From Alphaproteobacteria bacterium (GTDB taxonomy: Bacteria; Pseudomonadota; Alphaproteobacteria; Rhodobacterales; Rhodobacteraceae), in assembly GCA_030424865.1 (NCBI GenBank), contig JAUHVR010000010.1, positions 62,001 to 126,000 of the forward strand: a DNA stretch of 64,000 nt, in the 5' to 3' direction. Made by a program: the position numbers and the translations under genes. Below are positions 1-64,000 of this stretch, one piece after another (position 1 is the first letter of the stretch; every line of letters begins with the position of its first letter). The notes beneath the pieces are model-generated. The model worked only from the letters and a program-made list of their open reading frames with translations. It was not told where the DNA came from and did not search any database.

Positions 1-1067
1 TTGACGACCATTACGAGCTGGTGGCGGGGTGCTTTTCCTCGACCCCTGAAAAGTCCAGGGCCTCGGGCGCGGATCTGGGGGTGGCCGAGGATCGCGTCTA
101 TGCCGATTTCGTCGAGATGGCCGAGAAAGAGGCCGCGCGCGACGACGGGATCGAGGCGGTCGCCATCGTCACCCCGAACCACGTGCACCTTGGCCCGGCC
201 AAGGCCTTTCTGGAAAAGGGCATCCATGTCGTCTGCGACAAGCCTCTGACGGCGACGCTTGAGGACGCGCGCGCCTTGCACAAGATCGCAACCGACGCAG
301 ACGCGCTGTTCGTGCTGACTCACAACTACACCGGTTACCCGATGATCCGTCAGGCGCGCGATATGGCGCAGTCGGGCGTTCTGGGCGACATCCGGGTGGT
401 GCAGGTCGAATACCCGCAGGACTGGCTGGCCGAACCGCTGGAAGGCACAGGGCAGAAGCAAGCCGACTGGCGCACCGATCCGGCGCGGTCCGGCGCGGGC
501 GGCTCGACCGGGGACATCGGCACCCATGCCTATAACCTCGCGCGGTTTGTGACCGGCCTGAAGCTCGACGCGCTTGCGGCTGATCTGCAAAGCTTTGTGC
601 CCGGGCGTCGGGTCGACGACAACGCCCACGTCATGCTGCGGTTCGAGGGCGGCGCGCGTGGCACGCTGTGGTGCAGTCAGGTGGCCGTGGGCTATGACAA
701 CCGTCTGCGCCTGCGGGTCTTTGGTTCCAAGGGCAGTGTCGAGTGGCTGCAGGAAGAGCCGAACACGCTGTGGTATGGCCCGATTGGTGAACCCGTGCGC
801 CGCATGACGCGCGGCGGCGCGGGTGTGGGCGAGGCCGGTCTGCGCGGCAGCCGCATCCCTCCGGGCCACCCCGAGGGCTATCTGGAAGGCTTTGCCAACA
901 TCTATTCCGAGGCTGCCGAGGCCATCCGGGCCAAGCGCGACGGCGTCGCGATCGATCCCGCGGTCACCTATCCGACAATCGATGACGGCCTGGAAGGTGT
1001 CGCCTTTGTTGACGCCTGTGTGCGGTCATCATCAGATGACGCGGCCTGGGTCAAACTGGACATCTAA
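1..1067 (+). CDS. Gfo/Idh/MocA-family NAD(P)-dependent oxidoreductase, 5' end outside window
   Basis: The third frame is open from the window edge to a TAA at 1065-1067, giving about 354 residues without their start, so the Rossmann glycine motif lies outside. The visible part has the family features in order: TPNHVH, then CDKPL (the EKP-type motif with the catalytic Lys), then GDIGTHAYN, whose Asp and His match the substrate-binding pair, then a C-terminal alpha/beta domain. Such enzymes oxidise or reduce sugars, inositols or related polyols in the cytoplasm; the substrate cannot be told. A beta-hydroxyacid dehydrogenase follows after about 57 bp on the same strand, so co-transcription is likely. 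Family is certain, function is not. Confidence 0.9.
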
Positions 1068-1124
1068 CGCACCCCTTGGGCGGCCTGCCAGGTGCGGGCC
1101 GCCGTTACATCGATGGAGAGCATC

Positions 1125-2033
1125 ATGACCAACGCAAAACCCCGGGCCGGATTCATCGGCGTCGGACTGATGGGTCATGGCATGGCGAAGAACCTGATCG
1201 AGGGTGGCTATGCAATGACCGTGATGGGCAACCGCAATCGCAAACCGGTCGAGGACCTGTTGGAACGGGGCGCGGTAGAGGCCGCAAGCCCTGCTGACGT
1301 CGGACGGAACGCCGAGGTCGTCTTTCTGTGCCTGCCGGGCTCGCCGCAGATCGAGCAGGTGGTGACCGGGGCAGAGGGGTTGCTAGACGGCATGGCCGAG
1401 GGATCGGTGATCGTCGATTGCTCGACGGCCGATCCGGTCTCGACCCTGAAACTGGCGGCTGCGGCGGCCGAAAAAGGCGTTGGCTTTGTGGATGCGCCAC
1501 TGTCGCGGACCCCGAAAGAGGCTTGGGAGGGCACGCTGGACATGATGGTCGGCGCCTCGGACACGCTGTTCGACACCGTGAAACCCGCGCTTGAGTGTGT
1601 GGCGGGCAAGATCGTCCACATCGGGGCGGTCGGCGACGGACACAAGATGAAGCTGCTGAACAACTTTGTCTCATTGGGCTACGCCGCGCTGTATTCCGAG
1701 GCGCTGTCGGTCGCGGCCAAATCCGGCATCCCGCGTGAGGCGTTTCACAGTGTCATCGATGGGGGCCGCATGGACTGCGGGTTCTACCAGACTTTCATGG
1801 AATGCGCTGTCGGCGGCAACCGCGAGGCGCATAAGTTCACGCTGACCAATGCTTTGAAGGACCTGCTGTACCTCGAAAGCATGGCCGACGCCGCGCGGGT
1901 GGCGAACCCCTTGGGCAATGCCGCCAAGAACAGCTTTGCCATGGCCGTTTCGGCCGGTGGTGGTGGTGCCGAGGACTACGTTCCGCATCTCGCTGACTTT
2001 GTTGCCCGTCGGAACGGTTTGACCGAGGACTGA
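1125..2033 (+). CDS. beta-hydroxyacid dehydrogenase (3-hydroxyisobutyrate dehydrogenase family)
   Basis: A 302-residue cytoplasmic NAD(P)-dependent dehydrogenase. Residues 8-20 hold the dinucleotide motif GFIGVGLMG. A middle DAPLSR segment matches the substrate-binding loop, and GHKMKLLNN carries the catalytic Lys of the family. The all-helical C-terminal domain follows. The ATG at 1125 is chosen because GAGAG lies just upstream; in-frame starts at 1113 and 1092 are possible but would only add residues before the first strand. Family members act on 3-hydroxyisobutyrate, tartronate semialdehyde or other beta-hydroxy acids. The substrate here is unknown, but the neighbouring sugar/polyol-type oxidoreductase favours a small hydroxy acid from a catabolic route. 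Confidence 0.88.
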   Translation: MTNAKPRAGFIGVGLMGHGMAKNLIEGGYAMTVMGNRNRKPVEDLLERGAVEAASPADVGRNAEVVFLCLPGSPQIEQVVTGAEGLLDGMAEGSVIVDCSTADPVSTLKLAAAAAEKGVGFVDAPLSRTPKEAWEGTLDMMVGASDTLFDTVKPALECVAGKIVHIGAVGDGHKMKLLNNFVSLGYAALYSEALSVAAKSGIPREAFHSVIDGGRMDCGFYQTFMECAVGGNREAHKFTLTNALKDLLYLESMADAARVANPLGNAAKNSFAMAVSAGGGGAEDYVPHLADFVARRNGLTED

Positions 2034-2138
2034 CGCACAGCGACGCGGCCCGATCCTGTCACGCATTTTCGCGCTTGAACGTCACACCCGGTTTGCGGTT
2101 CATGGGGCGAAATCAGTCGCCACGCCGGAGGAGCCGTT

Positions 2139-4346
2139 TTGGACCGCGCCGAGATCGTTCATCAGAATTTCCTTGCCCGCGTTTCGGCGGGCAATTTGCC
2201 CACGGCCCAGGGCGGGGTCACGCTGGCCGAGGCCGGGCTTGATGGCGCGGCGCTGACCGATCTTTTCCGGGCGCAGATCGGCAGCCGGCAACTGGATCGC
2301 ATGTCGCGCAAGATGCAGGCGCAGGGGCAGGGGTTTTACACCATCGGCTCGTCCGGGCACGAAGGCAACGCCGCCGTGGCGGCCGCGCTCAGGCCCAGCG
2401 ATCCGGCCTTTCTGCACTACCGCGACGGGGCGTTTCAGATCGCCCGCGCCACACAGGTGCCGGGGCAGACGCCGCTTTGGGACATGCTGCTGAGTTTCAC
2501 CTGTTCCTCCGAGGATCCGATCTCGGGCGGGCGGCACAAGGTGCTGGGCTCAAAGGCGCTGGCGATTCCGCCGCAGACTTCGACCATCGCCTCGCACCTG
2601 CCCAAGGCGCTGGGCACCGCTTTTTCGATCGCGCAGGCACGTCGGAGCACACCCGAACATCGTCAATACCCCAAGGACGCGTTGGCCTTCTGTTCCTTCG
2701 GCGATGCCTCGCTGAACCACTCGACGGCGCAGGGGGCACTGAACGCGGCGGGCTGGACCGGCTATCGCGGGTTGCCGCTGCCACTGCTGTTCCTCTGCGA
2801 GGACAACGGCATCGGCATCTCGACCCCCACGCCGCAGGGCTGGGTTGCGGCCACCATGTCGGCCCGTCCGGGCCTGACCTACATGGCTTGCAACGGGCTT
2901 GATTTGGTCCAGACCTTTGCCACCACCCGCAAGGCCGCGCAGAGTGCGCGCGGTGGCAAGCCGGTCTTTCTGCACATGTCCTGCGTGCGGCTTTACGGTC
3001 ATGCCGGGGCCGACGCGCAGCAGGCCTATATGACGCCCGCGCAGATCGAGGCGGACGAGGCCAATGATCCCCTGCTGCATTCGGCGCGGCGGATGATCGA
3101 CGAAGGTCTGGCCTCGGCCGAGGACATCGTGGCGATGTACAACACGGTCGGGGACGAGGTTGCAGCGCTGGCCGAACAGGCCGTGCAACGCCCGCGCCTG
3201 CAAAGCGCGGCGGATGTGATGGCCAGCCTGATCCCGCCCAAGCGGGTCTGCGCGCCGGGCAACGGGCCGTCACCCGAGACCCGCGCCCGGACCTTTGGCG
3301 AGGCGGACACGCGTGCCATGGCGGAACCGCAGCACATGGCCAAGCTGATCAACATGGGGCTCACCGACCTGATGTTGCACCACCGCGAGATCATCCTCGC
3401 GGGCGAGGATGTGGGCCGCAAAGGCGGCGTCTATGGCGTGACGCAAAAGCTGCAGGCGCGGTTTGGTGCGGGCCGGGTGATGGACACGCTGCTCGACGAA
3501 CAGACCATCCTGGGGCTGTCGATCGGCATGGCACAGAACGGCTTTGTCCCGATCCCCGAGATCCAGTTCCTGGCCTATTTGCACAACGCCGAGGACCAGC
3601 TGAGGGGCGAGGCCGCCACGCTGCCGTTTTTCTCGAACGGTCAGTTCAGCAACCCGATGGTCGTGCGCATCGCGGGGCTTGGCTATCAGCGCGGGTTCGG
3701 CGGGCATTTCCACAACGACAACTCGCTGGCCGTGTTGCGCGACATCCCGGGCCTGATCGTCGCCTGCCCCTCGAACGGGCATGACGCCGTGCTGCTGCTG
3801 CGCGAGGCCGTGCGGCTGGCGCGCGAGGAACAGCGGGTCGTGGTGATCGTCGAGCCGATCGCGCTTTACATGACACGCGACCTCTTTGCGCCCGGCGATG
3901 GCCTGTGGACGGCGCCCTATCCCGCGCCCGGAGAGGACGCGATCGCCCTGGGGCAGGTCGGGGTCAGTGGCGACGGAACGGATCTGGCGATTGTGACCTA
4001 CGGCAACGGAGCGTTCCTGTCGCGGCAGGCGCAACGGGACCTTGCCGAAGCCCATGGGATCAACGCCCGCGTCATCGACCTGCGCTGGCTGGCCCCCTGT
4101 CCCGAAGAGGCGTTGTTGCAGGCGTCCAGGGACTGCGCGCGGGTGCTGATTGTCGACGAATGCCGCCGGACTGGATCCCAAAGCGAGGCGCTGATGGCGC
4201 TTTTTGCCGAGCGCAGCAAGCAGCCCTGCGCCCGCCTGACGGCGGAGGACAGCTTTATCGCGACTGGCCCCGCCTATGCCGCGACCCTGCCCAGCCGCGA
4301 GGGGATCGTGCAGGCCGCACTGGCCTTGACGGGGAGCAACGCGTGA
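2139..4346 (+). CDS. thiamine-dependent 2-oxoacid dehydrogenase E1, alpha and beta subunits fused
   Basis: A 735-residue protein with both halves of a branched-chain/acetoin/pyruvate-type E1 in one chain. Residues 1 to about 370 form the alpha part, with the thiamine diphosphate motif starting at GDASLNHS and ending at EDNGIGIS. Residues about 390-735 form the beta part (ILAGEDVGRKGGVYG, then DTLLDEQTILGLSIG). It decarboxylates a 2-oxo acid and passes the acyl group to a lipoyl E2. No E2 or E3 gene is adjacent, so those partners must be encoded elsewhere. The start is TTG at 2139, supported by GGAGGAG at 2127-2133; the next gene overlaps the stop (GTGA). The substrate is unknown. Confidence 0.87.
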   Translation: MDRAEIVHQNFLARVSAGNLPTAQGGVTLAEAGLDGAALTDLFRAQIGSRQLDRMSRKMQAQGQGFYTIGSSGHEGNAAVAAALRPSDPAFLHYRDGAFQIARATQVPGQTPLWDMLLSFTCSSEDPISGGRHKVLGSKALAIPPQTSTIASHLPKALGTAFSIAQARRSTPEHRQYPKDALAFCSFGDASLNHSTAQGALNAAGWTGYRGLPLPLLFLCEDNGIGISTPTPQGWVAATMSARPGLTYMACNGLDLVQTFATTRKAAQSARGGKPVFLHMSCVRLYGHAGADAQQAYMTPAQIEADEANDPLLHSARRMIDEGLASAEDIVAMYNTVGDEVAALAEQAVQRPRLQSAADVMASLIPPKRVCAPGNGPSPETRARTFGEADTRAMAEPQHMAKLINMGLTDLMLHHREIILAGEDVGRKGGVYGVTQKLQARFGAGRVMDTLLDEQTILGLSIGMAQNGFVPIPEIQFLAYLHNAEDQLRGEAATLPFFSNGQFSNPMVVRIAGLGYQRGFGGHFHNDNSLAVLRDIPGLIVACPSNGHDAVLLLREAVRLAREEQRVVVIVEPIALYMTRDLFAPGDGLWTAPYPAPGEDAIALGQVGVSGDGTDLAIVTYGNGAFLSRQAQRDLAEAHGINARVIDLRWLAPCPEEALLQASRDCARVLIVDECRRTGSQSEALMALFAERSKQPCARLTAEDSFIATGPAYAATLPSREGIVQAALALTGSNA

Positions 4347-5602
4347 CCTCGTTGTGGCAGGCGACAGCGCCCCACGGGCCGGACTGCGCGCCTTTGGACG
4401 GGGACCGGCAGGCTGATCTGGTGATCCTTGGCGGGGGCTTTACCGGGTGTTCAGCGGCGCTGCACGCGGCGCAGGCCGGGTTGCGCGTCTGCCTGCTTGA
4501 GGCGCAGACCATTGGATTTGGCGGCTCGGGGCGGAATGTCGGGTTGGTCAACGCCGGCCTTTGGCTGCCGCCCGAGGTGATCGAAACCCAGATGGGGATT
4601 GAGGCGGGCAAGCGTCTGAATGCAGTGCTGGGAGAGGCTCCGGATCTGGTGTTTTCGCTGATCGAGGCCGAAGGCATCTCCTGCGAGGCGGTGCGAAACG
4701 GCACATTGCATTGCGCGCATTCGGCAGGCGGCCTTACGGACCTTCGCAACCGTCACCGGCAGCTTGCCGACCGGGGCGCGCCGGTTTCGATCCTCAGCGC
4801 TCAGGACACTGCCGCCCGAACCGGTGCGCAGGGCTTTCATGGCGCGCTGCACGATGCGCGGGCCGGCACGATCCAGCCCTTGGCCTATGTGCGCGGTCTG
4901 GCGGCGGCGGCGATCCGGCACGGGGCGGAACTGTTCGAACAGACCCCCGCCGACCATGTCCTGCACGACGGGCACACCTGGGTTGTCGAGACGCCTGCGG
5001 GTCGCGTCACCGCCCCGAACCTGCTGGTCGCCACCAACGCCTATCACGGCGGCGCGCTGGGCCTCGACCCGCCGCAAAGCGTGCCCGTGCACTACTTCCA
5101 GATCGCAACCGCCCCTTTGGGCGACAACCTGCGTGGCGTTGTTTTGCCGGGCGCCGAAGGCTGTTGGGACACCGCAACCGTCATGTCCTCGTTCCGCGTC
5201 GATCAGGCCGGGCGGGTGATCCTGGGCGGCATCGGCGCGCTGCAGGGCGCAGGGAAATCCCAGCATCCGGCCTGGGCGCGGCGCAAGCTGGCGGCGCTTT
5301 ATCCTGCGCTTGCGGATCAGCCGATCGAACATTGCTGGCACGGGCGCATATCGATGACCAGCGATCACGTGCCCAAGATCCAGCGGCTGGGTCCGGGGGG
5401 CTATGCCATTTTCGGCTACTCGGGACGCGGGATCGGGCCGGGCACCGTCTTTGGCAAGGCCGCGGCCGAGGCCGTGGCCGGGGCCGGTGACGCAGCCTTT
5501 CCGGTCGATCCGGTTGATATGCACCGTGAACGCTTTGTCGGGCTTCGGGAACGATTCTATCAGTTGGGCGCCACCCTGACCCACATGGCGTTTCGCGGCT
5601 AA
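4343..5602 (+). CDS. FAD-dependent oxidoreductase of the DadA/PuuB (DAO) type
   Basis: A 419-residue flavoenzyme starting at a GTG that overlaps the stop of the E1 gene by four bases, which indicates translational coupling. The N-terminal FAD-binding motif is VILGGGFTG, followed by an acidic strand end (LLEA) and GGSGRNVG, the pattern of gamma-glutamylputrescine oxidase, glycine oxidase and D-amino acid dehydrogenase relatives. The C-terminal part has HGRISMTSDHVP and GYSGRGIGPG, the second FAD-contacting segment. It probably oxidises an amine or amino acid to an imine and then a keto acid or aldehyde. Next to an E1 that consumes 2-oxo acids, oxidative deamination feeding the E1 is an attractive inference. 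Confidence 0.85.
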   Translation: MTSLWQATAPHGPDCAPLDGDRQADLVILGGGFTGCSAALHAAQAGLRVCLLEAQTIGFGGSGRNVGLVNAGLWLPPEVIETQMGIEAGKRLNAVLGEAPDLVFSLIEAEGISCEAVRNGTLHCAHSAGGLTDLRNRHRQLADRGAPVSILSAQDTAARTGAQGFHGALHDARAGTIQPLAYVRGLAAAAIRHGAELFEQTPADHVLHDGHTWVVETPAGRVTAPNLLVATNAYHGGALGLDPPQSVPVHYFQIATAPLGDNLRGVVLPGAEGCWDTATVMSSFRVDQAGRVILGGIGALQGAGKSQHPAWARRKLAALYPALADQPIEHCWHGRISMTSDHVPKIQRLGPGGYAIFGYSGRGIGPGTVFGKAAAEAVAGAGDAAFPVDPVDMHRERFVGLRERFYQLGATLTHMAFRG

Positions 5603-5692
5603 CCCGCCCAAAATGTGATCGCGCCCGGGGATCAAACTTGGTGACAGCCCCGGCGTTTCACCTCAGTCTGGAAGCTGAGGGGGAAATCACAC

Positions 5693-7303
5693 ATGACCAA
5701 AGTCCAAGTCGCCATCTACGACGAGTTGAAAGACCGCAAACCGGCCTATGCCCTGGTGGGCGAGGTCGACTTGGTGGTTGTCCGTTTCGACGATGATGTC
5801 TCGGTCTTCTATGGCCGCTGCCTGCATCGCGGGGCGCTGATGGCCGACGGATTCGTCAGCGGCAACAACCTGATGTGCGGCGTGCACTACTGGGATTACC
5901 GGCTCGACAGCGGGGTGAGCGAGTACAACAACGCCGAGGCCCTGCCCAAGTTCCAAAGTTGGATCGAGGGCGGCGCGGTTCTGGTCGACGAGGACGAGAT
6001 CAACGCCTGGGCGCTGGAAAACCCGCAGCCCTTCAACCGCGACGCCTATCTGGGTCTTTACGCCGACACCAGCCACGGCACCGAGGAAGAGCCCTACAAC
6101 GGGCTGATCCAGCGCTATGCCAAGCAGGGCCTGACGCGGACCGGGCATCACGGCACCGTCGAATCCATGGGGGTGCCCCGCACGCAACTGCCCGACTGGG
6201 ACGACATTCAGATCCTGACCGCGCAGCTGGCCAAGCCGCCGCTGCTGGATGACGACCCGGTTGGCACCGACGTGGTGATCGGACCCAACGCGCAAAAACC
6301 GCTGCGGTTGAAGATCCCGCTCTTTGTCTCGGACATGAGCTTTGGCGCGCTCAGCGAACCGGCCAAGGTGGCGCTGGCCACAGGGGCCGAGATGGCGGGC
6401 ACCGGCATCTGCTCGGGCGAGGGCGGGATGCTGCCGGAAGAGCAAGAGGCCAACAGCCGGTACTTCTACGAACTCGCCTCGGGCCGGTTCGGCTTTTCCT
6501 GGGACAAGCTGGCGCGGGTGCAGGCCTTTCACTTCAAGGGTGGGCAGGGGGCCAAGACCGGAACCGGCGGACACCTGCCGGGCAACAAGGTCAAGGGCAA
6601 GATCGCCGAAGTGCGCGGGCTTGAGCCGGGCACCGCGGCCGTGTCGCCCCCAAGGTTCCCGGACTGGACCGAGGTCAGCCAGATCAAGGGTTTTGCCGAT
6701 GAGGTGCGCGATCGCACGGGTGGCATCCCAATCGGATACAAGCTGAGCGCCCAGCATATCGAGAAAGACATCGATGCGGCGCTTGAGGTCGGTGTGGACT
6801 ATATCATCCTCGACGGGCGCGGCGGCGGCACCGGGGCGGCGCCGATCATCTTTCGCGACAATATCTCGGTTCCGACCATTCCGGCACTGGCGCGGGCGCG
6901 GCGGCATCTGGATGTCTCGGGCCGTTCGGACGTGACGCTGGTGATCACCGGCGGGCTGCGCAAACCGGCGGATTTCATCAAGGCCATGGCGCTGGGGGCC
7001 GATGCGGTTGCGGTCTCTAACTCGGCCATGCAGGCCATTGGCTGTCTGGCCATGCGCGCCTGCCATACCAACAATTGCCCGGTCGGCATCGCCACCCAGA
7101 AACCCGGCCTTGTCCGCCGTCTGCAGGTCGACAAATCCGCCCAGCAACTGGCGAATTTCTTTTCGGCCTCGGTCGAGCTGATGCAGGTCATGGCCCGCGC
7201 CTGCGGGCATGATCACCTGTCGAAGTTCAACGCCGAGGACCTGACGACCTGGAAGCGCGAGATGGCGGACCTGTCGGGTGTGGCCTACGGTGGTCTGGCC
7301 TGA
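5693..7303 (+). CDS. Rieske [2Fe-2S] domain fused to FMN-binding glutamate synthase-like domain
   Basis: A 536-residue protein. Residues about 1-100 form a Rieske ferredoxin domain with C43-x-H45, 16 residues, then C62-x2-H65. Residues about 170-520 match the FMN/synthase domain of glutamate synthase, with DGRGGGTGAAP for FMN binding and a C-x5-C-x4-C cluster in CLAMRACHTNNC, the [3Fe-4S] ligand pattern. There is no glutaminase domain. The family includes stand-alone GltB2-like proteins and the C subunit of N-methylglutamate synthase, but the attached Rieske domain suggests a different electron route. It starts about 90 bp after the FAD oxidoreductase, behind a G-rich ribosome site (GAGGGGGA). 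The reaction is unknown. Confidence 0.85.
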   Translation: MTKVQVAIYDELKDRKPAYALVGEVDLVVVRFDDDVSVFYGRCLHRGALMADGFVSGNNLMCGVHYWDYRLDSGVSEYNNAEALPKFQSWIEGGAVLVDEDEINAWALENPQPFNRDAYLGLYADTSHGTEEEPYNGLIQRYAKQGLTRTGHHGTVESMGVPRTQLPDWDDIQILTAQLAKPPLLDDDPVGTDVVIGPNAQKPLRLKIPLFVSDMSFGALSEPAKVALATGAEMAGTGICSGEGGMLPEEQEANSRYFYELASGRFGFSWDKLARVQAFHFKGGQGAKTGTGGHLPGNKVKGKIAEVRGLEPGTAAVSPPRFPDWTEVSQIKGFADEVRDRTGGIPIGYKLSAQHIEKDIDAALEVGVDYIILDGRGGGTGAAPIIFRDNISVPTIPALARARRHLDVSGRSDVTLVITGGLRKPADFIKAMALGADAVAVSNSAMQAIGCLAMRACHTNNCPVGIATQKPGLVRRLQVDKSAQQLANFFSASVELMQVMARACGHDHLSKFNAEDLTTWKREMADLSGVAYGGLA

Positions 7304-7402
7304 CGGACGGGCTACCCAATGATACGGGTTGCCTGCGTCTGGCACTTGGGGCAAGTCTCGGCCATGGATGGCTGAGCGACCATCCGGACGAAAGGGCACG
7401 CC

Positions 7403-9337
7403 ATGTCACAAAAGATCATGAGCGCCAGCGCTGCCGCGGCGCTGGTTTCGTCAGGGGACACTGTCACGACATCCGGATTTGTCGGCATCGGCGTGCCCGA
7501 GGCCCTGTTGAAGGCGGTCGAGCAGCGGTTTCTGGACGACGGCGCGCCGCGCGATCTGTCGCTGCTCTTTGCGGCGGGGCAGGGCGATGGCAAGACACGC
7601 GGGTTGAACCATCTGGCCCATGATGGGCTGGTGCGCGAGGTCATCGGCGGGCACTGGGGCCTGATCCCGAAGATGGGCAAGCTGGCCACCGATGGAAAGA
7701 TCGCCGCCTACAACCTGCCGCAGGGGGTGATCAGCCACCTGTTCCGCGATATCGCGGCCGGCAAACCCGGCACGCTGACCCGCGTCGGGTTGGAAACTTT
7801 TGTCGATCCACGTCTTTCGGGCGGCAAGATCAATGACGCCACGCCCGACGACATCGTCTCGTTGATCGAGGTCGGTGGCGAAGAACTGCTGTTCTACAAG
7901 GGCCGTCCCATCGACGTGGCGCTGCTGCGCGGCACCACGGCGGATGCGGTCGGCAACATCACGATGGAACACGAGGCGCTGATCGTCGACAACCTGGCGC
8001 AGGCCATGGCGGTCAAGAATTCGGGCGGCGTGGTGATCGTGCAGGTCGAACGCACGGTGGCGCGGGGCACGCTGTCCCCGCGCGAGGTGCAGATCCCGGC
8101 GGCGCTGGTCGATGCCGTGGTGATCGCCGAGCCGCAGGATCACATGCAGACCTTTGCCACCCAGTTTTCGCATGCCTTCACCGGCCAGTATCGCACCGAC
8201 GCCAGTGCGATGGCGCCCATGGCGCTGGACGCGCGCAAGGTCATTGCCCGCCGTGCCGCCTTTGAGCTGCCGATCAACGGGGTGGTGAACCTCGGCATCG
8301 GGATGCCCGAAGGGGTGGCAGCGGTTGCGGCCGAGGAAAAGCTGCTGGATCACCTGACGCTGACGGCGGAACCCGGGATCATCGGGGGGCAGCCCGCCTC
8401 GGGCCTTGATTTTGGCGCGGCGGCGAACACCGATGCCGTGATCCCGCAGGCGGCGCAGTTTGATTTCTATGACGGCGGCGGGCTGGACATCGCGATCCTT
8501 GGCATGGCCGAGGTTGATCAGACCGGGTCGGTCAACGTCTCGCGCTTTGGCCCGCGACTTGCCGGTGCCGGTGGCTTCATCAACATCAGCCAGAACGCGC
8601 GCAAGGTTGTGTTCTGCGGCACCTTCACATCCGTCGCCCTGGACCTTGCGGTCGAGGATCAGGCGCTGAAAATCCGCAGCGACGGGCGGGTGCAGAAATT
8701 TGTGGACCGCGTCGAGCAGATCACCTTTTCCGGCCCCCGTGCCGGGCGGCTGGGCCAGCCGGTTCTGTATGTGACCGAACGCTGTGTTTTCCGCCTGACC
8801 GCCGAAGGGGTCGAGCTGATCGAGGTCGCGCCGGGTGTGGACATGGACCGCGATATCCTGGGCCAGATGGCCTTTCGCCCGATTGTCAACGAACCTGCCG
8901 AGATGGACGCCCGGATCTTTGCCGAGGCACCGATGGGGCTGGACACCGACCTTCTGCACCTTGATCTAGCCGACCGCATCGCGCTGTCCGAGGACAGTCA
9001 GACCCTGTTCATCAACCTGGCCAAGATGCGGGTCCGCAACCTAGACGACATCGCCCAGATCAAGGCCCGGGTCGAAGCACTTTGCGCGCCGCTGGACCAC
9101 AAGGTTGCGGCCATCGTCAACTATGAAGGCACCGGCATCTACCCCGAGGTCGAAGAGGCCTATGCCGACATGGTGAACGGGCTGGAAGACGCCTATTACA
9201 GCGTCACCACCCGCTATTCGGGCTCTGCCTTCATGCGGATGAAGCTGGGCAGCGTCTTTACCCGCGACCGTGCGCCCCACGTCTTTGAGAGCGCCGACGA
9301 GGCGCGGCGCTTCATCGAGGCCGGTGGGCACGGCTAG
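7403..9337 (+). CDS. acyl-CoA:carboxylate CoA-transferase (YdiF/Pct family) with extra C-terminal domain
   Basis: A 644-residue protein containing both CoA-transferase halves in one chain. Residues 1 to about 260 resemble the A part (SGDTVTTSGFVGIGVPE) and about 270-520 the B part (GVVNLGIGMPEG, then AEPGIIGG, whose Glu sits where the catalytic glutamyl-CoA residue is expected). It would move CoA between an acyl-CoA and a free carboxylate. Propionate CoA-transferases of this type are usually about 520-530 residues. Here about 110 more residues follow (from LADRIALSE to the end), which I do not recognise. It closes the catabolic block and probably activates a carboxylic acid product. Confidence 0.85.
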   Translation: MSQKIMSASAAAALVSSGDTVTTSGFVGIGVPEALLKAVEQRFLDDGAPRDLSLLFAAGQGDGKTRGLNHLAHDGLVREVIGGHWGLIPKMGKLATDGKIAAYNLPQGVISHLFRDIAAGKPGTLTRVGLETFVDPRLSGGKINDATPDDIVSLIEVGGEELLFYKGRPIDVALLRGTTADAVGNITMEHEALIVDNLAQAMAVKNSGGVVIVQVERTVARGTLSPREVQIPAALVDAVVIAEPQDHMQTFATQFSHAFTGQYRTDASAMAPMALDARKVIARRAAFELPINGVVNLGIGMPEGVAAVAAEEKLLDHLTLTAEPGIIGGQPASGLDFGAAANTDAVIPQAAQFDFYDGGGLDIAILGMAEVDQTGSVNVSRFGPRLAGAGGFINISQNARKVVFCGTFTSVALDLAVEDQALKIRSDGRVQKFVDRVEQITFSGPRAGRLGQPVLYVTERCVFRLTAEGVELIEVAPGVDMDRDILGQMAFRPIVNEPAEMDARIFAEAPMGLDTDLLHLDLADRIALSEDSQTLFINLAKMRVRNLDDIAQIKARVEALCAPLDHKVAAIVNYEGTGIYPEVEEAYADMVNGLEDAYYSVTTRYSGSAFMRMKLGSVFTRDRAPHVFESADEARRFIEAGGHG

Positions 9338-9440
9338 GGCCGACCTTTTTCAGGCGCGTGGTCATTTTGCATGACAGGCACGGGTCAGCGGATGCGGCAC
9401 AGTTCAGGGACACACCGTCCCCGACCCAAGGAGCCGCCCC

Positions 9441-9644
9441 ATGGACCCCGTACACGCCCTTGCCGCCAACCGCCCTGCCCGTCGCGCGCCGTCGAAAGAC
9501 GAGATCGACGCCTTCTATGATGCGAACGCGCTGGACTGGATGCTGACCCTTCGCCTCTGGTCGCGGCGTTTGCGGGTCTTGCTACAAGAGCGCCGAACCA
9601 AGGCAAGACGCTCGACTTTTGCGTCATTGGCGCGACAGGGCTAG
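9441..9644 (+). CDS. small hypothetical protein, 67 aa
   Basis: An ATG preceded by AAGGAG at 9429-9434 opens a 67-residue reading frame ending in TAG just before the LuxR-type gene. The protein is basic (many Arg, two Lys) with an amphipathic WMLTLRLWSRRLRVLL segment and no signal peptide. I do not recognise a family. The strong ribosome site and position 10 bp before the next start suggest it is translated, perhaps coupled to the regulator; length alone gives little support. Confidence 0.4.
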   Translation: MDPVHALAANRPARRAPSKDEIDAFYDANALDWMLTLRLWSRRLRVLLQERRTKARRSTFASLARQG

Positions 9645-9654
9645 ACTGCCTGCC

Positions 9655-10650
9655 ATGCAAAAGATCGTCCGCATATCGCCCCCGCAAGGTGAACAGACGT
9701 CTGACGAAGACGCGATCATCGCCGTCGTCGAAGCCGAGACACAGGCTTTTATCGATGATGACTTTGAAACTTGGTCGCGCTGTTGGGTGCACGAGGACCG
9801 CGCCACGGCGGTCTCGGTCACCTCGACCACGGGCATCGATGTTCAAAAGGGATGGACCGCCATCGCGAACGAGATGCAAGAGGTCATGAACAACGGTGCC
9901 GGATGCGACATGGTTGAGTTTCGCGACTCGAATTTTCGCGTTCAGGTGGCCGATGACACCGCGTGGATGGTCTATGACCAGTGGGCCAGGAACCGCAGCG
10001 GAGGTACCTGGGAATGCTTCGAAACCCGCCTGCTGGAACGGACCCCTGACGGGTGGAAAATTGTCTATTCCTCCTTCGTAGATCAGGGGCGGGGGTTCGG
10101 TGGGCCGGGCATGGTGGCCGTCGATGGCGCGGGCGCGATCGTATGGGCCACGCCCGAGGCGTTGGAGCGGCTGCGGCACCATCCGGTTCTGACGGTTTCC
10201 GCCGGACGGATCCGGGCGCAACGGCCAGCCTGGGATCATGTCTTGCAAGCCGCGATTGCCCGGGCCGGCAAATACCACGGCTTTTACGAACTCCGGCAGT
10301 TCGAGGACGAAACCGGCGGACCGTTTCACTATCCGGCCGTTCTGGGTGACACCGACGAGGGCGGCATTGCCGTTGTCACACTGGTTGTGCGCAACAGCAC
10401 GACCTACCTGATGTTCGACGGGGCGCGGTCACTGGACCGTCGTCTGTCGATTGCGCAGGCCGTCTTTGGTCTGTCCGATGGGCAACTGCGGGTTGCCCGG
10501 CACATCGCGGACGGGCAGGGCCCCAAGGGCGCGGCAAAGGCGCTGGGCATCAGCGTCAACACGGCGCGCACCCATCTGACGCGGCTTTATGAAAAGACCG
10601 GCGTCAATTCGCAGGCGGCGTTGGTCCGGATCCTGCTCAGCGTGGGTTAG
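9655..10650 (+). CDS. LuxR-type transcriptional regulator with N-terminal SnoaL/NTF2-like domain
   Basis: A 331-residue cytoplasmic regulator. Residues about 15-140 have the look of a SnoaL/NTF2-like sensor fold (DEDAIIAVVEAETQAF, then VADDTAWMVYDQW). A middle region of about 110 residues carries MVAVDGAGAIVWATPEA, typical of the segment before LuxR helix-turn-helix domains. Residues about 265-331 form the DNA-binding domain, with LSDGQLRVARHIADGQ and GISVNTARTHLTRLYEKTG. The start at 9655 is preferred; 9619 is an in-frame alternative inside the small ORF. The stop is shared end to end with the convergent MFS gene. Ligand and targets are unknown; the flanking CoA-transferase block and exporter are candidates. 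Confidence 0.8.
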   Translation: MQKIVRISPPQGEQTSDEDAIIAVVEAETQAFIDDDFETWSRCWVHEDRATAVSVTSTTGIDVQKGWTAIANEMQEVMNNGAGCDMVEFRDSNFRVQVADDTAWMVYDQWARNRSGGTWECFETRLLERTPDGWKIVYSSFVDQGRGFGGPGMVAVDGAGAIVWATPEALERLRHHPVLTVSAGRIRAQRPAWDHVLQAAIARAGKYHGFYELRQFEDETGGPFHYPAVLGDTDEGGIAVVTLVVRNSTTYLMFDGARSLDRRLSIAQAVFGLSDGQLRVARHIADGQGPKGAAKALGISVNTARTHLTRLYEKTGVNSQAALVRILLSVG

Positions 10651-11864
10651 TCCAACCGCAGCCGCCACATGGCATAGGCCAATAGCGCGAAGCATGCGCC
10701 CCCTGCGCTGAGAAAGGTAACGCGCAGGGCCATATCCCGGCCCAGGCCCGGCTCAAGCCAGGCAACAAGCGCGCCGGCAAAGAGCGCGCCCAGCGGCATC
10801 GATCCCCAACCGAAGAAGCGGTAGATGCTGTTGACGCGGCCCAACAGCTCGGGCGGGATGCGGCGCTGACGCCAGGACACGGTGATCACATTCCACAGCA
10901 TTGCGGCCGCCATGACGCAGAACAGCGCGATCCCCATCAGCACGCCCGAGGTGCTTAGCCCGACCGTCGCATAGCCAAGGCCCCAGACGGCAATCGACAG
11001 ATAGAGGCATGGCTGCGTTCCCAGCAGCGTCACGCAGCGCGGGGCCAAAAGGCTGCCCGTGATCGCGCCCACGGCGGCGACGGACAGAACGAACCCATAG
11101 CCATAAGACGACAGCGCCAGAACATCCTGCGCAAACAGCACCTGCACGGTCATCGTGCCCATCGAGATGAAGTTCGCGAGCCCCAGCACGATGGCCAGCC
11201 GCAGCAGCGTCGCGTCCCGACGCATGAAGGTCAGGCCCTCGACCAGAGCCTTGCCAAAACTCGACGTGCGTTTGGGCCGGGGCGTCAGCGAGATCATCCA
11301 GACCAGACCCGCCGCCAGCACCAGCAGCGCCGCATCCAGTCCAAAGGGAATGCCGATCCCGGCGGCGATCAGGAAACCCGCCAGGGGCGGGCCGATGAAC
11401 TGGCCGGTCAGTTGCTCGCTGCTCCAAAGCTGACCGTTTGCGGCCTCCAGGTCCTGGGACTGGACAATCGAGGGCAGGATCGTTTGGGCGGCGTTGTCGC
11501 GCAGCACCTCGGCAGAGCCCAGCAGAAAGGCCAGCCCGGCCAGAACCCAGACGGCGCCGGGACCCGTGTCACCGGTGGCCAGCAGCAGGATCGCCAGCAC
11601 GATGGCGGCGCGCAGCAGATCGGCGCGGGCGATCAGTTTGCGGTGGTCGGCTGCATCGATGATCACCCCAGCGGGGATCGAGAAGAGCAGCCAGGGCAGT
11701 CGCCCGGCGGCGGCGACTGCGCCGATGGCGACCGGGTCTTGTGACATCAGCGTCGCAAGCCAGGGCAGAGCCAGCAGAATCAGCCCGTCACCAAGGTTGG
11801 TCAGCGTGCCCGCGCTGAACAGCAGGCGGTAGTTTCGGTTTCTCACCAGCAGGGGGGCGGCCAT
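10647..11864 (-). CDS. MFS transporter (EntS-like, 12 membrane segments)
   Basis: A 405-residue inner-membrane protein with about twelve hydrophobic segments and the family loop PAGVIIDAADHRKLIARADLLRA between segments 2 and 3. The sequence NRNYRLLFSAGTLTNLGDG at the start is typical of the transmembrane secretion effector (EntS-like) branch of the major facilitator superfamily, which exports small molecules including siderophores. Its 3' end overlaps the stop of the convergent LuxR-type gene by four bases. No strong ribosome site is seen before the ATG, so the start is the usual family position rather than proven. The substrate is unknown. Confidence 0.85.
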   Translation of the reverse strand: MAAPLLVRNRNYRLLFSAGTLTNLGDGLILLALPWLATLMSQDPVAIGAVAAAGRLPWLLFSIPAGVIIDAADHRKLIARADLLRAAIVLAILLLATGDTGPGAVWVLAGLAFLLGSAEVLRDNAAQTILPSIVQSQDLEAANGQLWSSEQLTGQFIGPPLAGFLIAAGIGIPFGLDAALLVLAAGLVWMISLTPRPKRTSSFGKALVEGLTFMRRDATLLRLAIVLGLANFISMGTMTVQVLFAQDVLALSSYGYGFVLSVAAVGAITGSLLAPRCVTLLGTQPCLYLSIAVWGLGYATVGLSTSGVLMGIALFCVMAAAMLWNVITVSWRQRRIPPELLGRVNSIYRFFGWGSMPLGALFAGALVAWLEPGLGRDMALRVTFLSAGGACFALLAYAMWRLRLD

Positions 11865-12178
11865 AGGGTCACTCGATCAATAGAGGTGAGGCAAAGGTTG
11901 CATGCCAATCTGCCCATCGCAAGCTGGCGCGCGTGACGGGACATCAGCGGCCGGCATAATCCTTTGGTTTATGCTGCTGGGTGCTGGTCTTCTTGCATAT
12001 TGCGCCGGGCTGTCATCGGGCTTTTATGCCCAAGCGGACCCGCCGGTCACCACTCTTTCGGGTCCGCCGCCCGGGTCGCGTTTTGTGTGACGATTGCCCC
12101 TAGTTCATGGTCGCACGACCCGGGCGGCCCTTCAGATCCGGCACTCTTTCGCCTCGTGTGTTCACGGATTTTCCCTGA
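11865..12178. other. intergenic stretch between MFS gene and uppP
   Basis: Both flanking genes run leftward. The only coding candidate here is the short rightward frame listed separately. The right end carries a rightward terminator, which would be unexpected if nothing were transcribed in that direction. Otherwise I see no recognisable gene or repeat. Confidence 0.5.
11902..12090 (+). CDS. possible 62-aa single-span membrane peptide
   Basis: A rightward frame starting at an ATG behind a purine-rich GAGGCAAAGG segment. It encodes one hydrophobic stretch (residues about 18-42) and a Pro/Gly-rich tail, and has no recognised family. The main reason to list it is the rho-independent terminator that follows on the same strand, about 90 bp downstream, which implies a rightward transcript here. 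It could equally be the body of a non-coding RNA or chance. Confidence 0.25.
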   Translation: MPICPSQAGARDGTSAAGIILWFMLLGAGLLAYCAGLSSGFYAQADPPVTTLSGPPPGSRFV

Positions 12179-12204
12179 ATCCCGGCTTTGGCCGGGATCT
12201 TTTT
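12179..12204 (+). terminator. rho-independent terminator, rightward
   Basis: An 8-bp perfect stem (ATCCCGGC at 12179-12186 with GCCGGGAT at 12191-12198), a 4-nt loop and then CTTTTT. The T-run is on the + strand only, so it fits a rightward transcript better than the leftward uppP gene whose stop codon lies two bases to the right. Confidence 0.65.
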
Positions 12205-12205
12205 G

Positions 12206-13009
12206 TCAGGTGTACGCGTAGATCAGCAACCCGATGCCCAGCACGACGCGATAGATCACGTAGGGCGTGAAGCTGACCGAGCGCAGCAGGCGCATCATGA
12301 TGGCCAACGTCGCCAATGCCGAGACAAAGGCCAAGGCCGCCGCAATCGCACCCAATCGGGCGGCCTCTGCGTCGGCTGTCGCAGCCACCTCGGCGCCCAA
12401 CAGGACGCCCGAGGCAAGGATCGTCGGAATCGACATCAGCATTGCAAGCCGCGCACCGTCTTCGCGGGCATAGCCCAGCTGCCGCGCCGCCGTGATGGTG
12501 ATGCCGGACCGCGAGGTGCCGGGGATCAGGGCCACCGCCTGCCACAGGCCCATCACGATGGCGTCGCGCAGGTTCCAGTCCGCGCTGCGCTTCGTCGTGC
12601 CGCCGGTCTGGTCCGCCCAGTACAGCACAACGCCAAAGACCAGCATCGTCCATCCGATCACCGCGACCGAGCGCAAGGCGTCGTCAAAACCCGTGACCTT
12701 CAATGCCAGCCCGAACAGCACCACGGGCACCGTCGCGATGGCCAGCAAAAAGGCCAGACGCGACCCATCCGTGTCGATGCGGCCCGTCAGAAGCCGGGGT
12801 ATGCCGGCCGCCGCCCGTCCAACATCGGACCAGAAGTACAGCACGACCGCGCCCAGTGTTCCCAGATGCACTGCAACATCAATGACCTGTCCCTGATCGG
12901 CGAATCCTGTTAGATTCGGCAGCAGTATCAGGTGTCCGGATGACGAGATCGGCAGGAATTCGGTAATCCCCTGGATGAGCGCCAGAATAATCAGTTGCGT
13001 GAGAGTCAT
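12206..13009 (-). CDS. uppP: undecaprenyl-diphosphate phosphatase
   Basis: A 267-residue integral membrane protein that removes a phosphate from undecaprenyl diphosphate so that the lipid carrier for peptidoglycan and other surface polymers can be reused. Both signature regions are present: QGITEFLPISSSGH near the N-terminus, with E17 and H26 in the positions of the acidic and His active-site residues, and PGTSRSG in the second half with the catalytic Arg. Length matches the family. It is divergent from gltD across a 220-bp AT-rich gap, so it probably has its own promoter there. Confidence 0.95.
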   Translation of the reverse strand: MTLTQLIILALIQGITEFLPISSSGHLILLPNLTGFADQGQVIDVAVHLGTLGAVVLYFWSDVGRAAAGIPRLLTGRIDTDGSRLAFLLAIATVPVVLFGLALKVTGFDDALRSVAVIGWTMLVFGVVLYWADQTGGTTKRSADWNLRDAIVMGLWQAVALIPGTSRSGITITAARQLGYAREDGARLAMLMSIPTILASGVLLGAEVAATADAEAARLGAIAAALAFVSALATLAIMMRLLRSVSFTPYVIYRVVLGIGLLIYAYT

Positions 13010-13230
13010 CGTCGGATCCTGATCTCGGGTTTGGGGTCATCGTATAACCCACTGATTTCGAATGAGAAGCTTAAATTTAAGTCCGATGTGATACCTATTT
13101 TTCAAAAAAATTTGACCAAAAAAGCAATGTTTGCGTTTGCAGAAAGAAAAAAGGTAACTGTTTCTGACTTTTCAAGCGGACCTTCCTCCCTTAAAGAGGC
13201 CCGACCTAGGACATACCCAAGGGGACACTC
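13010..13230. promoter_or_regulatory. AT-rich divergent promoter region between uppP and gltD
   Basis: A 220-bp gap whose middle (13060-13165) is strikingly A/T-rich compared with its surroundings. It contains TTGACC at 13112-13117 and TTGCGT at 13131-13136 with TAACTG at 13155-13160, both imperfect sigma-70-like elements for rightward transcription of gltD. AGGGGAC just before the gltD ATG is its ribosome site. No operator was recognised. Confidence 0.4.
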
Positions 13231-14667
13231 ATGGCCAAGCAGCCTATGCTCAAATTCGTCAAGATCGACCGCGACATGCCTCAAAAGCGTGCCGCCGAGA
13301 CCCGCAACAAGGATTTTGACGAAATCTATGCCGAATACGCCGATGCAAAGGCAAAAGAGCAGGCCAGCCGCTGCAGCCAGTGTGGCGTGCCTTATTGCCA
13401 GTCGCATTGCCCGCTGCACAACAACATCCCCGACTGGCTGAAACTGACCGCAGAGGGCCGCCTGAAAGAGGCCTACGAGGTCAGCCAGGCCACCAACACC
13501 TTTCCCGAAATCTGTGGCCGTATCTGCCCGCAGGACCGTCTGTGCGAAGGCAACTGCGTGATCGAACAGTCGGGCCACGGTACCGTGACGATTGGCTCGG
13601 TCGAGAAATACATCACCGACACGGCATGGGAAAAAGGCTGGGTTCAGCCGATCGCACCTGCGCAGGAACGTGCGCAGTCGGTGGGCATCATCGGCGCGGG
13701 CCCCGGAGGTCTGGCCGCCGCCGACGTGCTGCGCCGCGCGGGCCTGCAGGTTACCGTCTATGACCGCTACGACCGCGCGGGCGGGCTGCTGACCTATGGC
13801 ATCCCCGGCTTCAAGCTGGAAAAGGACGTTGTCGTTCGCCGCAATCAGCAGTTGGAAAAGGGCGGCGTGCATTTCCGCCTGAACTGCAACGTGGGCGAGG
13901 ATCTCTCGTTCGAAGAGATCCGCGAACAGCACGACGCGGTGATCATCGCCACTGGCGTCTACAAATCCCGCGATCTGGGTGGCCCGGGTTCGGGCGCTGA
14001 CGGCATCGTGCGAGCAATCGACTATCTGACCGCCTCGAACCGGTCCGCCAACTTTGGCGACACCGTGCCCGAGTTTGAAAGCGGCGAACTGAACGCGGCT
14101 GGCAAAAAGGTTGTCGTGATCGGCGGTGGGGACACCGCGATGGACTGTGTGCGCACCGCAATCCGTCAGGGCGCGGAAAGCGTCAAATGCCTGTATCGCC
14201 GTGACCGCGCCAACATGCCCGGCTCGCAGCGCGAGGTGCAGAACGCCGAGGAAGAGGGCGTGCAGTTCGAATGGCTGACCGCGCCCAAGGGCTTTACGGG
14301 TGACAAAGTCGAGGGCGTGATCGTCGAGAAGATGCGCCTGGGTCTGCCCGATGCCTCGGGCCGTCAGTCGCCCGAAGTGATCGAACGGTCGGACTATGTC
14401 GAACCCGCCGATCTGGTGATCAAGGCGCTGGGCTTCTCGCCCGAGGATCTGCCGACGCTTTGGGGCGCGCCCGAACTGGAGGTGACCCGCTGGGGCACCG
14501 TCAAGGCCGAGTTCACCACGGGCCGCACTGCGCTGCCGGGCGTCTACGCTGTGGGTGACATCGTGCGCGGCGCCTCGCTGGTCGTCTGGGCCATCCGCGA
14601 CGGACGCGACTGCGCCGAGGCCGTTCTGGCCGATCTGACCGCCAAGACGGCTGTCGCTGCGGAATAA
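13231..14667 (+). CDS. gltD: glutamate synthase (NADPH) small chain
   Basis: A 478-residue beta subunit of NADPH-dependent glutamate synthase. It takes electrons from NADPH and passes them through its FAD and Fe-S clusters to the large chain, supporting glutamine + 2-oxoglutarate to two glutamates. The N-terminal part has the two cysteine groups CSQCGVPYCQSHC and CGRICPQDRLCEGNC for [4Fe-4S] clusters. GIIGAGPGGLAAADVL binds FAD and VVIGGGDTAMDC binds NADPH. Length is normal. It leads a rightward cluster with a periplasmic protein gene and gltB. Confidence 0.96.
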   Translation: MAKQPMLKFVKIDRDMPQKRAAETRNKDFDEIYAEYADAKAKEQASRCSQCGVPYCQSHCPLHNNIPDWLKLTAEGRLKEAYEVSQATNTFPEICGRICPQDRLCEGNCVIEQSGHGTVTIGSVEKYITDTAWEKGWVQPIAPAQERAQSVGIIGAGPGGLAAADVLRRAGLQVTVYDRYDRAGGLLTYGIPGFKLEKDVVVRRNQQLEKGGVHFRLNCNVGEDLSFEEIREQHDAVIIATGVYKSRDLGGPGSGADGIVRAIDYLTASNRSANFGDTVPEFESGELNAAGKKVVVIGGGDTAMDCVRTAIRQGAESVKCLYRRDRANMPGSQREVQNAEEEGVQFEWLTAPKGFTGDKVEGVIVEKMRLGLPDASGRQSPEVIERSDYVEPADLVIKALGFSPEDLPTLWGAPELEVTRWGTVKAEFTTGRTALPGVYAVGDIVRGASLVVWAIRDGRDCAEAVLADLTAKTAVAAE

Positions 14668-14715
14668 GCAACGCAGAGTGCACATTGACGACTTTGCTTG
14701 ATGGAGGTCGCTGAC

Positions 14716-15261
14716 ATGAGACTTTTCATGATGGCCGGAGCGATGCTGATTGGCGCGACGTCGGCCTTTGCCTCGGACCAACCCTATGCGGGGCAGCAGG
14801 CCCGCGACATCGCGTCGTTGTCCCAATCGGACATTGATGTGTTGTTGGCAGGCGGTGGCTGGGGATTGGCAAAACCGGCCGAACTGAACGGATATCCGGG
14901 ACCGGCACATATCCTTGAACTGGCTGACGAACTGCAATTGTCCGCCGAGCAGCTTGCACAGGTGACGCAGATCTTTGAGGCCATGCAAAAAGAGGCACAG
15001 GCTTTGGGTCGGGTCTATGTCGACACCGAGGCGCACCTGTCCAAGATGTTCCGCGCAGGCCACGCAAACCCGGCCATGTTGACCAGTTTGTTGGACACCT
15101 CGTCCAAAACGCTGGCGGACCTGCGGAACGTGCATCTGAGCGCTCATTTGAAAGCGACACCGCTTTTGACCGAAGCGCAGCGACAGCTTTACGCCGAACT
15201 GCGTGGCTATGGCGACAGCCATGGCCATGACGCGAAACACAACCACTCTGGTGACCACTGA
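14716..15261 (+). CDS. Spy/CpxP-like periplasmic protein with His-rich tail
   Basis: A 181-residue secreted protein. GGAGGT at 14703-14708 selects the ATG at 14716, which opens a clean signal peptide ending near TSAFA. The mature part is helical, with two LTxxQ-like elements (ELQLSAEQLAQ and LLTEAQRQLY), the pattern of Spy, CpxP and zinc-resistance-associated proteins that act as periplasmic chaperones or metal sensors. The last 14 residues are rich in His and Asp (HGHDAKHNH), suggesting metal binding. It sits between gltD and gltB, two genes for one cytoplasmic enzyme, with short gaps on both sides. The reason for that placement is not evident. Confidence 0.7.
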   Translation: MRLFMMAGAMLIGATSAFASDQPYAGQQARDIASLSQSDIDVLLAGGGWGLAKPAELNGYPGPAHILELADELQLSAEQLAQVTQIFEAMQKEAQALGRVYVDTEAHLSKMFRAGHANPAMLTSLLDTSSKTLADLRNVHLSAHLKATPLLTEAQRQLYAELRGYGDSHGHDAKHNHSGDH

Positions 15262-15281
15262 AGCCTTTGGAGGACATTGCC

Positions 15282-19820
<4,539 letters not shown>

Positions 19821-19840
19821 TCCGAGCCAAACTACAACCC

Positions 19841-19871
19841 AAGGGGGCCGCGATGTCGCTGCCCCTTTTTT
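19841..19871 (+). terminator. rho-independent terminator after gltB
   Basis: AAGGGG at 19841-19846 pairs with CCCCTT at 19862-19867 across a GC-rich loop, followed by a run of six T on the + strand. It lies 20 bp after the gltB stop and probably ends the gltD-gltB transcript. Confidence 0.75.
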
Positions 19872-19936
19872 GGTTTAAGCCCCTGATTTTGCGAAGTGCG
19901 GAAGCCATGCTAGCCTGATCACGGGAGGAAGGATTC

Positions 19937-20308
19937 ATGACGTTCAAAAAACTCGTTCTCGCAAGCGCGGTAATCGGCGCGCTTGGAACACCTTCGCTGG
20001 CCGGACAATGCGGCTACCAGCAGTGCTGGGGGGCCGTGGGCATCGGTCCCGGCGGCGCCTGGGGCTTTTCGCACAGCTATCCTTCGGAACAGCAGGCCTA
20101 TGATCGGGTCGTGGAAGAGTGCCAGTGGAACTGCGACGTGATCCAGACGTTCTGGGACACCTGCGGGTCGATTGCTTCGGCCTCGAACGGGGCCTGGGGT
20201 TTTGCCACGCGGCTCTATCGCGATGACGCGCAAAGCGCTGCGTTGGATCAATGCTGGCAGTACGGTGGCAACGATTGCACGGTGACCGTCTGGGCATGTT
20301 CGCCCTGA
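19937..20308 (+). CDS. secreted DUF4189-type protein, 123 aa
   Basis: A small exported protein. The first 22 residues are a signal peptide (ending near PSLAG). The mature part is Cys-rich and contains two WGAVGIGP/WGFATRLY-like repeats, each followed by an A-x-x-x-AL-x-x-C element, the pattern of DUF4189 domains. Six or more cysteines suggest disulfides in the periplasm. GGGAGGAAGG just upstream is a strong ribosome site. Its function is unknown; it stands alone between gltB and mtgA. Confidence 0.7.
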   Translation: MTFKKLVLASAVIGALGTPSLAGQCGYQQCWGAVGIGPGGAWGFSHSYPSEQQAYDRVVEECQWNCDVIQTFWDTCGSIASASNGAWGFATRLYRDDAQSAALDQCWQYGGNDCTVTVWACSP

Positions 20309-20383
20309 GGTCTGTTAGAGGTTAACAGGTCCGCCGCTCTGCAGTAGAACAGTTGTCAAAATGGCACGGGCACACGACAGAGC

Positions 20384-21088
20384 ATGGCAAAGAAGACACC
20401 AAGCGGCGCGCGCAAGTTTCGACCGATGCGCTGGCTTGGGCGTTACCTTCTGCGTGGGATATCCATCGTGTTCCTGATCGCTTCGGCGGCGGTGTTTCTG
20501 TTCGCGGTCATCGATCCGCCGACAACTTATTACATCCAACAGGAAAAGGCGCGCCTGGGCGGGGTCGACCGGCAATGGGTCCCGGCCGAGGAAATCGCGC
20601 CGGTGATGTTCCGGTCCGTTGTTGCGGCCGAGGATGCAAATTATTGCAACCATTGGGGGTTTGACGTGGCGGCCTTGCGCAGCGCCATTGCTGACGGCGG
20701 GGCGCGCGGTGCCTCGACGATCAGTCAGCAGGTCGTCAAGAACGTCTATCTGTGGCAGGATCGCAGCTATACCCGCAAGGTGATCGAGGCGGCGATGACG
20801 CCGCTGGTCGAGGCGCTGTGGTCCAAACGCCGGATCCTCGAGGTCTATCTGAACGTGATCGAATTCGACGAAGGCGTCTTTGGGGTCGAGGCCGCCGCGC
20901 GCCACTATTTCGGTGTCGGCCCCGAGGCCTTGACCGCAACACAGGCGGCGCGACTTGCGGCGGTGCTGCCGTCACCCAAGACCCGGTCGGCGTCGAAACC
21001 GACGGCCGCCTTGCGCAAGCGCGCCGCCAGCATCAAGGACGGGGCCGCGACCATCGACCGGGACGGGCGTGCCTCGTGCTTTCAGTGA
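20384..21088 (+). CDS. mtgA: monofunctional biosynthetic peptidoglycan transglycosylase
   Basis: A 234-residue membrane-anchored glycosyltransferase (family GT51) that polymerises lipid II into glycan strands. One transmembrane helix spans residues about 22-43. VVAAEDANYCNHWGFD carries the catalytic Glu83 and GASTISQQVVKN is the second signature. VYLNVIEFDEGVFGVEAAARHYFG completes the domain. There is no transpeptidase part, matching MtgA length. Together with uppP it places two cell-wall genes in this stretch, but they are not in one operon. Confidence 0.95.
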   Translation: MAKKTPSGARKFRPMRWLGRYLLRGISIVFLIASAAVFLFAVIDPPTTYYIQQEKARLGGVDRQWVPAEEIAPVMFRSVVAAEDANYCNHWGFDVAALRSAIADGGARGASTISQQVVKNVYLWQDRSYTRKVIEAAMTPLVEALWSKRRILEVYLNVIEFDEGVFGVEAAARHYFGVGPEALTATQAARLAAVLPSPKTRSASKPTAALRKRAASIKDGAATIDRDGRASCFQ

Positions 21089-21238
21089 CCACGAGGGAAA
21101 CCGATCCGGCGCGCGCCTTGCGGCTGCGTCACTTTCGCGGATTTTGGCAAGGCGCTTTGCCTGAGGTACCGGCCCGCCTTGCACCCTGCCGCGTTTCGCG
21201 TCACACAAGGGACACCACCCCAAGACATAGATGAGCCG

Positions 21239-21904
21239 ATGGCCCGACTGTACCACGTTCCCCTGTCTCCGTTCTGCCGCAAGGTCCGCCTGAGCCTGGC
21301 CGAAAAGAAGATCGAATGTGAGCTTGTGGAAGAACGCTATTGGGAAAAGGACGCGGATTTCCTGCGCCGCAATCCCGCAGCCAAGGTGCCGGTGCTGAAG
21401 ATCGACACCAAGACGATGGCCGAAAGTGCGGCGATCTGTGAGTACCTGGAAGAGAAGTTTCCCGAACCGCCCTTGATGCCGCGCCATGCGGAGGCGCGTT
21501 ACGAGGTGCGGCGGCTGGTGGGCTGGTTCGACGACAAGTTTCACAACGAGGTGACCTCGAAGCTGCTTTATGAGCGCGTGAACAAGAAGATCACCGGGCA
21601 GGGCTTTCCCGACAGCGGCAACGTCAAGGCGGGCGCGCGGGCGATCAAGTATCACCTGGATTACATGAACTGGCTTCTGGAGCACCGGCGCTGGCTGGCG
21701 GGCGATGCCATGACGCTGGCGGATTTTGCTGCTGCGGCGCATCTGTCGTCGCTGGACTATATCTCGGACGTGGACTGGAACCGCAGCGAGGTGGTCAAGG
21801 ACTGGTATGCCAAGATCAAGTCGCGACCGGCCTTCCGGGGCATTCTGGCCGATCAGATCTCTGGCTTTCCGCCGCCGTCACATTATGCAGATCTGGATTT
21901 CTGA
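21239..21904 (+). CDS. fzlA: glutathione S-transferase-fold protein, probably FzlA (FtsZ-binding)
   Basis: A 221-residue protein with an N-terminal thioredoxin-like domain ([17 protein letters not shown], then AKVPVLK and [11 protein letters not shown]) and an all-helical GST C-terminal domain ending in HYADLDF. In alphaproteobacteria this close GST relative, with the SPFCRKVRL start and adjacent queG, corresponds to FzlA. That protein binds FtsZ filaments and is needed for constriction in Caulobacter. I base the name on remembered family sequence, so an ordinary GST remains possible. The ATG at 21239 is chosen because it directly starts the first beta strand; an in-frame earlier start adds 20 unlikely residues. 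Confidence 0.72.
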
Positions 21905-21919
21905 ACGGCTGGCCGGGTC

Positions 21920-21985
21920 AGGGGGGCTGTCTGCCCCCCTCTGCCTGCGGCATTCACCCCCCGAGGATATTTTTGGCAAAAAGAA
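21920..21985 (+). repeat. GC hairpin plus GAGGATATTTTTGG intergenic element
   Basis: An 8-bp stem (AGGGGGGC with GCCCCCCT, 21920-21940) is followed by a short spacer and CCCCCCGAGGATATTTTTGG running to 21976, then AAAAAGA. I recall closely similar strings between genes in many Rhodobacteraceae, so this is probably a dispersed intergenic repeat. It sits between fzlA and queG and may also serve as terminator and as ribosome site for queG. Confidence 0.5.
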
Positions 21986-21987
21986 AC

Positions 21988-23061
21988 ATGGAAGGGTTTA
22001 AGGGCCTTCTGGAAGGTGAGGCACGGGCGATCGGGTTTTCCGGGCTGTCGGTGTGCCGGCCCTGGGACGTGCCACAGGTGCCGGCGCGGTTGGCGGCCTT
22101 TCTCGAGGCCGGGTATCACGGGCAGATGGGATGGCTGGCAGACCGCAGCCATTGGCGTGGGGCGCCGCAGGTGCTGTGGCCCGAGGCGCGCTCGGTCATC
22201 GTGCTGGCGGAAAACTACGGGCCCGATTTCGATCCGATGGAGGGACTGGCGCATCCCGAGACCGGTTTGATCAGTGTCTATGCGCAGAACCGGGATTACC
22301 ACGATGTGGTCAAGAAACGGCTCAAGCGCCTTGCGCGGTGGATGATCGAGGCCGCCGTGAAGGCGGGCATGGATGCGCCCGAGGTCAAGGTTTTCGTGGA
22401 TACTGCCCCGGTGCCGGAAAAACCGCTGGCGCAGGCGGCGGGGATGGGCTGGCAAGGCAAGCATACCAATCTGGTCAGCCGCGAGCTGGGCAGTTGGTTC
22501 TTTCTGGGCTCGATCTTTACGACGCTGGAGCTGCCGGTGGACGGGGCAGAGGTAGATCACTGCGGGTCGTGCCGCGCCTGTCTGGATGTCTGCCCGACCG
22601 ATGCTTTCCCCGCGCCGTATCAGCTGGATGCGCGGCGCTGCATCTCTTATCTGACCATCGAGCACCACGGCCCGGTGGATGTCGCCTTGCGGCCATTGTT
22701 GGGGAACCGGATCTATGGCTGCGACGATTGTCTGGCGGCCTGCCCCTGGAACAAGTTTGCGCAGGCCGCGTCAGAGGCGAAGTACCACGCGCGGGACGCG
22801 TTGCGGCGTCCGTCGCTGGCAGAGCTGGCGGCGCTGGACGATGCGGCGTTTCGGGCATTTTTCTCGGGCTCGCCGATCAAGCGGATCGGGCGCAACCGGT
22901 TTGTGCGCAACGTTCTGTATGCGATCGGGAATTCCGGGTCGGCAGAACTGCTGCCCGTGGCGCAGGGGCTTTGCGACGATCCCGATGCCACGGTGGCCGA
23001 TGCGGCCCGTTGGGCCGTCTCGCGACTGAAGCCTGTCGCAAACGGACGCGCCAAATCCTGA
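21988..23061 (+). CDS. queG: epoxyqueuosine reductase
   Basis: A 357-residue cytoplasmic cobalamin and [4Fe-4S] enzyme that reduces epoxyqueuosine to queuosine at tRNA position 34. Two ferredoxin-type clusters are visible: [16 protein letters not shown] and [37 protein letters not shown] is the family signature before them, and the C-terminal HEAT-like end is present. The ATG at 21988 is used; an in-frame TTG at 21973 with GAGG at 21963-21966 is an alternative that would put the start inside the intergenic repeat. Confidence 0.93.
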
Positions 23062-23104
23062 GCGCGGGCTACATCCGCGGAAACCTTTTGGAGATCCTTG
23101 AACC

Positions 23105-25093
23105 ATGACCCTTTTGCTGGGCGTCGACACGGGCGGAACCTACACGGACGCGGTGCTGATCCGCGACGGCGAGACGATCCTGGCCTCGGCCAAGTCCCTG
23201 ACCACGCGGGTGGATCTGGCGCTGGGCATCGGTGCCGCGGTGCGGGCGGTGTTGGAGCAGGCCTCGGTCGCGGCGGATGAGATCGCGATGGCGTCGCTGT
23301 CGACGACGCTGGCGACCAATGCGCTGGTCGAGGGGCAGGGCGGGCGCGTGGCGCTGGTCTACATCGGCTTTGGTGAGAAGGATCTGGAAAAACACGGGCT
23401 GCGCGAGGCGCTGGCGGGGGATCCGGTGTTGGTCTGCGCGGGCGGGCATGGCCATTCCGGAGAGGCCATTGCCGATCTGGATGTCGAGGCGATCGCCGCC
23501 TGGGCCGCGCAGCAAGAGGTGTCGAGCTTTGCCGTGGCGGCGCGGTTCTCGACGCGCAATCCGGCGCACGAGGTGGCGGCGCGGGATGCCTTGCGTGCGG
23601 CAACGGGTTTGCCGGTGACCTGCAGCCACGAACTCTCGGCCAAGCTGAACGGGCCAAAGCGGGCGTTGACGGCGGTTCTGAACGCACGGTTGATCGCCTT
23701 GACCCATGGGCTGATCGCACGGGCCGAGGCGGTGCTGGGCGAGATCGGCGTCACCGCGCCGATGATGGTGGTGCGCGGGGACGGGGCCCTGATGTCGGCG
23801 GCGCAGGCGATGGAACGGCCGATCGAGACGATCCTGAGCGGGCCCGCGGCCTCGATCGTCGGGGCACGCTGGTTGACCGGGGCGGATGAGGCCTTGGTCT
23901 CGGATATTGGCGGGACGACGACAGATATCGCGCTGTTGCGCGAGGGGCGTCCCGCGATCGACCCCGAGGGGGCGCGTGTGGGGCCGTTCCGGACCATGGT
24001 CGAGGCGGTTGCCATGCGGACACATGGTCTGGGCGGCGACAGCGAAGTGCACATGGTCAGCGAGGGGCTGGCCGGCGGTGTGACGCTGGGGCCGCGCCGG
24101 GTTTTGCCACTGGCGCTGGCGGCGATCGAGACGCCGGAGGTCTTGGAAGAGCTGCAACGGCAGGCGGATGCGCCGGTGCTGCGCGAGCATGATGGGCGGT
24201 TTGTGCGTCGGGTTGCCGGGGCCCATGCGGGTGGGTTGGCCGCGCGGGACGCGCGGTTGCTGGAGCTTTTGACGGCAGAGTTTGCGCCGGTCGGGACGGT
24301 TTTGAAGTCGCGCATGGATGGCCCTTCGTTGAAGCGGCTGGTGGGGCGTGGGCTGGCGCAGGTCTCGGCCCTGACGCCGACGGATGCGCTGCACGGGCTG
24401 GGGGATCTGGCGGTCTGGTCGGCTGAAGCTTCGCGCCTGGGATTGTCGCTGATGGGGCGGCGGCGGACCGGGGCGGGGCAGGTTCTGGCCGAGACGCCCG
24501 AGGTCATGGCCCAGATGATCGTGGATCAGCTGACGCGCCAGACTGCGCTGGCGCTGCTGGAAACCGCCTTTGCCGAAGAGAGGTGGGAGGGTTCTGTTGG
24601 CGATTTGGCCCGGCATCCGATCTTGCAGGCGGGTTTGACCGGGCACCGGGGGATCCTGGAGTTGCAGGCCGGCGTGGCGGTGCCGGTGATCGGTCTTGGG
24701 GCTTCGGCGCGGCGGTATTATCCGGCGGTGGGTGAGGCGCTGCGGGCCGAGGTGATGCTGCCCGAGGCCGGCGGCGTTGCGAATGCAATCGGCGCGGTGG
24801 TCGGTCAGATCACAGTGCGGCGCGAGGGCACGGTGACCGCGCCGAGCGAAGGGCGGTTCCGGGTGCATCTGGACGAGGGGCCCGAGGATTTTGGGCATGA
24901 GGGTGAGGCCCTGCAGGCCTTGGAACATGCCTTGAGCTTTGCCGCGCGGGCGGATGCCGAGGCGGCCGGGGCCGAGGGCATCTCGGTCCGGGTGATGCGC
25001 GATGTGCGGCGGGTCGAGCTGGAGGCGCGCGAGGTCTTTGTCGAGGCGCGGCTGGTGGCCGAGGCCTCGGGCCGGCCCCGGATCGCCGGGTAA
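23105..25093 (+). CDS. hydantoinase/oxoprolinase-family protein (HyuA-like)
   Basis: A 662-residue protein with an N-terminal ATPase-type phosphate loop GVDTGGTYTDAVL and the central DIGGTTTDIALL motif, the two nucleotide-binding elements of hydantoinase A and 5-oxoprolinase. Such enzymes hydrolyse cyclic amides with ATP, or carboxylate ketones when paired with a HyuB subunit. No hyuB gene lies alongside. The C-terminal third (about 480-662) is less conserved. TTGGAG precedes the ATG. Base composition is very high in G at third positions, like its neighbours. The substrate is unknown. Confidence 0.82.
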   Translation: MTLLLGVDTGGTYTDAVLIRDGETILASAKSLTTRVDLALGIGAAVRAVLEQASVAADEIAMASLSTTLATNALVEGQGGRVALVYIGFGEKDLEKHGLREALAGDPVLVCAGGHGHSGEAIADLDVEAIAAWAAQQEVSSFAVAARFSTRNPAHEVAARDALRAATGLPVTCSHELSAKLNGPKRALTAVLNARLIALTHGLIARAEAVLGEIGVTAPMMVVRGDGALMSAAQAMERPIETILSGPAASIVGARWLTGADEALVSDIGGTTTDIALLREGRPAIDPEGARVGPFRTMVEAVAMRTHGLGGDSEVHMVSEGLAGGVTLGPRRVLPLALAAIETPEVLEELQRQADAPVLREHDGRFVRRVAGAHAGGLAARDARLLELLTAEFAPVGTVLKSRMDGPSLKRLVGRGLAQVSALTPTDALHGLGDLAVWSAEASRLGLSLMGRRRTGAGQVLAETPEVMAQMIVDQLTRQTALALLETAFAEERWEGSVGDLARHPILQAGLTGHRGILELQAGVAVPVIGLGASARRYYPAVGEALRAEVMLPEAGGVANAIGAVVGQITVRREGTVTAPSEGRFRVHLDEGPEDFGHEGEALQALEHALSFAARADAEAAGAEGISVRVMRDVRRVELEAREVFVEARLVAEASGRPRIAG

Positions 25094-25108
25094 CCGCTGT
25101 CGAATTGT

Positions 25109-25189
25109 GTGCAGGCCATGCCTGCACGCTGGGGGAGCCCGTGCTGGCGCACGGGCGGTGTTGGGGGCGCTGCCCCCGGGACCCCCCCG
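25109..25189. repeat. chain of three GC hairpins after the hydantoinase gene
   Basis: Three perfect stems follow each other: GTGCAGGC/GCCTGCAC at 25109-25127, GCCCGTGC/GCACGGGC at 25137-25156, and GGGGGC/GCCCCC at 25163-25177. The last is followed by a run of seven C and GA. The third stem plus CCCCCCGA resembles the element before queG, so both probably belong to one dispersed intergenic family. No T-run follows, so it is not a typical terminator. Confidence 0.5.
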
Positions 25190-25322
25190 AAGGTCTCGGG
25201 AGAAAGATGAAAGGGGGTGGGCGGCGCCCTTTCCTGTATGTGGGTGTCGTGGGGGCTGGGACCAAGACCCGGCAACGAAGCTGTGAGGCAGGTTTCAGAA
25301 GGCTTTGCTTTCGCGCCCGACA

Positions 25323-25337
25323 CCCCATTTAATGGGG
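25323..25337. promoter_or_regulatory. 15-bp perfect palindrome upstream of msrB
   Basis: CCCCATT-T-AATGGGG is a perfect inverted repeat with a single central base, 26 bp before the msrB start. It could be an operator for a dimeric regulator of the methionine sulfoxide reductase pair or a short mRNA hairpin. No regulator is identified. Confidence 0.35.
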
Positions 25338-25363
25338 CGGACACGGCACAAAGGAGGAGATCC

Positions 25364-25813
25364 ATGACCCGATACACCAAAGACCCTGAGGCCATCGCCC
25401 GCCTGTCGCCGGAAGAATACTACGTGACACAGGAATCGGGCACCGAGCGGCCCGGGACCGGGGCGCTGTTGGGCAACAAGGCGCCCGGGATCTATGTGGA
25501 CATTGTCAGCGGCGAGCCGCTGTTTGCCAGCGCGGACAAATATGAAAGCGGTTGCGGCTGGCCGTCGTTCACCAAACCGATCGAGGCGGCGCATGTGACA
25601 GAGCATCGCGATCTGACCATGGGGATGATCCGGACCGAGGTCCGGTCCAAGCATGGCGACAGCCACTTGGGGCATGTGTTCCCGGATGGCCCCCGGGATC
25701 GCGGCGGGCTGCGGTATTGCATCAACTCGGCCTCGCTGCGCTTTGTGCACCGTGATGACATGGAGGCCGAGGGCTATGGCGATTACCTTGATCAAGTGGA
25801 GGATGTGGCATGA
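25364..25813 (+). CDS. msrB: peptide-methionine (R)-S-oxide reductase
   Basis: A 149-residue cytoplasmic enzyme that reduces the R form of methionine sulfoxide in proteins. The signatures [29 protein letters not shown] and [11 protein letters not shown] are present, with the catalytic Cys in the last. The CxxC zinc pairs of many MsrB proteins are absent (VSGEPLF where CxxC is usual), so this is the zinc-free form. AAGGAGGAGA precedes the ATG. msrA follows with a four-base overlap, so the two are translated together. Confidence 0.95.
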
Positions 25814-26316
25814 CTGAACGCGCTGTTCTGGCGGGGGGCTGTTTCTGGGGGATGCAGGATCTGATCCGAAAGTTGCCCGGTGTTGAACGCACCCGCGTGG
25901 GCTATACCGGGGGGGACGTGCCCAATGCGACCTATCGCAACCATGGCACCCATGCCGAGGGGATCGAGATTTTCTTTGACCCCGACCGCATCAGCTATCG
26001 GCGGATCCTGGAGGTGTTCTTTCAGATCCACGACCCGACCACGTTGAACCGGCAGGGGAACGACCTGGGGATGAGCTATCGCTCGGCGATCTATTTTGTC
26101 GATGACGCGCAGAAGGCCTGCGCAGAGGAAACCATTGCCGACGTGAATGCCTCGGGCCTCTGGCCGGGACCGGTGGTGACCGAGGTGGAACCGGTGGGCG
26201 ATTTCTGGGAGGCCGAGCCCGAGCATCAGGATTACCTGGAGCGGTTCCCAAACGGCTATACCTGTCATTTCCCGCGCCCCGATTGGGTGCTGCCCAAACG
26301 GGACGCGGCAGAGTGA
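25810..26316 (+). CDS. msrA: peptide-methionine (S)-S-oxide reductase
   Basis: A 168-residue enzyme that reduces the S form of methionine sulfoxide. The catalytic motif GGCFWG is at residues 9-14, followed by [21 protein letters not shown] and YRSAIYF, all family signatures. It overlaps msrB by ATGA, so the pair covers both sulfoxide stereoisomers from one transcript. Absence of a signal peptide places it in the cytoplasm. Confidence 0.96.
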
Positions 26317-26317
26317 T

Positions 26318-27688
26318 TTAGTCCTTAAAGCAGAAGGTGTTGCCTGAACTGGTGTTCAGGTAGCACCGGCTGTTGCTCACGGGCTTGTCGGTGAACAGCA
26401 GTTTCGCCTCAAGCCCGTTGATGCGGTCGCCGTTGACCGTGTCTTCGATCACCGTCTTCGCGCCCGAGGGCCAGACGAACTCATCCAGCTGGTATTCGTG
26501 CAACGTGCTGCTGATCTTGCGGGTGGTCAGGCGGGTGCAGGGGTCTTCGTCGAGCTTGTCCTGGCCCCGGAACACGTAACAGGTCGTTTGCGCAGAGCTA
26601 CGGTCGATCGGAGAGAGCTCGGCCACATCCCGTGTGGCGATTTGCTGATCCGAGGGGCGTACGAGGTCCGCCAGCTTGGTGCGCGGGTCGAAGAACAGCG
26701 CGGGGCTGGCGTCAAAGCCAAGACCATCCTGACCGATGCGGATATTGCCGAAGGACCCGAAATAGCTGTAGGCGCCAACTTCGGTCGCGGCGGTTACATC
26801 CGCCTCGAGCCTGATGTTGCAGGACAGCGCACCTTCCTGGCCATAACCCTCTTGTCGGGCCTCGACGCCGTCGCTGGTGCGTGTCACCTGAACCTCCCAT
26901 CCCCACCGATCGGTGGGTTCTGGGTCAAAGCCGAACCCGTTGGTCGAGATCCGGTCGCCTTCCCAGTTGTAGAAACTGTTGCAGGCGTTCGAGACGGCCA
27001 GCGGTGTGATCTCGGCCGGGTGATAGGTGCCGACAACAGGGATCAGCCAGCGGCCCGCCTTGTGGACCGTGTCGATGTAGAAGAAATCCTCGGGCGGGGT
27101 TTGCAGCATCTTCGACACCAGTGTGTGCGAGACTTTCATGTCGCCCGAGCGTTCCAGCAAATCGCCGATGCCCCGTACCGCGATCTTGTAGGCGATGTTC
27201 ACCTGCTCTTCGGTGTAGCTGCCACCGGGCACCACAAGTGACGGGGCGTGGAACCCCAACTTGCCCCCGGCATGCAGCTTTCTGTTGGCCACAAGACCGG
27301 CGTCGCTTTCGGTGCTGACGGACCCGGCCATGAAGATCACCGAACAGGCGCTCAGGCAGGTCGCGTCGCGGGGGATGGCAGTGCCGAGCTTGCCCGAGAT
27401 CAGATCGGCGATGCGGATCGCCTCGGCAAAACTGCCGCCCTGACTGTCGAGGCACAGCCGCTGGCCGTGGTATTCGTCGGAATAGAGTGGATCATAGGCA
27501 TTGGCGGACCCGTAAATCCGGATCAGCAGGGCCTTTAGCCGGTCGGCATCGCCTTTTTCGATCACACCGCTGAGGCGGACAAAGCAGTGCATGTAGGGAT
27601 CAGAATGCCGCTCGAGTGTGGCGGCTGTGGCCGTGGTGGCGGGCGCAAGAAAGAGCAACGCAAGCAAGGCGAAGAGACGAGTGTACAT
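26318..27688 (-). CDS. secreted ClpP/crotonase-fold protein (COG3904-like), 456 aa
   Basis: A signal peptide covers residues 1-23. Residues about 30-190 have the pattern of periplasmic ClpP-like proteins: CLDSQGGSFAEAIRIADLI (80-98), CLSACSVIFMAG (111-122) with Ser113 at the nucleophile position, and LGFHAP with His147. The oxyanion GG is at 84-85. This suggests a serine-protease-like or scaffold role in the periplasm. The C-terminal 250 residues, with at least seven Cys, are not recognised. GGGAGGT lies nine bases before the ATG. The gene shares the leftward strand with the sulfatase but starts about 70 bp beyond its stop. It is close to the caspase array, though a functional tie is only inferred. 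Confidence 0.7.
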   Translation of the reverse strand: MYTRLFALLALLFLAPATTATAATLERHSDPYMHCFVRLSGVIEKGDADRLKALLIRIYGSANAYDPLYSDEYHGQRLCLDSQGGSFAEAIRIADLISGKLGTAIPRDATCLSACSVIFMAGSVSTESDAGLVANRKLHAGGKLGFHAPSLVVPGGSYTEEQVNIAYKIAVRGIGDLLERSGDMKVSHTLVSKMLQTPPEDFFYIDTVHKAGRWLIPVVGTYHPAEITPLAVSNACNSFYNWEGDRISTNGFGFDPEPTDRWGWEVQVTRTSDGVEARQEGYGQEGALSCNIRLEADVTAATEVGAYSYFGSFGNIRIGQDGLGFDASPALFFDPRTKLADLVRPSDQQIATRDVAELSPIDRSSAQTTCYVFRGQDKLDEDPCTRLTTRKISSTLHEYQLDEFVWPSGAKTVIEDTVNGDRINGLEAKLLFTDKPVSNSRCYLNTSSGNTFCFKD

Positions 27689-27754
27689 GGATTGGTGACC
27701 TCCCGATCAGGACGTTGGTCGGGAAAACCGTTTTGTGTCAAGGGGTAAGGGCGG

Positions 27755-29362
27755 TCAACCCTCGGCGTTCGTCAACCCCCAGGCGGTCAGAAGGCGTGGC
27801 AATGCCTGATCCCAATCCAGCACGCCGACGCGATCCGCCCAGTCCTGATAGTGCGCGATCAGGTCGGCCTCGTGCCGCCCGCCCCGCCCGGCGAGGTTGT
27901 TCAGTTCGGTCCGATCAGCCTCCATGTCGTAAAGCTCCCAGGGGGTGCCGTGACGGCGGACCAGTTTGAAGCGACCGGCGCGGATGGCGGCGTTGCCTTC
28001 GTGTTCAAAGAAGATGGGCGCGTCGCGTGACCAATCCTGGCCGGTCAACAGGGGCAGCAGCGACTCGCCTTCGCCGGGTTGGATCGGTGTGCCGCGCACC
28101 TCGGTCTGATAGTCCGCGCCCGCGACCTCCAGCAGCGTCGGCAGGATGTCGACCACATGCGCGGGCTCATGCAGGTTTGCCCCCGGCTTCAGCCCGTTCG
28201 GCCAATGGGCGATCATCGGGGTCGAGACGCCGCCTTCGTGCACGTAGTGCTTGAACAGACGGAACGGCGCGTTCGAGACATTGGCCCAGGGCTTGTCATA
28301 GCTTTGATAGGTCAGCGCATCGCCGGGCATGACGTCAGGGCGGTTGCCCATGGTGATGCAGCGGCCATCGTGGGTTTGGTCGGGAAAGAACTTGGCCCAG
28401 CCGTCCTCGGCCATGAACTCGGCACAGCCGCCATTGTCGGACAGGAACAGGATCAGCGTGTCCTCGTATTGGCCCAGCCGTTTCAGGGCCTCGATGAACC
28501 GCCCGATGCTTTGGTCCATCCGGTCGACCATGGCCGCATAGGTCGCCATCTTGCGCGCCTCCCAGTCGGTGTGCTGCTCGGCCTCCCAGGGATGCACCTG
28601 GTCGTCACGCGGCGCGATCTGCCAGCTGCGCTGGAACAGGTCCAGGGCGTTCATCTCTTCGTGCCTCGCGGTGCGGGTGGCGTCCCAGCCCTTGGCATAG
28701 GTGCCGTCGTAGCGGGCGATGTCCTCGGGCGGTGCGTGCAGGGGCCAGTGCGGCGCGGTATGCGCGAGGTAGAGGAAGAACGGCACCTCATCCGCCACGG
28801 CCTCTTCCACCATGCCGATGGCCTTGTCGGTGATCGCCTCGGTGAAATAGAAATCATCCGCGAAATCCGTCACGCGGGTGTCGTCATCCAGCACGTAGTG
28901 CGGCGAAAAGAAATGCGTGACCCCGTCGACGATCCCGTAAAAGCGGTCAAACCCCCGCTGGCGCGGGGTCGGGTGCTGGGGCGCGCCGACCTGCCAACTG
29001 TCGACCTCGCGCGCCATGAAGTCCCCGCCGACATGCCACTTGCCCGACATCAGCGTCCGGTATCCAGCGGTGCGCAGATGTTCGGCAATCGTTGCGCTGT
29101 CGTCGCGCAGGAAGCCGCGATAGGCGGGTGTGCCCAGATCCGCACCCATGTGGCCGATCCCGGCCTGATGCGGATAGAGCCCGGTCAAGAGCGAGGCGCG
29201 GGTCGGGCAGCAGCGGGCGCAGTTGTACATCTGGGTCATCAGGCGGCCCTCACGCGCAAGACCATCAAGGACCGGCGTCCTGATCTCGGACCCGGTGCAG
29301 CCAAGATCGGCAAATCCCAGGTCATCGGCCAGGATCACCACGATGTTGGGGCGTCTTGTCAT
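27755..29362 (-). CDS. sulfatase (arylsulfatase type)
   Basis: A 535-residue alkaline phosphatase-superfamily hydrolase that cleaves sulfate esters. NIVVILADDLGFADLGC holds the metal-binding D13/D14, and CCPTRASLLTG (51-61) is the C-x-P-x-R signature, with C51 to be converted to formylglycine. MSGKWHVGG and LSDNGG are further metal and sulfate contacts. No signal peptide is seen, so it appears cytoplasmic. The ATG at 29362 is supported by GAGG upstream and directly begins the first strand; the open frame further upstream is chance. The leftward promoter must lie in the 102-bp gap before the first caspase gene. The substrate is unknown; marine relatives act on polysaccharides or choline sulfate. 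Confidence 0.9.
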   Translation of the reverse strand: MTRRPNIVVILADDLGFADLGCTGSEIRTPVLDGLAREGRLMTQMYNCARCCPTRASLLTGLYPHQAGIGHMGADLGTPAYRGFLRDDSATIAEHLRTAGYRTLMSGKWHVGGDFMAREVDSWQVGAPQHPTPRQRGFDRFYGIVDGVTHFFSPHYVLDDDTRVTDFADDFYFTEAITDKAIGMVEEAVADEVPFFLYLAHTAPHWPLHAPPEDIARYDGTYAKGWDATRTARHEEMNALDLFQRSWQIAPRDDQVHPWEAEQHTDWEARKMATYAAMVDRMDQSIGRFIEALKRLGQYEDTLILFLSDNGGCAEFMAEDGWAKFFPDQTHDGRCITMGNRPDVMPGDALTYQSYDKPWANVSNAPFRLFKHYVHEGGVSTPMIAHWPNGLKPGANLHEPAHVVDILPTLLEVAGADYQTEVRGTPIQPGEGESLLPLLTGQDWSRDAPIFFEHEGNAAIRAGRFKLVRRHGTPWELYDMEADRTELNNLAGRGGRHEADLIAHYQDWADRVGVLDWDQALPRLLTAWGLTNAEG

Positions 29363-29416
29363 GTGATCCTCTTGCAAGGGGGCGGTCCGGCGCAGGCCCC
29401 GCCGGTTGCCAAAAGC

Positions 29417-29445
29417 TTGTTTCAAAGGTGCCTTTTCGGCATATT
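29417..29445 (+). promoter_or_regulatory. possible promoter for the caspase array
   Basis: TTGTTT at 29417-29422 and CATATT at 29440-29445, spaced 17 bp, in the short divergent gap between the sulfatase and first caspase gene. The predicted start point would leave only a very short leader before the AAGGGGAGA ribosome site at 29451-29459, so the assignment is tentative. Confidence 0.3.
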
Positions 29446-29464
29446 TCTGCAAGGGGAGATTTTG

Positions 29465-32230
29465 ATGCGCGTTTTCTTGCTGCTTTTGGCTTTGGTTTTT
29501 TCGACGGGTCCCGCGTTGGCCGCGAAATACGCCCTTGTGATGGGCAACGCCGACTACGAGTCGTTGTCGGACCTGCAGAACACCCACTACGACGCCCAGG
29601 CCTATGGGGAAACCTTCCAAGACCTTGGGTACGAGGTCACCTTTCTGAAGGACCTCGACTTCGACAGTACGCTAGAGGCTCTTGATACGTTTTACGCGCA
29701 GATCAATCCGGGCGACGAGGTGGTGTTTGTCTTTTCCGGCCACGGCTGGAGCGATGGCAAGGTCAACTACCTGATCCCCACGGATGCCCCAAAGCAGGCG
29801 CGGGATTCGCTGCTCAAGCGCAAGACGATTGCCCTGAAGAACGGCTATGACGGCGTGCTTGATGAATTGGCGGCTCTGGGCGCCGGGCTGACCGTCGCGG
29901 TGATCGATGCCTGTCGCAACAATCCTTTCGAGCCTCCGCAGGGCCGCAAATCGCTTGCGCTGGGCCGCGGGCTTGCGCCCATTCAGGCCCAAACCGGCAC
30001 CCTTGTGATTTTTTCGGCCGGGGTCGGACAAGAGGCTTTGGACAGGTTGCCCGACGATCCGGGTGATCAGCGGCTTTCGGTTTTCACACGGTCCTTCATC
30101 CCGCATCTGAAGTCAGGCCTTTACGTTGAACGGGCGGTGGCCGAGGCGCAAAAGGAAACTGCCGCATTGGCGCGCCGGGCCGGCGGGCACACCCAGACCC
30201 CTGCGATCTATGACGAGGCGCTGGGCGACACATGCCTGAGCGGGTCCTGCGTTTATCAGGTCACGCCCGTTGTCCAACAGCAGCAACAGCTGGCGGTTGC
30301 GCAACCCAGCCAATGTGACCTGCTGTATCAAGAGGCCAAGGCCTCGCGCGAGTGTTTCGAGTTCGAGGGGTACATCGACGTCTGCGCCGACCACACCTTC
30401 GCCCCGATCGCGCGCCGCTTTATCGCGCGGCAATGCACGGTGGACACCGCGGCCATTCAGTCCGGGGATCCGGTGAAAGAGGTGGCACCGGTCGTGCAAC
30501 AGCAGGTCCAGGTCAAACCCGTCGTCCAATCCCAGTCGGCGCAAGGGACAGAGACCCCCCAAACCAAGGCGCTGGCCGCGTATTTCGCGCTTCAGGACAA
30601 GATCGAGGTCAAGGAAAAATCCCTTGACCTTGCGCGGAAGGCGTCGCTGTCGCATCGGGTGAGCTCGCTCGAGGGCGACCTTCAGAAACTGCGTGCCGAG
30701 CGGGCCGCGCTGTCGACCGGAGAGTTTGGCGACGTGCTGGCGCAGGTGGAAGAGGCGCAGCGGACCCTCGACAGCAAGCAGCGGTCGCTTGGGCTGGCAC
30801 GGCAGTTTTCCAACCCCTCGCGGGTCAACCAGCTTGAGCTTGAAGTGGCCAGCCTGCGGTCCGGCTTGCAGGCGCTCCGCTCGGGCGAGATGGATGCGCT
30901 TGCCGATCTGGCAAGGCAGGGTGAAGTCTCGCAGGCGATCTTGCAGCAGATGCAAGAGGTTCAGGGCAGTCTCGACGACAAGCAGCGGTCCTTGACGCTT
31001 GCGCGCCAGTTCTCGTCGGCGGTGCGGGTCCGCGAACTGGAACAAGAGGTCGCGGCCCTGCAGGCGGTGTTGCGCTCTTTGCAGTCGGGCGAACCGGTCG
31101 CGGAAACCAAAGTCGCGCTTGAAACCGGTGGGCCAGGCCATGCCGAAACGGTTGTAAACAGCGAGGCAGACGCAAGGGTACAGGGTTGCGATCGCCTTGC
31201 CGTCGATCAGAACCATCCCGACATTCTGAGCGGCAAGATCACGGTCGCGTCCGTTGCCTTCGAAGACATTCAGCCGGACCGCGCCATTGCCCAATGCAAA
31301 CAGGCCGTCGCGGCGTTTCCGGATCACGGGCGCAGCCATGCCAATCTGTCACGCGCATATGGGCGCAAAGGCGACTTTGCCAATATGCGGGTGCATGCGG
31401 AACGGGGCGATGCCCTGGGGGATCTCTATGCCACCCGCGCTCTGGGTTACAGCATGCTGAAAGGCGACCGCCTGCCCAAGGATGTGACCCGAGGAATAAG
31501 TTATCTGAACCGTGCGGCCTCGGCCGGGTATCCAATGGCGCAAAACGACATGGGCAATGCCTATCGGTACGGCGAAGGGGTCGAGAAAGACATCAAGCTA
31601 GCGGCCACCTGGTTCAGCGTTGCGTCCGCGCAGGGGAACTACCTGGGCCAGTACAACATGGCCAGCCTTCTGCGCAAAGGCGAAGGCGTGCCCGAGAACA
31701 TGGTTGAAGCGCGCCGCTTGTACAAGCTGTCCGCCGACACGGGATATGATTATGCCCAGAACATGTACGGTTGGGTGCTGTACTTTGGCGAAGGCGGGGC
31801 CGCTGACCCCACGGAAGGGCTGCGTTGGTTCCGCATGGCGGCGGCCCAGGGCAACAGGCTGGCGATGCACAATCTGGGTCGGGCCTATGCCGAGGGCAAG
31901 GGCGTCACCCGGAACGACAGCACCAGCGCGAATTGGTACGAACAGGCGGCCGCCCAGGGATACAGCTATTCGCAGGAACAACTGGGCTATATCTACGAAA
32001 CGGGCCGTGGTGTGACCGCCGACCCCTCAAAAGCGGCCAGCTTCTATTACGCGGCGCTCAAGCAAGGGCGCAACTGGGTGGTCGATCGGCAAAGCAACCA
32101 ATGGGATCGCGAGACGGCCAAGGCAATGCAGCGGTTGCTGAAGGCAGACGGGTTCTACAGGGGCGCGATTGACGGCATCATGGGCAGCGGTGCCCGCACG
32201 GCGATGACCGCCGCGCTGAACGCGGGGTGA
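29465..32230 (+). CDS. secreted caspase-family protein 1: caspase, coiled coil, Sel1 repeats, PG-binding-like end
   Basis: A 921-residue protein with a signal peptide (1-20). The caspase p20-like domain spans about 21-250, with His93 in FSGHGWS and Cys150 in VIDACRNNPF. A six-Cys module (about 275-345) follows. Next come three related coiled-coil blocks (about 385-550) sharing KQRSLxLARQFS-type segments, a TPR-like helper segment (HPDILSGK to FPDHGRS), about six Sel1 repeats (about 670-880), and a C-terminal QRLLKADGFYRGAIDGIMGSG peptidoglycan-binding-like end. The ATG at 29465 has AAGGGGAGA upstream. It should act in the periplasm. It leads a head-to-tail array and is directly joined to the next gene (TGATG). 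Protease activity is inferred from the intact dyad. Confidence 0.87.
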   Translation: MRVFLLLLALVFSTGPALAAKYALVMGNADYESLSDLQNTHYDAQAYGETFQDLGYEVTFLKDLDFDSTLEALDTFYAQINPGDEVVFVFSGHGWSDGKVNYLIPTDAPKQARDSLLKRKTIALKNGYDGVLDELAALGAGLTVAVIDACRNNPFEPPQGRKSLALGRGLAPIQAQTGTLVIFSAGVGQEALDRLPDDPGDQRLSVFTRSFIPHLKSGLYVERAVAEAQKETAALARRAGGHTQTPAIYDEALGDTCLSGSCVYQVTPVVQQQQQLAVAQPSQCDLLYQEAKASRECFEFEGYIDVCADHTFAPIARRFIARQCTVDTAAIQSGDPVKEVAPVVQQQVQVKPVVQSQSAQGTETPQTKALAAYFALQDKIEVKEKSLDLARKASLSHRVSSLEGDLQKLRAERAALSTGEFGDVLAQVEEAQRTLDSKQRSLGLARQFSNPSRVNQLELEVASLRSGLQALRSGEMDALADLARQGEVSQAILQQMQEVQGSLDDKQRSLTLARQFSSAVRVRELEQEVAALQAVLRSLQSGEPVAETKVALETGGPGHAETVVNSEADARVQGCDRLAVDQNHPDILSGKITVASVAFEDIQPDRAIAQCKQAVAAFPDHGRSHANLSRAYGRKGDFANMRVHAERGDALGDLYATRALGYSMLKGDRLPKDVTRGISYLNRAASAGYPMAQNDMGNAYRYGEGVEKDIKLAATWFSVASAQGNYLGQYNMASLLRKGEGVPENMVEARRLYKLSADTGYDYAQNMYGWVLYFGEGGAADPTEGLRWFRMAAAQGNRLAMHNLGRAYAEGKGVTRNDSTSANWYEQAAAQGYSYSQEQLGYIYETGRGVTADPSKAASFYYAALKQGRNWVVDRQSNQWDRETAKAMQRLLKADGFYRGAIDGIMGSGARTAMTAALNAG

Positions 32231-34002
32231 TGCACATGCAAAGACTTCTGACAGCCTGCCTGATGTTGCTTGCCGCCCCTGCCGCGGCCGACAAATTGGC
32301 CTTCATCCTGGGCAACGCGGCTTACGAAGAGCTGTCGAGCCTCGACAACACCCTGTATGACGCCGCGGCCTATCGCGACACCTTTCGCGATCTGGGGTAC
32401 GAGGTGACATTCCACGAAAACCTGGCGCTCGAGCCGATGCTGTCGGCCTTTGACACCTTCCTTGCCTCGGTCAATCCGGGCGACGAGGTCGCGTTCATCT
32501 ACGCCGGCCACGGCTGGAGCGACGGGCAGTTCAACTACCTGATCCCCACCGATGCGCCCAAGAAGGGGCGCGACCGGATGCTGGTTCGCCATTCACTGGC
32601 GCTGAAGAACGGGCATGACGGGGTGCTGGACGAATTGGCCCGGGCGGATGCCTCGCTGTCGCTGGCGATCATCGACGCCTGCCGCGACAATCCCTTTGAA
32701 CCCAAGGAAGGCACGCGGTCTTCGGGTATGAGCCGCGGGCTGGCGCCGATCGATCCGCTGAAGGGCACCTTTGTCGTCTTCTCGGCGGGCGCCGGGCAAC
32801 AGGCGCTGGACCGTTTGCCGACGGACCCGCCAGACCAGCGCCTGTCGGTCTTCACACGCACCTTCCTGCCGCATCTGCAGTCGGGGCTGTATCTGGAACA
32901 GGCGATTTCCAAGGCGCAGGTCGAAACGGCAGCGCTGGCGCGGCAGTTCGACGGCCATCTGCAGCATCCGGCCTACTACGACGAAACGCTGGGCGACACC
33001 TGCATCGCGCCGTCCTGTGGGGATCAGACCGCGGTGCTGGACCGCTGTGACCAGCTGTACGAGGCGGCGCAGGCCGCCGATGCCTGTTTTGCCTATGACG
33101 GCTATGTCTCGACCTGTCCGACGCATCTTTTCGCGCCGTTTGCCACCAGCTACCTGGAGAGAAATTGCAAGCCAACTCTGCCTGATCCGGTCAAGCCGGT
33201 TGATCCGGTGGTCGCGCCGGACCCACCCAAGGAAGACCCCAAGCCGCCGGTGGTCGTGGCAATTGATCCCGAGGCCAACAACGACGTGCAGCTGTGCGAT
33301 GCGCTGGCCTTGGACAAATGGCACCCGGACGCGCGAAGCGGGGTGTCCAAGAGCGCTGGAATTGCCTTTACCAAGATGGATGCCTCCCGCGCCATTTCTG
33401 CCTGTCAGGCCGCCAAGGCGGCCTTTCCGGATCACCTGCGCACGCGCGTGAACCTGGGACGCGCATATCATTCGGGCAAACGCTATGCCGAGGCGCTGAC
33501 GGAATACGATGTGGCCATCGCGGGTGGCGACATGGCGGCGCTGTATCTGTCGGGCATTCTCTACGCCACGGGTCGTGGCACGACACGCGACGACAGCAAG
33601 GCGCTGGACCTGTACCAGCGTGGGACGGACCTGGGCTATGCGCCGACAATCAATGCGTTGGGCACGATGTATTTCAATGGCCGGGGCGTGACCAAGGATG
33701 TGAAACGAGCCACCGAGCTGTTCCGGCAAGCCTCGGACATGGGGTTTGCGCAGGCTCACTTCAATTATGCCCTGCAGTTGGAAAAGAACCCGGCGACGCG
33801 CCAACAGGCCGCAGAACTTTTCTTTCTCAGTTTGCAGCAAGGGCGCGATTTCGCAGCAAAACGTGACACCCGCAGCTGGAACCGCGATACGGCAAAGGCC
33901 CTGCAGCTTCTTTTGCGGGACGAAGGGCTGTATACTGGGGCCATTGATGGAATCATGGGATCAGGTGGCAAAGCAGCGATGCGCGCGCTAATTCCAGATT
34001 GA
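32230..34002 (+). CDS. secreted caspase-family protein 2: caspase, Sel1 repeats, PG-binding-like end
   Basis: A 590-residue paralogue of its neighbours. Signal peptide 1-20; caspase domain with His94 in YAGHGWS and Cys151 in IIDACRDNPF. The six-Cys module is present (GDTCIAPSC, then CDQLY to LERNC). A Pro-rich linker (KPVDPVVAPDPPKEDPKPP) follows, then the TPR-like helper segment, about two and a half Sel1 repeats, and the C-terminal LLLRDEGLYTGAIDGIMGSG element. The coiled-coil blocks of protein 1 are absent. The start codon overlaps the stop of the previous gene (TGATG), indicating coupled translation; an ATG six bases later is also possible. About 160 bp of non-coding DNA separates it from protein 3. 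Confidence 0.87.
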   Translation: MHMQRLLTACLMLLAAPAAADKLAFILGNAAYEELSSLDNTLYDAAAYRDTFRDLGYEVTFHENLALEPMLSAFDTFLASVNPGDEVAFIYAGHGWSDGQFNYLIPTDAPKKGRDRMLVRHSLALKNGHDGVLDELARADASLSLAIIDACRDNPFEPKEGTRSSGMSRGLAPIDPLKGTFVVFSAGAGQQALDRLPTDPPDQRLSVFTRTFLPHLQSGLYLEQAISKAQVETAALARQFDGHLQHPAYYDETLGDTCIAPSCGDQTAVLDRCDQLYEAAQAADACFAYDGYVSTCPTHLFAPFATSYLERNCKPTLPDPVKPVDPVVAPDPPKEDPKPPVVVAIDPEANNDVQLCDALALDKWHPDARSGVSKSAGIAFTKMDASRAISACQAAKAAFPDHLRTRVNLGRAYHSGKRYAEALTEYDVAIAGGDMAALYLSGILYATGRGTTRDDSKALDLYQRGTDLGYAPTINALGTMYFNGRGVTKDVKRATELFRQASDMGFAQAHFNYALQLEKNPATRQQAAELFFLSLQQGRDFAAKRDTRSWNRDTAKALQLLLRDEGLYTGAIDGIMGSGGKAAMRALIPD

Positions 34003-34166
34003 GAGTGTGTTTGAAGGAACAACGCCCGGTTGCCTGGGGGCGGATTAGTCGCCGAGGTCGGGAAATTCGGACTTGAAATAATGCACTACGTGACGAGACA
34101 ATTGACCAAAGCGCGGGTGACCAAACCCAGCCCACTCGTCGCGAAACCGAACAAGGGGGGTGTGTC

Positions 34167-36950
34167 ATGAGAATTCTTGTTATGATGTTGGCAATGCTGG
34201 CGGCGGCGCCGGCTATTGCGGGCAAAAAGGCCTTTATCCTTGGGAACGCCGGGTACGAAGAACTGTCGGTCCTTCGCAACACCCATGCCGATGCCCAGGC
34301 CTATCAGCAGGCCTTTGAGCAGCTGGGATACGAGGTCAGCTATCACGAAGATCTGGACTACGGCGGCACGATTGATGCGCTGGACGGATTCCTGAACCAG
34401 ATCGACAATGGTGACGAGGTGGTCTTTGTCTATTCGGGCCATGGCTGGAGCGACGGTCAGACCAACTATCTGATCCCCGTTGACGCGCCCAAAAAGGGCA
34501 GCGACCGGGTTCTGGCGCGGCAATCGCTGGCGCTGAAGAATGGTTACAACGGCATCCTGGACGAGATCGAGCGCATGGGCGCGGGTCTGACCGTTGCCGT
34601 GATCGACGCCTGCCGCAACAACCCGTTTGAACCGCCCGAAGGCCGTCGCTCGATGGCCATGAGCCGCGGTCTGGCGCCGGTCAAGGCGCAGACGGGCACC
34701 TTTGTGATCTTTTCAGCCGGTGAAGGGCAGGAAGCACTTGACCGTCTGCCTGACGATCCTTCGGATCAGAAACTCTCGGTCTTTACCCGGACCTTCCTCC
34801 CGCACCTGACCTCGGGCTTCTACCTGGAGCAGGCGATTTCGAAGGCGCAGGTGGAAACGGCAGCGCTGGCGCGCAAGGCCGGTGGCCACATGCAGCACCC
34901 GGCTTACTATGACCAGACGCTGGGCGATACCTGCATGTCCGGCAGCTGTGGTGTGACTCCGGTAATGCAACCGATCGAACCTGTGATCGAAGAGCCCAAG
35001 GTGGTGGCGCCGGTCGCGCCGCGCGCCCTGAGCCAATGCGACGCGCTGTATGCCGAGGCCAAGGAATCGGGCGCGTGCTTCGGCTATGAAGCCTATGCCG
35101 AGATCTGCAGCGATCACGTCTACATCTCGTTGGCCAAGGCCTTTATGAAGCGGCGCTGCGAGGCGGTGGCGACGGTTGATCCGAAACCGGTTGACCCGGT
35201 TGTGGTTGATCCCAAGCCGGTCCAGGTGGCTGGCGCAGACGCCAGCCCTCTGGTGCGGGCCTGTGATGATGAAGCCACGGCAACGGATCACCCGGATATC
35301 CTGAGCCTCAAGATCCGCTCGAACGGTCGCGCGTTCAGCGACATCTCGACGGGCACTGCCATCTCGGCCTGCCGGAATGCCATCAGCTCGTTCCCGGATC
35401 ATGCGCGCAGCCTGTCTGCGTTGGGTCGGGCCTACGAAGCCGACGGCGATTTCGGTCAGGCCAAGACCTATTACGAAAAGGCGATCAACCTTGGCGACAT
35501 GGTTGCGGTGAACCGTCTTGGTGCCATGTACGCCTATGGTGACGGCGTCACCAAGGACGAGCGTCGCGCGGTCGAGCTGTATCGCAAGTCCGCAGATGGC
35601 GGCTATCCGACGGCGGCCAACAATCTGGGCTGGATGTACCAGAACGGCAATGGTGTGCCTGCCAGCGATTCCGAAGCGGTCTTCTGGTACCGCAAGGGCG
35701 CCGAGGCCGGAAACGGTCGTGCGCAGGTCAATCTTGGCTGGATGTACGAAAACGGCCGGGGCGTTCTGCAGGACGACCGCGAAGCCGCACGCTGGTACAA
35801 GACCGCAGCCGAGGCCGGCAACGACATCGGTCAAAGCAATCTTGGCTGGATGTACCAGTATGGCCGTGGCGTCGTGCAGGACGACTTCGAGGCGGTGCGC
35901 TGGTATCGCGCTGCGGCGGATCAGGGCAACGACCGCGCCCTGGCCAACCTGGGGTGGATGTACGAAAACGGCCGGGGTGTTGCGCAAAGCGATGTCGAAG
36001 CCGTGCGCTACTACCGCGAGGCTGCGGATCTGGGCAATGACGTGGCCCAGGCCAACCTTGGCTGGATGTATGAAAACGGCCGAGGCGTTGTGCGCGACTA
36101 CAAACAGGCGGTCGACTGGTACCGCAGGGCCGCAGATCAGGGTCTGGCTCGGGCCGAGACCAACCTGGGCTACATGTACCAGCATGGACTTGGCGTAGGC
36201 AAAAGCGAAACCGAGGCGGTCCGCTGGTACCGCAAGGCCGCTGACAAGGGCCATGCGCAGGGTCAGTTCAACCTGGGTGTCATGTATGAACGGGGCCAGG
36301 GCATCCGCCAGAACTATTCCGAGGCCATGGCCTGGTACAAGAAGGCGGCCAACAACGGCAATGCCTCGGCGATGTACAACCTGGGCCTGATGTACCGCAA
36401 CTCGATGGGCGTTTCGCAGGACGACGTCGAAGCGCTGCGCTGGTACGAAAAAGGCGCCGCGGCGGGCCACTCGGGGGCGCAGTTCAACGCCGGGGTCTTC
36501 TACGACTCGGGCATTGGCACCTCGCCGAACGAGAAGAAGGCGTTCGACTACTACACGGCGGCCGCCAATCAGGGCCACTCGGGCGCGCAGCACAACCTGG
36601 GCATCCTGTACCGGGACGGCAAAGGTGTGTCGAAGAGCAACTCGGAAGCCATCCGCCTGTTCAAGGAAGCGGTCGCGCAAGGCGAGCCCTATGCGCACAA
36701 CAGCCTGGGCTGGATGTACGAAAACGCTGTCGGGGTCCCCAAGGATCCGCGCGAGGCAGCGTATTTCTACTATGAGGCGCTGAAGCTGGGACGCCCCTGG
36801 GCAACCACACGCTCGCAAGGTGGTTGGGATCGCGAAACCGCGCGCGAGTTGCAGCGCCTGCTGAAGCAGGACGGCTACTATACCGGCGCCATTGACGGCA
36901 TCATGGGGGCCGGAGCGGTGCGGGCCATGAAGTCGGCCATGGGCAGCTAA
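34167..36950 (+). CDS. secreted caspase-family protein 3: caspase, twelve Sel1 repeats, PG-binding-like end
   Basis: A 927-residue paralogue. Signal peptide 1-19; caspase domain with His92 in YSGHGWS and Cys149 in VIDACRNNPF. The six-Cys module (GDTCMSGSC, then CDALY to MKRRC) and the TPR-like helper segment follow. From about residue 448 there are twelve near-regular 36-residue Sel1 repeats (NLGWMYENGRGV and variants), then LLKQDGYYTGAIDGIMGAG at the end. Long Sel1 solenoids bind proteins or peptidoglycan-associated partners. GGGGGGTGTG precedes the ATG. This is the longest adaptor of the four, and the repeats are alike enough at DNA level to recombine. Periplasmic location is inferred from the signal peptide. 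Confidence 0.88.
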   Translation: MRILVMMLAMLAAAPAIAGKKAFILGNAGYEELSVLRNTHADAQAYQQAFEQLGYEVSYHEDLDYGGTIDALDGFLNQIDNGDEVVFVYSGHGWSDGQTNYLIPVDAPKKGSDRVLARQSLALKNGYNGILDEIERMGAGLTVAVIDACRNNPFEPPEGRRSMAMSRGLAPVKAQTGTFVIFSAGEGQEALDRLPDDPSDQKLSVFTRTFLPHLTSGFYLEQAISKAQVETAALARKAGGHMQHPAYYDQTLGDTCMSGSCGVTPVMQPIEPVIEEPKVVAPVAPRALSQCDALYAEAKESGACFGYEAYAEICSDHVYISLAKAFMKRRCEAVATVDPKPVDPVVVDPKPVQVAGADASPLVRACDDEATATDHPDILSLKIRSNGRAFSDISTGTAISACRNAISSFPDHARSLSALGRAYEADGDFGQAKTYYEKAINLGDMVAVNRLGAMYAYGDGVTKDERRAVELYRKSADGGYPTAANNLGWMYQNGNGVPASDSEAVFWYRKGAEAGNGRAQVNLGWMYENGRGVLQDDREAARWYKTAAEAGNDIGQSNLGWMYQYGRGVVQDDFEAVRWYRAAADQGNDRALANLGWMYENGRGVAQSDVEAVRYYREAADLGNDVAQANLGWMYENGRGVVRDYKQAVDWYRRAADQGLARAETNLGYMYQHGLGVGKSETEAVRWYRKAADKGHAQGQFNLGVMYERGQGIRQNYSEAMAWYKKAANNGNASAMYNLGLMYRNSMGVSQDDVEALRWYEKGAAAGHSGAQFNAGVFYDSGIGTSPNEKKAFDYYTAAANQGHSGAQHNLGILYRDGKGVSKSNSEAIRLFKEAVAQGEPYAHNSLGWMYENAVGVPKDPREAAYFYYEALKLGRPWATTRSQGGWDRETARELQRLLKQDGYYTGAIDGIMGAGAVRAMKSAMGS
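35506..36801 (+). repeat. tandem 108-bp coding repeats (Sel1 units)
   Basis: Twelve consecutive units of 36 codons inside caspase protein 3. Several adjacent units share long stretches such as AACCTTGGCTGGATGTA and GAAAACGGCCG, so the array should be prone to unequal exchange and copy-number change. It is protein-coding and not a CRISPR array: no spacers, no constant repeat. Confidence 0.8.
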
Positions 36951-37020
36951 GGCCACATGTCCTTGTGCGCGGTCGGATCCCTTTGATCTGGATTTCGGCC
37001 ACGCAGACAGCCATGGGCGG

Positions 37021-37215
37021 ACATATGATCCCCTTCAGGATCGTTGGTACACTCAGTCAAACGCCCGCGCCTATGCGCGGGCGTTTGAGATTCCGGGCTA
37101 CAGCGTCACTTGTGTCCACGATCTGACATTGAAGCAGATGCCAGACGGGCAGAGCAACGATCTGTTGCGGGTGGATGCCCCATTGCGCGGACTTGAACCG
37201 CAACCCAGGCGGCAA
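37021..37215 (+). pseudogene. remnant of a fifth caspase-family gene, catalytic His region deleted
   Basis: Translated in frame from 37021, the sequence aligns without gaps to the N-terminal caspase region of protein 3. TYDPLQD with SNARAYARAFEIPGYSV matches GYEELSV with ADAQAYQQAFEQLGYEV, about 14 of 35 identical. After the DL pair, about 27 residues are missing, including the His-bearing FSGHGWS strand. The match then resumes: PDGQSNDLLRVDAPLRG against SDGQTNYLIPVDAPKKG, about 10 of 17. No start codon, signal peptide or Cys region remains. Gene death by internal deletion after duplication is the simplest reading. Confidence 0.72.
37057..37088. other. perfect 14-bp hairpin with 4-nt loop
   Basis: TCAAACGCCCGCGC at 37057-37070 pairs completely with 37075-37088. 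There is no T-run on either side, so it is not a normal terminator. It lies within the decayed caspase fragment, over codons for NARAYARAF, and may be chance, or may block read-through from protein 3 into protein 4. Confidence 0.5.
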
Positions 37216-37437
37216 ATCGCGCAGTCACTGCCCATCAACGCGTCGAAAGACCGGCCATGTTTGCAGCCGGAGCTGCTGGGCGTGAAACCCGGCGTCCTCG
37301 GCGCCGAACTTGTGCGGCACAGAATAGGTTCAACCACAGTTTTGAAAGTTTTGCCCGGTGGCGCCGATTTTCTGTTAGACGTCGAGATACAAGAACAGTG
37401 GCTGGTCACGGCCACGAAAGGAACCGGGAGGACTGCA

Positions 37438-38883
37438 ATGCACATCTTTCGATGGGCCACGGCCATGGTGGCATGCGTGCTTGCAACAGCGGCCGCCGCT
37501 GAGAAACACGCTTTTGTGCTGGGAAATGCAGCCTACACGGATCTGTCTGCCCTGCAAAACACGCTGGATGATGCGCGTGCCTATTCCGAAGCTTTCAAAG
37601 AGCTGGGCTACAAGGTCTCGAGCCACAGCAACCTGGGGCTGGATGACATGGAAGATGCCATCGCGACCTTTGTCGCCGGGATCGATCCGGGCGACGAGGT
37701 GATTTTTGTCTTCTCGGGCCACGGCTGGAGCAATGGGTCGGTCAACTACCTGATCCCGACGGATGCGCCCGCGCAGGGCAGCGACCGCAAACTGGCGCGC
37801 AACTCGATCGCGCTGCGCAATGGCGATGACGGGGTGCTTGACGACCTCGAACGCTCGGGCGCGGGGTTGACGGTTGCGGTGATCGACGCGTGTCGGAACA
37901 ACCCTTTCAAACCCCGACCAGGCACCAAGTCAGCCGCAGGCATGACGCGCGGCCTGGCGCCTGTGACCGCACCACAGGGCAGTTTCGTGATTTTTTCGGC
38001 GGGTGAGGGGCAAGAGGCGCTGGACCGTCTGCCCGACGATCCGGCGGACCAGAAGCTGAGTGTCTTTACCCGAACTTTCCTGCCGCATCTGAAATCCGGG
38101 GTTTTTCTGGAAACGGCGATCTCGAATGCCCAGGTGGAAACCGCGGCTCTTGCCCGCAAAGTGGGTGGACACCTTCAGCACCCGGCCTATTACGATCAGA
38201 CTCTGGGCCAGACCTGCCTGACGAATGGGTGTCAGGTCGCTGTCGCCCAGCCGAAGGCTTCGGCCTGTGATCTTCTGTATTCAGAATCCAAATCCATCGC
38301 TTCATGTGGTGTTTACAAGGCCTATCTCGACACCTGCGCCCAGCACGCATTGGCCCCGATCGTGCGTGGTTTGGCAGACGAAAAGCAATGCTTTGCACGC
38401 GCCGAGACCACTGCCGAGGTGCCCGAGATCAAAGTGGCCAAGGTCAAGAACCCGTCTGTCCAAGTGGTTGCAAAGACGCTTTATGAATCGTCGAATCTGT
38501 CCATGCGGGGGGTCTATTCCGCCCCGGACAGCCAGAACGCCACGCGCTTTACCGGCGGTGTTCTGTCATTGCATGCGACGGATCGTTCGGGGTGGTACCA
38601 ATTGGCCGACGATACCGGTTTTGTCAAATTGACCAATAAGGAACAACAGGGTCTTGTCACAGCTGCTTTGAAGGACGCGCCCGTCGAAAAACTGGCCGGC
38701 ACTGACGGAAAGCACGCCTGGCAACGTGTTTCGGTCAACATGTCGCCCATCCGCGCAGCGCCAAACGACTCGGCGCGCCTGATCCGCTTCGCCGGGGGGC
38801 AGTTTTTGTTGGGGGCGCACGCGGGATCTGGCTGGTACGAGCTGCGCAACGAGCCAGGCGCTTTTCTCAGGGTTGGTGATTGA
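37438..38883 (+). CDS. secreted caspase-family protein 4: caspase with two SH3-like repeats
   Basis: A 481-residue paralogue with signal peptide (1-21) and caspase domain carrying His95 in FSGHGWS and Cys152 in VIDACRNNPF. The six-Cys module is kept (GQTCLTNGC, then CDLLY to EKQC). In place of Sel1 repeats and the GAIDGIMG end, residues about 340-481 hold two SH3-like repeats: SNLSMRGVYSAP to GWYQLAD and SVNMSPIRAAP to GWYELRN. SH3-like domains in periplasmic proteins usually bind cell wall or partner proteins. GGGAGGA before the ATG at 37438 fixes the start. It therefore keeps the protease but has swapped the targeting half. Confidence 0.87.
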   Translation: MHIFRWATAMVACVLATAAAAEKHAFVLGNAAYTDLSALQNTLDDARAYSEAFKELGYKVSSHSNLGLDDMEDAIATFVAGIDPGDEVIFVFSGHGWSNGSVNYLIPTDAPAQGSDRKLARNSIALRNGDDGVLDDLERSGAGLTVAVIDACRNNPFKPRPGTKSAAGMTRGLAPVTAPQGSFVIFSAGEGQEALDRLPDDPADQKLSVFTRTFLPHLKSGVFLETAISNAQVETAALARKVGGHLQHPAYYDQTLGQTCLTNGCQVAVAQPKASACDLLYSESKSIASCGVYKAYLDTCAQHALAPIVRGLADEKQCFARAETTAEVPEIKVAKVKNPSVQVVAKTLYESSNLSMRGVYSAPDSQNATRFTGGVLSLHATDRSGWYQLADDTGFVKLTNKEQQGLVTAALKDAPVEKLAGTDGKHAWQRVSVNMSPIRAAPNDSARLIRFAGGQFLLGAHAGSGWYELRNEPGAFLRVGD

Positions 38884-38955
38884 CCAGCGGTCTTTTGCAT
38901 CTGACCCCACGTTCCGCGTGACAAAGCCAAACCGAACGGTTCATCTGGCCTCTGA

Positions 38956-40995
<2,040 letters not shown>

Positions 40996-41002
40996 ACCGT
41001 AG

Positions 41003-41020
41003 GGCGGGGTTTACCCCGCC
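41003..41020. terminator. terminator hairpin between fadH and the convergent lipoprotein gene
   Basis: GGCGGGGT at 41003-41010 pairs with ACCCCGCC at 41013-41020 over a two-base loop. It overlaps the stop codon of the leftward gene and lies eight bases after the fadH stop, so it can end both convergent transcripts. No long T-run is present. Confidence 0.55.
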
Positions 41021-41577
41021 TCCCCGTCATCCGACGGACCGCTGCAGCTTTCGAGCAGCAGCTTGTCACCCTCGACCACCGTCAACATCTGACCGACGGG
41101 TGTCGGTCCAACAAGCCTGCGCGGTGCAGCCCCCGGTTCAGAGATCAGGGAAACGGTGACAGGCGCACTCAAATCCGGGCCAGCGCCCGACTGGCAGGCG
41201 TCGACATCCATGCCGAACTGGCCCTGCGTCCGTCCGTTGGTTTCCTCTTCCCATTCCCGGATCAGCGCCTGCTGGCCCCGCAGCCGGTTCAGATCACCTT
41301 CGGAAATCCGGAACAGGATCCGCCCATCCTGGGCTTCCTGCCGGGCCAGGATATAGGTTGCCTGGCTTCGCGCCCGCGTTTCAACGTGTTCGGCGGCCAG
41401 CGTGAACCGCGCCCCGCCGCGCTTGATGTCCAACCCTTCCGGCAGGCTGACAAGCACCTCGTAATTTGCCGGATCATCCTCAAGCGGCGAGAGATTGGTC
41501 AGCCGCTCAATCGTGTCAGTGTCGAAAAACCCACAGCCCGCGACAAGGGTACATGCGAGAAGAGCGCGCTTGAACAT
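41011..41577 (-). CDS. hypothetical lipoprotein, 188 aa
   Basis: The ATG at 41577, preceded by CCGGAGA, opens a lipoprotein signal (MFKRALLACTLVAGC) with Cys15 as the lipid-bearing residue. The mature protein has no cysteine-rich or transmembrane region. It contains a YEVLVSLPEGLDIKRGGARFTL segment and many charged residues, with a Cys near the C-terminus. I do not recognise a family. It is transcribed towards fadH and probably alone. Location would be the periplasmic side of a membrane. Confidence 0.6.
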   Translation of the reverse strand: MFKRALLACTLVAGCGFFDTDTIERLTNLSPLEDDPANYEVLVSLPEGLDIKRGGARFTLAAEHVETRARSQATYILARQEAQDGRILFRISEGDLNRLRGQQALIREWEEETNGRTQGQFGMDVDACQSGAGPDLSAPVTVSLISEPGAAPRRLVGPTPVGQMLTVVEGDKLLLESCSGPSDDGEAG

Positions 41578-41647
41578 AAGAATTCTCCGGTGGCCACTGA
41601 CACAAGTATTGCGCAGAACCCGCAACTTGGCCACGAAAGATTCCCGT

Positions 41648-41986
41648 TTATCGCGGTTTAAGCGGATAGCGATCATTTTCGGCAAAGACGTCAAACACCA
41701 CCGTGCCCGCCGTGACGGAGGCCGCATGTTCGACCCCCTCGCCGATGTCATAACTTTCGCCCGGTCCATAGGTCCGCATCTCGCCGTTCATCGTCAGAAT
41801 CAATGTACCCGAGATCACCGTACCCCATTGCGGTCCATGGCTGTGCGCGGGAATCGCGAGGTCCTGATGGGCCGTGATGAAGACGGCCAGACCGTCTTCT
41901 GTCCTCATCGCGTTGGTTGTGACCATCTCCTCGGGAAAGGGCAGGTCCAGGCCAGGCATGGCACGAATGAAATCGGGCAGTGTCAT
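41648..41986 (-). CDS. cupin-domain protein, 112 aa
   Basis: A small beta-barrel protein. The metal-binding cupin motif 1 appears as HSHGPQWGTVISGTLIL, and motif 2 as GPGESYDIGEGVEHAASV. Metal ligands H-x-H and the later His are visible; the usual Glu is absent from motif 1. Small cupins of this size are enzymes or regulators that bind small molecules, so function is not predictable. GGAGAAGGAAAC upstream fits the ATG at 41986. It lies 22 bp after the aldehyde dehydrogenase stop on the same strand and may be its last co-transcribed gene. Confidence 0.7.
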   Translation of the reverse strand: MTLPDFIRAMPGLDLPFPEEMVTTNAMRTEDGLAVFITAHQDLAIPAHSHGPQWGTVISGTLILTMNGEMRTYGPGESYDIGEGVEHAASVTAGTVVFDVFAENDRYPLKPR

Positions 41987-42007
41987 CAAAGTTTCCTTCT
42001 CCAGAAT

Positions 42008-44353
42008 TCAGGCGCCGTAGGGGATCCAGACGGTTTTCACCTCGGTGGCGGCGTTCAGAAAGGCACGGCCTTCGCCTGCTGCGCCCATCCAGTCCCGACC
42101 CGCGCCATTGTTGACCCAGGTGCGTTTCAGATTGCCCGCCGCCCCGCGCTCGATGGTGGCGGACAGGTCGGTTGACGAGAAACTCCAGACCGCCTCGACA
42201 TCCAGATGCTGCGCAAGGGTGGGCGCCAGCTCTGCGTGTGATCCGGTCAGGATATTCACAACCCCGCCCGGCACGTCCGAGGTGTCCAGCACCTGATAGA
42301 AATCGGTGGCGGCCAGCGGGAAGGGTTCGGACGCCACCAGCACCACGCGGTTGCCCATGGCAATCGCAGGCGCCATGACCGAGATCAGGCCAAGCAAAGG
42401 CGCCTCATCCGGGCACAGGGCCCCGATGACCCCACAGGGTTCCCGCATCGCCAGCGCCACGCCGCGCATCGGCACCTGCCGCACGTCGCCGTCAAACTTG
42501 TCGGCCCAGGCCGCATAAGAGAAGAGCCGCGTGACAGCGGCCTCGACTTCCGAGGCGCCGGTCTTGCCGCCGGTCATGGCGTCCAGGCTGGCCGCGAATT
42601 CTTCGGCGCGGGCCGAAAGGTTTTCACCCAGGTAATACAGGATCTGCGCCCGCAGGTGCGCCGTTGTGCCCGCCCAGCCAGACGCGGCCCGCGCGGCCTC
42701 GACCGCGTTGCGAATATCCTTGCGGTTCGAGATCGGCGCCTGGCCCAGCAGTACCCCCTTGGGGCTGTAGATCTCGCGCGCGTAGCCGCCATCCGGGCGC
42801 TTTTGCTTGCCCCCGATATACAGCTTGGCGGTGCGGTCCACCGGCTGAGGTTCGGATTTCTGTCCGGCAAAGGCTGCGACCGGTTTCAACGCCACGGGCT
42901 TGTCCTTGGCGCGGCTATAGGGCTGCAGGCCTTCCCAGCCGCCTTCACGGCCAAACCCGCTTTCGCGCACCCCGCCAAAGCCTGCGGCGGCGTCGAACAT
43001 GTTGGTGCCGTTCACCCAGACAACCCCCGCGACCAGCTTGGGGGCAATGTCCAGCGCGACGTTGATGTTTTCCGACCAGACGGACGCGGCAAGCCCGTAG
43101 CGGGTGTTGTTCGCGATCGAGATCGCCTCGGTCGGGGTTCGGAAGGTGGTCGAAACCAGCACCGGGCCAAAGATCTCTTCCTGCATCAGGTGCGAGGCCG
43201 GGTGCAGCCCCGTGATCAGGGTCGGCGGGTAGAAACAGCCACCCTCGGGCATGTCGCAGGGGGCGTGATGGGTTTCCCCTTCGGTGTTGGCGTCGACCAG
43301 CCCCTTGATGCGGTCCAGCTGGACCGGGTCAACGATGGCGCCGACGTCGATGCATTTGTCCAGCGGATCCCCCAGCCGCAGGCTGTCCATCCGGCGCTTC
43401 AGGCGGTTGTGAAAGGTCTCGGCGATGCCTTCCTGCACGATCAGCCGCGAACCCGCGCAACAGACCTGGCCCTGGTTGAACCAGATGGCGTCGACCAGGC
43501 CCTCGATGGCGCTGTCGATGTCGGCGTCTTCGAAGACGATGAAGGGTGATTTGCCCCCCAGTTCGAGCGTCAGGCCCTTGCCGCTGCCTGCCGTGGCCTC
43601 GCGAATGCGACGGCCGACCTCGGTCGAGCCGGTGAAGGCCACCTTGTCAATGTCGGGATGGGTGACGATCATCTCGCCCACCACGCCGTCGCCGGTCACG
43701 ATGTTCACGACACCCTTGGGCAGGCCGGCCTGGCGGCAGATGTCGGCGAACAGCAGGGCGGTCAGCGAGGTGAATTCGGCGGGCTTCAGGACAACGGTGT
43801 TGCCCGTGGCGAGCGCCGGAGCGACTTTCCAGGCCAGCATCAAGAGTGGGAAGTTCCAGGGGATGACCTGGCCGCAGACGCCGATGGCCTGACGGTCGGG
43901 CAGTTCCTTTTCCATCAGCTGCGCCATGCCGGCGTGGTAGTAGAAGTGACGCTGTGCCAGCGGGATGTCGATGTCGCGGCTTTCGCGGATCGGTTTGCCG
44001 TTGTCTAGGGTTTCGAGCACAGCAAAGAGACGGCTGTGTTTCTGCAAGAGGCGAGCAAGGGCATAGAGGTGGCGGGCGCGGGTCGGTCCGCCGAGTGCCT
44101 CCCATTTGGGCTGGGCCTTGCGGGCGGCGGAGACGGCGGCGTCAACCTCGGCTTGGGTGGCCTGGCTGAGCGTGGCGAGGGTTTCGCCGTTTGCAGGATT
44201 GCGGCTGTCGAAACTGTCGGCGGGATCAGTCATCTTGCCGTTGATGAAATGCCCGAAGCGGGATCCCTGATCGACCAGCCAAGCCAAGGCGTCCCCCGCG
44301 CTTTCGGGGGCCGGTCCGTACTCCATGGTCTCGAAAATCTCTTTCACTATCAT
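42008..44353 (-). CDS. aldehyde dehydrogenase with a second, catalytic-Cys-lacking ALDH domain
   Basis: A 781-residue protein, much longer than the usual 480-500. Residues about 30-500 form a complete aldehyde dehydrogenase: TLELGGKSPF carries the general-base Glu and NQGQVCCAGSRL the catalytic Cys. Residues about 530-781 resemble only the NAD-binding half of a second aldehyde dehydrogenase (EPCGVIGALCPDEAPLL, then GGVVNILTGS) and lack the catalytic Cys segment. It lies downstream of deoC on the same strand; deoxyribose-phosphate aldolase releases acetaldehyde, which this enzyme may oxidise. The ATG at 44353 is chosen by domain start. Three hairpins lie just upstream. Confidence 0.88.
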   Translation of the reverse strand: MIVKEIFETMEYGPAPESAGDALAWLVDQGSRFGHFINGKMTDPADSFDSRNPANGETLATLSQATQAEVDAAVSAARKAQPKWEALGGPTRARHLYALARLLQKHSRLFAVLETLDNGKPIRESRDIDIPLAQRHFYYHAGMAQLMEKELPDRQAIGVCGQVIPWNFPLLMLAWKVAPALATGNTVVLKPAEFTSLTALLFADICRQAGLPKGVVNIVTGDGVVGEMIVTHPDIDKVAFTGSTEVGRRIREATAGSGKGLTLELGGKSPFIVFEDADIDSAIEGLVDAIWFNQGQVCCAGSRLIVQEGIAETFHNRLKRRMDSLRLGDPLDKCIDVGAIVDPVQLDRIKGLVDANTEGETHHAPCDMPEGGCFYPPTLITGLHPASHLMQEEIFGPVLVSTTFRTPTEAISIANNTRYGLAASVWSENINVALDIAPKLVAGVVWVNGTNMFDAAAGFGGVRESGFGREGGWEGLQPYSRAKDKPVALKPVAAFAGQKSEPQPVDRTAKLYIGGKQKRPDGGYAREIYSPKGVLLGQAPISNRKDIRNAVEAARAASGWAGTTAHLRAQILYYLGENLSARAEEFAASLDAMTGGKTGASEVEAAVTRLFSYAAWADKFDGDVRQVPMRGVALAMREPCGVIGALCPDEAPLLGLISVMAPAIAMGNRVVLVASEPFPLAATDFYQVLDTSDVPGGVVNILTGSHAELAPTLAQHLDVEAVWSFSSTDLSATIERGAAGNLKRTWVNNGAGRDWMGAAGEGRAFLNAATEVKTVWIPYGA

Positions 44354-44374
44354 CGCGCCGCCCTTCGCCGTCAA

Positions 44375-44444
44375 ACCGTTTTCCTGCAAGGAAAACGGTC
44401 CGGAAAACTGCGTTTTCCGTTCCGGAATTCGTGCCGAATTCCGG
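44375..44444 (-). promoter_or_regulatory. three consecutive hairpins between deoC and the aldehyde dehydrogenase
   Basis: Three perfect stems: ACCGTTTTCC/GGAAAACGGT at 44375-44399, CGGAAAAC/GTTTTCCG at 44401-44419, and CCGGAATTC/GAATTCCGG at 44422-44444. Stem 1 and stem 2 share the GTTTTCC/GGAAAAC core, so the RNA can pair in alternative ways, as in an attenuator or processing signal. It lies in the leader of the aldehyde dehydrogenase message, 5 bp after the deoC stop. Function is inferred only. Confidence 0.6.
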
Positions 44445-44449
44445 CTTCC

Positions 44450-45439
44450 TCACCCCATCGCGTGACGCCAGGAGGCCGAATAGGCTCCGGTCACATGATG
44501 CTCCAATTGCCGTTCGATGTCGCCCAGCAGACTCGATGCGCCAAACCGGAACAGATCCGGCCGCAACCAACGATCACCAAGCTCATCCTTGACCAGTGCC
44601 AGATAGCTCAACGCGTCCTTGGCCTTGGAAATCCCGCCCGCCGGCTTGTAGCCGACACGATAGCCTGTCGCCTCGTGAAACTCGCGGATCGCCCGCAGCA
44701 TCACCAGCGTCACCGGCAGCGTCGCGTTGACCGGTTCTTTCCCGGTCGAGGTCTTGATGAAATCCGCCCCGGCCATCATGCAGACCAGCGAGGCCCGCGC
44801 GACGTTGCGCAGCGTGCCCAGCTCTCCGGTCGCCAGGATCGCCTTGACATGTGCCTCGCCGCAGGCCGCCCGGAACGCGCGCATCTCGTCATACAGCGCC
44901 TGCCAGTTGCCGGTCAGCACGCTGCGACGCGATATGACGATGTCGATCTCGCGCGCACCGGCCTTGACGCTTTCCTCGATCTCGGCAACCCGCAGGTGAA
45001 ACGGGGACAGGCCCGCCGGAAACCCGGTCGACACCGCGGCCACGGGCAGACCGCTGCCACGCAGCGCCGAAACCGCTGGTTCGATCATGTCGTGATACAC
45101 GCAGACCGCCCCGACGGTCAGATCCGGCAGATCCAGTGCCGCCAGCAGATCCTTGCGCACCGGTTGCCGTGCCTTGGCGCACAGACGTGCGACGCGGCCC
45201 GCCGTGTCATCGCCCGCCAGCGTTGTCAGGTCGATACAGCTGATCGCCCGGGCCAGCCAGGCTGCCTGATAGTCCTTCTTGATCGACCGACGCCCCGGCA
45301 GGGTTGCCGCCCGCCGCTCGATGGCGGACCGGTTGGCCGTGGCCCGCGCGACCCAGTCGAGATCGAGCGCAATGCCAGGGTTTCGCGGCTCTAGCGCTTG
45401 CGGCAGGTGGTCGGTCCTTGTTGCCTCGGCGAGGGTCAT
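44450..45439 (-). CDS. deoC: deoxyribose-phosphate aldolase
   Basis: A 329-residue class I aldolase that splits 2-deoxyribose 5-phosphate into glyceraldehyde 3-phosphate and acetaldehyde in nucleoside catabolism. ADFIKTSTGKEP holds the Schiff-base Lys, and KPAGGI is the second Lys-bearing loop. EIDIVISR completes the barrel signatures. It is longer than the E. coli enzyme by an N-terminal extension of about 70 residues, as in eukaryotic-like members. The ATG at 45439 is chosen; an earlier in-frame start would overlap the metal-responsive control region of the neighbouring operon. Confidence 0.92.
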   Translation of the reverse strand: MTLAEATRTDHLPQALEPRNPGIALDLDWVARATANRSAIERRAATLPGRRSIKKDYQAAWLARAISCIDLTTLAGDDTAGRVARLCAKARQPVRKDLLAALDLPDLTVGAVCVYHDMIEPAVSALRGSGLPVAAVSTGFPAGLSPFHLRVAEIEESVKAGAREIDIVISRRSVLTGNWQALYDEMRAFRAACGEAHVKAILATGELGTLRNVARASLVCMMAGADFIKTSTGKEPVNATLPVTLVMLRAIREFHEATGYRVGYKPAGGISKAKDALSYLALVKDELGDRWLRPDLFRFGASSLLGDIERQLEHHVTGAYSASWRHAMG

Positions 45440-45530
45440 GTCGGTCTCATGGCTGGCTTTTGTGACGAAAGGGTGGCACGGCGCAAAAGCCTTGGCAAGC
45501 GGCAGTGTCGCGGCACCTTTGGAATGCTTT

Positions 45531-45588
45531 TGCAAATCATTCTCATTCTTGTTGACTTTGTGAGAATGACTCGCATATTCATTCTCAT
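45531..45588 (+). promoter_or_regulatory. promoter with Fur-family-like palindromic operator
   Basis: TTGACT at 45553-45558 and CATATT at 45575-45580 (16-bp gap) form a good promoter. An inverted repeat TGAGAATGA (45562-45570) with TCATTCTCA (45580-45588), separated by 9 bp, covers the -10 region. A further CAAATCATTCTCATT lies at 45533-45547. AT-rich ATTCTCATT arms resemble targets of Fur, Mur or Zur proteins. Repression by bound metal of the transporter genes that follow is likely; which metal is not visible. Confidence 0.6.
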
Positions 45589-45603
45589 GAGGAGTTCTTA
45601 ACC

Positions 45604-46554
45604 ATGTCGATCACCCGCCGTTCCGTTCTTGGAAGCCTGATGACCGCACCGCTTTGGGCGAGCGCGGTTTCGGCTGCTGCGCCTTTGCGGGTTGTCACGA
45701 CCACCGGCATGATCGGGGACGCCCTGCGCGAGATGGGTGGGGCAGCTGTGGACGTGACCTCGCTGATGGGCGCTGGCGTCGATCCGCATGGCTATCGCGC
45801 CACCCGTAACGACATCGTCGCGCTGACCCGGGCCGACATGGTGCTTTGGAACGGCCTGTTCCTTGAGGCCCAGATGATCGATGTGCTGGAAAAGCTGGGG
45901 TCGCGCAAGCCGGTGATCGCCGTCGGTGAGGCGCTGTCCAATGACGTGTTGCTGCGCCATGCAGAATACGAAGGCAAGCCCGATCCACATGTCTGGATGG
46001 CCCCCGATCTTTGGGCCGATGCGCTGGCGCCCGTCGCCGACGCTCTGGTCGCCGCCGCACCCCATGCCGAGGGTGATATCCGCGCCCGGTCCCAGGCCTA
46101 TCTGGCCTCTGTCCGCGCCGTGGGGGACTATGGCACCAAGGTCCTGTCGGCCCTGCCGCAGGAAAGCCGCGTGCTGATCACCGCCCACGACGCCTTTGGC
46201 TACTTCGGCGCCAACTTCGGCTTCGAGGTCATGGGCATCCAGGGCATCTCGACCGAAAGCGAGGCCGGTCTGCAGCGCATCCGCGAGCTGGTCGATATCC
46301 TGGTCGCGCGCAAGATCGGGGCGGTCTTTGTCGAGACCTCGGTCTCGGATCGCAATATCCGCGCACTGATCGAAGGCGCCGCAGCCAAGGGCCATGAGGT
46401 TACGATCGGCGGCGAGCTTTTCTCGGATGCGATGGGGCCCGAAGGGACCTATCAGGGCACCTATGTGGGCATGATGGACCACAATTTCACAACCATTGCA
46501 GCGGCCTTGGGGGCAGATGTTCCCGTGGGTGGCATGCAGGGCCGGTTGAGCTGA
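45604..46554 (+). CDS. metal ABC transporter, periplasmic substrate-binding protein (ZnuA/MntA/TroA family)
   Basis: A 316-residue cluster 9 binding protein with a twin-Arg-like signal (ITRRSVLGSLM). The fold's metal ligands appear as His in GVDPHGYRATRND, His in PDPHVWMAPD, then a Glu in GISTESEAG and an Asp in FSDAMGPEGTYQGTY. The His/His/Glu/Asp set is the pattern of manganese- or iron-type members, and no His-rich loop, common in zinc-type members, is present. It delivers the ion to the permeases encoded next. GAGGAG precedes the ATG, 16 bp after the operator. Confidence 0.9.
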   Translation: MSITRRSVLGSLMTAPLWASAVSAAAPLRVVTTTGMIGDALREMGGAAVDVTSLMGAGVDPHGYRATRNDIVALTRADMVLWNGLFLEAQMIDVLEKLGSRKPVIAVGEALSNDVLLRHAEYEGKPDPHVWMAPDLWADALAPVADALVAAAPHAEGDIRARSQAYLASVRAVGDYGTKVLSALPQESRVLITAHDAFGYFGANFGFEVMGIQGISTESEAGLQRIRELVDILVARKIGAVFVETSVSDRNIRALIEGAAAKGHEVTIGGELFSDAMGPEGTYQGTYVGMMDHNFTTIAAALGADVPVGGMQGRLS

Positions 46555-46564
46555 GGACCACGCC

Positions 46565-47371
46565 ATGTCGCCACTTGAGCTTGTTGCCGAAAACGGATTG
46601 CGCGCCCCGGATCTGACGGGCGACAGCCCCTTGGCGATCCGAGGGATGACCGTGTCTTATGGCGATCAGCCGGTGGTCTATTCGGTCGACATGACCGTGC
46701 GCCAGGGGGCGATGACGGCGATCATCGGGCCGAATGGCGCTGGCAAGTCGACACTGTTGAAAGCCGCGCTCGGGATCGTTGCGCCGCTGTCAGGGCAGGT
46801 GACGGTTTTTGGGCAGGGCCTGGATGCCACGCGCAACCGCATCGCCTATGTGCCGCAACGGGCCAGCGTCGATTGGGATTTCCCGACCCGAGTGTCGGAT
46901 GTTGTCATGATGGGGCTTTACGGCCAGCTTGGCCTGTTGGGCCGTGTCCGGGGCCTGCACCGCGACCGTGTTCAGGCCTGCCTGGCGCGGGTCGGCATGC
47001 AGGACTTTGGCGATCGTCAGATCGGCCAGCTGTCGGGCGGCCAGCAGCAGCGGGTCTTCTTGGCCCGGGCGCTGGCGCAGGGGGCGGATCTGTATCTGCT
47101 GGACGAACCCTTTGCCGGTGTCGATGCCGCCACCGAACGCGCGATCATCAACGTGCTGCACGAGCTGCGGGACGAGGGCAAAACCGTGGTCGCCGTGCAC
47201 CACGACCTGTCGACTGTGCGCAGCTATTTCGACGATGTGTTCCTGATCAACCGCCGCAAGATGGGCGAAGGCCCTGTGGAGCAGGCCTTTACCGTTCCCG
47301 CCCTGCAAGCCACCTACGGAGGCCGTCTGGCCGAGGGGCAGGTGGCGCAACTGGCGCTGGACGCCGGGTAA
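46565..47371 (+). CDS. metal ABC transporter, ATP-binding protein
   Basis: A 268-residue ATPase with Walker A GPNGAGKST, signature LSGGQQQR, Walker B LYLLDEPF and the switch His in VHHDLS. It powers import by the permeases that follow. The gap to the binding protein is 10 bp and the next gene begins 1 bp after its stop, so the four genes form one operon. The N-terminal 20 residues are a short extension before the first strand. Confidence 0.93.
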   Translation: MSPLELVAENGLRAPDLTGDSPLAIRGMTVSYGDQPVVYSVDMTVRQGAMTAIIGPNGAGKSTLLKAALGIVAPLSGQVTVFGQGLDATRNRIAYVPQRASVDWDFPTRVSDVVMMGLYGQLGLLGRVRGLHRDRVQACLARVGMQDFGDRQIGQLSGGQQQRVFLARALAQGADLYLLDEPFAGVDAATERAIINVLHELRDEGKTVVAVHHDLSTVRSYFDDVFLINRRKMGEGPVEQAFTVPALQATYGGRLAEGQVAQLALDAG

Positions 47372-47372
47372 C

Positions 47373-48572
47373 ATGCTGGCCGAGGCGCTGCTGCTGCAGC
47401 TGGGCTATAACGCAACATTGGTAACCTTTGGCGCGACGGCGCTGGGCGTGGCCGCAGGCGCGACAGGGGCCTTTCTGTTCCTGCGCAAACGCTCGCTGGT
47501 CAGCGATGCGGTCAGCCACGCGACCCTGCCGGGGCTGGCGCTGGCCTTCCTGATCATGGTCGCCCTGGGGGGCGAGGGCCGATCGTTGCTCGGTCTGATG
47601 GCCGGTTCGGCACTGTCGGCCGCGGCCGGTCTGTGGTGCGTCAGCGCCCTGTCGCGGCACACGCGGGTGCCCGAAGATGCGGCCATCGGCGCGGTTTTGT
47701 CGGTGTTTTTCGGCTTTGGCGTGGTACTGCTGACGGTGATCCAATCGGTACCGCTGGGGCGGCAGGCGGGGCTGGAGGGGTTCCTGCTGGGGTCAACCGC
47801 CGGGATGCTCTTTGCCGATGCTGTGATCATTGCGGTCGGAGGTCTGGCGGTTCTGGCCGCTGTGCTGGTTTTGCGCAGGCCACTGACCGTGGTGGCCTTT
47901 GACCCCGGATTTGGCGAGACGCAGGGCCTGCGCGTGGCGCGGATTGATGCGGCGCTGATGCTGCTTGTGATGGCCGTGACCGTCGTGGGGCTCAAGATCG
48001 TCGGGCTGATCCTGATCGTCGCCATGCTGATCATCCCTGCGGTGACGGCGCGGTTCTGGACCAACCAGGCGTCCTCGGTCGTGCTGCTTGCCGGCTTTTT
48101 CGGAGGCTTGGCCGGCTATGTCGGTGCAGCGACATCTGCCATTGCGCCCGATCTGCCGACCGGGCCGATTATCGTGCTGACCAGCTTTGTCCTGTTCGCC
48201 TTGTCCATGGCCTGCGCGCCTGAACGCGGCGTGCTGGCCGCGCTTCTGCGCCATCGCCGGTTCGAGCGGCTGGTCCACCTGCGGCAGGGGCTTTTGGCCA
48301 TGGCGCAGGGCCAGCACGTTTACGAGGCGCGTACCCGGCGGTTGCTGCGCGGTCAGGGTTTCATGCGCCCCGATGGCGTGCCCACCGAATCCGGCAAGGG
48401 CGAGGCCGCCCGTGTTCTGCGGGACGAGGCGCGTTGGCAGGTCGTGCGCGCCAGCGCGCACCTGAGCGAGCTTGCGGTCCGCGACGACGGGCTGACACCC
48501 ACCGAGGACGTGCTGACCGCCGACCAGATTGCCGAGGTCGACCGCCGCCTTGGCACACCAGAGGCCGTGTGA
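47373..48572 (+). CDS. metal ABC transporter permease with DtxR-like C-terminal extension
   Basis: A 399-residue inner-membrane protein. Residues 1 to about 290 carry about eight to nine membrane segments and the family pattern (SLVSDAVSHATLPGLALAF). From about 291 to 399 there is a soluble tail: LLRGQGFMRPDGVPTESGKGEAARVLRDEARW, then VLTADQIAEVDRRLGTPEA. This resembles the winged-helix end and dimerisation part of DtxR/MntR repressors, as in the chlamydial permease-repressor fusion YtgCR. The tail may sense or bind metal. Its start is 1 bp after the ATPase stop. Confidence 0.85.
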   Translation: MLAEALLLQLGYNATLVTFGATALGVAAGATGAFLFLRKRSLVSDAVSHATLPGLALAFLIMVALGGEGRSLLGLMAGSALSAAAGLWCVSALSRHTRVPEDAAIGAVLSVFFGFGVVLLTVIQSVPLGRQAGLEGFLLGSTAGMLFADAVIIAVGGLAVLAAVLVLRRPLTVVAFDPGFGETQGLRVARIDAALMLLVMAVTVVGLKIVGLILIVAMLIIPAVTARFWTNQASSVVLLAGFFGGLAGYVGAATSAIAPDLPTGPIIVLTSFVLFALSMACAPERGVLAALLRHRRFERLVHLRQGLLAMAQGQHVYEARTRRLLRGQGFMRPDGVPTESGKGEAARVLRDEARWQVVRASAHLSELAVRDDGLTPTEDVLTADQIAEVDRRLGTPEAV

Positions 48573-49477
48573 TGGGCGCCGAGTTTGTTGCCCTGTCCCT
48601 GCCGCCGATCTTGATCGGCACGCTGGCCGCACTGGCCTGCGCGCTGCCGGGCAATTTCCTGGTGCTGCGCCGCCAGTCGCTGGTGGGCGATGCCATCAGT
48701 CACGTGGTTCTGCCGGGGATAGTGGTGGCTTTTCTGGTCACCGGGCAGGTCTCGGCCTGGCCGATGATGCTTGGCGCGGCGGCGGCGGCGGTGGTCTCGG
48801 TAGCGCTGATCGAGGGGATCCGGCGGCTGGGCCGCGTCGACGCGGGCGCGGCGATGGGGGTGACCTTTACGGCGATGTTCGCCTTTGGCGTGCTGCTTTT
48901 GGAGCAATCCGACACCTCGGGTGTGCATCTGGACGTCGAACACGCGCTTTACGGCAACCTCGAAAGCCTGATCTGGCTGGACGCGGTGGGCTGGTCGTCG
49001 CTCTTGGACCCTGCGGCACTGTCAGGGCTGCCGCATGAGTTGGAGCGCATGGCGATAGTCTTTGTCCTGACCCTTGCCTTTGTCGTGGTGCTGTGGCGCC
49101 CGCTGGTGCTGTCGACCTTTGACGAAGGCTATGCGCGCTCACTGGGGCTGCCGGTGGCGACGCTGGGGCTTGGACTGGTGATCGTGGCGGCGATCACGGC
49201 GGTGGCGGCTTTTGACGCCGTGGGCTCGATCATCGTGATCGCGATGTTCATCTGCCCCCCGGCGGCGGCGCGGCTGATGACCAACCAATTGGTGCATCAG
49301 GTGCTGTGGAGCCTTGTGTTTGCGGCGATCTCGGCGGTGCTGGGCTATGTGCTGGCGGGATACGGTCCGCTGTGGATCGGCCTGCCCAACACGGTCAGCG
49401 CGGCGGGAATGATCGCCACGGTCTCGGGTCTGATCCTGGCGATCTGTGCCGTGGCCGGGCCACAGCGCCGGGCCTAG
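48572..49477 (+). CDS. metal ABC transporter, second permease
   Basis: A 301-residue membrane protein of the same family (SLVGDAISHVVLPGIVVAFLV), with about eight or nine membrane segments. Its ATG overlaps the stop of the first permease (TGATG), so translation is coupled. It has no DtxR-like tail. Two different permeases form the heteromeric channel found in TroC/TroD-type manganese and iron importers. Its 3' end overlaps that of the convergent pcs gene by four bases. Confidence 0.92.
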   Translation: MGAEFVALSLPPILIGTLAALACALPGNFLVLRRQSLVGDAISHVVLPGIVVAFLVTGQVSAWPMMLGAAAAAVVSVALIEGIRRLGRVDAGAAMGVTFTAMFAFGVLLLEQSDTSGVHLDVEHALYGNLESLIWLDAVGWSSLLDPAALSGLPHELERMAIVFVLTLAFVVVLWRPLVLSTFDEGYARSLGLPVATLGLGLVIVAAITAVAAFDAVGSIIVIAMFICPPAAARLMTNQLVHQVLWSLVFAAISAVLGYVLAGYGPLWIGLPNTVSAAGMIATVSGLILAICAVAGPQRRA

Positions 49478-50184
49478 CCGCGTTCGGGGATGATTTGCTG
49501 CGCAATGCCCGCGCCCAGCAGATAAAGGCTGGTCACCACCAGTCCCCAATGTGCCCAGCTTTGGGGATCAAACTGCACCCAGGCCGCCCAACCGGCAAAG
49601 AAGGTCCAAGCGACGGCCATCGGCAGGGACACCATGCGCCAGCGGGCTGTGCGCACGGGGTGGATAAACTTCAGCGGCAGGAACATGGCGGCGGCCAGCA
49701 GGGCCACCAGCAGCAGAATGATCCAGAAGCCTGGTTCGATGGCGAACATGACAATCACCATCATGTTCCAGCATCCGGGAAAGCCCTGAAACGAGTTGTC
49801 GTTGGTCTTCATCCGCGTGTCGGCGAAATACATGGCCGAGGCAAAGGTGATCACGATGATCGCAAACCACCCGGTCCAGCCGGGCAACAGCCCTGATTGG
49901 AAAAGCGCAAAGGCCGGGATGAAGACATAGGTCAGATAGTCGATGATCAGGTCCAGCAACACGCCATCAAAGCGCGCGGCGTGGGTCTTGACGTCATAGC
50001 GCCGCGCCAGCGGACCATCGACACCGTCGACGGCAAAGGCGACCACCAGCCACAGGAACATCACCGGCCAGTTTTCCTGCACCGCGGCCAGCATCGCCAG
50101 CATGGCAAAGACTGCGCCTGTGGCGGTCAACAGGTGGACAGAAAGGGCTCGCAGTGCAGGTGTCATCAATCCGTCATGAAACAT
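49474..50184 (-). CDS. pcs: phosphatidylcholine synthase
   Basis: A 236-residue integral membrane enzyme that joins CDP-diacylglycerol and choline to give phosphatidylcholine and CMP. The CDP-alcohol phosphotransferase motif is seen as DGVDGPLAR, then FDGVLLDLIID. The segments SVHLLTATGA near the start and FLPLKFIHPVR later are typical of bacterial Pcs, with about eight membrane helices. Presence of phosphatidylcholine fits many alphaproteobacteria. ATG at 50184 is used; ATG at 50166 is an alternative. Choline must come from outside or from other routes. Confidence 0.87.
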   Translation of the reverse strand: MFHDGLMTPALRALSVHLLTATGAVFAMLAMLAAVQENWPVMFLWLVVAFAVDGVDGPLARRYDVKTHAARFDGVLLDLIIDYLTYVFIPAFALFQSGLLPGWTGWFAIIVITFASAMYFADTRMKTNDNSFQGFPGCWNMMVIVMFAIEPGFWIILLLVALLAAAMFLPLKFIHPVRTARWRMVSLPMAVAWTFFAGWAAWVQFDPQSWAHWGLVVTSLYLLGAGIAQQIIPERG

Positions 50185-50243
50185 CCGCTGCCGATTTGCA
50201 ACGCAGATAGAGACGGTTCGGGCATTGCGACGCGGCCCGGGTG

Positions 50244-50534
50244 TCAGATCCCTTCGACCAGAATCATGTTGGTCCTGGCCGTACGCTGCCGGATCTTGGC
50301 CAGCGCGACGTAGTCCGGATCGTCTTTCCAGGCGTGCGCAGAGGCAAGATCGGGAAAGGCCATAAGGACAACGCGGGACAGGTCCCATGTGCCCTCGATC
50401 ACCTCGATCGGCTTGCCCGAGGTGGCCAGCAATTGCCCGCCGTGGCGTTCAAAGATCGGCATGAACCCGGCAAGATAGTCCTGATAACCCTCGGGGTCGT
50501 CGACTTCGATCTGGGCAATGAAATAGGCGGTCAT
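50244..50534 (-). CDS. DUF1330-domain protein, 96 aa
   Basis: A small cytoplasmic protein with the ferredoxin-like dimeric alpha-beta barrel pattern of DUF1330 (YFIAQIEVDDPEGYQDYLAG, then RVVLMAFPDLASAHAWKDDPDY). GGAGGACAGGG precedes the ATG at 50534. The gene shares strand with pcs and mtaB at short distance. Relatives have no confirmed activity; the fold suggests binding or degrading small molecules. Confidence 0.8.
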   Translation of the reverse strand: MTAYFIAQIEVDDPEGYQDYLAGFMPIFERHGGQLLATSGKPIEVIEGTWDLSRVVLMAFPDLASAHAWKDDPDYVALAKIRQRTARTNMILVEGI

Positions 50535-50562
50535 CCCTGTCCTCCGATTGGCACATGCCAGA

Positions 50563-51813
50563 TCAGGATGACAGACGCTGACCCGTGGTGCCAAGGATTT
50601 TGGCGGTGACGATCTGGCCCTCGGGCTGCGGGGCGGCGAAATCGACCTCGGTGAATTGCTCGGTCCGGCCCATTGTCGGGTTCTCTATCAGCACCTTGTG
50701 GGTCCGCCCGACCTGTGCCGCCAGATGCGCCGCCACCCGTGCCTCGCCCTTGGCGCGCAGGCGCGCGGCGCGGTCCTTGATCGCGCGGCCATCGACCTGG
50801 GGCATCCGCGCCGCTGGCGTGCCCGGGCGGGGCGAGTAGGGGAAGACATGCAGCCAGGTCAGCTGGCAGTCGTCGACCAGCTTCAGCGAGTTCTCGAAAT
50901 GCGCCTCTGTTTCGGTCGGAAAGCCTGCGATGATGTCAGCGCCAAAGGTCATTTCGGGGCGCAGTTTGATCGCGTGCTCGGCAAAACGGATGGCGTCGTC
51001 GCGCAGGTGGCGGCGTTTCATCCGCTTCAGGATCAGGTCATCCCCGTGCTGCAAAGACAGGTGCAGATGCGGCATCAAGCGCGGCTCGGTCGCAATCGCC
51101 TGCATCAGGTTCTCGTCCACCTCGATCGAATCGATCGAGCTGATCCGCAGGCGCGGCAGATCCGGCACCAGCTTGAGGATGCGCATCACCAGGTCACCCA
51201 GCTTGGGCTGGGCCGGCAGATCAGCCCCCCACGAGGTCAGATCGACCCCGGTCAGCACCACCTCGTTGAACCCCTTGTCGACCAGCCGCTTGATCTGATC
51301 GACCACGACGCCCGCGGGCACGGACCGGGAATTTCCCCGGCCATAAGGAATGATGCAGAAGGTGCAGCGGTGGTCGCAGCCGTTTTGCACCTGCACATAG
51401 GCCCGGTGGCGGCCAAAACCGTCGATCAGATGGCCCGCCGTTTCCGTCACCGACATGATGTCGTTGACCTGCACACGCTCGGTCTCGCCGATGAAATCGG
51501 CGGCCAGACCGGCCCAGGTTTCCGGCATCATCTTTTCGGTGTTGCCGATCACCGCGTCGACCTCGGCCATGGCGGCAAAAGTTTCGGGTTCGGTCTGCGC
51601 CGCGCAGCCGGTCACGATTAGTCGCGCATCCGGGTTTTCGCGCCGAAGCTTGCGGATCTCTTGCCGCGCCTTGCGCACGGCCTCTGACGTCACGGCGCAG
51701 GTGTTCACGACCACGGCGTTGTCCAGACCCGCGGCCTCGGACAGCTCTTTCATGGCCTCGGTCTCATAGGCGTTGAGACGGCAGCCCAGCGTGGTGAACT
51801 TGGGTGCGGACAT
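50563..51813 (-). CDS. mtaB: tRNA t6A37 methylthiotransferase MtaB
   Basis: A 416-residue radical-SAM enzyme that adds a methylthio group to t6A at position 37 of ANN-decoding tRNAs. An N-terminal [4Fe-4S] site uses C11, C39 and C70. The radical-SAM cluster is C146-x3-C150-x2-C153 (CDHRCTFC), followed by IIPYGRGNSRS. A C-terminal TRAM-like end is present. It begins directly after the dapF stop codon with no gap, so the two are one transcript. Next to a tRNA-Lys(UUU) gene, a likely substrate, but on the opposite strand. Confidence 0.93.
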   Translation of the reverse strand: MSAPKFTTLGCRLNAYETEAMKELSEAAGLDNAVVVNTCAVTSEAVRKARQEIRKLRRENPDARLIVTGCAAQTEPETFAAMAEVDAVIGNTEKMMPETWAGLAADFIGETERVQVNDIMSVTETAGHLIDGFGRHRAYVQVQNGCDHRCTFCIIPYGRGNSRSVPAGVVVDQIKRLVDKGFNEVVLTGVDLTSWGADLPAQPKLGDLVMRILKLVPDLPRLRISSIDSIEVDENLMQAIATEPRLMPHLHLSLQHGDDLILKRMKRRHLRDDAIRFAEHAIKLRPEMTFGADIIAGFPTETEAHFENSLKLVDDCQLTWLHVFPYSPRPGTPAARMPQVDGRAIKDRAARLRAKGEARVAAHLAAQVGRTHKVLIENPTMGRTEQFTEVDFAAPQPEGQIVTAKILGTTGQRLSS

Positions 51814-52629
51814 CTATAGCCTCCAGACTCCATCGGCCACGTGGGCCGTCGGTCCGGTCATCCAGACGCCATCCTCGGCCCAGTCGATGTAGATCGTGCC
51901 GCCATCCAGTTCGATGGTCACCTTGCGCCCGGTCAGGCCGCGCCGCGCGGCGGCCACCGCCGTGGCGCAGGACGAAGAGCCAGAGGCCAGCGTCACCCCC
52001 ACGCCGCGTTCCCAGACGCGCATCCGCAGGTGGTTCGGGCCGATCAGGCTGGCAAATTGCACGTTGGTGCGTTCGGGATACAGCGGGTGATGTTCGATTT
52101 CAGCGCCACGGGCTGCAAGGTCGATGGCTTCGGCGTCGTCGACAAAGAAGGTGCAATGCGGGTTGCCCATGCCGGTGGCCGTCGGCGTGCCGTCCATGGG
52201 CAGGTGCAGCGTGTCCATCTTGTGGGCGAGGGGAACCTCGTCCCAGTCGAGTTGCGGCTGGCCCATGTTGACCGCGGTCAACCCGTCGCCCGCGTCGCGG
52301 GCATAAAGCGTGCCGCGTTCGGTGGTCAGGGTCAAAGCCTTTTGGCCGGTTTCCTGCATGATGTGCCGCGCGATGCAGCGCGTCGCGTTCCCGCAAGCCG
52401 CCGAGGTCGAGCCATCGGCGTTGTAGAACACCAGATGCGCGTCCGCGGTGTCGGTTGGTTCGATCACCGCCAGCTGGTCGAACCCGATGCCGCGATGCCG
52501 GTCGGCGATGGCCACGACGATCTCGGGCGTCAGCGCGCTGGGGCCTAGACGCTCGTCGACGACAACAAAGTCATTGCCCAGCCCGTGCATCTTCATGAAC
52601 GGCAGGCCAGAGGGGGTAAGATCAGACAT
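51814..52629 (-). CDS. dapF: diaminopimelate epimerase
   Basis: A 271-residue enzyme converting LL- to meso-diaminopimelate for lysine and peptidoglycan synthesis. The two catalytic Cys are C79 ([10 protein letters not shown]) and C221 ([10 protein letters not shown]). The second motif has GSSSCA where many homologues have GTGACA, a conservative change. [14 protein letters not shown] begins the first lobe. Its stop (TAG) touches the mtaB start. It is divergent from tRNA-Lys with 97 bp between. Confidence 0.95.
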
Positions 52630-52726
52630 GCGCGGCCCTATAGAGGGTGCGGGAAAAATTTTCCAGAGAATACGTCAATTTCTCGCTTGACCCTAGCCGC
52701 CGCTCTTTCTAGAAGCGCCGGACAGT

Positions 52727-52802
52727 GGGCCGTTAGCTCAGTTGGTAGAGCAACTGACTTTTAATCAGTGGGTCGTAGGTTCGAATCCTACACGGCTCAC
52801 CA
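52727..52802 (+). tRNA. tRNA-Lys (anticodon UUU)
   Basis: 76 bases fold into a full cloverleaf. The acceptor stem GGGCCGT pairs with ACGGCTC (one G-U), the D arm is GCTC/GAGC, the anticodon stem ACTGA/TCAGT encloses CTTTTAA with anticodon TTT, and the T arm GTAGG/CCTAC encloses TTCGAAT. The CCA end is encoded. The 3' end of tRNA genes often marks insertions, and the genes further right look accessory. Confidence 0.96.
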
Positions 52803-52835
52803 CTTACACTCTGAAAACATAGTGTTTTCTCGAAC

Positions 52836-52860
52836 GCCGGAGCCGTCGTGCTCCGGCTTC
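52836..52860 (+). terminator. hairpin after tRNA-Lys
   Basis: GCCGGAGC at 52836-52843 pairs with GCTCCGGC at 52850-52857, then TTC. A smaller stem GAAAAC/GTTTTC lies just before it (52813-52828). Together they probably end or protect the tRNA transcript, although the T-run is short. Confidence 0.5.
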
Positions 52861-53131
52861 GTGGTTTCAAGGCCTGTTCTGGGCCAAAAGGACGTAACCC
52901 GCCGCTGGGCCCCGACCTATGCCGTTCGTCTTGAAGTCGGACATGTGGCGCGGGGACCGTCAGCCGCGGCCCTCGGCCTTGCGCGCATGGGATCGCGCTT
53001 TGAACATGCGCCGTGCCGAAACCGTGTCGCCGCCATTATGCGCGCGGTTCCGCGCTCTCTGAGAAGTTGAGCGCGCTTTGAATTGCTTTCGGAAGACCTG
53101 CGCGACGCTGACAGGGCACTTCCATCAATCT
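52861..53131. other. intergenic stretch after tRNA-Lys
   Basis: About 270 bp between the tRNA terminator and the end of the leftward DUF917 gene. The rightward frame across it starts inside the tRNA and resembles nothing known. No repeat of the tRNA 3' end or integrase remnant was seen. I regard it as non-coding. Confidence 0.5.
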
Positions 53132-54241
53132 CTAAACCGCGCTTGGTACGACCGGCCGGTATGGCTGATTGATACCGACGTAGGCAGGCCCGAACGCATC
53201 CAGTCCTTTGGGTGTTACAAACGGCTTGGGGGCCGGAAGAACAACAACCGCGACGTGTTGGCCCTGTTGGTAGTTCGGGTTGGTCACCGGCTGGCCGCTG
53301 CCGGTATCCATCAGGCAGATCATGTCCGGGATGGTCGCGTGCACCTGGTCATTCAGCCAACCGACCATGTTCTCGTTCTTCAGCCAAATGCGATACATGC
53401 TGTCTTGGAACGCGCCAGTCCCGTCGATGGCAATATTCCCGATCGTGAAACCCTCTTCGGTCTTCCAGTCACTTTCCCCCACGATGCCACGAAAAACGAC
53501 AAGCCCACCGCCCTTGTTTGCGATTACGTCGGCCACGTCGTTTCCCTTTTCCAGAGCCTCGCGCCAGGCTGTTCCCATGCGCCATGCCATCGAGATGGCG
53601 CCGGGGATCAACGCATCGCGAACCTCGCGAACCTCCAAAGCGTGATCGATGGCGGCTATGTCGTTCCGGCTTGCCTGCGACAGGGCGCGAACGATGTGTT
53701 CGGCGCGCGCGTCGTCGATGACGTTTTCGCAGATCATTGCCTCGCCGAACTCGTTTGCCATGACAATGGGTGCGGCGGGCAGGCCGTGAATGTAGTAAGT
53801 CGAATGGGTGATCTCTGGCACTGCACGGCCGGCCGGATCCGCGTCAATTATGTATGCACCTGCCATGGCTGCTGCATAGAACGACGTGGCTGTGTTGGAG
53901 CCTCCGAGTTCACAGGAAATCGTACCGTAGAACTTGCGTCCCAGATATTCTTCGAAGCGCCGATAGGCCACCAGAACCGAAGGCTCGCTGATGCGGGGCA
54001 GTCGCTGGTACTTTTCCTCTTCTTCTTCGGGCAAAGCCGAGATGGCGCCCAACATGTAGGGTGTACAAACCAGGGCTTCATCGGGGGCTTCGTCCAAAGT
54101 CACCAGCTTGAATGCGCGCCCCTTGGCCAGGGCGTCGTCAATCATCGCGATCCCTTCGGCCAATTCGCCACCGCCTCCGGTTCCAAGGATCGTCGCGCCC
54201 TGCAGGATATCGAGCAGGTCTTGGCGTGAGAGAACTTTCAT
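53132..54241 (-). CDS. DUF917-family protein (S-methyl-thiohydantoin desulfurase-like)
   Basis: A 369-residue protein with the family start DLLDILQGATILGTGGGGEL and TPYMLGA, then EIGGSNT-like CELGGSNTATSF and a C-terminal part with GGGLVVFRGIVGESDW. The family (COG3535) is often encoded beside hydantoinases and its ligand is usually a cyclic amide or related small molecule. It is the last gene of the leftward ABC transporter operon, 15 bp after the second permease, so it probably acts on the imported compound. No catalytic residue can be assigned with certainty. Confidence 0.75.
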   Translation of the reverse strand: MKVLSRQDLLDILQGATILGTGGGGELAEGIAMIDDALAKGRAFKLVTLDEAPDEALVCTPYMLGAISALPEEEEEKYQRLPRISEPSVLVAYRRFEEYLGRKFYGTISCELGGSNTATSFYAAAMAGAYIIDADPAGRAVPEITHSTYYIHGLPAAPIVMANEFGEAMICENVIDDARAEHIVRALSQASRNDIAAIDHALEVREVRDALIPGAISMAWRMGTAWREALEKGNDVADVIANKGGGLVVFRGIVGESDWKTEEGFTIGNIAIDGTGAFQDSMYRIWLKNENMVGWLNDQVHATIPDMICLMDTGSGQPVTNPNYQQGQHVAVVVLPAPKPFVTPKGLDAFGPAYVGINQPYRPVVPSAV

Positions 54242-54256
54242 CTGTCAAGCTCCGGT

Positions 54257-55045
54257 TCAGTCGCGCGATGCGCCGAGAAGTTTCAAGAGATCGGTGACGA
54301 GCGAGAGCAGCAGCAGGACGCCGACCGTCAATGCGGCAAAGCAAATTGCCGCCGATGCAACCACGGGCGTGTACCCGTATCGAACGTTGTTGAAGATGCG
54401 GATGGGCAGCGTTTCGACGGCAAAGCCCGAAACCATGTAGGAAATCAGATACTCGTTGACGCTGATGATCGCGACGAGCGCATATCCCGTGATGACATAG
54501 GGCAGGACCAACGGAAAGATCACCTTTGCAAACGTCTGCCAGGGTGTCGCCCCCATGGTCCGGGACGCCTCGATGACATCATCGGAAAGTGCTGCGAACC
54601 CCCGCGCTATGATCACCAGGGGCAAGGTCACAAAGAACACGCCGTGCGAAATTATCGTGGCTTCGACCCGGCCATACAGTCCTGCCTCTGCCCAGAAAAC
54701 GCTGGCACCCATCGCGATGATGATCGGCGGCAGCATGAAGGGGCCAATGCCAAGGGCAAATATGGCCCGTCCATAACCCGATTGCAGGCGCCAGAGCACA
54801 TAGTTGGCGGCAAGTGCGATAGAGACTGCGACGAATGCGGCGATGATGGCGATCAGGATGGAATTGCCGATCGGGATCAGCCAATCGCTTTCCGAAAAGA
54901 GTACCGTGTACCAGCGGGCAGACAGTGCTGACGGCGGGAACGATATGTTGCTTTCGGCATTGATGGAAACGCCGGTGACTATGACGAACGGCAGGATCAA
55001 CCCGGTGGCAAGTGTCAGCATGAAAAGGCGCTTGAGCAGTGTCAT
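54257..55045 (-). CDS. ABC transporter permease (PotC type)
   Basis: A 262-residue membrane protein with six segments and the inner-membrane loop that contacts the ATPase (EASRTMGATPWQTFAKVIFPLVLP). It matches the second permease of spermidine/putrescine-type importers. Its ATG at 55045 overlaps the stop of the first permease by ATGA. The frame is open further upstream but only as a shadow of the preceding gene. The substrate could be a polyamine, amino acid derivative or other cation. Confidence 0.88.
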   Translation of the reverse strand: MTLLKRLFMLTLATGLILPFVIVTGVSINAESNISFPPSALSARWYTVLFSESDWLIPIGNSILIAIIAAFVAVSIALAANYVLWRLQSGYGRAIFALGIGPFMLPPIIIAMGASVFWAEAGLYGRVEATIISHGVFFVTLPLVIIARGFAALSDDVIEASRTMGATPWQTFAKVIFPLVLPYVITGYALVAIISVNEYLISYMVSGFAVETLPIRIFNNVRYGYTPVVASAAICFAALTVGVLLLLSLVTDLLKLLGASRD

Positions 55046-55884
55046 GACGCACGTCCTTTCCGGCTGGCAAGCCAAAGCGCGCCGATGACCAGCAGTGTGA
55101 AGAGAAGCATGATGACCGACAAAGCTGCGCCCAGCGGCATGTTCGCATCGCCCACTGCCTTGTCCGTGATGATGACGGTCATGTTCCAGTTCTGCGGGCG
55201 GCCCAGCATTGTCGGCATCACGTAAACGCCCAGGAAATAGACGAACATCGTGACCAGAGACGATAAGATTGCGGGCCTGAACGTTGGAAGGATGACTTTG
55301 GTCACGACCTGCAACGGCGGAGTGCCGAGCGTCAGCGCAGCCTCCTCGATGCTGCGGTCGCGCTGCGCCATCTGGGGAAAGAACATCAGCGCAACAAGCG
55401 AGAAGCCCAGCGTGATATAGCCGATCATCATTGCACCGAAACTTGGTGCCAACGACCGCGGGTTTTCCCAAAGCCCGATCCAGCCAAGGAATTTTGGCAC
55501 GCCGGAGCTTTCCGAAAGCACTATGACCCAGGCAAAGCCGATGATGACTTCGCTGAGACACATCAACGCCAGCAGCAAGATCACCCAGAAAAGCTGCCAA
55601 CGGCGCGGCATGTCGACGATGATGTACATTGCCGGAAATGCCAGCAGCACAACAAGAACCGCACCCAGAGATGCTGACCACAGGGATCGCAGCGAGATCG
55701 TGTAGTAAAAGGAGGAAAAGAACTTGCCGTAGTTTTCCCAGACAAAGGCGATCTTGTAAAAGCCAAGGGGGTCGCTTTCGTAAAAGCTGACGACGATCAT
55801 GAAGGCAAGTGGTCCGACAAAGAACAGAACCATCATTCCAAGCGGAAAAAGCCCAATGGCGTAAGGAAGGGCGGCGCGTCTCAT
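55042..55884 (-). CDS. ABC transporter permease (PotB type)
   Basis: A 280-residue inner-membrane protein with six segments and the ATPase-contacting loop EEAALTLGTPPLQVVTKVILP. It overlaps the ATPase gene by four bases at its start and the second permease at its end, so all are translated as one unit. It pairs with the PotC-type protein to form the channel. Confidence 0.88.
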   Translation of the reverse strand: MRRAALPYAIGLFPLGMMVLFFVGPLAFMIVVSFYESDPLGFYKIAFVWENYGKFFSSFYYTISLRSLWSASLGAVLVVLLAFPAMYIIVDMPRRWQLFWVILLLALMCLSEVIIGFAWVIVLSESSGVPKFLGWIGLWENPRSLAPSFGAMMIGYITLGFSLVALMFFPQMAQRDRSIEEAALTLGTPPLQVVTKVILPTFRPAILSSLVTMFVYFLGVYVMPTMLGRPQNWNMTVIITDKAVGDANMPLGAALSVIMLLFTLLVIGALWLASRKGRAS

Positions 55885-56927
55885 GACGGGATCATCCAGG
55901 CATGGTCCATGTCGAACTGGACCAGGGCTTTGTCGCCGACCTGAAATTCCGGCGGGCTGTCCGAAATGCGCGTATGCACGAACGTGCGGCCGTCCACGTT
56001 GAGTTCGGTTTCAATGGACGCGCCCAGAAGTCGCACGAACTCTACGGTGCCGACCAATCCTGCGTCCCCCTCAGAGGGTCGGGACAGCCGAAGATACTCG
56101 GGTCGGACGGCCACCTGATGGCGCCCGAAGAGCCCTTTGAACGAAGCGCCCGGCGCCCCCAAAGACCGCCCGTCGAGTTGCACGTCGTGGCCAGTGAACT
56201 GGGCCTCAAAAACGTTGTTCGTGCCCATGAAATCGGCAACGAACGGCGTTGCCGGGCGGGCGTAGACCTCGGTCGGGGTTCCAGCTTGCTCGATCCGGCC
56301 TTCGTTCAGAATGACGATCCTGTCGGCAATTGACATGGCCTCGTTCTGGTCATGCGTCACGAAGATGGTCGTCACGCCAAGCTTGCGCTGAAGCTTCTTG
56401 ACCTCAATTTGCAGATGTTCCCGCAACCCGGCGTCCAGCGCGCTGAAAGGTTCGTCCATCAGGAACAGAACCGGCTGAATGGCCAGCGCACGGGCAATGG
56501 CCACGCGCTGGCGTTGGCCGCCGGACAGCGCGGAAACGGGCCTCTCGCCAAGGCCGCCAAGACCCACAGTTTCGAGAAGCGCGCCGGCTTTTTTCAGGCG
56601 CTCCGCCTTGTCCACGCCGCGAATGTCCAACCCGTAGGCAACGTTCTGAGCGACATTCAGGTGGGGAAACAAAGCCAGACTCTGAAACACCATGCCGACG
56701 TTTCGCTTGTGACAGGGAACATCTGCCAGATTGTCGTCACCCAAACGAAGCGACCCGGATGTCGCATCTTCCAAGCCAGCGATAATTCTGAGCAACGTGG
56801 TCTTGCCGCATCCCGAACCACCAAGAAGACAAATGAATTCGCCCGAACCGATTTCGAGGTTTACGTCCCTTAGAGCCTGGAAACTGCCGAACTGTTTCTG
56901 GACGTTTGAAAGCGAAAGCGTGGCCAT
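55881..56927 (-). CDS. ABC transporter ATP-binding protein (PotA type)
   Basis: A 348-residue ATPase: Walker A GGSGCGKTT (36-44), signature LSGGQRQRVAIARAL, Walker B LFLMDEPFSALD and switch VTHDQNEA. The C-terminal TOBE-like region (about 280-348) is present as in polyamine and Fe(III) importers. A gap of 55 bp separates it from the binding-protein gene upstream. Confidence 0.92.
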   Translation of the reverse strand: MATLSLSNVQKQFGSFQALRDVNLEIGSGEFICLLGGSGCGKTTLLRIIAGLEDATSGSLRLGDDNLADVPCHKRNVGMVFQSLALFPHLNVAQNVAYGLDIRGVDKAERLKKAGALLETVGLGGLGERPVSALSGGQRQRVAIARALAIQPVLFLMDEPFSALDAGLREHLQIEVKKLQRKLGVTTIFVTHDQNEAMSIADRIVILNEGRIEQAGTPTEVYARPATPFVADFMGTNNVFEAQFTGHDVQLDGRSLGAPGASFKGLFGRHQVAVRPEYLRLSRPSEGDAGLVGTVEFVRLLGASIETELNVDGRTFVHTRISDSPPEFQVGDKALVQFDMDHAWMIPS

Positions 56928-56982
56928 TTTTGGTGCCCCCCGTTGTGGGTCGAACCCGATCCGGGTTCGACCGCTGCGCGGC

Positions 56983-58032
56983 TTATTGCGAAATCATCTC
57001 CAGGTATTTGTCCGACAGCCAATCGGCTTCGCGAAGGTGCATCTCGGTCTGTACGCGGATCGGCGTGATATCGCTGCCAACACTGGCGAATTCCTCGTCT
57101 GTCAGGTCTGTCGCTTCGCGGGGGACAACCGGAAAGATACCAAGGTTCCTTGCCATCTCGGCCTGAACGTCAGCGCGGCTCATGTAGTTGATGAACTTCT
57201 GGGCTGCGTCGACATTCTTGCTATCACGCGGAACCACCCAATATGCATCGCTGAGCACGCCGCCCTCGGCGGGAAAATTGGATTGAACGGCCTTTCCATC
57301 CATGGCGGACAGCATGGTGACGTCATGGTAATAGAGACCGGCGTTATACTCTCCAGCCTCAAGTCCCTGCTGAAACTGCCCTTCGTCACGGTACCAAAGG
57401 TTGACCTGAGGCTTCAGCTCCGAAATCTTCGCGATGACCTTTTCAATCCCCTCGCGCGTATCCAGGACGTCGTAGCCGCCAAAGTGAGTGACGGCCGTGA
57501 TTTCAAGCAACCCACTGTTTGCATTCGACAAAAGAGCAAGCTTGCCATCCCAGTCCACGGTCCAGAGGTCGGCCCAGCTTGCCGGTGCATCGGTGGTGTA
57601 TTCCGTGTTGGTCACGAAAGTCACGAACCAGCTGAGCGCGCCCACTCCGTAGGTGCCGTCGCCATCCGAGACGACCCGCCCCTCCAACAACCCGCTGGTA
57701 TCCGGCATTGCCTCTGCGTCCAGGCTGGCCCAAAGACCAATATTGCGCCCCCGGATCAGAACTTCGTCGGCCACCAGTGACAGGTCAGCCGGCGCTTTGC
57801 GCGCCCGCGCGGCGTTGGTCAATTGGGTCATCCAAGCCTGATCGGCCGGTTGCGCGATCGAGCGGACTTCGATCCCAGTTTCGGCAGTGAAGCCCGGGTA
57901 AATGACATCGCGAAGAGTTTCTTCAAAGAACCCTCCCCACGCGCTCACGGTTATTTCTTCGGCAAGAACAGCTGAGCTGGAAAATACCGCCAATCCGGCC
58001 GCAGTGGCGATGCTTTTGGCAATGGATGTCAT
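56983..58032 (-). CDS. ABC transporter periplasmic binding protein (PotD-like)
   Basis: A 349-residue exported protein with signal peptide 1-24 (ending SSSAVLA) and the type-2 binding-protein fold (ITVSAWGGFFEETLRDVIYPGFTAETGIEV, then YWVVPRDSKNVDAAQKFINYM). The closest family is extracellular spermidine/putrescine-binding proteins. AAGGAG lies 7 bases before the ATG. It leads a five-gene leftward operon ending with the DUF917 gene. A rightward LysR gene starts 178 bp away and probably controls it. Confidence 0.9.
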   Translation of the reverse strand: MTSIAKSIATAAGLAVFSSSAVLAEEITVSAWGGFFEETLRDVIYPGFTAETGIEVRSIAQPADQAWMTQLTNAARARKAPADLSLVADEVLIRGRNIGLWASLDAEAMPDTSGLLEGRVVSDGDGTYGVGALSWFVTFVTNTEYTTDAPASWADLWTVDWDGKLALLSNANSGLLEITAVTHFGGYDVLDTREGIEKVIAKISELKPQVNLWYRDEGQFQQGLEAGEYNAGLYYHDVTMLSAMDGKAVQSNFPAEGGVLSDAYWVVPRDSKNVDAAQKFINYMSRADVQAEMARNLGIFPVVPREATDLTDEEFASVGSDITPIRVQTEMHLREADWLSDKYLEMISQ

Positions 58033-58209
58033 CGTGTGCTCCTTGATTTTCGGCCGGGTGAGACGCTCTCACTTGGACAACCGAGTGTATCTTGATTGAA
58101 TTCTGCAAGGACACTACCGAACGTCACCGATGGGTTACATCTGCTCCTGCCGATGTTTCCATTGCTGCGGAAATGCGTTCTAGTGCTGCCAGCAAAGGAA
58201 ACGGTCCAA
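58033..58209. promoter_or_regulatory. divergent control region between the transporter operon and LysR gene
   Basis: A 177-bp gap between two divergent genes, the common layout for LysR-type control. AT-rich stretches near 58085-58105 (TGTATCTTGATTGAATTC) may hold the promoter and T-N11-A boxes. No single operator could be fixed by eye. Confidence 0.35.
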
Positions 58210-59121
58210 ATGCGTTTATCAGACATCGATCTTCGGCTTCTGCGTGTTTTCAAAGCAGTTGCCGAGTCTGGCGGATTTGTGAAAGCGCAGGATGTGCTTG
58301 GGATCAATCAGCCGGCGATCAGCTCGCATATCGCGAACCTGGAGCAAAGACTGGGTGTCCGGCTGTGTGATCGCGGCAGGGGCGGCTTTTCGCTTACGCC
58401 TCAGGGAAGCGAGGTGCTGAGGGAAACCAACGACCTGCTGGACTATATCGAAGACTATTCCAACAAGCTGAACTCGATTGGGAAGAAAGCTGCCCTGACG
58501 GCGCGCATTGGCGTGATTGACTGCTTGTTGACGGATCCGAACAACCCGATCCCGGCCTGCATCCAGGCGTCGAAAGAACATTTTGACGACATGCACGTTC
58601 GTGTGGGCGTTTACGACTATTTGGATTGTCTCAGTGAGTTGCGTTCCAAAAGGTTGGATTTGGCGGTCGTCGGAAAAGTCGAAGACGAAGGGTTTCCCGA
58701 AGATCTTGAAGCGATCAAAGTGTTCGACGAAACCAGCGGACTTTATTGCTCGGCAAATCACCCCTGCGCCAGTCTTGACGATGGTCCTGAACTTCGCGAT
58801 GCGCTTCGGGCCTCTCGAATTTCGGCCCATAGTTTTGTCCAAAGCCCTGTCGAAATACAGTTGGATTTGATCCTGCGGGACGAGAATGTCGAGATCGCGC
58901 AGGGACATGTCGAATCGACGGTTTACCTGGCTCTCGCGGGGACGCATGTCGGATTGATCCCCGATCATTTCGCCGAGATTTGGGTCAGGAGGGGCCAATT
59001 GGTTCAGATCGCGCCGGGCAGTTTTCAGGCTGTCTCGTCGTTCCACGCCGTGCGGTTGAAGTCGGCAACGCCTAACCCGGCGCTCAGGTTCCTGTGGGAT
59101 CAACTCGGCAAGACGGGGTAA
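58210..59121 (+). CDS. LysR-type transcriptional regulator
   Basis: A 303-residue regulator. Residues 1-60 form the winged helix-turn-helix (LRLLRVFKAVAESGGFVKAQ, then NQPAISSHIANLEQRLG). Residues about 90-300 form the effector-binding domain. The ATG at 58210 follows AAAGGAAAC and starts the DNA-binding helix at the usual place; an earlier in-frame start adds 38 non-homologous residues. It is divergent from the PotD-type transporter operon and convergent with ornithine cyclodeaminase, so either could be a target. Confidence 0.88.
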   Translation: MRLSDIDLRLLRVFKAVAESGGFVKAQDVLGINQPAISSHIANLEQRLGVRLCDRGRGGFSLTPQGSEVLRETNDLLDYIEDYSNKLNSIGKKAALTARIGVIDCLLTDPNNPIPACIQASKEHFDDMHVRVGVYDYLDCLSELRSKRLDLAVVGKVEDEGFPEDLEAIKVFDETSGLYCSANHPCASLDDGPELRDALRASRISAHSFVQSPVEIQLDLILRDENVEIAQGHVESTVYLALAGTHVGLIPDHFAEIWVRRGQLVQIAPGSFQAVSSFHAVRLKSATPNPALRFLWDQLGKTG

Positions 59122-59304
59122 GTTTCGGTCGAAACTGCACTTGCGATCCATCCATGAAGTGACCCCCGGAATGGAAGACCATCCGCGGTTGCCGCAAGCT
59201 GAGCCAGGTTGACGACGCTTTGTCAGCGGGTCGCCCAAAACTCGGCGAGCACATGCAATGTGGATCGGCCAAGCACATTCGCCTCAGAGCAGCCCAGCCG
59301 CCAA
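59122..59304. other. convergent gap between LysR gene and ornithine cyclodeaminase
   Basis: 183 bp with no recognised gene. Short frames cross it on both strands but match nothing I know. No terminator hairpin stands out. Confidence 0.45.
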
Positions 59305-60351
59305 TCACATACGGTCTTTTTCTCGTTGCACCATACCGTACAGATCGCGCGGATCGTCGGGATCGGCGATCACGTCCAACAAGATGTAACGGTCAGAAGT
59401 TGCGATTTGATCGCGCAGCCACCGTAGGGCCGAGAAGTCCTCGATGGCAAATCCAACGCCGTCGAACAGAGTGATTTGATTTTCATTTGTGCGGCCGGGC
59501 TTTGCTCCGGTCATGACCTCCCAAAGTTCCGTCACCGGATGATCGGCCTCGAGCTGTTGAATTTCTCCCTCAATCCGCGTTTGCGGGGGGTACTCAACAA
59601 ATATGTCCGAGCGCAGCAGGATGTCCCGATGAAGTTCCGTCTTGCCGGGGCAATCGCCTCCGATGCCATTGATGTGGACGCCCGCTCCGATCATGTTGTC
59701 CGACAGGATGGTGGCGTTCTTCTTGTCGGCGGTACATGTCGTAATGATGCCCGCGCCATTCATTGCGTCTTGGGCAGAGTCGCAGGGAATGACGGCCAAT
59801 CCGGTGTTGGCCAGATTGCGCGCACACTTCTCTGTCGCCCCCTTGTCGGTGTCGTACAGGCGGACTGTGTCGATCCCGCAGATGCGCTTGAGCGCCAGCG
59901 CTTGAAATTCGGACTGAGCGCCGTTGCCAATCATTGCCAGACATTTTGCGCCCTTTGGTGCCAGATACTTGGTGGCCACCGCGCTCATCGCGGCAGTTCT
60001 GAGCGCGGTCAACACCGTCATTTCCGTCATCAGAACCGGATAACCGGTTTCGACGGACGACAGCAGGCCGAAGGCCACGACGGTCTGCAATCCCTCTTTC
60101 GTGTTTTTCGGATGCCCATTCACGTACTTGAAGCCATAGTCGATCCCGTCCGAAGTCGGCATGAGTTCTATGACGCCCTCTGCCGAATGGCTTGCGACCC
60201 GCGGAGTCTTATCGAAGAGCGGCCAACGCCGAAAATCTTCTTCGATGCACTCGGCAATTCCTGCAATCGCCTCCTCGACGCCGATGTCCAGCACCAGCCG
60301 CATCATATTTTCGACGCTGACAAAAGGAACGGTATTGGTGTCTGCAGCCAT
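59305..60351 (-). CDS. ocd: ornithine cyclodeaminase
   Basis: A 348-residue NAD-dependent enzyme that converts L-ornithine to L-proline and ammonia. GFKYVNGHPKNTKEG holds the substrate-contacting Lys and the family signature, and AMIGNGAQSEFQALAL binds NAD. INGIGGDCPGKTELHRDIL and the late FDGVGFAIEDFSAL are also conserved. It lies 2 bp after the arginase stop, so arginine can be turned into ornithine, urea and proline by this pair. Length is normal. Confidence 0.92.
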   Translation of the reverse strand: MAADTNTVPFVSVENMMRLVLDIGVEEAIAGIAECIEEDFRRWPLFDKTPRVASHSAEGVIELMPTSDGIDYGFKYVNGHPKNTKEGLQTVVAFGLLSSVETGYPVLMTEMTVLTALRTAAMSAVATKYLAPKGAKCLAMIGNGAQSEFQALALKRICGIDTVRLYDTDKGATEKCARNLANTGLAVIPCDSAQDAMNGAGIITTCTADKKNATILSDNMIGAGVHINGIGGDCPGKTELHRDILLRSDIFVEYPPQTRIEGEIQQLEADHPVTELWEVMTGAKPGRTNENQITLFDGVGFAIEDFSALRWLRDQIATSDRYILLDVIADPDDPRDLYGMVQREKDRM

Positions 60352-60353
60352 TT

Positions 60354-61280
60354 TCAGAAACTCCCGGTTGGGCGATCCATCACGGTCTTGCCCATCAAAC
60401 TTGTTGTCAGATCGACCATCAGTCGAGCAGTTTTGCCTGCGTGGTCAAGAAAGGGGTTCAGCTCAACCAGATCAAGTGACGTAACCAGTCCGCTTTCGTG
60501 CAGGATCTCCATGATCAAATGCGCTTCCCGGAACGTCGCGCCACCAGGTACGGTGGTTCCAACGGCTGGCGCAATGCCTGGGTCCAGGAAATCCACGTCC
60601 AGGGACACATGAAGCATTCCATTTTCAGCCGAAACCCTTTTCAGGAACTCGGTCAAGGGGCGAACCACGCCGAATTCGTCAATGCGGCGCATGTCATGGA
60701 CGGCGACGCCTTGTTCGACCAATCCACGATGCTCGGCCACGTCGACCGATCGAATGCCCATCATGCAGATGTTCGCAAGTTTGACCGGCGCGGCAACGGG
60801 CGGAAAGTAGGGCGCGAACCCGTCTTGCCCGGTGACGTAGCCAACGGGCATGCCATGGATATTGCCGCTGTCGGACGTGTCGATCCGATGAAAATCGGGA
60901 TGCGCATCAAGCCAAAGAAGGAAAAGAGGGCGATCCAACGAGGCGGCGTAACGCGCGGCCCCGGCCACGGTGCCCAGCGACAGGCTGTGGTCGCCGCCGG
61001 CAAAGATCGGGAACTTCCCTCCGTCAAAACTATTGAAGGCCGCCTCTTCCAGCGCTGCTGTCCAGGCGACTGCTTCGGCAAGGTTGTTGGCATTTGTGTT
61101 GTGCTCCAATTCAGCGACGGGAGAACACGCCACATCGCCCAGATCCGTCACTGTGCAGCCAACGTCTTTCAAAGCGGCGGTCAGTCCCGCTATCCGGTAG
61201 GCTTCGGGGCCCATGTGACACCCTTTTTGTCCGGCACCGGTCCCAACCGGCGCTCCCAGTATTACGCAGTCGCGTCTCAC
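60354..61280 (-). CDS. rocF: arginase
   Basis: A 308-residue manganese enzyme that hydrolyses arginine to ornithine and urea. The metal-binding motifs are all visible: AGGDHSLS, WLDAHPDF and VSLDVDFLDP, with TTVPGGATFRE before the C-terminal helices. The start is GTG at 61280, just before the ILGAPVGTGAGQKGCHMGP strand typical of arginases rather than agmatinases. The ribosome site (AGAGG) is rather far, 11 bases. It is co-transcribed with ornithine cyclodeaminase, and a short ORF with a better ribosome site lies upstream. Confidence 0.92.
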   Translation of the reverse strand: MRRDCVILGAPVGTGAGQKGCHMGPEAYRIAGLTAALKDVGCTVTDLGDVACSPVAELEHNTNANNLAEAVAWTAALEEAAFNSFDGGKFPIFAGGDHSLSLGTVAGAARYAASLDRPLFLLWLDAHPDFHRIDTSDSGNIHGMPVGYVTGQDGFAPYFPPVAAPVKLANICMMGIRSVDVAEHRGLVEQGVAVHDMRRIDEFGVVRPLTEFLKRVSAENGMLHVSLDVDFLDPGIAPAVGTTVPGGATFREAHLIMEILHESGLVTSLDLVELNPFLDHAGKTARLMVDLTTSLMGKTVMDRPTGSF

Positions 61281-61293
61281 GATCCCAACCCTC

Positions 61294-61386
61294 TTAGTAA
61301 GTGCCCGTCAATATCTGGCATGGAAACTCGTCATCGGCGCTTGCTTCGAAAACCATGTCAAGGCGCACGGTCTTCTCGGCGATCAT
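61294..61386 (-). CDS. possible 30-aa leader ORF upstream of arginase
   Basis: An ATG at 61386 has GGAGAAAGG at ideal distance, a stronger site than that of arginase itself. It encodes 30 residues ending ILTGTY and a TAA, 13 bases before the arginase GTG. The peptide is acidic, contains one Arg and one Cys and has no recognised family. It may couple translation to the arginase gene, be a leader peptide, or be the tail of a lost gene. Confidence 0.35.
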   Translation of the reverse strand: MIAEKTVRLDMVFEASADDEFPCQILTGTY

Positions 61387-61728
61387 CGATGCCTTTCTCC
61401 GGACTTCCTAGTATGAGGTACAGCCTGCACACATCCTGAACTGTCGATGCAAACATTTCTCGAAGGTGAATGCGGGCAAGAACGTGATTGGCCATTGGCC
61501 ACTACCTGATTCCGCTGCGCTGCGGCCTCGTGAGAGCCGACTTTCGCTGCGACAGCGAGAGCTTACGAGTGACGAACTTGAACTTTTCGGGACGGAACTG
61601 CCAGAGAGTCACGCAACTCTAGGGGGCGCTTACTCTCTTGGTCAAAAATTACATTGCCCAGCCAAACCGGATAGCAGGATGCCATGCCAAAGCAGGCTTC
61701 GAGTGGTCCATGACCAGTTCAAGCAGAT
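61387..61728. other. gap between arginase leader and the LysR pseudogene
   Basis: About 340 bp with no convincing gene. The rightward frame here runs into the antisense of the LysR pseudogene and has no homology I can name. A direct repeat ATTGGCCATTGGCC lies near 61490. The leftward arginase promoter must be here. Confidence 0.4.
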
Positions 61729-62649
61729 CTACGGGACCTTTCCTCCGTCGCCAGTGAGAACCGTTGGCAATTCACGCTTCAGGAATTCAAGTAACACCTC
61801 AAACGCCGGTAGCAATCCTTCTCGAGATGGCATCAAGAGGCTGATCTGTGGGGTGCCCGCCGTCCAACTCGGCAAAACGCGCACAAGTGATCCGGCGTCA
61901 ACCTCTGGTCGGCACACATAGGCCGGCAGGGCGACAAGGCCCAATGACAAAGCAGCAGCGTTTTTGAGCGTCGACATATCATCACTTGCAAAACGCACCT
62001 TGCAGGGGACGGATGCGCTTTGCCCGTCATCGTCGGTCAGCAGCCATTGGTGCGCCGTTCCGGGTCGTCCGAGAACGAGCGCCGGATGGTTTGCAAGCCC
62101 GGCCGGATCATCAGGCGAATGCAGGTTGCTCAGGTACTCTGGGGAACAGAATATGTGCCATTCCACCTGCGCAAGTCGCACCTGGATGAGGCTCGAGTCG
62201 GGCAAAATGTCCATATGACCACGGATCGCCATGTCGATCCCGCTCTTGATGAGATCCTCCATCCGGTTCGAGGTGCGCTGAACCACGGTCACCCTGGGGT
62301 TGTCCTGAAGGAACCGCGGTATGATCTGATCCAGGCCAAACTGCGCCATCCCAACGGAACAGGACAGTGTAACGGTGCCTTCGATCCGGTTCGTTTTGCG
62401 ACGGGCTGCGGTTTCGGCAATCTCGAATCGTGCCAAGGCATCCTGGGCGTGGCGGTAGTATTCTTCGCCGGTTTCTGTGGTCGTGACTGCGCGAGAGGTG
62501 CGCTACAACAAGCGCACGCCAAGGTCCTCCTCAAGCTGCCGCACCCGGCGGCTGAGGCGGGATTTGGGAACGCTCAGAGCCCGAGCAGCCGCAGAAAAAC
62601 CACCCTTTTCAACAACCTGAACAAAGTAGAACGCGTCGTTATAGTCCAT
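61729..62649 (-). pseudogene. LysR-type regulator interrupted by an in-frame amber codon
   Basis: The ATG at 62649 opens a LysR helix-turn-helix (FYFVQVVEKGGFSAAARAL, then SRLSRRVRQLEEDLGVRLL) but codon 49 is TAG (62503-62505). The same frame then continues with RTSRAVTTTETGEEYYRHA and a complete effector domain to 61729. Most relatives have LLxRTSR with a Gln or Asn at this point, so a CAG to TAG change is likely. Without read-through only a 48-residue DNA-binding stub is made; a TTG at 62436 might give a domain lacking DNA binding. It is divergent from the pirin gene, its probable former target. Confidence 0.82.
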
Positions 62650-62760
62650 GCCGTACCTCGCATATCCGTTCCAAATATAGAACGATAAGTTCCAATATTG
62701 CCAGATTTTCAGCCAATTGTCTCGCTCGTATCGTCAATGCAACAAAAGCGAGAGACTGAA

Positions 62761-63627
62761 ATGACCACGCAATCAATTGACAAGCTCGCAGGAGCCCCCT
62801 GCGAAACACATGCCCGAAGCGAAGGACGCAAGATCAGCATCGGTACCGGATTCGCGGCCCAAAGCTACCAACATGCGGACTTCCACGGGCTGATGGACCC
62901 GTTGATCATGGTCGATCACTTCGTCGCGACAAAGCCCACCTTCGGGCCCCACGCTCATGCAGGGCTTTCTGCTGTGACCGTGATGTTCGAGGACAGCGAA
63001 GGTGCATTCCACAACCGTGACTCCATCGGCAATGACCTCGATCTGGCGCCCGGTGATCTGTATTGGTTCAAGGCCGCGCGCGGAGCCTTGCACGAAGAAG
63101 TCCCGCGGCCCGGTTCCAAGATCCACGCATTGCAGGTCTTCGTAAACTTGCCCGCAGAGAACCGGCACGACACGCCTTGTGCCTTTCATGTTGCGGCCAG
63201 TGACATGCCGAAGCTGTCCGGCGATCGTGCCGCCGGACGTCTCATCCTAGGGGCAAGCAACGGTGCGGTTGGCTGCGCTGCGCCGGACCTTCACCTTACG
63301 CTGATAGATATTACGATGGACGCCGGCGGTCGGTTTACTCAAAGCGGCGAGCGCGATGAACACGCTTGGGTCCTCGCGATCCGAGGCACATCCAAAGTGG
63401 ACTGGAGCACAGGCGCGGTCGACTTGCACCCCGGCACAGCCGTCGCATTCACAGGCAGCACAGATGTCTCATTTTTCTCGGAAGACGGCGCTCAGGCCGT
63501 CCTGTTCCGGGCGCGCCCTCTTCGCGAGGCGTTCGTCCAACGCGGCCCATTCGCCATGAGCAGCAGAGCCGAGCTTGATGCCGTCGAGGCCGCGTATCGC
63601 GCCGGGCAGCTCGGATCAATCGACTGA
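62761..63627 (+). CDS. pirin-family protein
   Basis: A 288-residue bicupin. GPHAHAGLSAVTVMFEDSEG resembles the HPHRGFETVTY metal site of pirins, followed by ALHEEVPRPGSKIHALQVFVNLP, the second conserved block. The ATG at 62761 starts about 40 residues before the first cupin strands. Pirins are cytoplasmic metal proteins; some have quercetin dioxygenase activity. It is divergent from the broken LysR gene over a 110-bp gap. Usual length. Confidence 0.85.
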   Translation: MTTQSIDKLAGAPCETHARSEGRKISIGTGFAAQSYQHADFHGLMDPLIMVDHFVATKPTFGPHAHAGLSAVTVMFEDSEGAFHNRDSIGNDLDLAPGDLYWFKAARGALHEEVPRPGSKIHALQVFVNLPAENRHDTPCAFHVAASDMPKLSGDRAAGRLILGASNGAVGCAAPDLHLTLIDITMDAGGRFTQSGERDEHAWVLAIRGTSKVDWSTGAVDLHPGTAVAFTGSTDVSFFSEDGAQAVLFRARPLREAFVQRGPFAMSSRAELDAVEAAYRAGQLGSID

Positions 63628-63818
63628 CGATCATCCCGACAGCACCCGACAAGAAAAGGAGACGCCAACCATCAACTCACCTGATCCACCGACCAGCCCC
63701 CGGACTGTGCCAGAGCATCTCTTTGGCCGCCGAAGTCCAAACACTGGCATCCACGGTCAATAAACCAAGGGAGCCTCCCGATATCCCTTGATCATCGCTT
63801 CAACAGAGGAACTTTCAA

Positions 63819-64000
63819 ATGCCAAACTCAACTACATACTCCGTCATCGCCTGCCTCGCGGTTCTGGGTGTTTCCGCCCCCGCGCATGCCGGGTCCGAGC
63901 ACGGCCACAATCCCGCGAATACGATTTCCACCGAGCACGATCACGCTGACAGCTTTCGTCATTTCGCCCCCGAGCTTCCGGCGATGCGGGCCCGTGCGGC
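63819..64000 (+). CDS. secreted His-rich protein, 3' end outside window
   Basis: ATG behind AGAGGA at 63805-63810 opens a frame that runs to the window edge (60 codons seen). Residues 1-24 are a signal peptide ending APAHA. The mature N-terminus has several His (SEHGHNPAN, then TEHDHADSFRHF), suggesting metal binding in the periplasm. The family cannot be named from this fragment. Confidence 0.6.
   Translation, partial: MPNSTTYSVIACLAVLGVSAPAHAGSEHGHNPANTISTEHDHADSFRHFAPELPAMRARA

Follow-up and report, generated by a model that had tools for sequence, protein, structure and literature searches.

The role of bacterial caspase homologues is described as an open question, with much of the discussion centred on cell death, in the sections of PMC3501461 and PMC5756287 drawn on here. 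Caspase domains combined with Sel1 repeats or with peptidoglycan-binding modules are already known, as are operons that hold as many as three such genes, which were reported in 2012 and include Alphaproteobacteria according to the same sections of PMC3501461. A sequence-only reading of the DNA analysed here had taken single caspase-like proteins with Sel1 repeats to be the known case, which is correct as to the domain combination and understates the operons. No description of periplasmic caspases, by that name, was found in the open-access literature.

The window, a stretch of 64,000 nucleotides from an alphaproteobacterium of the Rhodobacteraceae (contig JAUHVR010000010.1, positions 62,001 to 126,000), contains four caspase genes, hereafter C1 to C4. 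They lie as open frames head to tail on the forward strand between positions 29465 and 38883, and so correspond to the four consecutive rightward genes that had been proposed. The array and its surroundings comprise the following features.

25810–26316, forward strand: MsrA-type methionine sulfoxide reductase, a flank kept beside the array in sister genome G001.
26318–27688, reverse strand: protein of exported appearance with very weak similarity to ClpP (16.1 bits against a cut-off of 120), kept beside the G001 array.
29465–32230, forward strand: C1, 921 aa; putative signal peptide, caspase head, Cys module, long Q/V/P linker, coiled coil, six Sel1 repeats, peptidoglycan-binding-like end.
32230–34002, forward strand: C2; putative signal peptide, caspase head, Cys module, P-rich linker, TPR/two Sel1 repeats, peptidoglycan-binding-like end.
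34167–36950, forward strand: C3, 927 aa; putative signal peptide, caspase head, Cys module, TPR, 12 Sel1 repeats, peptidoglycan-binding-like end.
37021–37203, forward strand: degenerate caspase-head remnant (a fifth head) between C3 and C4, found as a head-profile match.
37438–38883, forward strand: C4, 481 aa; putative signal peptide, caspase head, Cys module, orphan tail with two repeats.
38968–40995, forward strand: FMN oxidoreductase/Pyr_redox protein, a flank kept beside the array in G001.

C2 starts either at ATG 32230, which shares one base with the C1 stop codon (TGATG), or at ATG 32236, from which 588 aa are counted. The catalytic His and Cys occupy positions 93/150, 94/151, 92/149 and 95/152 in C1 to C4, as had been read from the translations (the C2 numbering assumes ATG 32230), and the Cys-rich module said to be common to all follows the caspase domain in each of the four proteins. 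The remnant between C3 and C4 consists of a main match at 37021–37149 and a second, weak stretch reaching 37203; it scores 18.4 bits against the head profile, the best of 1559 reported shuffled segments scoring 3.8 bits, and is also found in G001, whose C3–C4 spacer is 79% identical to that of the window over 297 aligned columns. Neither promoter-like sites (1 found versus 2.0 in shuffles) nor terminator-like sites (6 versus 9.7) were enriched at the array.

Peptidase_C14 (PF00656) matched C1 to C4 with E-values of 3.7e-23, 2.8e-20, 3.9e-22 and 4.1e-22 and with scores of 73–83 bits, the curated cut-off being 21.4, and the motif DACR surrounds the catalytic Cys in all four. These strong matches, together with conservation of the locus (see below), rule out that the array is made of chance or mis-called frames. 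A predicted model of the C3 head (pLDDT 89.9) had the paracaspase MALT1 as its closest solved fold (Foldseek E 1.2e-17; Z 27.2 over 217 residues at 2.8 A), and a head profile compared with the PDB matched MALT1 at 4.6e-20 and caspase-1 at 3.5e-11, the fold matches covering the caspase domain alone (residues 1–242). The S1 pocket of MALT1 is lined by Asp365, Asp462 and Glu500, as stated in the cited portion of PMC4357240. In an alignment of 65 heads picked by eye (the four of the window and 61 of 80 from elsewhere, the relatives set being the best 80 of 235), the position equivalent to Asp365 holds D in 63 heads and E in the other 2, and that equivalent to Asp462, which falls inside the search motif DACR, holds D in 65 of 65; the invariance of His, Cys and the latter Asp follows in part from the search patterns, which contained GHGWS and DACR. 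Judged from sequence, the P1 specificity of C1 to C4 is probably Arg/Lys. DxCR is not specific to paracaspases, being carried by many prokaryotic homologues, and prokaryotic p20-only homologues do not group with paracaspases in trees, according to the part of PMC5756287 cited. Death and Ig domains of the MALT1 type (type I) were absent from C1 to C4 in Pfam at E ≤ 0.01. Matches of the array proteins in PHROGs and NCBIfam were Sel1-driven or weak; an EACC1-type caspase model among them matched C3 at 32 bits, its cut-off being 140.

An export-like N-terminus was recognised by a simple home-made rule in C1 to C4 (4/4) and in 71 of 89 heads, versus 7 of 36 control frames; 15 of the 18 heads that fail the rule come from Comamonadaceae/Burkholderiales. 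Once the catalytic residue and, for C2 and C4, one Cys of the putative signal peptide are set aside, C1 to C4 contain 8, 8, 8 and 6 Cys, as disulfides would predict. The four-Cys module corresponds to a helical module found after other caspases, here in a cysteine-stapled version. From these traits we infer that C1 to C4 are probably exported to the periplasm. HMM searches located 20 caspase loci in the window genome; the catalytic His and Cys are present in 17 of 17 genes examined, and so is an export-like N-terminus, a figure biased upward because start codons were partly picked for a hydrophobic N-terminus and two genes were read from a non-start residue. The possibility that the array is widespread was discarded: array-type heads (E ≤ 1e-60) occur in just 3 of 61 family genomes and in 16 of the 292 genomes sampled from the order (10 of 113 genera), where up to 7 candidates per genome were scored; these counts include the window genome and come from samples outside which G001 lies. 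The window genome has at least seven head copies, and other sampled genomes at most two among the matches listed.

The C-terminal halves differ from gene to gene, as had been noticed, and Pfam confirmed the Sel1 counts (6, 2 and 12 in C1, C2 and C3). GAIDGIMG ends close these three proteins. Searched as single sequences, PG_binding_1 matched C3 only, at 22.0 bits (cut-off 23), and was absent from C1 and C2 at E ≤ 0.01. A profile built from 21 ends of this type found peptidoglycan-binding modules in the PDB (those of SleB at 1.8e-9, of SltB3 and of lytic transglycosylases), and it also matched the non-wall protein OpcA (1.9e-7). The ends of C1 to C3 may be said to resemble peptidoglycan-binding modules; a sortase as anchoring partner was not found in the window genome. 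The SH3-like label given to the C4 repeats found no support: Pfam recognised 0 families at E ≤ 0.5 in the C4 tail, comparison with caspase-borne SH3 repeats gave a probability of 0.3, and a single-sequence model of the tail had a pLDDT of 33.6. The two repeats themselves are real (observed score 80 over every cut; highest shuffle 45 over every third cut, with 0 of 500 shuffles reaching the score). Among 198 family genomes the C4 tail had no relative besides itself. Tails of related caspases include LprI, WD40, solute-binding proteins and cyclophilin in a Pfam tally of 70 of the 89 head proteins (the 19 omitted being three fragments, one duplicate and 15 Comamonadaceae/Burkholderiales proteins ending after the head), and lectin-like tails occur on other caspase genes of the window genome.

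A search for the same gene order in relatives, which the earlier reading had proposed, showed that array and flanks are conserved in G001, a metagenome-assembled genome and the only other one of the genus compared, where the array sits between the same flanking genes. Gene 4 of the G001 array carries a repeat of 1261 bp copied from gene 1, with 4 mismatches and no gaps (on a contig assembled from a metagenome, which could be misassembled). The repeat comprises the head and the 149 bp that precede the start codon, and stops in the linker before an unrelated tail; the heads of the two genes are 100% identical and their tails 29%. Between the window and G001, head/tail dN values are 0.108/0.446 for C1, 0.104/0.265 for C2 and 0.040/0.100 for C3, and the oxidoreductase of the flank, with a dN of 0.043–0.080, changes more slowly than the heads of C1 and C2 (about 0.10); dN/dS is rough between the two species because dS is saturated or above 1.2. 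An Afifellaceae pair likewise combines near-identical heads with diverged tails (dS 0.16 for the head versus 0.71 for the tail). In a recurring pair of caspases with SH3 and LprI tails, heads of the same genome resemble each other more than heads of different genomes do, an effect that is clear in one genus and weak in a second, and the two heads of the pair in genome G051 group together (99/100); tail types were assigned by pattern, with Pfam confirmation for L009 only, and one LprI-looking G001 gene, sorted as 'other', is in the tree and absent from the identity table.

These data bear on whether heads are actively copied or whether C1 to C4 are ancient tandem duplicates whose heads stay alike by purifying selection while their tails evolve fast. 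Ancient duplication would agree with the mutual identity of the window heads, just 64–70%, with a head tree in which C1, C2 and C3 each pair with their G001 orthologue and not with one another, and with the SH3/LprI heads of the window genus, which pair by type and not by genome. Single genes of other genera adjoin the C1 and C3 heads in that tree, also in line with old duplicates; the heads of the array therefore do not form a clade of their own, the placement of C2 and C4 being not settled. However, selection at the protein level cannot yield the near-identity of the G001 repeat, which includes bases upstream of the start codon, and duplication without copying hardly fits the Afifellaceae dS values or the grouping of the G051 heads; we regard it as rather unlikely. 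The proposal of a protease family diversifying by adaptor swapping stands to the extent of a probably exported family that diversifies by joining various tails to a common head, in view of the G001 head copy and similar patterns at other loci.

The surroundings of the array were informative as to two further accounts. Were the proteins to serve phage defence or regulated cell death from the periplasm, as executioners or as sensors, the caspase fold would be expected, as would the matches to the generic caspase model of PADLOC (C4 at E 2.9e-10, C1 to C3 at 1.1e-5 to 8.6e-4), and bacterial caspase homologues have been suggested to act in cell death in the cited part of PMC3501461. By contrast, the array is flanked in both genomes by the MsrA gene, the unassigned protein and the oxidoreductase, and a Pfam scan of nine neighbouring frames recognised no defence partner among the six that matched a family, the other three matching nothing. 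Such a role appears very improbable, and the contrast previously drawn with cytoplasmic caspases of phage defence is reasonable. Those six frames also contained no secretion-system or immunity gene, which speaks against proteins released, for instance in vesicles or by lysis, to attack competitors or hosts, with tails binding a target receptor or wall. The export-like N-termini and peptidoglycan-binding-like ends would suit released weapons, as would the binding tails of related proteins (LprI and WD40 among them) and the lectin-like tails elsewhere in the window genome, but solute-binding-protein and cyclophilin tails better suit the cell's own periplasm, and we consider release improbable.

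The explanation that we favour, with some reserve, is that of Sec-exported MALT1-like proteases whose tails set address and trigger and whose heads are copied among tandem duplicates. It builds on the architecture, the His/Cys dyad, one acidic S1 residue, the predicted fold, the conserved locus and one clear head copy, and proposes from them export, activity, specificity, wall binding, a trigger and substrates. C1 to C4 would be cysteine-stapled caspase-family enzymes with a common kind of catalytic head, whose place of action and switch would be set by the tail. The tails of C1 to C3 (Sel1/TPR, one with a coiled coil, and a peptidoglycan-binding-like end) would hold the head at the wall and at partner proteins, C4 would rely on its orphan repeat domain as address, and clustering would switch the proteases on. 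Tandem duplication with occasional head copying between neighbours would keep the enzyme similar while tails diverge or are replaced. Near-identical heads argue for one specificity at several addresses at least as well as for the cascade envisaged before, and the pattern suggests that a single protease activity is directed to various sites in the cell envelope.

An extension of this explanation, which we deem unlikely, likens the Roseobacter-type envelope caspase repertoire to induced-proximity signalling in animals, with heads kept alike within a genome by gene conversion, swappable sensor tails and the same Arg/Lys cleavage at different places. The sensor tails would then be wall-binding, Sel1, PDZ, solute-binding protein, lectin-like, cyclophilin, LprI and SH3; if true, each periplasmic signal would bring heads together and trigger cleavage at its own site. 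In a marine bacterium with 20 caspase loci, the array offers a compact natural set of paralogues that join one type of enzyme to various tails. This set and the recent head copy in the sister genome make the question of the tail as address and trigger directly testable, and the array directs attention to the periplasm.

Compared with described systems, C1 to C4 share with the caspase homologues (metacaspase-like/orthocaspases) of PMC3501461, as far as the cited sections describe them, the His/Cys dyad, partners among Sel1, WD40, FGE-sulfatase and peptidoglycan-binding domains, and an N-terminal hydrophobic segment that is likely a signal peptide; they differ from that description in the four-gene array, the shared four-Cys module and the head copied between neighbours with different tails. 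MALT1 is closest in fold and sequence and has DxCR at the catalytic Cys and an acidic residue at the Asp365 position, whereas the array proteins have an export-like N-terminus and wall-type tails, with no death or Ig domain found. The exported Bradyrhizobium caspase A5ECX2 resembles the array proteins in its signal peptide (putative in C1 to C4), its caspase domain and a type of tail hypothesised by its authors to bind peptidoglycan; this tail consists of two C-terminal YARHG domains, and neither array nor head copying is described in the portion of PMC3355149 considered. Polymorphic toxins, as presented in the cited part of PMC3482391, also join a constant part to variable C-terminal parts made by recombination, but in the array it is the constant part that is a putative enzyme and the variable part that looks like a binding module.

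Four consecutive forward-strand genes (29465-38883) encode proteins built alike at the front: the N-terminus is export-like, a caspase domain carrying His and Cys comes next, and a Cys-rich module follows it. Beyond that the products diverge:

29465-32230, + strand, caspase-family gene C1
32230-34002, + strand, caspase-family gene C2
34167-36950, + strand, caspase-family gene C3
37438-38883, + strand, caspase-family gene C4

The array proposed in the sequence-only reading was borne out, consecutive frames, export-like N-termini, caspase dyads (catalytic His and Cys) and Cys-rich modules all being present. The C1 stop overlaps the first C2 ATG by one base (TGATG, 32228-32232), making translational coupling of the two genes probable; gaps of 164 bp and 487 bp separate C2 from C3 and C3 from C4. 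Identity among the four was 64-70% in the catalytic head (residues 21-260) and 6-40% in the tail (from residue 331; gaps counted as differences).

In G001, one further genome from the genus, a four-gene array was found as well; the contig that carries it corresponds to one in MAG ALOHA_ZT_57. Its flanks are those of the window array:

one side, both genomes: MsrA and the 26318-27688 protein (window coordinates)
other side, both genomes: FMN oxidoreductase

The 26318-27688 protein, a conserved neighbour, looks exported, is very weakly ClpP-related and matched no Pfam family at E<=1e-5; the window sulfatase (27758-29362) had no match at the G001 locus. C1, C2 and C3 are orthologous between the genomes, with head/tail identities of 85/44, 85/62 and 94/82%, respectively. 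Gene 4 of G001 departs from this pattern and has 1261 bases in common with gene 1, with four mismatches and no gaps. This stretch starts 149 bp upstream of the start codon, covers signal peptide, caspase domain and Cys module, and stops inside the linker; beyond it, gene 4 carries a PDZ match and a Sel1- and PG-binding-like end, 33-41% identical to the C1-C3 ends. Past the breakpoint window C1 runs on as G001 C1 does, which points to gene 1 as the probable donor. The spacer before gene 4 carries a decayed caspase head in both genomes, scoring 18.4 and 15.9 bits, where none of 1559 shuffled segments exceeded 3.8 bits.

Head copying was also analyzed at other loci. An Afifellaceae pair showed a head dS of 0.16 and a tail dS of 0.71, the edge not being sharp since an 88%-identical stretch extends into the tail. 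A cluster of metacaspase, LprI-tailed and SH3-tailed caspases recurs in the window genome (G000) and in family genomes G051 and G090, and G001 has a caspase pair similar to the LprI/SH3 pair. Clusters and pair were located as follows:

L009:2765-7780, L132:6808-11779 and L135:3008-8185, several family genera: metacaspase (DSCH), LprI caspase, SH3 caspase
L151:1703-5190: LprI/SH3 caspase pair, examined as pair only

Same-type tails are recognisable between genomes (SH3 48-78%, LprI 41-52% identity), and independent gain of similar tails is a possible alternative to concerted evolution of the heads. The two G051 heads share 84% identity, versus 61-67% with those of other genomes (tree support 99/100), and concerted evolution is well supported there. 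For G090, with 74% mutually versus 61-71% and a tree fork without resolution, it is weakly indicated. Within the window genus each head groups with the same-type head of the other genome (G000 with G001), and the four form one group (support 90/96), a pattern that fits concerted evolution that is not recent.

Downstream of the caspase domain, each of C1-C4 carries C-x12-C-x9-C-x(16-17)-C, and in the head model the module forms three helices. Comparison of 25 Cys modules with 17 cysteine-free 'YPxG' post-caspase modules gave an HHalign probability of 95.2 (E 2.6e-8; highest of 50 column-shuffled controls, 4.8), identifying the Cys module as a cysteine-stapled variant of a common post-caspase module. 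One gene, on contig C16, has three in tandem. Without the catalytic Cys, and in C2 and C4 also without one signal-peptide Cys, C1-C4 have cysteine counts of 8, 8, 8 and 6, in agreement with an oxidising compartment.

The head model, built from a 65-row alignment (mean pLDDT 89.9), matched MALT1 best by Foldseek (E 1.2e-17) and VIA-align (Z 27.2, 217 residues, 2.8 A; best other caspase, Z 23.0), as did the head sequence profile (4.6e-20 vs 3.5e-11 for caspase-1). Asp365, Asp462 and Glu500 form the MALT1 pocket for P1 Arg, according to PMC4357240. The Asp365-aligned position is D in 63 of 65 heads and E in two; the Asp462-aligned one is D in 65/65, and this residue, like the dyad, sat within the head search motifs, so that its invariance is partly built in. 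Because acidic residues align with the two S1 positions mapped, Asp365 and Asp462, P1 Arg/Lys specificity is predicted as likely.

The common end ascribed to three of the proteins was confirmed, C1, C2 and C3 having similar C-termini. In the PDB, a profile built on 21 ends of this kind matched peptidoglycan-binding modules from three enzymes, the spore cortex-lytic SleB (1.8e-9), the transglycosylase SltB3 (1.4e-7) and another lytic transglycosylase (4.9e-6); it also matched OpcA, a non-wall protein (1.9e-7). For the C4 tail, read as two SH3-like repeats, the repeats held (0/500 shuffles reached the score) but no SH3 similarity was found; the tail had no Pfam match and no relative except itself in 198 family genomes. 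Among the first 25 of 83 Pfam families over 70 related proteins, Sel1 occurred in 23, PG_binding_1 in 19, LprI in 5, and WD40 and NADase_transloc in 3 each; PDZ, solute-binding-protein, NosD/beta-helix, FGE-sulfatase and cyclophilin tails had one or two cases each. Two periplasmic solute-binding protein kinds, SBP_bac_8 and SBP_bac_5, are joined to the same caspase head in Phaeobacter sp. J2-8 (L057:9992-12070, L079:9995-12667), and the window genome has a caspase head joined to a cyclophilin-type prolyl isomerase (L020:4526-5935). Caspases at L010:2331-4466 and L011:2729-6331 have PG_binding_1 plus C-type-lectin-like tails (Lectin_C E 0.018 and 1.7e-4 in two scanned); in L011 the two genes adjoin, their heads being 87% and their tails 55% identical. 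A sister-genome caspase with WD40-like repeats (L062:5298-7121) has no in-frame signal-like start, possibly through a frameshift.

The window genome has 20 loci of caspase family PF00656, of which 18 at E<=1e-10, the most among 100 family genomes searched (present in 43). Intact dyad and export-like N-terminus were found in all 17 genes examined, whose start codons were partly picked for such an N-terminus; one of the remaining three loci is truncated at a contig end. In Limnohabitans planktonicus (L127:18013-19127), direct repeats with a period of about 101 bp form a long array, the caspase gene there lying several kb away.

On the best reading, C1-C4 would be exported proteases, each addressed to its place by its tail and activated by clustering. 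The address role is read from the tail sequences; the trigger is proposed by analogy with animal caspases and paracaspases (PMC5756287). The suggested cascade among array proteases is possible, and required by nothing in the sequence. No prior account of the four-gene array, of head copying or of how the cysteine-stapled module arose was found in the open-access literature searched. Already described are caspases with Sel1, caspases with PG-binding domains, likely signal peptides and operons with two or three caspases (PMC3501461), and an exported caspase with YARHG tails (PMC3355149).
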